32,944 bases of DNA from a virus, in the IMG/VR virus record IMGVR_UViG_3300027771_000053, positions 1-32,944 of that record. The stretch is one strand, 5' to 3'. Both the position numbers and the translations under genes were made by a program. Shown here one piece after another: positions 1 to 32,944 of the stretch (position 1 is its first letter; every line of letters begins with the position of its first letter). A model generated the notes under the pieces. The model was not told where the DNA came from and made no database searches. It saw nothing but the letters and a program-made list of their open reading frames with translations.

Positions 1-601
1 CAATGGCTTCTTGTACGTGGTAGCCTGTGGGGGCCTCAGTGGAGGTTATGATGACACCACACTGACTGAACTCTCTCACATCGCTAAGAAGTACAAGGTT
101 AATGAGGTGGTAGTGGAGAGCAACTTTGGTGATGGTATGTTCATCAAGCTACTGCAACCCGTCATCTCCAAGATACACCCAGTGATGATTGAAGAGGTGA
201 GACACAGTAAGCAGAAGGAACGGCGTATCATTGATACCCTCGAACCTGTCATGATGAGACATAAACTTGTCTTTGACCCAAGGGTAATCGAGGAAGACTA
301 CAGGACCGCTCAGAAGTACGAGCAAGCTGTAAGGTTTCATAAGATGCTGATCTACCAGATGACACGTATCACAACTGACAAAGGTTCGCTTAAACACGAT
401 GACCGCTTGGATGCACTTAGCATGGCCGTGGGTTACTTCGTGGAACAAATGAACCGTGATGATGTTGATGGTGAGGTTGCACACAAAGAAAGCTTACTAG
501 ACAACGAGCTAGAGAAGTTCATCAATCATGTTGATAATCCAACTCAGGTCAGTAAGCCTGTGCTATCTGATGGACCTATAATGTTCACATCATTTAGATG
601 A
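1..601 (+). CDS. Terminase large subunit, C-terminal part (T7 gp19-like; cut by window start)
   Basis: This is the end of the DNA-packaging motor subunit. The C-terminal nuclease domain of the large terminase cuts concatemeric phage DNA, while the ATPase domain (not in the window) pumps it into the prohead. The reading frame is open from base 2 and stops at TGA 599-601, so no true start lies here. Two acidic motifs typical of the RNase H-like terminase nuclease are visible: VVVESNFGDG early in the fragment and HDDRLDALSMAVGYF near its end. About 199 residues are present. It lies tail to tail with the leftward cassette, with a hairpin in the gap. In T7 the terminase is also near the right genome end, which fits the neighbouring control region being the left end of the map. 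The family call is firm; the exact cleavage mechanism (terminal repeat type) is inferred. Confidence 0.88.
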   Translation, partial: NGFLYVVACGGLSGGYDDTTLTELSHIAKKYKVNEVVVESNFGDGMFIKLLQPVISKIHPVMIEEVRHSKQKERRIIDTLEPVMMRHKLVFDPRVIEEDYRTAQKYEQAVRFHKMLIYQMTRITTDKGSLKHDDRLDALSMAVGYFVEQMNRDDVDGEVAHKESLLDNELEKFINHVDNPTQVSKPVLSDGPIMFTSFR

Positions 602-616
602 TTCTGGTGGTCCACT

Positions 617-662
617 GGGGGCGTTTGGCTACCTATGGTCATGAAAACCACCAAAGGCCCCC
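617..662. terminator. Long imperfect hairpin between convergent genes
   Basis: The arms GGGGGC-g-TTTGG (617-628) and CCAAA-g-GCCCCC (651-662) pair over 11 bp with one G-G mismatch around a 22-nt loop. It sits exactly between the end of the rightward terminase gene and the end of the leftward cassette, where a two-way terminator is expected. No T-tract follows on either strand, so intrinsic termination is uncertain; it may instead protect 3' ends. Confidence 0.4.
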
Positions 663-672
663 TCACGGTCCT

Positions 673-894
673 CTACGGGCCTGTGTGGCCAATCCTGAGA
701 GCATCCTCATACTTGTTGAATAGTTGCTCAAACTTCCATTGGTATAACTGCTGCATCCCCATCAAAGTGTTCATCATTTCGTCTGGGGTAGGATCACGAT
801 CACCGTCTCCAATCTGTCTGAACACTGTCTCAAGGTCATTACAGACTGACCAGCAGTCCATAATGTGTTGTTCTAGGTCACTTAGTCTAGCCAT
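673..894 (-). CDS. Small conserved phage protein of unknown function (73 aa)
   Basis: This is the last gene of the leftward cassette. The protein starts [15 protein letters not shown] and is helical and acidic, with the pattern DLEQ-IMDCW followed by a negatively charged middle and [18 protein letters not shown] recognise the DLEQ-IMDCW pattern from small hypothetical proteins of marine T7-like and T4-like phages, but no function is known to me. Its ATG overlaps the 3' end of thyX by 8 bp, so the two are probably translationally coupled. No membrane segment or cysteine cluster is seen. The link with nucleotide metabolism is only by position. Confidence 0.75.
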
Positions 895-1510
895 TAGTGA
901 GGGCCTTCCATGCTACAGGGAATAGCTTTTGCATCTCCTCGTTGATCTGATCCGCTACTACGCGGCTCTCGTACTGTGTATCACCAGCACAGCGCAGCCT
1001 ACACATGTCAGCAAGGGCATCTAAGGAACCCGACCAGTACCACTCGGTCATCATGGACTGAGGGAGGACCATACGGGCTTGCTCTGGGGCAACACCATCA
1101 TGGATCATTTGATCATACAGGTCCAAGACTTGGTTCATTGTTAAGTCAATCCACAGAGGTGGCTGAGACACACCTTCACTGCCCTGCTTCTTATCTGCTG
1201 ACTTACCCCGCCACACATCAGGTGTGTAGAACTCAGGCTCATCATCCACATACCTCCGACTGATCTCATTCCACCGTAGGAACTTATGTTTCACAAGTTG
1301 CCTAGCGACAAAGACAGGAGCCTTGACGTGAAAGGATGCAAAGGCATGACCAAAGGGCGACAGGTGCTTATGTTTAGCTAGGTACTTAATCAGACCTGCA
1401 TCTTTAGCTTGGAACTCTTCATGCTTCTTACCGAAGCTAACACGAGCAGCATTAACCACAGATAGATCAGACCCCATGTGGTCCACATACGTTACCTCAA
1501 TCTTTGTCAT
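887..1510 (-). CDS. thyX: Flavin-dependent thymidylate synthase ThyX
   Basis: ThyX makes dTMP from dUMP with methylene-tetrahydrofolate, using FAD and NADPH, and so supplies thymidylate for phage DNA synthesis. The 207-residue product has the family signature in a variant form, [14 protein letters not shown] (K74-H75-K76 with S84 seven residues on); the usual motif is RHR-x7-S. The C-terminal part carries [19 protein letters not shown] and an RLR element, both typical of the family. I chose the ATG at 1508-1510 because GAGGAGG lies just upstream; a start seven codons earlier lacks this. The start overlaps the end of the upstream small membrane gene. The cassette is led by an inverted phage promoter at 1946-1970, so expression should follow phage RNA polymerase synthesis. 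The Arg to Lys changes in the signature are unusual but conservative. Confidence 0.92.
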
Positions 1511-1694
1511 TATCCTCCTCCCACTGCTCATTCATATCTTCACACATCTTCGCTAGGGCATTGTGCTTGTCAGCTATCTCAATGAGGGAGGAACACATCT
1601 CCTCGATAACCTCATTGTTCTTGTAGTTCTCCCAGAGGAGATACAGGGCCACGATGATGAACCCCACGCTAATCAAATGATCTAAATCAATCAT
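1497..1694 (-). CDS. Small protein with N-terminal membrane segment (65 aa)
   Basis: I do not recognise this protein. Residues of about 7-22 (LISVGFIIVALYLLW) form one likely transmembrane helix; the rest is a charged helix rich in Glu, Asn and Lys that ends [10 protein letters not shown]. The start at ATG 1692-1694 overlaps the end of the glutaredoxin gene, and the stop lies inside the start region of thyX, so it is a tightly coupled middle gene of the leftward cassette. The predicted layout is a membrane anchor with a cytoplasmic or periplasmic acidic tail. It could be a spanin-like or holin-like small protein by size alone, but there is no motif to support that. Confidence 0.65.
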   Translation of the reverse strand: MIDLDHLISVGFIIVALYLLWENYKNNEVIEEMCSSLIEIADKHNALAKMCEDMNEQWEEDNDKD

Positions 1695-1926
1695 ACTTCT
1701 GGGCCTCCAAGTGTGCCTTGAGGTCCGTATAGCCACCCACATGTAAACCCTCAGGAGAGAAGACTTGAGGCACTGTGGTCATAGGGGTCATCTTGAACAT
1801 CACACGGAGCCACGGGGACTTGTCGAGGTCGTGATACTCATAGTCAGAATACCTATCGACTAGCAGCGACTTAACCTTGTCACAGTAGAGGCACTTAGAG
1901 GTGCCGATGATTACATACGGTTTCAT
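1687..1926 (-). CDS. Glutaredoxin-like thiol oxidoreductase
   Basis: This is the first gene of the leftward cassette (79 aa). It has the glutaredoxin fold markers: a short beta strand, the active-site motif C12-L-Y-C15, the cis-proline element TVPQVF, and the GGYTDLKAHL segment that binds the glutathione gamma-Glu end. Glutaredoxins reduce disulfides using glutathione; phage versions usually regenerate ribonucleotide reductase or modify host redox state. No ribonucleotide reductase is seen in the window, so it probably serves a host enzyme or a gene in the missing part. An AAGGA ribosome site lies about seven bases upstream, 20-45 bases after the phage promoter core at 1946-1970. The family call is firm and the substrate unknown. 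Confidence 0.88.
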   Translation of the reverse strand: MKPYVIIGTSKCLYCDKVKSLLVDRYSDYEYHDLDKSPWLRVMFKMTPMTTVPQVFSPEGLHVGGYTDLKAHLEAQKYD

Positions 1927-1945
1927 AGAGGGTCCTTACTTTGGG

Positions 1946-1970
1946 TTTTCTAGTAAGGGTGATTAATTCA
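1946..1970 (-). promoter_or_regulatory. Phage RNA polymerase promoter, leftward copy
   Basis: Read on the minus strand, this holds ATTAATCACCCTTACTAGAA, and 25 bases are identical to the plus-strand copy at 9153-9177. It stands directly upstream of the glutaredoxin gene, facing left. The core resembles the T3 promoter ATTAACCCTCACTAAAGGGA with three extra bases (TCA). An identical copy in the opposite orientation before another operon is strong evidence for a functional promoter. Confidence 0.8.
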
Positions 1971-2021
1971 GGATCAGGATATCGGATGGATACGCAGGGT
2001 GACTATAGGAATAAGGGGGTT

Positions 2022-2047
2022 GGGATTAATCACCGTGTCTAGAAGAG
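2022..2047 (+). promoter_or_regulatory. Phage RNA polymerase promoter, left-end copy (T7 phiOL-like position)
   Basis: The core ATTAATCACCGTGTCTAGAA is shared over 20 identical bases with the copy at 10817-10840. It points right into about 600 bp of non-coding DNA, not directly at a gene, as the T7 phiOL promoter does. It may prime replication or transcribe the terminal region. Confidence 0.7.
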
Positions 2048-2059
2048 ACCCCAATGTTA

Positions 2060-2161
2060 CCTCTAGTATACTCTAGGGTAAGGAGGGTACCTCTAGGTAG
2101 GTAGGTACCTCTAGGTTAGGGGGGACCTAGTTAAGTTCTATAGGTCCTCTAGGTCCTCTAG
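2060..2161. repeat. Five exact CCTCTAG heptamers
   Basis: Exact copies start at 2060, 2090, 2108, 2146 and 2155, with a near copy (ACTCTAG) at 2070 and related ACCTAG at 2125. Two copies lie in the longer context GGTACCTCTAGGT. Spacing is irregular. T7 has arrays of the heptamer CCTAAAG next to its terminal repeat; this cluster has the same unit length, a similar sequence and the same map position, so a role at the genome end is a reasonable inference. Confidence 0.65.
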
Positions 2162-2314
2162 TTCATCCTCCTCCTGTACCTCCCCCACCTAAACTTAAAA
2201 TGATAGAAAAATCTCTTAGGTCTTATATATACGTGACCCTGCCCGCACCCCCCCTAGGCACCACGCGGCCACTGGGATCAAAAGGACTTGATAGGGGTGG
2301 TGGTATGCCACTAG

Positions 2315-2330
2315 GTCACAAGGTTGTGAC
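2315..2330. promoter_or_regulatory. Perfect dyad, possible operator
   Basis: GTCACAAGGTTGTGAC has two perfect 7-bp arms around GG. It lies in the non-coding region upstream of the early genes and has the size and symmetry of a dimeric repressor site. A TATATAG run follows about 30 bp downstream. No protein can be tied to it from sequence alone; the winged-helix protein at 5024 is one candidate. Confidence 0.35.
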
Positions 2331-2500
2331 ATGATTATGATCACATCACCTTGTTTATATAGGGTAGCAGTCCAACTTAGAGTTTATATGATATGATATG
2401 ATCAGTGATACAGGATGATCATCATCAGATTAGGTCCAATGTGGTCTCAATTGTCTCTTTGTTTTTCTTCCAGTGTTGGTCTTATTTTTTTGTCTCACTT

Positions 2501-2550
2501 GCCCACGAGGCAACACGAGGTAACACGAGGTAACACGAGGTAACATGAGG
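2501..2550 (+). repeat. Five 10-bp tandem repeats (consensus TAACACGAGG)
   Basis: The units are GCCCACGAGG, CAACACGAGG, TAACACGAGG, TAACACGAGG and TAACATGAGG, in exact 10-bp register. The core ACGAGG is kept in four units and ATGAGG in the fifth. A period of about one DNA turn places each unit on the same helix face, as in iterons or an operator array. It stands about 110 bp before the first early gene. Confidence 0.75.
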
Positions 2551-2583
2551 AACCAACAGGTTTCCTATTTTTTTTTCGTTATG

Positions 2584-2631
2584 TGTAAATTAATTGTTTA
2601 CATTGCGTAATGATTACTTTAAGACTTAATG
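2584..2631 (+). promoter_or_regulatory. Dyads and weak sigma70-like promoter before early genes
   Basis: TGTAAA and TTTACA (2584-2602) form an inverted repeat with a 7-bp centre, followed by GTAATGATTAC (2607-2617), a perfect 5-bp dyad. A weak promoter reading is TTGCGT (2603) with TTAATG (2626), 17 bp apart. It is the last AT-rich stretch before the early operon, so a host-polymerase promoter under operator control is plausible but not proven. Confidence 0.35.
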
Positions 2632-2662
2632 TATAGAGAATGAAACAACAGGAACCAACAAC

Positions 2663-2857
2663 ATGATAAACAACATCATCATCAACATCACCACGTTACT
2701 TGCAACAACTGTATCAATGGGCGCGGGTCCGTTGTTGTGTTTCATTGCTTATCAAGTTGATCCATCACTTGCGCTAGCGGGTCTAGGTCTTGGTGTGGTT
2801 GCTGGTCCAATCATTGCGATGACGCTTATAGATATGATTGTGGATTGGTTGGTATGA
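2663..2857 (+). CDS. Small hydrophobic membrane protein, first early gene (64 aa)
   Basis: I do not recognise the family. The protein is almost wholly hydrophobic: one segment at about residues 6-29 (ending LLCFIAYQV) and a second at about 36-62 rich in Gly and Ala (GLGLGVVAGPIIAMTLIDM). Two transmembrane helices with a short polar turn at DPSL are predicted. AGGAA lies eight bases before the ATG. It is the first gene after the control region, where T7-like phages put host-takeover proteins. Its stop overlaps the next start (TGATG). Possible roles are superinfection exclusion or membrane perturbation; neither can be shown here. Confidence 0.7.
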   Translation: MINNIIINITTLLATTVSMGAGPLLCFIAYQVDPSLALAGLGLGVVAGPIIAMTLIDMIVDWLV

Positions 2858-2964
2858 TGTTCAATTTCAGCACCCGCAAGGTTGGCGGTATTCGTTTCAT
2901 CAAGCTAGGCAAGTTTTGTTTTTCATTTTGCATGACAAAAACATTCACACCAGTAGGAAACTAA
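2857..2964 (+). CDS. Conserved micro-protein (35 aa)
   Basis: The reading is MFNFSTRKVGGIRFIKLG followed by KFCFSFCMTKTF and a short tail. I recall near-identical micro-proteins (GGIRF-K-G-FCFSFC core) in many marine phage genomes, without known function. It starts at the ATG that overlaps the previous stop (TGATG), so it is coupled to the upstream membrane gene. It is basic at the N-terminus, with two cysteines in FCFSFC. Conservation across phages, as I remember it, supports it being a real gene despite its size; a homology search of the short peptide would settle this. Confidence 0.65.
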   Translation: MFNFSTRKVGGIRFIKLGKFCFSFCMTKTFTPVGN

Positions 2965-2968
2965 CAGC

Positions 2969-3049
2969 ATGTCAATCATCGCTGCAATCATCATCACAGT
3001 CATCAGCCTAGCGATACCCACAGCAATCGCAATTTGGTTCAACACTTAA
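2969..3049 (+). CDS. Membrane micro-peptide (26 aa)
   Basis: The peptide starts MSIIAAIIITVISLAIPTA and ends IWFNT. It is a single hydrophobic helix of about 22 residues. An AGGAAA site (about 2955) stands nine bases before the ATG, and the gene fits between its neighbours with 4 and 29 bp gaps. No family is recognised. The case for being real rests on the ribosome site, the tight packing and the two other hydrophobic small genes in the same operon. Confidence 0.5.
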   Translation: MSIIAAIIITVISLAIPTAIAIWFNT

Positions 3050-3051
3050 TC

Positions 3052-3083
3052 AATACTTACCCAAGGGATACTATTACCATGAA
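3052..3083 (+). repeat. 32-bp duplicated leader, copy 1
   Basis: These 32 bases, running from AATACTTACCCAAGGGATAC through the start codon of the gene at 3079, are repeated exactly at 3818-3849 before the gene at 3845. The block contains the ribosome site (AAGGGA), the ATG and the first bases of codon 2, so both genes have the same initiation region. Confidence 0.9.
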
Positions 3084-3819
3084 CAATTCAGCAATCATTT
3101 ACCGCGGCCCATCACTTATCGATAACACTCCTATTGTAGTCGTTGCGACCTATTCAAAGCGCAACAAAAAGACAGGCACCATGGTCCAGACATATATCAT
3201 GGTGGATGGTATGAAACCAACGGATGCTAGCAAGTGTGGTGCTGACTATTCTATTTGCGGCAATTGTCCACATCGTGGCATTGCAACGGATGATCCAACC
3301 AAGAAACAAGCAATCAAACGCTCGTGCTATGTTGTGCTTGGTCAAGGTCCAACCATTGTTCATAAGTCTATTGAGCGCGGTGTGTATCCAACAGTAACAG
3401 GACACGAGGCAATTGCGGCGCTTGGTCGTGGCAAGATGGTGCGTCTTGGCACCTATGGTGATCCAGCGGCCGTTCCTAGTTACGTTTGGGACAGTCTAAT
3501 AAGCGACGCTAAAGGTCACACAGCATACAGTCATCAATCGAATTGTGCGACTGCCGAACAGCGTCCCGATATCTATATGACAAGCGCGGACAATGTTGAA
3601 CAAGCGCAAGCGGCATGGTCACGCGGCGAACGTACATTCCGTGTTGTATCGTCACTATCCGACATTGTGCGCGGTAAGGAAATCAGTTGTCCCGCGTCAA
3701 AAGAGGCTGGGCAGCGCGTATCCTGTATCGATTGCAAGTTGTGTGTTGGATCATCCATCGCCGCTAAGTCTATCGCCATCGTTGCTCATGGTGCTGGTGC
3801 AACTCACTTTGCCGCCTAA
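3079..3819 (+). CDS. Cysteine-rich conserved phage protein, function unknown (246 aa)
   Basis: The protein has two cysteine groups: C53-x6-C60-x2-C63 (KCGADYSICGNCPHR) with C83, and C204-x11-C216-x2-C219-x2-C222 (ending CIDCKLC). Between them is RLGTYGDPAAVP, and near the end KSIAIVAHG. I recognise this layout from an uncharacterised family in marine phages and plasmids (I believe DUF7227-like). The cysteines suggest a zinc or iron-sulfur site, and the pattern recalls radical-SAM-related phage proteins, but a CxxxCxxC motif is not seen. I chose ATG 3079 over an upstream in-frame GTG-type start because AAGGGA precedes it and the same leader is duplicated before the next gene. It is by far the largest early gene before the integrase, so it probably has the main early function. 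Confidence 0.75.
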   Translation: MNNSAIIYRGPSLIDNTPIVVVATYSKRNKKTGTMVQTYIMVDGMKPTDASKCGADYSICGNCPHRGIATDDPTKKQAIKRSCYVVLGQGPTIVHKSIERGVYPTVTGHEAIAALGRGKMVRLGTYGDPAAVPSYVWDSLISDAKGHTAYSHQSNCATAEQRPDIYMTSADNVEQAQAAWSRGERTFRVVSSLSDIVRGKEISCPASKEAGQRVSCIDCKLCVGSSIAAKSIAIVAHGAGATHFAA

Positions 3820-3849
3820 TACTTACCCAAGGGATACTATTACCATGAA
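3818..3849 (+). repeat. 32-bp duplicated leader, copy 2
   Basis: This is an exact copy of 3052-3083. It overlaps the stop codon of the upstream gene and supplies the ribosome site and start codon of the micro-gene at 3845. The first three bases lie inside the upstream stop. Confidence 0.9.
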
Positions 3850-3952
3850 GAACAACATCATCAACATCATCGCGGATACCATAGGTTGCGCTTGTCTCTT
3901 TGGGATTTGCTACGCCGCATTGTGGTTGCCGTATATTTTTCAAACTAACTAA
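3845..3952 (+). CDS. Membrane micro-protein (35 aa)
   Basis: The peptide begins MKNNIINIIADTIGCACLF and continues to a hydrophobic stretch GICYAALWLPYIF. One transmembrane helix is predicted over about residues 12-32. The start is set by the duplicated 32-bp leader, which provides AAGGGA and the ATG. No family is recognised. The N-terminus (MKNNIINII) resembles that of the first early gene (MINNIIINI), which may reflect common origin or only similar composition. Confidence 0.6.
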   Translation: MKNNIINIIADTIGCACLFGICYAALWLPYIFQTN

Positions 3953-3963
3953 GGAATACAGTC

Positions 3964-4149
3964 ATGACACAAGCAAGCTTTCACACCGTTGAACTAACAG
4001 AACCCGAAATCTGCATGATTATAGAGGTTCTAAAATCTGACTGCATATCATCCACATTCAACGAACAAGATTTTGAGGATGTAGAGTTGATGGAGTTTTA
4101 CCACCACCGCGCAAAGGTTTTGCATGTGTTGAAAGGGTTACCACAATGA
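3964..4149 (+). CDS. Small hypothetical protein (61 aa)
   Basis: No family is recognised. The product starts MTQASFHTVELTEPEICMI and is an acidic, mostly helical protein with two cysteines and a HH pair (MEFYHHRAKVLHVLKG). AAGGA lies nine bases before the ATG. Its end overlaps the next start by an ATGA-type junction (4146-4149), so it belongs to a coupled early operon. It is soluble by composition. Confidence 0.7.
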   Translation: MTQASFHTVELTEPEICMIIEVLKSDCISSTFNEQDFEDVELMEFYHHRAKVLHVLKGLPQ

Positions 4150-4334
4150 AACCCACGAAAAAAGGCATTCAAGCATTGGCCACGCCAAAAGTGATTGCAC
4201 GTTATGCAATAGAAATTGACAAACAGTTGTATCTAGAAAGCGTAATATTTGATGCTGATTTTGATATCAGTTTAACCGATAGGCCGCGTGAATGGGAAAC
4301 CGCAATTGATTGGTTGGAAGGGGCAATGTCATGA
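4146..4334 (+). CDS. Small hypothetical protein (62 aa)
   Basis: No family is recognised. It begins MKPTKKGIQALATPKVIAR with a basic N-terminus and turns acidic (DADFDISLTDRPREWETAI). It is joined to both neighbours by ATGA overlaps, the signature of a translationally coupled set. There is no membrane segment and no cysteine. A nucleic-acid contact through the basic start is possible but unsupported. Confidence 0.65.
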   Translation: MKPTKKGIQALATPKVIARYAIEIDKQLYLESVIFDADFDISLTDRPREWETAIDWLEGAMS

Positions 4335-4510
4335 AACCCACAGGATACCACAGCCAACACATCATCCCGATTGATCACTATTTAACCCAAGCGCGGCGTG
4401 ACCTCGATCATCTTGATTGGGACGACCCAGAATTCGATGAGGTAAACGAAAGGATCGTTGAGGCATTCGCGATGATATCGAGAGGCGAAACCCATGTCAT
4501 ACGATTTTAG
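4331..4510 (+). CDS. Small acidic hypothetical protein (59 aa)
   Basis: No family is recognised. The start at ATG 4331 overlaps the previous stop (ATGA); a start seven codons earlier has no such coupling. The middle is strongly acidic (LDHLDWDDPEFDEVNERIVE), which is common in phage proteins that mimic DNA or bind host enzymes, though this is only a compositional remark. Its 3' end overlaps the next micro-gene by 17 bp in another frame. Confidence 0.65.
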   Translation: MKPTGYHSQHIIPIDHYLTQARRDLDHLDWDDPEFDEVNERIVEAFAMISRGETHVIRF

Positions 4511-4598
4511 TACAGTCATACAGCGTGACCCTTTCTCGACGGCACTCGCGGCCCTAGTGATCTGGTGGATTATCGCAGAGTGGAGGGATGGCCCTTGA
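4494..4598 (+). CDS. Membrane micro-protein (34 aa)
   Basis: The peptide starts MSYDFSTVIQRDPFSTALA, continues ALVIWWIIAEW and ends RDGP. It has one short hydrophobic helix with an aromatic belt (WW, W). GAGAGG lies about nine bases before the ATG, inside the upstream gene. It closes the coupled early set before an AT-rich gap. No family is known to me. Confidence 0.5.
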   Translation: MSYDFSTVIQRDPFSTALAALVIWWIIAEWRDGP

Positions 4599-4662
4599 CT
4601 AGTCTCATTTTAATATCATTAAATCACCATATAGTAAAACTTACCACAAGAGGAAATGACTA
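4599..4662 (+). promoter_or_regulatory. AT-rich gap with possible promoter
   Basis: The gap contains TTGACT (4595-4600), several AT-rich blocks and ATTAAATCACCATATAGTAA (4618-4637). The latter shares the ATTAA-TCACC start with the phage promoters but lacks the CTAGA end. Either a host promoter for the regulator region or a decayed phage promoter is possible. The change to AT-rich DNA just before the 4701 gene and the regulator fits a separate transcription unit. Confidence 0.3.
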
Positions 4663-4728
4663 ATGCTAACACACTTTAAAAGTATCAAGGTTTCACAACC
4701 ATGCAAATGGATTGGGGTGCAGAAATGA
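4663..4728 (+). CDS. Possible leader peptide (21 aa)
   Basis: ATG 4663 has a strong AGAGGA site eight bases upstream and opens a frame for MLTHFKSIKVSQPCKWIGV plus two residues. The stop lies 28 bp inside the next gene, whose own ribosome site is weaker. It may be a coupled leader or only a false start; there is no homology evidence. Confidence 0.25.
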   Translation: MLTHFKSIKVSQPCKWIGVQK

Positions 4729-4976
4729 TATCACAAACATTGTTTCATATTTTAATGACAACCATTGAACATGAAGAGGGTCATGAAGGTCTCAGTTCTT
4801 TAGGTTTACCTGTCGAGTGGTGTTGTAAGGACAAATGGACAAAATTAGTTCTTGAAGATGAAATACAATTCAACGAAGTGCGAGAGTTGCTGTTGCGGTC
4901 CCTTGAGATTGCTCCTAACAGTCACATCGACCCTTTCATACCCGCACTTTACTCGGTTAAACTTGCGTATGCGTAA
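4701..4976 (+). CDS. Hypothetical protein upstream of regulator (91 aa)
   Basis: No family is recognised. It begins MQMDWGAEMISQTLFHILM and carries an acidic HEEGHEG stretch at about residues 25-31, then a WCCKDKW segment. It appears to be a soluble mixed alpha-beta protein. The A+T content is visibly higher than in the structural genes, as is that of its flanks. It lies between the early cluster and the regulator-integrase pair, so a role in the lysis-lysogeny choice is possible by position only. AAGG lies ten bases before the ATG. Confidence 0.6.
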   Translation: MQMDWGAEMISQTLFHILMTTIEHEEGHEGLSSLGLPVEWCCKDKWTKLVLEDEIQFNEVRELLLRSLEIAPNSHIDPFIPALYSVKLAYA

Positions 4977-5023
4977 TATTTAGGCTATATTAAAGTATAC
5001 GACACATCATATTGGATATTAAA

Positions 5024-5365
5024 ATGCTTAGAAAGCATGGAGAAATTAAGAAACTGATTAAGGCCCTAGAGGTATTCAAGGAAATCGACAGTTCCATGTC
5101 GTTGCCCTCGATGCTGGCCTTTCTTCATTACCATGATGTTGAGAACAACAGCGGCAACCGCACAATCGTTGCGGAACGCTTAGACATGACGGGTGCCACT
5201 GCGACCCGTGCGACCCTTTACTGGGCCGACTTCAAAACACCAAGGGCCAAAGGTAAGGATATGCTTGAACTTACCCAAGACCCCATGAACCGTCGCGCGA
5301 ACATCGTACAGTATAACCGCAAGGGCATAGAGTTCCTTGATAAACTCACGGAGGCTATGGAATGA
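5024..5365 (+). CDS. Winged-helix (MarR-like) regulator next to integrase
   Basis: The 113-residue product looks like a small winged-helix DNA-binding protein: helices around KKLIKALEVFKEIDSSM and LPSMLAFLHYHDVENN, a helix-turn-helix at about residues 45-70 (RTIVAERLDMTGATATRATL), a beta wing near LELTQDPMNRRANIVQYN and a final helix EFLDKLTEAME. This order matches MarR-type proteins. The start is taken as ATG 5024; a TTG at 5012 is also in frame, and neither has a strong ribosome site, so the gene may be poorly translated or leaderless. Its stop overlaps the integrase start (ATGA). It is a good candidate for a lysogeny regulator or integration directionality factor. Target sites are unknown. 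Confidence 0.65.
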   Translation: MLRKHGEIKKLIKALEVFKEIDSSMSLPSMLAFLHYHDVENNSGNRTIVAERLDMTGATATRATLYWADFKTPRAKGKDMLELTQDPMNRRANIVQYNRKGIEFLDKLTEAME

Positions 5366-6366
5366 GCGTTGCAAAAAGAGGTAGTAAGTATCAAGCGCGG
5401 GTGAAAGAACCCAAGGGGGGCAAGTACCACCGCGTGACCTTTGATACCCTAGAGGCCGCAGAGTTCTGGGAAGGGAAAGCCAAGACCGCAATCATGAGCG
5501 GTTTACCTGTGCCTGATGTTAACGATAGCGCAACAGTTACCATCAGATCACTAGCTGATAGATATTCTGCGTATCTGTGGCCTAATCAACGCCGCAAGAT
5601 GATTGAGACAGATGTGCGCCACGCGGAGCGTCTGCTACCCTTAGACCCGCTAACACTTACGACAAGGGATGTTATTCGTTTTGTGGAAAAGCGTAAGGGT
5701 GAGGGGGTAGGTGATACCACCATCAGGATGAACATCACCCGTGTTAAGACCTTGCTCAAACACAGTCATAAGATGGGCGACATACACCTATCCAACCTGA
5801 TCGAGTGGCCCACGTTCAAGAGTGGATCATCACGGGTGCGCTACCTCACCGTAGAGGAAGAACTGGCCCTTCTAGAGGCCCTCAAGGTCACTGACTACCG
5901 TATGCTGGCCCAGTTCCTCATTGATACAGGTTGTCGCCCCTCTGAGGTTGTCCCTACGGCTGCTGTGGTATCTCAACCGTTCGAGTGGTCCGATGTATCC
6001 AAGAGCAAGGATGGGCGCACACTGATCACCCTTTGGAAAACCAAGACCAACACGCCGCGAACTGTGCCACTCACCACGAGGGCAGTAGAGGCCCTTGAGT
6101 GGTCCCGCGAGGAAGGACATGTGCGACCCTTCGACAGCATCACTTACCCGCGCTTCAAGGATTACGTTGTGAGTGTCTCGCATGAACTGGGGCTGCGCGA
6201 TGTTGTTGTATATACATTCAGGCATACGTGTGCCTCAAGATTGGTACAGCGGGGAGCAGACATCATGCGTGTGAAACAGTGGATGGGGCATAGCAATATC
6301 GAGACTACACTAGGTTATGCAAAGCTGGCACCTGAGGACATCTATTCGCTTACAGATTTACTGTGA
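5362..6366 (+). CDS. int: Tyrosine-family site-specific integrase
   Basis: This 334-residue recombinase would integrate the phage genome at a host attachment site. An N-terminal arm-binding region (residues about 1-55, SKYQARVKEPKGGKYHRVTF) is followed by a SAM-like core-binding domain (about 60-160) and the catalytic domain. Catalytic residues seen are R192 (DTGCRPSEV), R287 in TFRHTCASR, H310 in MGHSN and nucleophile Y319 in TLGYAKL. The HxxR box has Tyr (Y284) in the His position, a natural variant of the family. It starts in an ATGA overlap with the regulator gene, so both are made together. The domain set is complete, so it is probably active, and the phage is probably temperate despite its T7-like plan. 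Confidence 0.93.
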   Translation: MSVAKRGSKYQARVKEPKGGKYHRVTFDTLEAAEFWEGKAKTAIMSGLPVPDVNDSATVTIRSLADRYSAYLWPNQRRKMIETDVRHAERLLPLDPLTLTTRDVIRFVEKRKGEGVGDTTIRMNITRVKTLLKHSHKMGDIHLSNLIEWPTFKSGSSRVRYLTVEEELALLEALKVTDYRMLAQFLIDTGCRPSEVVPTAAVVSQPFEWSDVSKSKDGRTLITLWKTKTNTPRTVPLTTRAVEALEWSREEGHVRPFDSITYPRFKDYVVSVSHELGLRDVVVYTFRHTCASRLVQRGADIMRVKQWMGHSNIETTLGYAKLAPEDIYSLTDLL

Positions 6367-6586
6367 CATGGACGTGACACAGTGACACGATCAGTAGGAA
6401 AAAAGTGGGGTAAGCCGTTGAATAATCAAGAGACTTACCCCTCTGTGCATGGCACAAGTCAACAGGGAGTTGGATTTCCAATTGTTAAGTTGGACTAACT
6501 GTTACTCACAGTCATAGCGCAAACCTATATTTTCCTTACATTTCAATACTTACGAGAGCGTAATTGGTACTAGACAACTGTGTCAC
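6363..6586. other. Candidate attachment (attP) region
   Basis: Just after the integrase are GTGACAT (6363), GTGACAC (6374) and GTGACAC (6382), and an inverted copy GTGTCAC at 6580-6586. Between them are an 8-bp dyad (6407-6441), TTGGATTTCCAA near 6471-6482 and AACAG/CTGTT arms. Short repeats flanking a core are typical of arm-type integrase sites. No tRNA 3' end is recognised, so the crossover core cannot be named. Confidence 0.4.
6407..6441. terminator. 8-bp stem with 19-nt loop after integrase
   Basis: GGGGTAAG (6407-6414) pairs perfectly with CTTACCCC (6434-6441). On the plus strand no T-tract follows. On the minus strand the stem is followed by a six-T run, which would suit a leftward terminator, although no leftward gene is seen there. 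A role in the attachment site or as an RNA 3'-end guard is equally possible. Confidence 0.35.
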
Positions 6587-6595
6587 ACCCGTTGC

Positions 6596-6620
6596 GTAAT
6601 TAATCACCCTTACTAGACAC
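6596..6620 (+). promoter_or_regulatory. Phage promoter before the RNA polymerase gene
   Basis: The core is ATTAATCACCCTTACTAGAC, 19-22 bases before the polymerase ATG. A shorter relative, TAATTGGTACTAGAC, lies 36 bp upstream (6561-6575). With this promoter the polymerase gene would stimulate its own transcription once made, a positive loop. Confidence 0.75.
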
Positions 6621-6638
6621 CCAAAATGGAGCTTATCT

Positions 6639-9125
6639 ATGTACACAAGAGAACTTATAGATATTCAGCACGAACTCGAAGAAGAGATGCGTGGTGCTGC
6701 AATTACTCGATTCCATGACCGACACACCAAGGCGATGGAAAAGAAATTCTTTGGAGAGAGTGCCGCAGGGCAAACTATCCTTAGGCAAATCATTCAACCC
6801 TTCTCTGACGCGATTACCGAGTGGACCACTGAGGCCCTTTCTGGTGGCGGGGGTCGTCGATCCACTGCGGCCCTGATGGTACGTGAGTTCGATGATACTG
6901 ATGCTATGGCTTATATCTTTGCTAAGTCGGTTATCAACGCTGTGCCTATGTTACAGAACAAGGCAGGTACAGCATCACGCACAGGTGTGGTCCTAACTAG
7001 CACCAATGCGGTCCATGACGAACTGAGGTTGCGCTGGTTTAGCAAGAACAACCGCATGATCTTTCGTCGAATCATGAAAGACTGCGACACGCGGAACCTA
7101 CCAAGGCAACGCCGCAAAGACGTTTACAAGAAAGAGTTCAAGCGCAGACAGATCGAATGGGTGGCCGATCAGTGGCACACCAAGAACCGCGTACATCTAG
7201 GCATGAGGCTTCTAGAGATATTCCGAGACGTGACGGGGATGGTTGATCTGGCTGAGATACGACAGGCGAACGGTAAACGCCGCGCCATCGTACAAGCAAC
7301 ACCAGCGATGATGGCAATGCTAAAGGATCGCTTAGAGCGTAGCGAACACATGTTTCCTATCTTTTACCCGATGGTGGTCAAGCCTAACCCTTGGACTAAT
7401 GACTGTCTTGTGGGTTCTGCTTATCTGACGCACCACGTTCAGCCATACAAACTGATCAAACGTGCAAAGATGAACTACCTATCTGAGATGGAGAACACGG
7501 ACATTTCCATCACGCTCAATGCAGTCAATGCGTTACAAGAGACACCGTGGAGAGTGAACAGCGAGATGCTGGATGCTTTACGCTTTGTCTACACCAACAG
7601 CCTACAGGTGGACAAACTACCACCACCTGATGATCTGCCCCTTCCTCCGCTCGTCCATGACATCACTGATGAGACTGCGCGGAAGAAAAACAGTGCAGCT
7701 TGTGCGCGTGTACACAATCAGAACCGCAAGTTTGTATCTAAGCGGTTGGCTTTGCTTCAAGTGATGCAGCTTGCAGATAGGTTCAAGGACTTCAACGAAT
7801 TGTATTTCCCACATGATCTATGTTCACGGGGCAGGGCGTACCCGAAGCCTCACTACCTTAACCCACAAGGCCCAGCCTATACTCGCAGTCTCTTAGAGTT
7901 CAGTGAGGGTAAGGCAATCGAGACCGAGGAACAGGTTGAGTATATTGCAATCGTGGGTGCGAATGCTTTTGGGCATGATAAGTTACCTATGGCCGAGCGT
8001 ATCCAATGGGTGTGGGATAATGAGGACATGTTCGTGGACATCGCAAACAACTGGAAAGAGGACCAAAGGTGGACAGAAGCGGATAGTCCTTTCGAGTTCT
8101 TGCGGTTCTGTTTGGAGTGGCGCGAACTTTCAAAGACAGGCGTTGGTCATGTGTCACATCTTCCAATCAACTTTGATGCAACTTGCTCTGGTCTCCAACA
8201 CTTTAGCGCCTTGTTGTTTGATAAAGAGGGTGGCTTCAACGTCAACCTCACAGGCCATGCGGAACGTCAGGACATCTACGGTGCCGTGGCTAAACTGGCA
8301 AAGGCTTCAATTGAGGCCGATTTAAACTGCGATGAGAAAGGGACCCTTGCTCGTGCTGCACTGGAACTGAAGATTGATCGTAAGCTAACCAAGAGACCCG
8401 TGATGATCGTGCCATACTCAGGTACGTTCAAGGCTTGTATGCGTTATGTGCAGGAGCATTACGATGAACTGCGTGATGCTGGTGTGGTGATGCCGCTCAG
8501 AGATGATGACATGAGCTACAGGTTGGTTCCTTACGTTGCCCGAAAAGTCTGGGATAGTATTTCTATGACTGTTGTGGCCGCGAGGGATGCAATGGATTGG
8601 ATCACTAAGATTGCTCGATTGGTTACAAAGAACGAGAACCCTTTGCCGTTCATGTGGAGTACACCTACAGGGTTCGTTGTGCAGCAAGCTAAGTACAGCA
8701 TGGATCGACACTCTGTTCAGACCATGATCGACGGACGGATGCTAAAGGTTGAGTTCCTGACTGACAGCAAAGTGCTTGATGCAAACAAGAACGCTCAATC
8801 TCTATCGCCTAACTACATCCACAGTATGGATGCGGCACACCTACAGCTAACGATCAACAAGGCAAAGCAAAGCGACAGGAACATGTCGTTCTGTATGATC
8901 CACGATAGCTTTGGGGTTCACGCGGCAGACATGGATTACTTTCTACACGAATGTATCAAGCCAAGTTTCTATGAGATGTATAAGGACGGTAATGTCTTGC
9001 AGAAATTCTTGGAAGAGATACTTCCGTTGATCCCAGAGAAATCTAGGAAAAACATACCACCAATCCCAGAACTAGGTAACTTGGATATTTCCGATGTGCT
9101 GAATAGTGAGTTCTTCTTTAGCTAA
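6639..9125 (+). CDS. Single-subunit DNA-dependent RNA polymerase (T7 gp1-like)
   Basis: This enzyme transcribes the middle and late phage genes from short specific promoters. The product has 828 residues (T7: 883). The palm motif A is FDATCSGLQH with D513; motif B is KLTKRPVMIVPYSGT with K585 and Y593; motif C is IHDSFGVHAAD with D756. The C-terminus ends in FFFS, like the FAFA foot of T7 polymerase, which is needed for activity. An N-terminal helical region (about residues 1-270) corresponds to the promoter-binding and T7-lysozyme-sensitive part. TGGAGC lies eight bases before the ATG. The phage promoter just upstream, and matching sites at 1946, 2022, 9153, 10817 and 16535, are its predicted targets. 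All catalytic residues are present. Confidence 0.97.
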   Translation: MYTRELIDIQHELEEEMRGAAITRFHDRHTKAMEKKFFGESAAGQTILRQIIQPFSDAITEWTTEALSGGGGRRSTAALMVREFDDTDAMAYIFAKSVINAVPMLQNKAGTASRTGVVLTSTNAVHDELRLRWFSKNNRMIFRRIMKDCDTRNLPRQRRKDVYKKEFKRRQIEWVADQWHTKNRVHLGMRLLEIFRDVTGMVDLAEIRQANGKRRAIVQATPAMMAMLKDRLERSEHMFPIFYPMVVKPNPWTNDCLVGSAYLTHHVQPYKLIKRAKMNYLSEMENTDISITLNAVNALQETPWRVNSEMLDALRFVYTNSLQVDKLPPPDDLPLPPLVHDITDETARKKNSAACARVHNQNRKFVSKRLALLQVMQLADRFKDFNELYFPHDLCSRGRAYPKPHYLNPQGPAYTRSLLEFSEGKAIETEEQVEYIAIVGANAFGHDKLPMAERIQWVWDNEDMFVDIANNWKEDQRWTEADSPFEFLRFCLEWRELSKTGVGHVSHLPINFDATCSGLQHFSALLFDKEGGFNVNLTGHAERQDIYGAVAKLAKASIEADLNCDEKGTLARAALELKIDRKLTKRPVMIVPYSGTFKACMRYVQEHYDELRDAGVVMPLRDDDMSYRLVPYVARKVWDSISMTVVAARDAMDWITKIARLVTKNENPLPFMWSTPTGFVVQQAKYSMDRHSVQTMIDGRMLKVEFLTDSKVLDANKNAQSLSPNYIHSMDAAHLQLTINKAKQSDRNMSFCMIHDSFGVHAADMDYFLHECIKPSFYEMYKDGNVLQKFLEEILPLIPEKSRKNIPPIPELGNLDISDVLNSEFFFS

Positions 9126-9152
9126 TTGGTACGATAGCGAAAGTGTTACTAT

Positions 9153-9177
9153 TGAATTAATCACCCTTACTAGAAAA
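9153..9177 (+). promoter_or_regulatory. Phage promoter before the SSB operon
   Basis: The core ATTAATCACCCTTACTAGAA stands 15 bases before the small gene at 9192 and is identical over 25 bases to the inverted copy at 1946-1970. TAATTGGTAC occurs 32 bp upstream (9123-9132), as also before the copy at 6596. Confidence 0.82.
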
Positions 9178-9191
9178 CGCGAGGTTTCAGA

Positions 9192-9311
9192 ATGACAAAC
9201 ATCTACGAGAACAACGGCAAGTACACCGTGGCGATTAATGGGATCGTCATTGGACATAACCTGACCCGTGCCGAAGCAATGAAGCGGGTTGAGGAATACG
9301 ACTTTGAGTAG
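9192..9311 (+). CDS. Small hypothetical protein (39 aa)
   Basis: The peptide starts MTNIYENNGKYTVAINGIV and ends MKRVEEYDFE. It reads like a small beta-beta-alpha domain in which a strand pair (KYTVAINGIVIG) precedes a helix (TRAEAMKRVEEY). A GAGG site lies seven bases before the ATG, and it is the first gene after the promoter at 9153. No family is recognised; position suggests a T7 gene 1.x- or 2.x-like early-middle protein, perhaps acting on host polymerase, but there is no sequence evidence for that. Confidence 0.65.
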   Translation: MTNIYENNGKYTVAINGIVIGHNLTRAEAMKRVEEYDFE

Positions 9312-9516
9312 CGTCAAGTTCACTCACAACATTTACGAAATTGATGATGGGGAAACCATGCCCATCACGATCATGGTGGACCCTGAAGGGTTTCACTTAA
9401 CACAACCAGACTACTCGTGGGGTGATGATCATATCACCATCACATGGACGCAACTTATGGGTCTCTTTGAGGTCGTCGAGAAAATAGAAGGAATGTTTAA
9501 ACATGGCAGACATTAA
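9304..9516 (+). CDS. Small acidic hypothetical protein (70 aa)
   Basis: No family is recognised. The protein is rich in Asp, Glu and beta-branched residues (ITIMVDPEGFHL, DDHITITWTQL) and ends FKHGRH. I chose TTG 9304 because GAGGAA lies seven bases upstream and the start overlaps the previous stop; TTG 9289 or ATG 9358 (after GGGG) are alternatives. The 3' end overlaps the SSB start by 14 bp. Coupling to SSB suggests service in DNA replication, by position only. Confidence 0.55.
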   Translation: MSSVKFTHNIYEIDDGETMPITIMVDPEGFHLTQPDYSWGDDHITITWTQLMGLFEVVEKIEGMFKHGRH

Positions 9517-10096
9517 CATCGCACTACCACTAGGTCGTGCAATCTACCCCGCACTCAAGACGGCGGACACCAAGTTCCATGAACTGGGCCAATACAAGTG
9601 CAACGTCAGTGTTCCTCTCAAGGAAGCTTCAGGCACGATGGAGAAGCTCACAGGTATCTTCAAAGACCACACAGGCAAGGCACCTACAAAGGCCGACAAC
9701 ACGATGTGGAAAATGGAGACAGATCAGGACACAGGTGAGGAGACAGGTAACGTCATCTTTAAGTGTTCCGTGAAGAATGTTCAGCGGCGTGACGGGGACC
9801 TATGGGACCGCCGACCAAAGCAGTTTGATGCAAAGATGAACCCAGTGAACCTTGATCCGTATGGTGGCACAGAACTCTACGTGTCTGCCTCAGTATATGC
9901 GTGGTCCGCAGCGGGTAAGAAAGGTGTCAGTCTTCAACCAATGGCTGTTCAGATTATCAACCTGATCGAGCGTGAAGGTGGCACGGCTGAAGGCTTCGGC
10001 TTTCAAACACAAGAAGGTTTCCAATCAGAAGAAACCAATTATAATTTTGAGGCAGTAAATGAAACAACCCAAGAAGAGTCCTTCGAAGACTTCTAA
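9503..10096 (+). CDS. Single-stranded DNA-binding protein (T7 gp2.5-like)
   Basis: The protein coats single-stranded DNA at the replication fork and organises polymerase and helicase through its acidic tail. It has 197 residues (T7 gp2.5: 232). The OB-fold body covers about residues 1-165, and the C-terminus is the diagnostic acidic tail TTQEESFEDF with a final Phe. Conserved-looking patches are NVSVPLKEASGTMEKL and KQFDAKMNPV. It is followed directly by endonuclease I, whose ATG lies 38 bp inside this gene in another frame, the same order as T7 genes 2.5 and 3. Start ATG 9503 has GAAGGAA about nine bases upstream. Confidence 0.9.
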   Translation: MADINIALPLGRAIYPALKTADTKFHELGQYKCNVSVPLKEASGTMEKLTGIFKDHTGKAPTKADNTMWKMETDQDTGEETGNVIFKCSVKNVQRRDGDLWDRRPKQFDAKMNPVNLDPYGGTELYVSASVYAWSAAGKKGVSLQPMAVQIINLIEREGGTAEGFGFQTQEGFQSEETNYNFEAVNETTQEESFEDF

Positions 10097-10502
10097 AGCG
10101 GTTGGTTTAAAGCACGGGTTCCGTTCAGGATTAGAGGAACGGATATCCAGAGAGTTAGAAGGTACAGGTTGTTGTTTCACCTACGAGCAAGAGGTTATCA
10201 AATATGATAAGCCAGCACGTACAAGTAAATACACGCCTGACTTCATAATCCAGAAGCGTCCTGATGACACAGTTAAAGAGCGTCCCTTGGTAATAGAATC
10301 CAAGGGGCGCTTCCTCACATCTGACCGTCAGAAACATCTGCTTATAAAAAATCAACACCCTGAGGTTGATATAAGGTTCGTCTTTTCGAACTCACGTCAA
10401 CGTATCAGTAAACAATCTAACACAACTTACGCCATGTGGTGTGAGAAACACAGCTTCCTGTACGCGGATGGATCAGTTCCTGACGTATGGCTGTGGGAGT
10501 GA
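10059..10502 (+). CDS. Endonuclease I, Holliday junction resolvase (T7 gp3-like)
   Basis: This enzyme cuts branched DNA and degrades host DNA for nucleotide supply. It has 147 residues, like T7. The active site is readable: E26 in FRSGLEERI, D61 in YTPDF, and E80 and K82 in VIESKG; these match T7 E20, D55, E65 and K67. The match continues through KHLLIKNQHPEVDIRFVFS and WCEKH. Compared with T7 there are about nine extra residues between D61 and E80 (QKRPDDTVKERP). It overlaps the SSB gene by 38 bp and is overlapped by or abuts the lysozyme-like gene. The T7 enzyme is a domain-swapped dimer; that is likely but not visible here. Confidence 0.93.
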   Translation: MKQPKKSPSKTSKAVGLKHGFRSGLEERISRELEGTGCCFTYEQEVIKYDKPARTSKYTPDFIIQKRPDDTVKERPLVIESKGRFLTSDRQKHLLIKNQHPEVDIRFVFSNSRQRISKQSNTTYAMWCEKHSFLYADGSVPDVWLWE

Positions 10503-10504
10503 AT

Positions 10505-10930
10505 ATGTATAACAATAATAAGAAGCGTGATGAAACGCTCTACTTGATCGTTGATCATTCAGGCACGACACCCACCATCGACATCGACGTAGACAACCAA
10601 GACAACCGAGATCGCTCTAAGGGCTTCTACGGTTGCAGGTATCACTACGTGATTACACGCGAAGGTGAAGTACAGGAGGGGCGTACACTTGATAGAGTGT
10701 CGCCTCTTACTGGTGTCTATGACAACGAAAGCGTGACTGTATGTTTGGTGGGCGGGAAGAACCTTGAGGGTGAAGCAGAAGACAACTTCACTGACGCCCA
10801 AAAAGAAGCCCTAAAACAATTAATCACCGTGTCTAGAAAATCGAATCCAAACTTACAGGTCTTGGGTCGAAAGGAAGTACGCAAGCAGAGGACCACAGGT
10901 CCCGCGCTCGATCTCACACCTTTTAGATAA
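10505..10930 (+). CDS. T7 lysozyme (gp3.5)-like protein with altered zinc site
   Basis: T7 lysozyme is an amidase that cleaves peptidoglycan and also binds and slows T7 RNA polymerase. This 141-residue protein keeps the fold: CRYHYVITREGEVQEGR with Y46, and ESVTVCLVGG followed by NFTDAQKEAL. By alignment from memory, T7 ligands H17, H122 and C130 fall on D17, R122-K123 and G132. So all three zinc ligands are changed (H18 is one place off), and amidase activity is doubtful. The RNA polymerase-binding role may be what is kept. I chose ATG 10505 because GGGAG lies six bases upstream; an in-frame ATG at 10487 is possible. A phage promoter sits inside its 3' part. Confidence 0.8.
   Translation: MYNNNKKRDETLYLIVDHSGTTPTIDIDVDNQDNRDRSKGFYGCRYHYVITREGEVQEGRTLDRVSPLTGVYDNESVTVCLVGGKNLEGEAEDNFTDAQKEALKQLITVSRKSNPNLQVLGRKEVRKQRTTGPALDLTPFR
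10817..10840 (+). promoter_or_regulatory. Phage promoter inside the lysozyme-like gene
   Basis: ATTAATCACCGTGTCTAGAA is identical over 20 bases to the copy at 2022-2047. It lies about 100 bases before the primase-helicase start, within codons for QLITVSRKS. Because it is conserved inside coding sequence, selection for the DNA signal is likely. Confidence 0.75.
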
Positions 10931-10940
10931 TGGAGATATC

Positions 10941-12548
10941 ATGGATACTCATGAAGAAAGCACTCTCGTTGCACATGGCCCTTGCGATAGCTGCGGGTCC
11001 TCTGATGCAAACGCAGAGTACACTGACGGGCATTCATTCTGTTTCTCCTGTCAGGTCAGGACCAATGGTGGCAAATCGCAACCTGTCGTGGCCACAAAGA
11101 TCAATCCTGACCTGATACCTATTGGAAACTTCCTAGCCCTATCTAAACGTAAGATCACTGAGGATACCGCACGTAAGTTTGGTTACTCAACATCCACGTT
11201 CAAGGGGCATACTGTTCAAGTCGCTAACTATAAGCGCAACGGGCAGATCATTGCGCAGAAGATACGTTTCCCACAAAAAGACTTCCTGATGTTGGGTAAC
11301 GCTAAAGAGTGTGGCCTCTTCGGACAGCACCTCTGGCGACAGGCAGGTAAAACTCTGGTTATCACAGAGGGCGAGGTGGATTGCCTTACTGTGTCCCAAG
11401 CCATGTCCAAAGATAACAAGTGGCCTGTTGTATCCATTCCAAAGGGTGCCGCTGGTGCTGCGAAAGCAATCAAGGCAGAGCTTGAGTTCGTATCGTCATA
11501 TCAGAAAGTCGTGATCATGATGGACAGCGATGAGGCTGGTCAGAAAGCTGCCATTGAGATTGCGCAGCTACTTAAACCATCACAGGCTTACATCGCTGAA
11601 CTACCAGCTAAAGACCCTTCCGAACTGATGATGACAGGAAGAAGCCACGAGATCATCAACGCGTTCTGGGAAGCTAAACCTTATCGACCCGATGGGATCG
11701 TGCAGGGTGCTGACATCTGGGAAGACATCGTTGCTGAAGATAGTAGGGAGAGTATCCCTTGGCCGTATGAGGGACTGAACACTCTTACTCATGGTTTGCG
11801 ACGTGGTGAGTTGATCACATTGACCGCAGGGTCAGGTGTGGGGAAGTCTCAAGTGTGTCGTGAGATAGCTTATCACCTTGTGCAACAGGGAGAGACGCTG
11901 GGTTACGTTGCTTTGGAAGAGAACGTCAAACGGACTGCGCTGGGCCTCATGGGTCTAGCGATCAACAAGCCGCTTCACATCTCTAAAGACGGTGTATCTG
12001 ATGAGGAACTTAAACGGTCCTTTGATGAAACCGTAGGCAGCGGACGGGTGTATCTGTATGACCACTTCGGTAGTCTCTCATCATCTCACCTCCTAGATAA
12101 AATCAGATACCTAGCCAAAGGCTGTGATGTTGGTTGGGTGATACTTGATCACTTATCAATAGCAGTTTCGGGGATTGATAATGGGGATGAGCGCAAAGCG
12201 ATTGATGTCCTAATGACTGAGCTACGGTCTCTAGTTGAAGAGACGGGGATTGGTATGATCCTTGTGTCACACCTCAAGAGACCTGAAGGCAACAAGGGTT
12301 ACGAAGAGGGACTTGCTACCTCACTCAATTCCTTACGGGGCAGTGCTTCGATCAGTCAGTTGTCAGATTCAGTTATTGGTCTTGAAAGAAACCAGCAGTC
12401 TGAGGATGAGGCAAACCAAGTGACTGTAAGGGTCCTGAAAAATAGATTCAGTGGTGAGACGGGCATAGCAACGAAGCTCTACTTCAACAAAGACACCAAT
12501 CGTCTTTCTGAGGCTGAGTTCGTGCAGGATGAGTTCAATGAATACTGA
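10941..12548 (+). CDS. Primase-helicase (T7 gp4-like)
   Basis: This is a bifunctional replication enzyme: it makes RNA primers and, as a hexamer, unwinds DNA ahead of the polymerase. It has 535 residues (T7: 566). A zinc-binding domain uses C15, C18, C34 and C37. The TOPRIM primase domain shows E143 (VITEGEVD) and D195-S-D197 (MMDSDEAG). The RecA-like helicase domain has Walker A TAGSGVGKSQ (K302), a catalytic Glu region VALEEN, and Walker B VILDHLS (D403), with a following SHLKRPEG segment. GGAG lies seven to eight bases before the ATG. No clear internal start for a helicase-only form like T7 gp4B is seen. It ends overlapping the next small gene. Confidence 0.96.
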   Translation: MDTHEESTLVAHGPCDSCGSSDANAEYTDGHSFCFSCQVRTNGGKSQPVVATKINPDLIPIGNFLALSKRKITEDTARKFGYSTSTFKGHTVQVANYKRNGQIIAQKIRFPQKDFLMLGNAKECGLFGQHLWRQAGKTLVITEGEVDCLTVSQAMSKDNKWPVVSIPKGAAGAAKAIKAELEFVSSYQKVVIMMDSDEAGQKAAIEIAQLLKPSQAYIAELPAKDPSELMMTGRSHEIINAFWEAKPYRPDGIVQGADIWEDIVAEDSRESIPWPYEGLNTLTHGLRRGELITLTAGSGVGKSQVCREIAYHLVQQGETLGYVALEENVKRTALGLMGLAINKPLHISKDGVSDEELKRSFDETVGSGRVYLYDHFGSLSSSHLLDKIRYLAKGCDVGWVILDHLSIAVSGIDNGDERKAIDVLMTELRSLVEETGIGMILVSHLKRPEGNKGYEEGLATSLNSLRGSASISQLSDSVIGLERNQQSEDEANQVTVRVLKNRFSGETGIATKLYFNKDTNRLSEAEFVQDEFNEY

Positions 12549-12882
12549 TGAAATCTTCGAGAAAGCTGAGACGCTGTGTGTCTTGGCTACTCAAGAACCA
12601 GAAGAGTACGCGAATGAGTACGTCTACTGGAACAAACAAGCTGAACAACTTGAAAACAAAGGATGGAAAGTCATGACAGGACAAACACAACACGACAAAA
12701 TCATGAAGCACTTGAAGAAGGTTGGGTCAATCACGGTTCGTGAAGCGATGGTGGAATACTCTGTATCCTCGCTACCCAAGCGTATCTCAGAGCTACGTTC
12801 GCTTGGTCACAACATCATTTCGACGGTCAAGTTCCATCGAATTACTCAACAGAAATACACGAGATACACACTCGAAACATAA
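12538..12882 (+). CDS. Small winged-helix/HTH protein (114 aa)
   Basis: The C-terminal half (about residues 45-110) reads as a helix-turn-helix: HDKIMKHLKKVGSITVREAM, SVSSLPKRISELRSLGHNI, then a short wing ending YTRYTLET. It resembles the HTH_39 domain found in many phage replication regions. The N-terminal half is an acidic helix (PEEYANEYVYWNKQAEQLEN). Start ATG 12538 overlaps the primase stop and has AGGATGAG upstream; ATG 12529 is an alternative. It sits between primase and polymerase, so a helper or regulator of replication is inferred. Confidence 0.72.
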   Translation: MNTDEIFEKAETLCVLATQEPEEYANEYVYWNKQAEQLENKGWKVMTGQTQHDKIMKHLKKVGSITVREAMVEYSVSSLPKRISELRSLGHNIISTVKFHRITQQKYTRYTLET

Positions 12883-12896
12883 TCTAGGGGGCTGAT

Positions 12897-14690
12897 ATGA
12901 GTATATACGTTGGTGACATTGAGTCTGATGGACTCCTCGACACGATCACTAAGGTTCACTGCATTGTTCTACAGGACGTAGATACACTGGAAGTGTTCTC
13001 ATACGGCCCCGATAATATCCAAGCAGGGCTAGACCGCATGATGGAAGCTGAGAAGCTTATCTTTCACAACGGTATTGGTTACGACTTCCCTGCATTGGAA
13101 AAGGTTTACCCTGAGTTCCGCGTTGATCGCGACAGGGTAATCGACACCCTAGTTTGTACCCGACTTATCTGGACCAACCTAAGTGACACGGATGGTCCAC
13201 GAGTTAATGCTGGAAAGCTGGAGCCACGGCAACGTGGTTCTCACGCTCTCGCTGCTTGGGGCAAAAGACTAGGGCTGCTCAAGGGTGACTTCGGCCAATC
13301 AACCGATTGGTTGTCATGGTCCCCAGAGCTTCAAGAATACTGCGAACAGGATGTAGCTGTCACTCTAAAGTTGTGGGCAGCAATCTCTAAAAAGGAGTAT
13401 TCAGCTACTGCACTTGAACTGGAACATAAAGTTGCATGGATCATTGCAGAGCAACAGCGTCATGGTTTTCTATTTGACGTAGCTAAAGCTGAGAAACTTT
13501 TGATGCACCTCCAAGTGGAACGTGCAAAAATTGAGACAGACCTACAGACTATATTCGACCCGTGGTATTCTGCTGTCGAAGTTAAGACACCAAAGAGAAC
13601 GATAAACTACAAATCTGTGGACCGTTCTAGTGTGTCTGTCGGGTGTCCTTATACAGTTGTGAAACTGAACGTGTTCAATCCTAATAGCCGCCTACATATC
13701 GCTGATAGATTGATTGCAAAATATGGCTGGACACCATCCACCTTTACTCCTGATGGTAGGGCTAAAGTAGATGAGACTATCCTCGCTGAACTCCCGTATC
13801 CTGAGGCACAGAAGATTGCGAAATCTCTTATGCTTCAGAAACGTATCGGGCAGTTAGGCGAGGGTAGTAAGGCGTGGCTTACACTTGTCGAACCTGACGG
13901 GCGTATACATGGCTCCGTTAACACTAATGGTGCTGTGACAGGCCGCATGACACATAACTATCCTAATGTTTCCCAGACACCATCTGTGAACAAGCCTTAC
14001 GGTAAAGAGTGTCGTGAATTGTACATGGTTCCCAAGGGTAAGCGGCTGACAGGCGTGGATGTTTCTGGTCTCGAACTGCGAATGCTTGGCCATTTTATAG
14101 CTGCGTTTGATAATGGCCTGTACGGTAACGAGGTCGTCAATGGCGACATCCATACCGTGAACATGCGCAGTGCTGGTCTGAGTTCTCGTAGCCAAGCGAA
14201 GTCGTTTATTTATTCATTTTTATATGGGGCAGGTGCTGCAAAGGTAGGTTCGATAGTTGGTAAAGGTCCTAAAGAAGGACAGAAACTAAAGAACAAGTTC
14301 TTGGACCAGACACCAGCCTTGGCCAAACTCATAAAAGCAGTAACTAAAGCTGCGGAGCGAGGCTACTTGGTGGGGTTGGATGGGCGCTTCTTGCATTGCA
14401 GGAGTTCTCATTCGGCCTTGAACCTTTTGCTTCAAGCTGCGGGTTCAGCAGTGTGCAAGCAGTGGGCCGTTGAGATGGATAAGTCTCTCATCACTCACAA
14501 CCTCAAGAGCAAATGTCAGGTCGTGGCAAACATCCATGATGAACATCAATACGAATGTGATGAAGACATCGCTGAACTGGTTGGTGAACTGAGTATCCAA
14601 GCAATTAAGGATGCAGGTAAACACTTCAAATTAAGGGTAGAATTAGATGGCGAAGCTAAAATTGGCAACAACTGGTACGAAACCCACTAG
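12897..14690 (+). CDS. DNA polymerase, family A (T7 gp5-like)
   Basis: This is the replicative polymerase with proofreading. It has 597 residues against 704 in T7. The 3'-5' exonuclease domain starts with D7 and E9 (VGDIESDG), then FHNGIGYDFPALEK. The polymerase domain has motif A GVDVSGLELRM (D388), motif B with K435 and Y443 (KSFIYSFLYGAG), and motif C IHDEHQYE (D548, E549). The stretch GSVNTNGAVTGRMTH is very T7-like. The region matching the T7 thioredoxin-binding loop, between the thumb helices and FNPNSR, is clearly shorter here, so dependence on host thioredoxin may differ. GGGGGCTGAT precedes the ATG. The small cysteine-rich gene overlaps the 3' end in another frame. Confidence 0.96.
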   Translation: MSIYVGDIESDGLLDTITKVHCIVLQDVDTLEVFSYGPDNIQAGLDRMMEAEKLIFHNGIGYDFPALEKVYPEFRVDRDRVIDTLVCTRLIWTNLSDTDGPRVNAGKLEPRQRGSHALAAWGKRLGLLKGDFGQSTDWLSWSPELQEYCEQDVAVTLKLWAAISKKEYSATALELEHKVAWIIAEQQRHGFLFDVAKAEKLLMHLQVERAKIETDLQTIFDPWYSAVEVKTPKRTINYKSVDRSSVSVGCPYTVVKLNVFNPNSRLHIADRLIAKYGWTPSTFTPDGRAKVDETILAELPYPEAQKIAKSLMLQKRIGQLGEGSKAWLTLVEPDGRIHGSVNTNGAVTGRMTHNYPNVSQTPSVNKPYGKECRELYMVPKGKRLTGVDVSGLELRMLGHFIAAFDNGLYGNEVVNGDIHTVNMRSAGLSSRSQAKSFIYSFLYGAGAAKVGSIVGKGPKEGQKLKNKFLDQTPALAKLIKAVTKAAERGYLVGLDGRFLHCRSSHSALNLLLQAAGSAVCKQWAVEMDKSLITHNLKSKCQVVANIHDEHQYECDEDIAELVGELSIQAIKDAGKHFKLRVELDGEAKIGNNWYETH

Positions 14691-14853
14691 GCAACCTACA
14701 CCTAAAGTGGTCCCGAAGGTCTGCGAGACTTGTCATTATCTATCCTCTGAAGGTTCTGACAGGTTTCCCACATACTTCTGTCACAGGTTTCCTAAAGCAG
14801 AGATCATTAGCCCAAGCCACTGGTGTGGGGAATGGAGTAAAAAAGATGCGTAG
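14647..14853 (+). CDS. Small cysteine-rich, probable zinc-binding protein (68 aa)
   Basis: The N-terminus is basic and Pro-Thr-rich (KPTRQPTPKVVPK). The rest carries C-x2-C-H (VCETCHYL), then C-H (YFCHRFPKAE) and a last Cys (HWCGEW), giving four Cys and several His that could hold one zinc ion. I know similar short CxxC...C...C proteins from phage replication modules, without function. It begins 44 bp inside the polymerase gene and its stop overlaps the exonuclease start, so it is translationally tied to both. Confidence 0.68.
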   Translation: MAKLKLATTGTKPTRQPTPKVVPKVCETCHYLSSEGSDRFPTYFCHRFPKAEIISPSHWCGEWSKKDA

Positions 14854-15577
14854 AACTCTCCTTATCGACGCTGACATTACTGTGTATCGTGTGGCGTCTA
14901 CAAACGAAGTACCCACGAGGTTCTTTAATGGCCTCTGGGTACTCTGGGCGGACGAAGCACGGACTAAAAAAGACTTCGATGCTGCAATTGAGGATATCAT
15001 TACAAAGACCGAGGCAGACGATTACATCCTATGCCTCACGTCTCCTAACAATTTCCGAAAGGACATCCTCCCGTCCTACAAAGGAAACCGTAAGGAGACC
15101 CGAAAGCCCATGATGCTTCCGTTCCTCCGAGAGCATGTCATGGCCAACCACCCGTATGAGATGCGTGATGGGTTGGAGGGGGATGACCTCATGGGTATCT
15201 ATGCTACCCGCCCAGACAATGTGGGTGAGTATGTCATCTATAGTGCTGACAAGGACATGAAGACTATCCCAGCACTTCTGTGGGATGATGTTGATGATGT
15301 TGTAGTGGTAAACACTATCGAGGATGCAGATCGCTTCTGGTTAACCCAAGCCCTGACAGGCGACCCAACAGACGGATATAAAGGGGCGCAAAAAATTGGA
15401 GCGGTAGGAGCTAAGAAAATCTTAGACAATGACTGTAGTTGGGAAGCTGTTCTAGCGGCTTTCATTAAGCAAGGTCACACCGAACACGAAGCACTACAAC
15501 AAGCACAAGTAGCACGTATCTTGCGGCATGAAAATTACGATTTAGTAACTGATACTATAGGAGTATGGACGCCATGA
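14846..15577 (+). CDS. 5'-3' exonuclease (T7 gp6-like, FEN/PIN fold)
   Basis: The enzyme removes RNA primers and degrades host DNA. The 243-residue protein shows the metal-binding acids of the family: D8 and D10 (LLIDADITVYR), E111, D113 and D114 (GLEGDDLMG), D135 and D137 (YSADKDMKTI), and D173 with a helix-hairpin region TGDPTDGYKGAQKIGAVGAK at about 171-190. Start ATG 14846 has GGAG eight bases upstream and overlaps the previous stop. The last 11 codons (LVTDTIGVWTP) lie in the first copy of a tandem duplication, so the C-terminus of this gene has been copied downstream. Order after the polymerase matches T7 gene 6. Confidence 0.92.
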   Translation: MRRTLLIDADITVYRVASTNEVPTRFFNGLWVLWADEARTKKDFDAAIEDIITKTEADDYILCLTSPNNFRKDILPSYKGNRKETRKPMMLPFLREHVMANHPYEMRDGLEGDDLMGIYATRPDNVGEYVIYSADKDMKTIPALLWDDVDDVVVVNTIEDADRFWLTQALTGDPTDGYKGAQKIGAVGAKKILDNDCSWEAVLAAFIKQGHTEHEALQQAQVARILRHENYDLVTDTIGVWTP

Positions 15578-15621
15578 ACGGGCTAGTAACTGATACTATA
15601 GGAGTATGTACGCCATGAACG
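15543..15621 (+). repeat. 41-bp tandem duplication spanning a gene junction
   Basis: A 38-base block (15543-15580) recurs at 15584-15621 with one mismatch (G to T). It contains ACTATAGGAG, the GGAG ribosome site and GCCATGAACG. The first copy encodes the exonuclease C-terminus, and its ATG (15573) opens a 14-codon frame, MNGLVTDTIGVCTP, that repeats that C-terminus. The second copy supplies the actual start of the next gene. It appears to be a recent duplication. Confidence 0.9.
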
Positions 15622-15860
15622 AATTCGACATTGTGGATCAACCTGCACACTACACCCGATACAAGATTGAACCTGCCACCTTCATCATGCGAAACTCCCT
15701 GCCTTTTCACACAGGTAATATCGTCAAGTATGCGGTGAGGGCAGGGTACAAGCTGTATCCAAATCAGGACGCGGTTGATAGCGAAATCACTGATCTGCAA
15801 AAGGTCATCCGTTACGCAGAGATGCGTATTAACCTCCTAGAGGGCGAAGAAAATTTATGA
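15615..15860 (+). CDS. DUF3310-type protein (T7 gp1.7-related family; 81 aa)
   Basis: The pattern DQPAHYTRYKIEPATFI, then HTGNIVKYAVRAGYK and a final helix LQKVIRYAEMRINLLEG matches the DUF3310 (SaV-like) domain, which in T7 gp1.7 belongs to a nucleotide kinase. This protein is only the domain itself; a kinase activity is not shown. I chose ATG 15615, ten bases after GGAG; ATG 15606 is too close to that site. The start lies in the second copy of the 41-bp duplication. It overlaps phoH by an ATGA junction, so both act in the same nucleotide-metabolism stage. Confidence 0.8.
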   Translation: MNEFDIVDQPAHYTRYKIEPATFIMRNSLPFHTGNIVKYAVRAGYKLYPNQDAVDSEITDLQKVIRYAEMRINLLEGEENL

Positions 15861-16537
15861 AGACCCGCAAGAAAACTTACAACGATAAGGTGCGGGAGGT
15901 TTCTGACACCACCAAGGTCAAACCTCTCGTAGCCATGAATGAAGCACAAAAGAACTACATCGACAGTATTAAGAAGTTCCCTCAGACCTTCGTTACAGGC
16001 CCTGCTGGGACAGGTAAGACATACATCGCCGCAGCAATGGCCGCTGATATGTTTCTACGCAAAGAAATCACCAAGGTCATCCTCACTCGTCCCAACATTC
16101 CCGCAGGTAAATCGCTGGGGTTCTTTGCGGGTACGATTGAGGACAAGATCGCACCTTGGGTAGTTCCTCTCACTGAGGTCCTACAGGCTCGATTGGGTAA
16201 GGGCCGCTATGAGATTGCGTTGAAGCGTAAGGACATTGAGATTGTGCCTTTCGAGGTCATGCGTGGGCGATCATTTAACAATGCCTTTGTGATCTTGGAT
16301 GAGGGACAAAACCTAACACCTCACGAGATGCGAATGTTCACCACCCGCATTGGTGAGAACACAAAAGTTGTCGTCAATGGCGACCTCCTACAGCACGATC
16401 TAAGTGATGATTCAGGTCTGGCGAAAGCTTTGGACCTCATTTTCAATCACGACATTGATGCTGCTGTTTGTCACTTCACCCATGATGATGTGGTTCGATC
16501 AGGCATTTGCGCCCAGTGGACCCGTGCTTGGGGCTAA
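15857..16537 (+). CDS. phoH: PhoH-like P-loop ATPase
   Basis: The 226-residue product is one RecA-like ATPase domain of the PhoH family. Walker A is GPAGTGKT (48-55), Walker B is FVILDEGQN with D148-E149, and the sensor region is TKVVVNGD. It is common in marine phages, where it is often linked to phosphate stress, but the biochemical role in phage is unsettled; bacterial relatives are RNA helicase or RNase partners. The basic N-terminus (MKTRKKTYNDK) may bind nucleic acid. It closes the DNA-metabolism module and is followed by a phage promoter at 16535. Confidence 0.93.
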   Translation: MKTRKKTYNDKVREVSDTTKVKPLVAMNEAQKNYIDSIKKFPQTFVTGPAGTGKTYIAAAMAADMFLRKEITKVILTRPNIPAGKSLGFFAGTIEDKIAPWVVPLTEVLQARLGKGRYEIALKRKDIEIVPFEVMRGRSFNNAFVILDEGQNLTPHEMRMFTTRIGENTKVVVNGDLLQHDLSDDSGLAKALDLIFNHDIDAAVCHFTHDDVVRSGICAQWTRAWG

Positions 16538-16558
16538 TATTAACCGTTACTAGACCTA
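16535..16558 (+). promoter_or_regulatory. Phage promoter before the late genes
   Basis: TAATATTAACCGTTACTAGA lacks the TCA insert of the other copies and so is the closest in spacing to the T3 promoter. It overlaps the stop of phoH and lies about 13 bases before the next ATG. It probably starts the late transcript running to the capsid. Confidence 0.7.
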
Positions 16559-16570
16559 GAGGTACAATAA

Positions 16571-16762
16571 ATGTCTTCAATTCCTATCATTGACAAACAG
16601 TTAGTGGATTATCTGGTGCGTATGTATCCCGATGTATCCCCTGAGATATCCATGACTGAACGAGAAATCTTCTTTCGACGTGGTGCTGTTGATGTGATCC
16701 GTACATTGGACCGTATCTACTCAGAACAGAATGAGAATATGTTTGGGATTGATGATGCTTAG
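16571..16762 (+). CDS. Small hypothetical protein (63 aa)
   Basis: No named family. It begins MSSIPIIDKQLVDYLVRMY and is an acidic helical protein with FFRRGAVDVIRTLDRIYSEQ in the middle. Similar short proteins stand just before the portal module in other marine T7-like phages, as far as I recall. It is first behind the promoter at 16535 and its stop overlaps the next start. Confidence 0.68.
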   Translation: MSSIPIIDKQLVDYLVRMYPDVSPEISMTEREIFFRRGAVDVIRTLDRIYSEQNENMFGIDDA

Positions 16763-17168
16763 AGGTAACGCACTCCCATTGCTTGAGACAGGTGCAATCA
16801 ACAATCTTTGGCCCACAATAGAAAACCTACTGACACGAGTTACCGATGAAAAGGTAGGTGTGTCTGATGTGTATGATTTTGTCATAGATGGTAGGTGGAT
16901 TCTCTGGGTTTGCCAGATACCTGATACCTTAGAGATCACGAGTGTTCTTGTTACAGAATTTATTCACTACCCACAGGTCTGCAATCTAAGGGTCGTATTC
17001 CTATCAGGTGATGATGAGGATTGGGCCTACGGAATAGCCGTGTTCGAGGACTTTGCTCGAATTAACGGATGCCATGAAGTTGAAATCTTAGGCCGTAAGG
17101 GTTGGGAACGTGTCCTCAGGGACAAAGGCTTCAGTTTAAATCACATAACCCTTAGTAAACGGATATAA
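16755..17168 (+). CDS. GNAT-like acyltransferase-fold protein (137 aa)
   Basis: The fold reads as the N-acetyltransferase type: WILWVCQIPDTLEITSVLVT matches the central beta strands, and the helix after DWAYGIAVFEDFARINGCHE with VEILGRKGWERVLRDKGF is the usual end of such domains. Acetyl-CoA loop residues (R/Q-x-x-G-x-G/A) are not clear, so it may be a non-catalytic relative. Start ATG 16755 overlaps the previous stop. Position between exonuclease/phoH and portal corresponds to T7 genes 6.5-7.7. The 3' end overlaps a weak promoter. Confidence 0.6.
   Translation: MLRGNALPLLETGAINNLWPTIENLLTRVTDEKVGVSDVYDFVIDGRWILWVCQIPDTLEITSVLVTEFIHYPQVCNLRVVFLSGDDEDWAYGIAVFEDFARINGCHEVEILGRKGWERVLRDKGFSLNHITLSKRI
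17143..17163 (+). promoter_or_regulatory. Possible weaker phage promoter
   Basis: ATAACCCTTAGTAAACGGA matches T3-type ATTAACCCTCACTAAAGGGA with one gap and three changes. It lies seven bases before the Gly/Pro-rich gene, inside the end of the upstream gene. It differs from the CTAGA-type copies, so it is rated lower. Confidence 0.4.
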
Positions 17169-17169
17169 T

Positions 17170-17904
17170 ATGTTTCTATTTAATTTAACGTCACCTCGGA
17201 TTCTTATGGGTTCCTCTGGTGGTGGTGGTGGCGGTGGTGGAAGCTCTAGCTCTGGCTCTAGCTCTTCAAGCACAGTTCGCCCAAAGGCACGTCCAGCGCC
17301 AACGCCAAGACCAGCGCCAAAGCCAAGACCAGCGCCAAAGCCGAAGCCGAAGCCTACTACTAGCAGCGGCAAGGGTTCTACACCTAAAAGCACTAGTAAG
17401 GGTCGCAACCTAGACGCCGATATGATCGCAGGTTCTACATATAAAAAGAACCCAGTGACAGGTAAGATCAGTAGCCCAACAAGTGTTACAGCTAAAGACC
17501 TCAAGTCAGGTAATGTCTCTACATTTAAGAGTAAAACTGGTTCAGGTTCCGTTACAGTAAAGCGTGGGACCAAGTTGAAAGATGTTCCTACAGTTAATGT
17601 GGGTGTGAATGGTAAGAAAACAGTATCAAATGCGGACGCTTACAACAGTAAAGATGTCGCAACTCCACCACCTGCAACTCCACCACCTGCAACTGTGAAA
17701 TCCTCTCCATCAGTAGTCGCCCCAGAAACCACTGACCCATCTGATGGTGTTGGCGGTGGACGTGACGGTGGAGGTTCTGCACGACGCAAAGCATCCAAAG
17801 CTAACGAAGATAACCTAGCAGTTAAACGTAAAGCTGTAGGTGTCAAAGGTTATAAGCGTAATAAAGCAGCTAACCCAATGACGATCAAAGGGGTAAACAA
17901 ATAA
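17170..17904 (+). CDS. Gly/Ser/Pro/Lys-rich low-complexity protein (244 aa)
   Basis: Low-complexity blocks follow each other: eight Gly in a row (about residues 17-24), a Ser run, then a PAPKPRP repeat region (about 37-62), partly encoded by an 18-bp tandem repeat at 17305-17340. A middle part (about 80-155) looks more ordered, with VTAKDLKSGNVSTFKSKTGS. The tail is basic and ends KRKAVGVKGYKRNK and MTIKGVNK. It may start instead at ATG 17206. No family is named; its place just before the portal suggests a minor virion or assembly protein. The C-terminal basic motif recurs in the next small protein. Confidence 0.65.
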   Translation: MFLFNLTSPRILMGSSGGGGGGGGSSSSGSSSSSTVRPKARPAPTPRPAPKPRPAPKPKPKPTTSSGKGSTPKSTSKGRNLDADMIAGSTYKKNPVTGKISSPTSVTAKDLKSGNVSTFKSKTGSGSVTVKRGTKLKDVPTVNVGVNGKKTVSNADAYNSKDVATPPPATPPPATVKSSPSVVAPETTDPSDGVGGGRDGGGSARRKASKANEDNLAVKRKAVGVKGYKRNKAANPMTIKGVNK

Positions 17905-18131
17905 TGTGTATGAGTTCTCCAAAAGCAGCACCACCACCACCACCTCCACCGCCACCAGCGGCACCGCCAGTTCTGGAGCAAGATGTTCCGAAGTTGAGCG
18001 ATAATGATGAGGGGTCAGGCTTGAACAGCAAGTCTCGCGGTCTAAAGAATTATAAAATTAACAAACGTAACAAGATGACGAGCGACAGCAACAAGCTGGG
18101 CGGGATCATGCAGAAATCTACGTCAAATTAA
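17904..18131 (+). CDS. Small polyproline protein (75 aa)
   Basis: The N-terminus is MCMSSPKAAPPPPPPPPPAA, followed by VLEQDVPKLSDNDEG and a basic tail GLKNYKINKRNKM. I know similar MC-x-S-P-polyproline proteins directly before the portal gene in many marine T7-like phages, with no assigned role. Polyproline plus VLE-D-P suggests a short binding ligand for a virion protein. Its ATG overlaps the stop of the previous gene (TAATG), so the two low-complexity proteins are coupled. Confidence 0.75.
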   Translation: MCMSSPKAAPPPPPPPPPAAPPVLEQDVPKLSDNDEGSGLNSKSRGLKNYKINKRNKMTSDSNKLGGIMQKSTSN

Positions 18132-18145
18132 GAAAGAGATTAATC

Positions 18146-19729
18146 GTGCATAATAGTGACAATGCTTGTGCTAAAAAGTACGAAAATCTCTCTTCAACCA
18201 GAACAACATATCTAGAACGGGCAAGAGAAGCGGCTAAATTAACTATCCCTTCTCTTGTCCCTGATGCTGGCCATTCATCTGCCACAAAGCTCTATACTCC
18301 TTATCAAGGTGTTGGCGCTCGTGGTGTGAATAACCTTGCTTCTAAGCTTCTACTTTCCTTACTTCCTCCGAACGCTCCTTTCTTTGCTATGCGTCTTGAT
18401 GATTTCACAATCCAAGAACTTGCACAGTCAGAGGGCGCACGGGCAAAGGTAGATGAAGCTTTAAATAAGTATGAACGTGCAGTGATGACAGAGATTGAAA
18501 ACTCTGGAATGCGCTCACCCATCTTTGAAGCATTGAAGCAGTTGATTGTTGCTGGGAACGTACTTCTCTACTTGCCTCCTGAAGGTGGCGCACGGGTATT
18601 CCCGTTGAGCCGTTATGTAGTTAAGCGCGATCCAATGGGTGAAGTCATTGAGGTTATCGTAAAAGAAACCATGTCACGGGCAACACTGCCTGAAGACATA
18701 AGAGAAATGCTTGGTGATCAAGAGGGCGACCTCTCGGATCAAAACGACAAAAAGACTGATGAAATCAACCTGTACACAAAGATGTATCGGGAAGGTAACA
18801 AGTACATCCTGTATCAAGAAATTGATGGAGTGATCGTTCCTAATTCACACGGTAAGTACCCATTGGATAAAGCACCAATGTTACCGCTGCGCTGGACACG
18901 TATCGACGGTGAAGACTATGGCCGCTCTTATGTAGAAGAATACATTGGGGACCTCATCTCGCTGGAGGGCCTTTCTAAGGCCATCCTAGAGGCATCCGCA
19001 GTTTCTGCTAAAGTCGTGTTTATGGTTGCGCCTAACGGTACAACAAGGGCGCGTGATATTGCTAAAGCTGAGAATGGTGCAATCGTATCAGGCAATGCTG
19101 CTGAAGTATCTACACTACAAGTGCAGAAACAAGCTGACATGTCTGTTGCATCCAACACCGCAGCGACGATCACAGAACGACTAGCTTTTGCGTTCCTTAT
19201 GAACTCCTCAATACAACGTAAAGGGGAGCGTGTAACAGCCGAAGAGGTTCGCTATATGGCAGGTGAATTGGAAGACGCACTAGGTGGTGTGTACTCAATT
19301 CTAAGTCAAGAATTTCAGTTACCATTGGTCAACCGTATTATCGCACGGATGACAAAGAACAAAAAGCTGCCAGCACTCCCTAAAGGAGTAGCTAATCCTA
19401 CCATCGTGACGGGTCTTGAGGCTCTTGGGCGTGGACATGATATGAATAAATATCAGATGTTCCTACAAGCTCTAATGCCTCTAGGTCCAGAAGCTGTCGG
19501 TCAGTTTATGAACGTGAGTGATTATATTACTCGTGTTGGGACTGCACTGGGTATCGACATGGATGGTCTGATCAAATCTCAAGAACAAATTCAACAAGAA
19601 CAACAGCAGTCGCAAGAACAACAGCAGCAAATGCAGATGATGGAGATGGCTAAAGCCGCCTCTGGACCTGTTGCAAAAGAAGCTGCTGGTGCTGTGCGTC
19701 AAGCTGTCGCAGGAAACGGTGAACAATAA
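18146..19729 (+). CDS. Portal / head-tail connector (T7 gp8-like)
   Basis: The dodecameric portal forms the DNA channel at one capsid vertex and joins head and tail. It has 527 residues (T7: 536). Typical stretches are YTPYQGVGARGVNNLASKLL, SLLPPNAPFFAMRL, GNVLLYLPPEGG and RKGERVTAEEVRYMAGELED. The C-terminus is Gln-rich (EQIQQEQQQSQEQQQQMQM), a likely coiled coil reaching into the head. It starts with GTG 18146, preceded by AAGAAAGAG; no better ATG exists. Its stop overlaps the scaffold start (TAATG). Confidence 0.95.
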   Translation: MHNSDNACAKKYENLSSTRTTYLERAREAAKLTIPSLVPDAGHSSATKLYTPYQGVGARGVNNLASKLLLSLLPPNAPFFAMRLDDFTIQELAQSEGARAKVDEALNKYERAVMTEIENSGMRSPIFEALKQLIVAGNVLLYLPPEGGARVFPLSRYVVKRDPMGEVIEVIVKETMSRATLPEDIREMLGDQEGDLSDQNDKKTDEINLYTKMYREGNKYILYQEIDGVIVPNSHGKYPLDKAPMLPLRWTRIDGEDYGRSYVEEYIGDLISLEGLSKAILEASAVSAKVVFMVAPNGTTRARDIAKAENGAIVSGNAAEVSTLQVQKQADMSVASNTAATITERLAFAFLMNSSIQRKGERVTAEEVRYMAGELEDALGGVYSILSQEFQLPLVNRIIARMTKNKKLPALPKGVANPTIVTGLEALGRGHDMNKYQMFLQALMPLGPEAVGQFMNVSDYITRVGTALGIDMDGLIKSQEQIQQEQQQSQEQQQQMQMMEMAKAASGPVAKEAAGAVRQAVAGNGEQ

Positions 19730-20472
19730 TGGTCGAACAAGTAGTTATTGATACTTCAGGTGAAACTGAAGGTCCAAGCTTAGAAGAACAAGCGGCTGAA
19801 ATGGACGCAGGGCTGGAACCACAGGGTGATGAAGATCGTCCCGAATGGTTGCCAGAGAAGTTCAACTCCGCTGAAGACATGGCAAAGGCTTATTCTCAAC
19901 TAGAGAACCGTATGGGTTCTGAGGAAGAGCATGAAGAGTCAAACGAGGAAAATGTCCGAGAGGAACTAGAGGATGCAGGGGTGGACTATAGTGCGCTCTC
20001 TGAAGAATTCTGGGGAAACGGAGATTTATCTGATGAGAGTTATGATCTTCTAGAGCAAGCGGGTATTCCGCGTTCCATTGTTAATAGCTACATCGACGCA
20101 CAATTGAACATGGTCGAAACACAGCGTGGCGAAGTCATGAATGAGGTTGGGGGCGCAGAGGGTTACGAACAGTTGACCGAATGGGCCTCCGACAACCTTG
20201 AAGATGGTGAGATTGATTATTTCAATAACATCATGGACTCAAACGATTTCCAAGCAATCCAAATGGCTGTTCGTGCAGTCGATGCACGGCGTACCGCTAG
20301 TGAAGGCATGGAGCCTACACGTAACCTATCAGGTAGTCTGACGGGTGGTGGTGGAGGTTCTTACGAAAGTGTCACGCAGATGATGAATGACATGCAGAAC
20401 CCAGCCTATGCGACTGACCCAGCGTTCCGAGCGAAAGTTGAGGCAAAGCTAAGTCGCTCTAATATTATGTAG
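19729..20472 (+). CDS. Capsid assembly scaffold protein (T7 gp9-like)
   Basis: The scaffold shapes the prohead and leaves before DNA packaging. The 247-residue protein is very acidic throughout, with a helical N-terminal half (WLPEKFNSAEDMAKAYSQLE, a motif typical of T7-like scaffolds) and long Glu-rich stretches. The C-terminal part (about 195-247) holds NLSGSLTGGGGGSYESVTQM followed by a basic helix DPAFRAKVEAKLSRSN, the usual capsid-binding end. It follows the portal without a gap and precedes the capsid, as in T7. Confidence 0.92.
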   Translation: MVEQVVIDTSGETEGPSLEEQAAEMDAGLEPQGDEDRPEWLPEKFNSAEDMAKAYSQLENRMGSEEEHEESNEENVREELEDAGVDYSALSEEFWGNGDLSDESYDLLEQAGIPRSIVNSYIDAQLNMVETQRGEVMNEVGGAEGYEQLTEWASDNLEDGEIDYFNNIMDSNDFQAIQMAVRAVDARRTASEGMEPTRNLSGSLTGGGGGSYESVTQMMNDMQNPAYATDPAFRAKVEAKLSRSNIM

Positions 20473-20479
20473 GATTAAC

Positions 20480-20644
20480 ATGTCTCTATACGAAAACATT
20501 CACAAGAAACGTCAACGTATTAAGGACGGTTCCAAGGAAAAGATGCGCAAAGCTGGAGACAGTGGAGCGCCATCTGCCACGAACTTTAAGAATGCCGCTA
20601 AGACGGCTAAACCCACCAACATGAAAATTGAGAAAAAATCATGA
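20480..20644 (+). CDS. Small basic conserved protein (54 aa)
   Basis: The product starts MSLYENIHKKRQRIKDGS and continues KEKMRKAGDSGAPSATNFK to a Lys-rich end. I recall this M-LY-NIH-KR pattern with KMRK-G--GAP from small proteins beside scaffold and capsid genes in marine podophages, without known role. It is highly basic (DNA- or capsid-binding by charge). Its stop overlaps the start of the following gene. Confidence 0.7.
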   Translation: MSLYENIHKKRQRIKDGSKEKMRKAGDSGAPSATNFKNAAKTAKPTNMKIEKKS

Positions 20645-20871
20645 GCAAGTCAGGACGGGTGTATTCTAATTATGATAAAGAGTATCAGGCTCGTCCTGAA
20701 CAAGTTGAAAAGCGTGTGTCCCGAAACAAAGCCAGACGTATGATGATCAGTAAGCATGGTAAGTCCAAGCTTGCTGGTAAAGATATTGATCACTCTGATG
20801 GCAACGCAACCAACAACTCTAATTCAAACTTAAAGATTATGAAAAGTTCTAAGAACCGATCAAAAAAGTAG
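20641..20871 (+). CDS. Small HNH-like protein (76 aa)
   Basis: The C-terminal half reads KDIDHSDGNATNNSNSNLKI, close to the DHxDGNxxNN--NL core of phage HNH endonucleases. The N-terminal half is basic (RNKARRMMISKHGKSKL). The first HNH histidine would be H53 in IDHSDGN. At 76 residues it is short for an active homing enzyme, yet this fold can be small. It may be a packaging-linked nuclease, a structural basic protein or a remnant. The stop codon is joined to a UUCG hairpin. Confidence 0.6.
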   Translation: MSKSGRVYSNYDKEYQARPEQVEKRVSRNKARRMMISKHGKSKLAGKDIDHSDGNATNNSNSNLKIMKSSKNRSKK

Positions 20872-20916
20872 GGAGCCTTCGGGCTTCCTCACCACGCCGC
20901 TTATTAGTGGGTGGCG
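20871..20916 (+). terminator. Two hairpins before the capsid gene
   Basis: GGGAGCC-TTCG-GGCTTCC (20871-20888) is a 7-bp stem with one G-T pair and a very stable UUCG loop. A second stem, CGCCGC/GTGGCG (895-900 with 911-916), follows after six bases. No T-tract follows directly; one appears about 40 bases later. A partial terminator or an mRNA processing and protection element before the highly expressed capsid gene is likely. The gap 20917-21086 holds no gene and no clear promoter. Confidence 0.45.
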
Positions 20917-21086
20917 AAAACAAAGAATATCCAAAGGCCACGGGTTTTCTTATTTTTTCATCTAACTCAACCAAAGCAAACAATTACGTTGAGGCCCCTT
21001 ACGAGGGATAACCTTATCGGAAAGAGCGCAACTGGACCGTTAGTGAATACCCTAACAATCTAAACTCTTTTCCAAGGTGAAATAAA

Positions 21087-22040
21087 ATGTCTAATGCAAA
21101 TCCATCCCGCGTTGGCCAATCAGGTCTAGCTGGTGCAACTGATGCACTATTCCTGAAGGTCTTTTCGGGCGAAGTAATGTCAACTTTCAACTCACAAACA
21201 GTGATGAAAGAAAAGACACGTATCCGTTCAATCAACAACGGCAAGTCTGCCCAGTTCCCAGCTATCGCTAAAACCGTAGCTGAGTACCACACTGCTGGTG
21301 CTGAAATTCTTGGTAACAACATTGAACACGCTGAGAAAGTTATCACAATCGACGATCTGTTGATTGCTAACACATTTATCAGCCGAATTGATGAGGCTAA
21401 GAATCATTATGATGTCCGCGCTGAATACTCCAAGCAAATGGGCCAAGCTCTAGCACAAACATATGACCGCAACTTGCTGTCTATGGCTGTCAAAGCTGCT
21501 CGTGATCCATCTGGTATTGGTGCTGGTGTAGCTGGCCAAGGTAGTGCTGCGTCTGAAGGTTTGGGTGTTACCCCAACTACAGCACAGCTTGTCACAGGTA
21601 TCTATGACGCCGCTGCTTCTCTGGACACTGCTAACGTCCCAGAAGACGAGCGTTTCGTTATTGTATCCCCAACAACTTACTATGCGCTGGTACAGGAAGA
21701 CAAACTGATCAACCGTGATTTCGGTGCGAATGGTTCGTATTCAGACGGTACAGTTATGCGTGTTGCAGGTATGCAGATCATCAAGTCAAACAACTTGGTA
21801 GTCGATCACACCGCAGCCGCTGCGTACCCAGACTATGCGTCTAAGTATGCTGTTGACGGGACTGATGTGAAGGCTCTGATTATTCAGAAGCAAGCACTTG
21901 GTACAGTCCAGTTGATGGATATGGCAACAGAAATGGAATATGACATCCGTCGTCAAGGTACACTTGCTGTATCTAAGATTGCTGTTGGTCATGGTGTATT
22001 GCGCCCTGAGTGCATCATCGAACTCCGCGCTGCTGCTTAA
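21087..22040 (+). CDS. Major capsid protein (T7 gp10-like)
   Basis: The 317-residue protein builds the icosahedral head (T7 gp10A: 345). It shows the HK97-fold markers of the T7 group: LFLKVFSGEVMSTFNSQTVM at the N-terminal arm, then KSAQFPAIAKTVAEYHTAG, followed by IDDLLIANTFISRIDEAKNH, and near the end QKQALGTVQLMDMATEMEYD. The gene stops at TAA 22038-22040, and no in-frame slippage site for a longer minor form was seen. A strong terminator follows at once, which would boost capsid transcripts over tail ones, as in T7. Confidence 0.96.
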   Translation: MSNANPSRVGQSGLAGATDALFLKVFSGEVMSTFNSQTVMKEKTRIRSINNGKSAQFPAIAKTVAEYHTAGAEILGNNIEHAEKVITIDDLLIANTFISRIDEAKNHYDVRAEYSKQMGQALAQTYDRNLLSMAVKAARDPSGIGAGVAGQGSAASEGLGVTPTTAQLVTGIYDAAASLDTANVPEDERFVIVSPTTYYALVQEDKLINRDFGANGSYSDGTVMRVAGMQIIKSNNLVVDHTAAAAYPDYASKYAVDGTDVKALIIQKQALGTVQLMDMATEMEYDIRRQGTLAVSKIAVGHGVLRPECIIELRAAA

Positions 22041-22047
22041 ATAATAT

Positions 22048-22082
22048 GGGCCTCTCTAGTTAACCTAGAGGGGTCCTTTTTT
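22048..22082 (+). terminator. Strong intrinsic terminator after the capsid gene
   Basis: GGGCCTCTCTAG (22048-22059) pairs with CTAGAGGGGTCC (22065-22076) over 12 bp (two G-T pairs) around loop TTAAC, followed by six T. It lies eight bases after the capsid stop, the same place as T-phi in T7. Confidence 0.92.
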
Positions 22083-22101
22083 ACATCTAATAGGAAAACT
22101 C

Positions 22102-22695
22102 ATGGCAACTCTATTGACCCCAACGACAGAACTAGAAGCTGTCAACGTCTGCCTAGCTAACATTGGCGAGTCGCCAGTGAGTGCCATTACAGGTGACATC
22201 ACCGTTGACGCCGCTCTCGCAAGAGACCTAGTTCGCCAAGTGACCCGTGAAGTACAGACGCACGGTTTCTACTGGAACACAGAAATCGCATATAGCTTAA
22301 TTCCAAACACGACAGGTAACTTAGTTCTCCCTGCCAACATTCTCTCGATTGATACTGTCGGGAATGACAAGAATAAAGACCTAGTGGCGCGTGGTCGTCT
22401 TTTGTATGATCGTGTGAACCACACGTACACTTTTGAAACAGGAGTAACTGTCGATTTAGTTGTTGCTCTTGGCTTCGAGGAACTTCCAGAAATTGCTAGA
22501 CGATACATTGCTGTACGCTCTGCCCGTATATACCAAGAACGTGTGATGGGTTCAGGATCAGTTTCGTCCTTTAACACAGTTGATGAAGACATGGCCCGTG
22601 CAGCACTACTAGCTGAGAACATGGAAATCGAAGATAACAACATGCTGACGGGAGATTGGTCTGTATCAGGCATTCTTTCCCGAACAGCGTACTAA
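22102..22695 (+). CDS. Tail tubular protein A (T7 gp11-like)
   Basis: This protein forms the upper tail ring below the portal. It has 197 residues, against 196 in T7. Typical stretches are ELEAVNVCLANIGESPVSAI at the N-terminus and QVTREVQTHGFYWNTEIAY, followed by VALGFEELPEIARRYIAVRS. It begins after the terminator at 22048 and stands 12 bp before the gp12 homologue, so tail genes depend on read-through from upstream promoters; no phage promoter was found in this gap. Confidence 0.93.
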   Translation: MATLLTPTTELEAVNVCLANIGESPVSAITGDITVDAALARDLVRQVTREVQTHGFYWNTEIAYSLIPNTTGNLVLPANILSIDTVGNDKNKDLVARGRLLYDRVNHTYTFETGVTVDLVVALGFEELPEIARRYIAVRSARIYQERVMGSGSVSSFNTVDEDMARAALLAENMEIEDNNMLTGDWSVSGILSRTAY

Positions 22696-22707
22696 AGGAG
22701 TGACTGT

Positions 22708-25026
22708 ATGCCTTTAGTTTCAACAACAGTTTCCAACCTAATTAGTGGTGTGTCACAGCAACCAGCACCGCAACGCCTTCGTACATCTGGTGCGGAGATG
22801 ATTAACGCTTATCCTTCCGTTGTTGCGGGTTTACAGAAGCGACCACCTACCCAGTTTGTTAGCTCTCTGAATTCAAATGCGGCTGATGATGATGCTACAG
22901 GTATCCATGTTATCAACAGGGACTTTGAGGAACGCTACATTGTCGTAGGTGGATCAGGGGACCTAGAGGTTTTTGATATTGCTGGTGTGAAGCAGACAGT
23001 TAGCTTCCCCGATGGTAAGTCATACCTTCCCACAACAGATATGTGGAAAAAACTGCGCTTCGTTACAGTGGCTGACACCACGTTTATCTTGAACACAGAG
23101 AAGGTTGTAACAACAACCATCCTACCCGAAACGAGAGGCAACCCCAGTGCAACCGCGTCTGTCTTTATTAAACGTGCCGTGGCCTCAACCACATATGCTG
23201 TTTATATTAATGGTGTATTAGCTGCCACCACGTCTACTCAGGACAACACCACTGCTTCTACGGCCCTTGAGGGTACGTCCGACATCGCGACAGAACTCAA
23301 GGCAAACGCGCTTACTCGTGGTTATTCAGACGCTTCAACCAACGGTCCTGTATTATCATTCACAGTTCCTGTTGGCGCTAGTATTGAGGTTTTGGACCAA
23401 TTTGGTGGTAATGCTATGGAAGCATTCACTGACAGAATCCAATCCTTTGATAAGTTACCACCCGCTGCACCTCAGAACCGCTTAGTTCAAATTAAGGGTA
23501 ACCTTAATGACGCCACTGAGGACTACTGGGTCAAGTATGACAAAGGTGTTTGGGTGGAAACCACAGGTTATGACGCAAACGAAGAGTTGAATGCTGCAAC
23601 TGTGCCTCACGTATTACTTAGAAATGCTGATGGGACCTTCACGTTCCAAAGGCATACTTGGAATGAGCGAGGAGCGGGTGATGGCTCCTCTAACCCAAAC
23701 CCCTCTTTTGTAGATAAGAAGATTAATTCCCTGTTCTTGTTCAAGGGACGTATGGGCTTCTTATGCGAAGAGAACGTGATCATGTCTGCTGTTGGCGAAC
23801 TTGAAAACCTATATCGTACCACAGTGGTTCAGGTATTTGCCTCTGACAGGATTGACGTTGCCTCTATTACAGGCCGCGTAAACAACCTATATCACGCTGC
23901 GGTATTCTCGGACACCCTTGTGCTGTTCTCGGATAGTCAACAGTTCAAACTGGTCTCAGAGAACGTGTTGTCACCTACATCTGTTGGTATTGTTCCTTCA
24001 ACCAAGTTCGCGTGTTCACCTTTCACGGCCCCAGTGGCCTCAGGTCCTATCGTGTTCTTTGTTACTGATGGTGCAACCAACTCTACTGTTCGTGAATTGT
24101 ACATTGATGAAGAACTCAAAACAATTGATGCGGATGAGATCACAGTACAGATACCGAGCTACATCCCCAACGAAATCAGAACACAGGCTGTGTCCACGTA
24201 TGATGACGTTATGGTACAGCTATCTGCGCTAGAACCTAACAAACTCTTTGTTTACAAATGGTACACCTCAGGTGGTGAGAAAGTACAAACCGCTTGGTCT
24301 AAATGGGACTTTGGTGAAGACACGATCATTATGGGCTGTGAGTTCCTAGAGGACTTCTTATACGTGGTCTACAAAACAGGTGGACAGTTATATCTTGATA
24401 AGATGTTTCTGGACACTAAACCTGTAGACAAGGCGCTACTAGATCACCGCGTGGAACAATCGGACCTCACGATAACCTACAACGCCACTGAAGATCGTAC
24501 AGAAATCACAGTACCCTACAGTACACCCGCAGACATGGAATTCTTTAAGATGGCCTCACCTAAAGGTCAGAAACTGAATGTCACTAAGATAAGTGATAAC
24601 ACCTATCATTTAGCAGAAGCGGATGCCACTGCTTGGGAGATCAACGCAGGTGTTCCATACACCTTTGAGTATCACTTCTCTCCTCAGTATATCCGAGAGA
24701 GTACACCCACAGGGGAAGCGGCGATCCAAGAGGGTCGTGTGCAGCTCCGATACATGTCTCTGATTTACACAGACAGTTCGTTCTTCAAAATCCAAGTGAC
24801 ACCAAAAAACAACCAAACCTTCGAACACCTATTCAACGCTCGTATTCTGGCTGATGAAGATAACATCATTGGCTTGATGCCTAGAGATACTGGGGAATTT
24901 AAGTTCCCCGTGTTCTCCCAGAATGACCGTGTGGATATCAAGATCATTAATGACAGCGCGTTCCCTTGTGCCTTCGGGTCAATGGAATGGACTGGGATGT
25001 ATGTAGGGAAAACACAAAGGCTATAA
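22708..25026 (+). CDS. Tail tubular protein B / tail nozzle (T7 gp12-like)
   Basis: The protein forms the beta-propeller nozzle at the tail end. It has 772 residues, near the T7 size of 794. The opening VSTTVSNLISGVSQQPAPQR is a hallmark of this family, and RTSGAEMINAYPSVVAGLQK follows. Long beta-rich segments follow without cysteine clusters. The last part (DTGEFKFPVFSQNDRVDIKI) matches the family C-terminus. AAAGGAG lies eight bases before the ATG. It is one base from the next gene. Confidence 0.96.
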   Translation: MPLVSTTVSNLISGVSQQPAPQRLRTSGAEMINAYPSVVAGLQKRPPTQFVSSLNSNAADDDATGIHVINRDFEERYIVVGGSGDLEVFDIAGVKQTVSFPDGKSYLPTTDMWKKLRFVTVADTTFILNTEKVVTTTILPETRGNPSATASVFIKRAVASTTYAVYINGVLAATTSTQDNTTASTALEGTSDIATELKANALTRGYSDASTNGPVLSFTVPVGASIEVLDQFGGNAMEAFTDRIQSFDKLPPAAPQNRLVQIKGNLNDATEDYWVKYDKGVWVETTGYDANEELNAATVPHVLLRNADGTFTFQRHTWNERGAGDGSSNPNPSFVDKKINSLFLFKGRMGFLCEENVIMSAVGELENLYRTTVVQVFASDRIDVASITGRVNNLYHAAVFSDTLVLFSDSQQFKLVSENVLSPTSVGIVPSTKFACSPFTAPVASGPIVFFVTDGATNSTVRELYIDEELKTIDADEITVQIPSYIPNEIRTQAVSTYDDVMVQLSALEPNKLFVYKWYTSGGEKVQTAWSKWDFGEDTIIMGCEFLEDFLYVVYKTGGQLYLDKMFLDTKPVDKALLDHRVEQSDLTITYNATEDRTEITVPYSTPADMEFFKMASPKGQKLNVTKISDNTYHLAEADATAWEINAGVPYTFEYHFSPQYIRESTPTGEAAIQEGRVQLRYMSLIYTDSSFFKIQVTPKNNQTFEHLFNARILADEDNIIGLMPRDTGEFKFPVFSQNDRVDIKIINDSAFPCAFGSMEWTGMYVGKTQRL

Positions 25027-25027
25027 C

Positions 25028-25498
25028 ATGAACGGCTATACCCGTAACACCTCACAGGATGACATACCTTTCCTAGCTATGAACCTGAGGGATGCTGATA
25101 AAGCGGAGATAGCTGCGGCAAGTGGATTAGCTACGGAGGTAGCCCTAGAGCGGGGCTATCTCCATTCTAAACGCTGTAAAACAGTGTGTATGTCAGATGG
25201 AACACCCGCAGCAATCTACGGGGTAGGGGACACTGACATAAAAGGTCTAGGCTCAATATGGCTCCTCGCCACACCTGATCTGATCAAAATACAAAGACAG
25301 TTTTTAAGAGAATGTAGAGAAGGTATCGCTGAGATAACTCAGGGGTATTCCTGCGTATTCAATTACACGGATGCACGTAACACCGTCCACCACAGGTGGC
25401 TGAAGTGGTGTGGGTTCACCTTTATCAAGAAACACAACCATTTCGGAAACGGTAAATTGCCTTTCCTTGAATTCGTAAAAATAACAGAGGTTAAATAA
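25028..25498 (+). CDS. Internal virion protein A-like, GNAT fold (T7 gp13-like)
   Basis: It occupies the T7 gene 13 position. The 156-residue product has an acetyltransferase-like fold: helix DADKAEIAAASGLATEVALE, strands with GTPAAIYGVGDTDIKGLGSI, and a helix that ends in TDARNTVHHRWLKWCGFTFI, the usual close of such domains. T7 gp13 is needed for assembly, not as an enzyme found in the mature particle in quantity, and no enzymatic role is claimed. It abuts the neighbouring genes. Confidence 0.78.
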   Translation: MNGYTRNTSQDDIPFLAMNLRDADKAEIAAASGLATEVALERGYLHSKRCKTVCMSDGTPAAIYGVGDTDIKGLGSIWLLATPDLIKIQRQFLRECREGIAEITQGYSCVFNYTDARNTVHHRWLKWCGFTFIKKHNHFGNGKLPFLEFVKITEVK

Positions 25499-25990
25499 AT
25501 GTGTGATCCAGTAACACTGGCGGTTGCCGCTGGAGGTACAAACCTACTTGCCAGCCAAGTTGCCGTAAACCAGCAAAACCAAGCTTCCCTCAATAACGCT
25601 TCCGCTGCACGAGGTGCCGCTGCGTACCAACAAGACCAAGAGATGGAGTCATATGTCGAGACTAATCGACAGCTATTGATGACCTCTATGGACCGCGCTT
25701 TGAACGCCCGATCTGCAACAGACTTAGCTATGGTTAGCATGTTTGAAACAGGTGGTGGCGGTCAGGTCATGACGGACATGCTTGGCGAACGTAGTTCTGT
25801 AGAGGCACGTAACATTTATCGTGATCGCTTAGAGCGTAACAGCCTAAAGATTCAATCAAACCGCAACCTCGAAGGCTACACGAATGAAGCCAAAGGTCGG
25901 ATTGCAAGTCAACCAACAACCTCACTGAACATGGGTCACATTATGTCTGCGGCGTCCTCAGGGATCAGCGCGTATGGCGGCGCTGGATAA
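25499..25990 (+). CDS. Internal virion protein B (T7 gp14-like)
   Basis: This is a small protein of the ejection machine that in T7 leaves first and forms a channel in the outer membrane. It has 163 residues (T7: 196). The N-terminus MCDPVTLAVAAGGTNLLASQ is typical of gp14, with a hydrophobic-alanine helix, followed by a long helical body rich in Gln, Asn and Ala. It starts one base after the previous stop. No enzymatic motif is present. Confidence 0.85.
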   Translation: MCDPVTLAVAAGGTNLLASQVAVNQQNQASLNNASAARGAAAYQQDQEMESYVETNRQLLMTSMDRALNARSATDLAMVSMFETGGGGQVMTDMLGERSSVEARNIYRDRLERNSLKIQSNRNLEGYTNEAKGRIASQPTTSLNMGHIMSAASSGISAYGGAG

Positions 25991-25999
25991 GGAAAAACA

Positions 26000-28231
26000 A
26001 TGGCACGAATTACACCGAACATGCCAACACGCGGTGCTGCACAGAACCTGCTAAGTGTTGTTGATAATTACTATGCACCCGCGAGAGATCGCATGGGTGA
26101 AGCTGCACTGGTCAATGGCGTCAAAGCTATGTCAGGTACACTGGCTAACGCGGCACAAACCAAACGTAAAGAAGAGCTAACTGAGATTAGTCTCAAGGCC
26201 AAACAGGACGCGATGGCTGGGGATGATCCAGATGTGGAACTAGCAGAGGTCCGCATGGGCGGTTTGTTCCGTGCTAACTCTCGCGCATACAACCAGACCT
26301 ACAATGAAACTATGGGTAAGCAAGCTGCTATCAAGTTTCAGAATGAGGCTGCTTTGGACTATGAAAAGTCAGGCATGAAGAACAGCACGGACCCCAACAG
26401 GTTCCGCGAGTGGATGAATGAACGTGTTGATGGTTTTCTCAAGTCTGAGGAAGGCCAGAACCCATACTTCCTAGCTGGTGCTATGCCTTACGTTCAACAA
26501 ACAACCCACAACATGTCCGCTGCACATACGAGTAACATCTCAGCACAGATGGAACGTAACCACCTAGCTGCAATCCAGACACAAGCTGATAATGTTGCTT
26601 TGAAGGTTGCAAAGGGTGAAATCCCTGTAGCTGATGCTATTGCCCAAATGTCAGGTCTCAATAACCAAGCATATGCCACAGGTCTTGACGGTCCTAAAGC
26701 ACGTAAGGCCCTGATATCCTCCTTTCTATCTGTTGCAGATGCTACGGATAACCCAGAGATGGTTGAGGCTCTATTAGCTGCCAGAAACGATGGGAGCCTT
26801 AGACTAACACCCGCAGAGTGGAACGCCACAGTTAATCAAGGTGAAGCCATTCAGGCAGACATTGATAGACGTGTGGAACGTCAGGTGAGACTTGATAAAG
26901 CACAGGCTGTAGCAGAGGGAAATGCTATAAATGACGTAGTAGCTGACATAGCTATGACTACTCCTAATATTTCGTTCGCACAGATGCTTCAGCTTCCTAC
27001 TGAAAATGGCATGACTATGGGCGAAATGATTGCTGCAAGTCCTAATACCAAGTCCCTAATGGACTCAACTAAAGCTGCCTATGAAAGTGCAAGTGCTGTC
27101 TTTGACATTACTCCCGATCAGGAGTTGATCAACAATGTTGCGATTTCAGACGCCATTGATAACGGTGAAATCACAGACCCAGCATCTTGGTTATCTTGGA
27201 AGGGCAACGCCACACAGAACGGTGGCCTACAGTTTAACGAGAAAAACTCTGAACACGTTTTTGCTGAACTCGAAAAGGTAAATGATCCAGAACAGGCGCA
27301 GGGAACACAGGTTTACAAAGATTTCATCAAAACCGGATCAAACAGATTAATACAAGCTCTCACTAAAAATGAAGCTGGAATATTAAGTTTGGATTTTGAT
27401 GGTACTTATTCAGGTGGAGAATCCGCCACTATCAAGGATAGGTACAAAACTACCGTTAACGCTTACTTACAGGCCATTCCTCCAAACAAGCAGACTGATC
27501 CCGCTTTGATCCAAGAGGCCATCGCAAAAGCCGAGAATGACGTGATGGATTTCTACCGCGATAATGATCGTGATTTCTATGACGCACGATTGCTTGAGTA
27601 TCAGAAGGCGGTTGGAAATGATAGTGTGTCGTGGACCAGCAATGAATACTTTGCAACTGAAGGTCGCAGATTACTCGAAGAGCAACAGGCTTATGATGCA
27701 GAACAAAACGCTATTACTAATGCGGACCTAAGTAATGAAACCACACCATTCATTCGTTCTGACTTAAATATTCAGGCAGGTAACAATGTGTTGGATGGCG
27801 TGGGCGATACCCCACAGGAAACCACAATAAACACAAACAGCCCTGAAGTACAAAGTACCGTTGACGCAGCAAATGCGGCGGTAATTGAGCAGAAACGTGT
27901 TGCTGAAGAAAACCGTTTAACTGAACAAGCAAATGAAGCTGCTAAAGTAGCGGCACAAAAGGCTGAAGATGCGAACCTAATAAGTGATTCTAAAATCGCT
28001 GTTGAAACACTGAATAGTTTGGAAAATATCACACCAGCTAGTGCCTTACAGACATTAGGTAAACTTCAGGAACAGTTCAACCTTACAGTCCCCACAAACT
28101 ATCAAGAACTCACATTCCTCATGGAAGACCTACAGGCGCTCCAACAGGAAGCTGGGGTAAATATTGACATGGGTGCCTTTGAGAAACTCCACAAAGCGGC
28201 ATTAAGACAAGTCAACAATGAGGAAAATTAA
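26000..28231 (+). CDS. Internal virion protein C (T7 gp15-like)
   Basis: This core protein of the ejection apparatus, 743 residues long (T7: 747), is almost all helical. The N-terminus ITPNMPTRGAAQNLLSVVDN resembles the DNA-ejection proteins of the group. The C-terminal third (about 600-700) is an Ala-Glu-Lys coiled coil (VIEQKRVAEENRLTEQANEA). In T7 gp15 forms a hexameric tube with gp16 across the periplasm. The stop shares a base with the next ATG (TAATG). Confidence 0.86.
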   Translation: MARITPNMPTRGAAQNLLSVVDNYYAPARDRMGEAALVNGVKAMSGTLANAAQTKRKEELTEISLKAKQDAMAGDDPDVELAEVRMGGLFRANSRAYNQTYNETMGKQAAIKFQNEAALDYEKSGMKNSTDPNRFREWMNERVDGFLKSEEGQNPYFLAGAMPYVQQTTHNMSAAHTSNISAQMERNHLAAIQTQADNVALKVAKGEIPVADAIAQMSGLNNQAYATGLDGPKARKALISSFLSVADATDNPEMVEALLAARNDGSLRLTPAEWNATVNQGEAIQADIDRRVERQVRLDKAQAVAEGNAINDVVADIAMTTPNISFAQMLQLPTENGMTMGEMIAASPNTKSLMDSTKAAYESASAVFDITPDQELINNVAISDAIDNGEITDPASWLSWKGNATQNGGLQFNEKNSEHVFAELEKVNDPEQAQGTQVYKDFIKTGSNRLIQALTKNEAGILSLDFDGTYSGGESATIKDRYKTTVNAYLQAIPPNKQTDPALIQEAIAKAENDVMDFYRDNDRDFYDARLLEYQKAVGNDSVSWTSNEYFATEGRRLLEEQQAYDAEQNAITNADLSNETTPFIRSDLNIQAGNNVLDGVGDTPQETTINTNSPEVQSTVDAANAAVIEQKRVAEENRLTEQANEAAKVAAQKAEDANLISDSKIAVETLNSLENITPASALQTLGKLQEQFNLTVPTNYQELTFLMEDLQALQQEAGVNIDMGAFEKLHKAALRQVNNEEN

Positions 28232-31200
28232 TGGAAAATGACCAAGGACAAGCTCCCCAAGAGGTGCTGGATCGCCTGTTTGAAAACAGAGCTAATCCTG
28301 ATGTTCTAGGGGCCTTCAACGTCAGGTATGGCGCTGGGGCCGCTGAGAAATATTTAAATGATACAGCAAGTGCAACACTAGAAAACGAAGCCTTGGTCAT
28401 CCCTGAAAACCACATTGAGCGTCTAAAGAACAACTTCCAAGCTGACCCACGCATTATCGGATGGTTTGATCGTACTCACGGCGCTGGCGCTGCTCAAAGT
28501 ATTCTAGGGGGCGGTCAACAAGCTACCCCTCAAGAACCTAAAGAGGACGACACGAACGGCTACATGTATGACACCCTCATACAAGCCCCTTTGGCTGGTG
28601 TTGAGGACGTAGCTGACGGTCTCCTGAAGGCAGGGTCGTGGGTTGCTGATGCTGGTTTTAGTGTCAAGTCCCGCGTGGTTGCCACGAAAGACCTTGGCTT
28701 TCAAATTGTGTCTGGTGAAGAGTTTGAAGAACTAAAGAAAACAGGCAAAATTGGTGATGGTCTTATTGATTTCGTTGATGATGCAGATACAGGAATTGGT
28801 CGCTTTGTCCAAGGTCTGACTACCTTTGCGGTGCCATATGTAGGCATTGCGTCTAAAGTGGTTAAAGGCTCTGCGGTAGTAAAAGGTCTAGCGATTGGTG
28901 CGGCAGTTGATGGTATTATCATTGACCCGAATGACCCCAACCTAACAGCGTCCCTAAAGGACATGGGTGCTGACATGGGCCTAATGACGCGCCTATTAGC
29001 TACTGATGTAGATGATCCTGAGTGGCAAAATCGTCTGCGTAACGTGGTAGAAGGTAGTATCCTTGGTTTGACGATTGAGGGCCTCTTCTACGGCTTGAAG
29101 GCCGCAAAGGCCGCTAAGAATGGCGATACTGCATCTGCTGATGAGTTCACTGAGACCATGCAAGGTTTTAATGATCAAGTTGATGGTGCACTGCGTCAAT
29201 CGGCTGATGAAGTAGCACAGGATGCGCAGAAGACCATTGATATGGTTGATACTGTGTTTCCTAAGGTAGACACAGACGGACAACTCTCTCTGGATTTAGG
29301 GTTACCAAAGGCACAATCACCTGAGGAAATCTCTAAAGCTGTTAAGGTTCCATATCGTTTAACCAACGAACAGATCGAGAATATCCGTTATGCTACCCGT
29401 CTAGCCGATGGGGACCCCCAAGAAGCCGCAAGGGTGATGAAGCTGTCCTTTCGTTCTGTAAACACCATGAATGACTATGATGATGTTCTGTCTTCAATGG
29501 CTGCTGTGAAGCATGTCATGGAGAAAGAGTTTCTAGAGATGCGTGGTGGTGACGTACAGCGGTGGTCCACTGTCAAAGCACAGACGACTAAGCGTGTTCG
29601 CCACATGGCTGACCTACTAGGTAAAGACCCTGAGGCTCTTCTTAATGAGATGAAGGGTGGCTTTAATGTCCCTGCACACAAGCTTGCTGCTGAGATTGCG
29701 GCAAAGGACCAACTCCTGTTGGTCATGGAACTTGAACTTAAAGACCTGAGTAACATGATTACTACGGGTAAGGTTTCAGGCGAGTATCAGAGTGTAGAAG
29801 AGGTTATCATGGCCTTTAATGCACGTAGAGAAATCGCGTCTAACGTGCTTATGTCAGTTGATGCTGCAAGAGCAAACGTAGGTCGTGCGCTAAACGCTAT
29901 GAAGATGACACGGGTTGCTGATCCTAAACTACGTGAGATGATCAAGAACTCTGCGGAAAACTCGGATGCCCGTGCGGTAGCCAAGGCGATTGCTAACTCT
30001 GACCAACCTCTCAAGACAGCCTTAAATCTAGGCAAGAGCCTACAGAAAACTATGGATATGGTTAACCACTTCCGTATTAATGCTCTGCTGTCTGGTGTGG
30101 GTACACAACAGGTTAACTTGATTGGGACGGCGGCTAACTCCGTCATGATTCCTCTACAGCAGATCATGGGTGGTCAGGTAAAACATGGCGTAAGAACATT
30201 GGCTTACCAATTATCATCGTCTCTAGAGGCAATGAAGATGTCAGTGAAAGCTTTCCAAGATGACACATCTATTTTGGATGTATTATCCACGAAGTTTGAC
30301 ATGAATGAAGATATCGCTAAAGGCAGTAAAAACCTCCCTATGAAGGTCGTTTCGTTACCTTCACGGTTCCTCCTGTCTATGGATGAGTTCTTTAAGCAAG
30401 CCACATATCGTGGGCGGGTCATGGCTGATGCAGCTATGGAAGCAGATAATGCAGGTCTCAAGGGTGCTAAACGTGCCGAGTTTATTCAAGACTACATCTC
30501 TAAAAGCTTTGGTAAGAATGGTGAGGCAATTCGCGCAGATGCGCTTCTACAGTCACAACGGGCCTCATTCACTGAATCCCTCGAAGCGGGTTCTATGGGG
30601 CAGAAGTTCCAAGCACTAGGTCGTGGTGAGGGCGTGGGTGCAGCAATGTTCCGTTTCGTTCTACCTTTTGTGCGTACTCCGATTAACATCTTGAGCCAAT
30701 CCTTTCAGAACATGCCTGTTTTGCAGTTTGCCTCAAAGCGGTTCCAAGACGACTTAATGGGTGGTGATCCTATCCGCGCAGCACAAGCTCGTGGCAAGAT
30801 TATGACAGGTTTAGCTATTACATCTGTTGGCTACTTCCTCGCAGGTCGCGGGGACTTCACAGGTTCTGGACCAAGCGATCCACGTATTCGTGCTGAGTGG
30901 CTGAAAAACAACCAACCATACTCAATTAAGATACAGAAAGATGATGGTTCCTTTTATTGGTTCAGCTACCAACGGTTCGAGCCACTTGCTAACGTAATGT
31001 CTATCTTTGCGGATGTTAACGAGATCGTTCGTGACCCTTACAATGAACGTGAAACATCTAAGCTAAACATTACTGCGGCTCTGACACTTGCTATCGCAGA
31101 GAACACAATCAACAAGACTTTCACAAAAGGTCTCGCAGATACGTTCGCGATGATGACAGGCGACCCCATCAAGTCCGAGAGGGCTTTCCTTAGTATGGTG

Positions 31201-31887
31201 GGTTCCTTTGTACCAAACATCCTAAACCAAACTAATGGTGACGAGGCGTTTAGAGAAGTCAGGTCTGTCACAGACGTTCTTCTATCTCGTACAGGTTTGT
31301 ATGAAGATGTTGATCCAAAGCGGAATGTCATGGGTGAGGTCATCCTACGCCCAACATCCAAGATGGACCCTATGGGTCTATTTAATATTGGGAACTACCG
31401 AGAAGAAGATGCAGTGATTGCAGAGTTGAGCCGTGTGTCCATGAAGGATGGATCAGCATTCTCTCAGTTAAGCAATGTTATCTTTATTGACGGTAAGAAC
31501 GAGAGCCTGAAGGACATGCCATATCAAGATGGCCCACAATCAATGTTTGACAAACTCTTAGAACAGACCTCCACAACAGAAATCGGGGGAATGACTATGA
31601 GGGAAAAGCTTGCTGAAGTTATGGCTTCTAAAGGCTACCAACGGGCAATTGACGGGTCTTCTGGTCTAGGATCGAGAGGCACCAAAGGCATGATCATTGG
31701 TAAGGTTATCAAAGCCTACCGAGATAAAGCCAAGAGTGAAATCCCAGAATTCAGGGAACTTCTCATCAGAAGCCAAGAGAGCAAACGGGAACTCATTAGA
31801 TCCCAGATATTGGAAAACGCCAACGCGATCTCCCAGAACAGCCAAGACCGCTTCAAGAACTTTGATGCAGTCTTCCCTAACCAATAG
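28231..31887 (+). CDS. Internal virion protein D (T7 gp16-like), no transglycosylase domain seen
   Basis: The largest protein (1218 residues; T7: 1318) should span the cell envelope and pull DNA into the cell. T7 gp16 starts with a lytic transglycosylase domain; none of its motif is seen here. Instead the N-terminus has two copies of a short unit 50 residues apart: VLGAFNVRYGAGAAEKYL (25-42) and IIGWFDRTHGAGAAQSIL (75-92). Hydrophobic segments near ATKDLGFQI and FAVPYVGIASKVVKG could insert in the membrane. The middle and C-terminal parts (NHFRINALLSGVGTQQVNLI, then FVLPFVRTPINILSQSFQNM) are typical of phage ejection proteins that lack T7-type enzymes. It is followed by the tail fibre. Confidence 0.85.
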   Translation: MENDQGQAPQEVLDRLFENRANPDVLGAFNVRYGAGAAEKYLNDTASATLENEALVIPENHIERLKNNFQADPRIIGWFDRTHGAGAAQSILGGGQQATPQEPKEDDTNGYMYDTLIQAPLAGVEDVADGLLKAGSWVADAGFSVKSRVVATKDLGFQIVSGEEFEELKKTGKIGDGLIDFVDDADTGIGRFVQGLTTFAVPYVGIASKVVKGSAVVKGLAIGAAVDGIIIDPNDPNLTASLKDMGADMGLMTRLLATDVDDPEWQNRLRNVVEGSILGLTIEGLFYGLKAAKAAKNGDTASADEFTETMQGFNDQVDGALRQSADEVAQDAQKTIDMVDTVFPKVDTDGQLSLDLGLPKAQSPEEISKAVKVPYRLTNEQIENIRYATRLADGDPQEAARVMKLSFRSVNTMNDYDDVLSSMAAVKHVMEKEFLEMRGGDVQRWSTVKAQTTKRVRHMADLLGKDPEALLNEMKGGFNVPAHKLAAEIAAKDQLLLVMELELKDLSNMITTGKVSGEYQSVEEVIMAFNARREIASNVLMSVDAARANVGRALNAMKMTRVADPKLREMIKNSAENSDARAVAKAIANSDQPLKTALNLGKSLQKTMDMVNHFRINALLSGVGTQQVNLIGTAANSVMIPLQQIMGGQVKHGVRTLAYQLSSSLEAMKMSVKAFQDDTSILDVLSTKFDMNEDIAKGSKNLPMKVVSLPSRFLLSMDEFFKQATYRGRVMADAAMEADNAGLKGAKRAEFIQDYISKSFGKNGEAIRADALLQSQRASFTESLEAGSMGQKFQALGRGEGVGAAMFRFVLPFVRTPINILSQSFQNMPVLQFASKRFQDDLMGGDPIRAAQARGKIMTGLAITSVGYFLAGRGDFTGSGPSDPRIRAEWLKNNQPYSIKIQKDDGSFYWFSYQRFEPLANVMSIFADVNEIVRDPYNERETSKLNITAALTLAIAENTINKTFTKGLADTFAMMTGDPIKSERAFLSMVGSFVPNILNQTNGDEAFREVRSVTDVLLSRTGLYEDVDPKRNVMGEVILRPTSKMDPMGLFNIGNYREEDAVIAELSRVSMKDGSAFSQLSNVIFIDGKNESLKDMPYQDGPQSMFDKLLEQTSTTEIGGMTMREKLAEVMASKGYQRAIDGSSGLGSRGTKGMIIGKVIKAYRDKAKSEIPEFRELLIRSQESKRELIRSQILENANAISQNSQDRFKNFDAVFPNQ

Positions 31888-31896
31888 GACAATTAG

Positions 31897-32944
31897 ATGC
31901 CCACAGTAAAATATTCCATTTCGGATTATATAGCCGATGGTACGACTACTGACTATTTGATCACTTGGGATTACCTTGATGACGACCATATTACGGTTGA
32001 AATTGATGGTGTTACCAACTCTGATCCATTAGCAAACCATACCTTCATAAAACTTAACAACACTACAGTTCGCGTCACCGATACTATTGGTAGTGCTATT
32101 GTGTCTGGTAAAGAAATCCAGATTAAACGTGCTACACCAATCACAACACGTCCTATTAGTTTTTCGGACGGTTCTGCCTTACTTGCGGCTGATCTTAATA
32201 AGAACTCGGACTACTTGCTGTTCTCCATGCAAGAAGCCTTGGATCAAGTTGACTTCTCTGTGCAGTACCAAGAGGAAGCTGAAGGTTTCAAGGACGCCAC
32301 AGAGGTGCTTCGCGATGAGACACAGGCATTGCGTAATCTGTCTGAGGCAGATGAGCAAACTGCAACCCAACAGGCCACTATTTCCACTACAAAAGCGGGT
32401 GAAGCTGCTGGTAGTGCTGCGGCTGCGTTGGTTTCTGAAAATGCTGCAAGTGTTTCAGCGGGTGAAGCACTGGCCAGTAAGAATGAGGCAACGACCCAAG
32501 CAGGTCTAGCAACCACTAATGGCGCTGCGCAGGTTTCTCTAGCTGCTGGACAGGTTGCTCTGGCAACGACCCAAGCAGGTCTAGCAACCACCAACGGTGC
32601 CACACAGGTTTCTCTAGCTGCTGGGCAAGTTGCACTGGCAACAACTCAAGTGGGTCTTGCAACCACTAAAGCTTCAGACGCTTCAGGTTCTGCATCGACT
32701 GCATCTGGTCACGCTAATACAGCCACTACACAAGCTGGAATAGCTACAACCAAAGCTGGCGAGGCATCTACATCAGCAACAACAGCGACTACCAAGGCTG
32801 GTGAGGCATCTACTAGCGCCTCTGCTGCTGCTGGTTCTGCCACTGCTGCTGCTGACTCCGCTGCTGCTGCGGCTGCTGCCTTTGATTCCTTTGACGATAA
32901 GTATCTTGGAAGCAAAACTGGATACGCGGGTAGCGGCACAGGCC
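31897..32944 (+). CDS. Tail fibre protein, N-terminal part (T7 gp17-like; cut by window end)
   Basis: The fibre binds the host receptor. The first 150 residues carry the T7 tail-fibre attachment domain: YSISDYIADGTTTDYLITWD, then IQIKRATPITTRPISFSDGS with LLAADLNKNSDYLLFSMQEA, which bind the tail. The rest is a long Ala-Thr-Gly-Ser-rich shaft with repeats (see 32488), likely a trimeric coiled coil. The frame is open to base 32944, so the receptor-binding tip and stop are missing. Start ATG 31897 follows ten bases after the gp16 homologue's stop. Confidence 0.93.
   Translation, partial: MPTVKYSISDYIADGTTTDYLITWDYLDDDHITVEIDGVTNSDPLANHTFIKLNNTTVRVTDTIGSAIVSGKEIQIKRATPITTRPISFSDGSALLAADLNKNSDYLLFSMQEALDQVDFSVQYQEEAEGFKDATEVLRDETQALRNLSEADEQTATQQATISTTKAGEAAGSAAAALVSENAASVSAGEALASKNEATTQAGLATTNGAAQVSLAAGQVALATTQAGLATTNGATQVSLAAGQVALATTQVGLATTKASDASGSASTASGHANTATTQAGIATTKAGEASTSATTATTKAGEASTSASAAAGSATAAADSAAAAAAAFDSFDDKYLGSKTGYAGSGTG
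32488..32671 (+). repeat. 75-bp in-frame repeat in the tail-fibre shaft
   Basis: Copies at 32488-32562 and 32563-32637 encode the same 25-residue unit ATTQAGLATTNGA plus AQVSLAAGQVAL, with few differences; a third partial copy begins at 32638. Shorter T-T-KAGEAS units follow to 32820. Such units set fibre length and can change copy number by recombination. Confidence 0.85.

Follow-up and report, generated by a model that had tools for sequence, protein, structure and literature searches.

The window, that is the whole 32,944-base virus record analysed here, is a T7-like genome from a group of ocean viruses infecting Roseobacter bacteria. Sequence and fold place the product of its gp3.5 gene in the T7-lysozyme family, although by its defining ligands it is no T7-type zinc amidase. 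Because the fold, the N-terminal tail, the gene position and the selection on the gene are kept while all zinc ligands have been lost, an amidase-dead polymerase regulator is the best reading of this protein. We consider it probable that the orthologue is retained for a non-enzymatic role, the binding of the phage RNA polymerase, and that a CHAP endolysin took over lysis.

T7 lysozyme is a textbook bifunctional phage protein and a component of the pET expression system, and its polymerase role apart from lysis has usually been studied with laboratory mutants. The homologues described below would represent a natural separation of the two functions, apparently made on more than one occasion, in phages that abound in the ocean.

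Identity, fold and genomic context

The gene order in the window runs integrase, single-subunit RNA polymerase, ssDNA-binding protein, endonuclease I, gp3.5 homologue, primase/helicase and DNA polymerase. The genes around the gp3.5 homologue were assigned as follows.

6639 to 9125, plus strand: single-subunit RNA polymerase, presumed partner of gp3.5 (Pfam RNA_pol, E 2.9e-90)
9503 to 10096, plus strand: gp2.5-like single-stranded DNA-binding protein (weak SBB_T7 match; the homologue in CRP-118 is so annotated)
10059 to 10502, plus strand: endonuclease I (gene 3), directly 5' of the gp3.5 gene (Phage_endo_I, E 3.5e-45)
10505 to 10930, plus strand: gp3.5, the T7-lysozyme homologue with replaced zinc ligands (open reading frame, sequence, profile, alignment and structure model)
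10941 to 12548, plus strand: primase/helicase (gene 4), directly 3' of the gp3.5 gene (position and annotation of the CRP-118 homologue)

The phage encodes a single-subunit RNA polymerase of its own, and the gp3.5 homologue is flanked by the endonuclease I and primase genes, a position that is kept in the related isolates CRP-118, CRP-403 and CRP-804. Its open reading frame is intact, with an ATG at 10505 and a stop codon ending at 10930, and encodes 141 amino acids. An alternative start at 10487 was rejected, since starting at 10505 yields a tail of T7-like length and agrees with the annotation of CRP-118 and CRP-403; the annotated gene of CRP-804 extends further at its 5' end.

The initial annotation had read the protein as a T7-lysozyme homologue, and this was borne out by a match to Pfam PF01510 Amidase_2 (36.5 bits against a curated cut-off of 26), by a match to the amidase family phrog_822 (E 2e-28) and by a sequence search of the PDB, in which T7 lysozyme (1ARO chain L) was the best match with an E value of 1.1e-12. 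It had also held that the fold and Y46 are kept. Consistent with this, a structure model of the window protein (pLDDT 93) found T7 lysozyme 1LBA as its top structural match (Z 22.1, 1.4 Å over 135 residues), and the comparison extended to the polymerase-bound form 1ARO_L, which gave Z 21.0. The window protein resembles T7 gp3.5 (1LBA; 1ARO with polymerase) in fold, length, gene position and Y46, and KKR..T in its tail lines up with KQR..T in T7.

Replacement of the zinc site

We aligned the residues of the window protein with T7 lysozyme and about 55 homologues. All three zinc ligands are replaced, as the initial annotation had proposed, namely T7 H17 by D17, H122 by R122 and C130 by G132, and the alignment added a fourth change, T130 at the position of the catalytic K128. 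T7 Y46 and H47 are both kept. The codons concerned are listed here.

10553 to 10555, plus strand: codon D17, T7 zinc ligand H17 (alignment; invariant in 19 clade members)
10640 to 10642, plus strand: codon Y46, T7 Y46, kept, with Phe in L022 (alignment)
10868 to 10870, plus strand: codon R122, T7 zinc ligand H122 (alignment; five synonymous codons in the clade)
10892 to 10894, plus strand: codon T130, T7 catalytic K128 (alignment)
10898 to 10900, plus strand: codon G132, T7 zinc ligand C130 (alignment; three synonymous codons in the clade)

A misaligned C-terminal motif was ruled out by the zinc-keeping homologue L019, in which HRDMRGVNKACPSFDV fits the window's RKEVRKQRTTGPALDL without a gap. 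The three zinc ligands of a T7-type amidase are absent from the window protein and from all 19 full-length members of its clade; of the catalytic pair, the clade keeps Y46 (except for the Phe in L022) and has Thr at the K128 position. T130 alone would not disable the enzyme, because the catalytic peptidoglycan recognition proteins (PGRPs) and the Ts2631 endolysin have Thr there as well (PMC4573324). Changes of single ligands in the related Ts2631 endolysin left 17.2% (H30N), 3.0% (H131N) and 11.8% (C139S) of its activity (PMC4573324). With the zinc site lost, N-acetylmuramoyl-L-alanine amidase activity would be gone, and the loss of amidase activity in the window protein is strongly supported by its sequence, by the chemistry and by these mutants of relatives. 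The earlier statement that without its metal the protein cannot act as an amidase is strengthened accordingly by the clade-wide replacement of all three ligands, by the nearly inactive Ts2631 ligand mutants (PMC4573324) and by the separate CHAP endolysin of the closest isolates.

A metal might nevertheless be held by rearranged ligands, for example D17 with H18, H47, C44 or C80, so that the protein would still be a peptidoglycan hydrolase. Asp is able to bind zinc, and H18, H47, C44 and C80, which are all the His and Cys residues of the window protein, are invariant in the clade. However, the alignment that includes zinc-keeping homologues shows H47 without exception and C80 almost throughout, and C44 is present in several of the zinc-keeping homologues; these three residues are therefore no compensation for the lost ligands. 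D17 and H18 alone are new in the clade, the other two ligand positions are now Arg and Gly, and the closest isolates encode a separate CHAP endolysin. A new zinc site is unlikely on these residues, and we give very little credence to a retained hydrolase. D17 and R122 should be neighbours, because in T7 one zinc ion is bound by both H17 and H122, and by this analogy a D17-R122 salt bridge may stand in place of the metal.

Loss of the ligands would also suit a protein that binds peptidoglycan without cutting it and senses or binds wall fragments. Non-catalytic PGRPs such as PGRP-SA and PGRP-SD have incomplete zinc ligands, so that these Drosophila proteins, like the window protein, combine an Amidase_2-type fold with the lack of a full zinc site, and the fold of the model is near that of PGRPs including these two (Z 15-17). 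PGRPs are, however, secreted or membrane immune receptors and only distantly similar in sequence to the window gp3.5, which opens directly with the conserved domain, shows no extra segment for export and is encoded within the replication block. In addition, the cleft-loop segment GSHAKGYN of T7 is replaced by SPLTGVYD. We regard a wall-binding role as very unlikely.

Conservation and selection in the roseophage clade

The replaced residues D17, R122, T130 and G132 were found in 19 of 19 clade sequences, comprising the window, three Roseobacter phage isolates and 15 IMG/VR contigs. Distinct sequences of the clade are 67-99% identical, with 69 of 141 positions invariant, and gp3.5 is full length wherever a contig covers the gene. 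The median pairwise dN/dS of 0.09 indicates strong purifying selection, and the codons for the four replaced residues show synonymous variation only. The 19 sequences and the synonymous variation in the replaced codons rule out chance and sequencing error. The clade gp3.5 is a protein under selection in which a new set of residues has been fixed at the old site.

The nearest isolates in gp3.5 are CRP-118 (80% identity), CRP-403 (79%) and CRP-804 (70%), which carry the same protein with the same replaced residues. They were described in the paper that first reported Autographiviridae roseophages (PMC11092137); gp3.5 is annotated as 'lysozyme' in these isolates, and the words lysozyme, amidase and zinc are absent from the text of that paper (PMC11092137). 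Our search of the literature found no discussion of zinc-site loss in gp3.5 homologues, which does not prove that there is none. Other roseophages, CRP-227, CRP-114, CRP-125 and CRP-171, keep H17/Y46/H122/K128/C130.

That gp3.5 is a functionless, decaying gene would agree with the lost active site and with a pelagiphage homologue, that of HTVC200P, which is cut down to 97 amino acids. Against this, the clade gene has the low dN/dS given above, its full length, and a conserved start and gene context, and we find decay scarcely credible. The conservation extends to segments near the old cleft, GRTLDRVSPLTG and QRT[TS]GPALDL, which vary little or not at all across the clade. This exceeds what simple relaxation would give and leaves a small but real chance that the catalytic cleft has taken on a new function by binding something other than the polymerase, a ligand or partner such as a replication protein or a nucleotide. 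The conservation could, however, equally come from folding or from polymerase binding.

Lysis genes in roseophages

The 5' end of the record lies inside the terminase large subunit gene (window 1-601) and its 3' end past the internal virion protein gene (32000-32944), which is the tail-fibre region in CRP-118. The record thus lacks the phage's own lysis genes, which fall outside it. Among the isolates, CRP-118 (gp39) and CRP-804 (gp40) encode a CHAP protein of 210-211 amino acids, followed by an Rz-like spanin gene. This protein has the motifs TPWCAAF, GHVAFY and GGNQGN, with the catalytic Cys, His and Asn, and a hydrophobic C-terminal segment. CHAP is also present in CRP-403 and in contigs of the zinc-less clade. 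Lysis would have passed to this endolysin, whose gene lies with that of the spanin, flanked by the tail-fibre and terminase genes.

In the zinc-keeping CRP-227, CRP-114, CRP-125 and CRP-171, family searches prone to misses gave no match to CHAP, Phage_lysozyme or Glucosaminidase; a separate scan of the lysis-region open reading frames of CRP-227 and CRP-125 found a holin there. Over the contigs, the family searches missed CHAP in two cases, both with a CHAP-encoding locus, and the lysozyme of one pelagiphage-type contig (L207) was missed in one family scan and found in another. Absences in these scans, including those for the zinc-keeping roseophages, are weak because known CHAP and lysozyme genes were missed.

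Parallel decay in pelagiphages

The sequences point to a decay of gp3.5 in pelagiphages that is parallel to that of the roseophage clade. As in the window, the site is broken and the gene kept in HTVC109P, HTVC021P and environmental relatives, whereas the residues lost are other ones (Y46F, C130S/A, H122Y/C), H17 being usually kept in pelagiphages and lost in the window clade. At positions 17/46/122/128/130, HTVC109P has H/F/Y/V/S and contig L031 has S/Y/L/Y/S; HTVC021P has C122 and S130, and HTVC019P and HTVC201P have C122, with which their proteins might still bind metal. In an environmental pelagiphage-type set of 80 loci (L166-L245), Y46F occurs in all 80 and C130 is changed in 54 (Ser in 45, Ala in 9), with H122 changed in few. 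The dN/dS of pelagiphage-type gp3.5 is 0.09-0.16, which again indicates purifying selection. Active-site decay was also observed in gp3.5 of L055, L031 and L065. In HTVC200P (L053:3605-5173), the 97-residue gp3.5 is followed by a hypothetical open reading frame and a thymidylate synthase gene before the primase.

Separate lysis genes were found in this group too. HTVC109P has adjoining glucosaminidase and phage-lysozyme genes 3' of the terminase gene (L062:13482-14440, gp53-gp54). Among contigs with C130S, L207 encodes a lysozyme whose N-terminal segment is hydrophobic and L217 a pesticin-type lysozyme domain; the second-endolysin candidate of the L031 contig has a weak match only (phrog_873). 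Pelagiphage-type contigs carry lysozymes 3' of the terminase gene (L247:7582-8193 and L249:14623-15345) that have a hydrophobic N-terminal segment in common and apparently different catalytic domains, gp54-like in L247 and Pesticin PF16754 in L249. These are possible signal-anchor-release endolysins with swapped domains.

Broken triads were accompanied by a second endolysin in 8 of 8 isolates, compared to 2 of 10 isolates with an intact triad (18 isolates; Fisher p 0.001, the isolates being related). HTVC168P and HTVC142P have an intact triad plus a second lysozyme. Placed on the polymerase tree, zinc loss takes a minimum of four changes, and the starred branches force only two. Zinc loss and second endolysin can be compared in 2-3 phylogenetically independent pairs, a number so small that a phylogenetically corrected test of the link is without power.

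A candidate regulator of the phage RNA polymerase

Zinc is required for the amidase activity of T7 lysozyme and not for its inhibition of the polymerase (PMC5445346), and it is the N-terminal tail that sets this inhibition (PMC10138996). For polymerase contact we considered the tail together with the first ~52 residues.

10505 to 10528, plus strand: N-terminal tail MYNNNKKR, aligned with the T7 tail (alignment; clade comparison)

The window tail matches the T7 length within one residue and is conserved in the clade; its sequence differs from that of T7. On the clade's RNA polymerase, 12 of 16 positions of the T7-type interface are invariant compared to 528 of 805 overall, which is no signal of conservation above background (p 0.6). 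Considering T7 biology, the retained fold, the gene position and the conserved tail, polymerase binding appears to be the best remaining role for the window protein, and the reading of the initial annotation as a pure polymerase regulator is plausible. Since the zinc residues are lost, the protein is conserved and the closest isolates have a separate wall-cutting enzyme, gp3.5 has probably been retained for its regulatory task only. By binding the phage RNA polymerase, it would restrain early transcription and promote the transition to replication and packaging.

A wider generalisation is that, in marine T7-like phages, gp3.5 has lost its enzyme function on repeated occasions and become a dedicated transcription/replication switch, here with a D17-R122 salt bridge for the metal and the cleft rebuilt for a partner. 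We offer this tentatively, with more doubt than belief. If true, these phages would provide a series of T7 switch proteins with naturally separated functions. Our reading predicts polymerase inhibitors without wall-cutting toxicity; it would also correct the 'lysozyme/endolysin' annotations in these phage genomes and indicate the real lysis enzymes.

Other features of the window

A tyrosine integrase gene and a small upstream open reading frame, with a MarR-like annotation in relatives, precede the RNA polymerase gene (window 5012-6366), which suggests an ability to integrate. No tRNA gene was found in the window. In the early region, an open reading frame of 261 amino acids (window 3034-3819) matches phrog_2554, a family of unknown function, with an E value of 2e-65.
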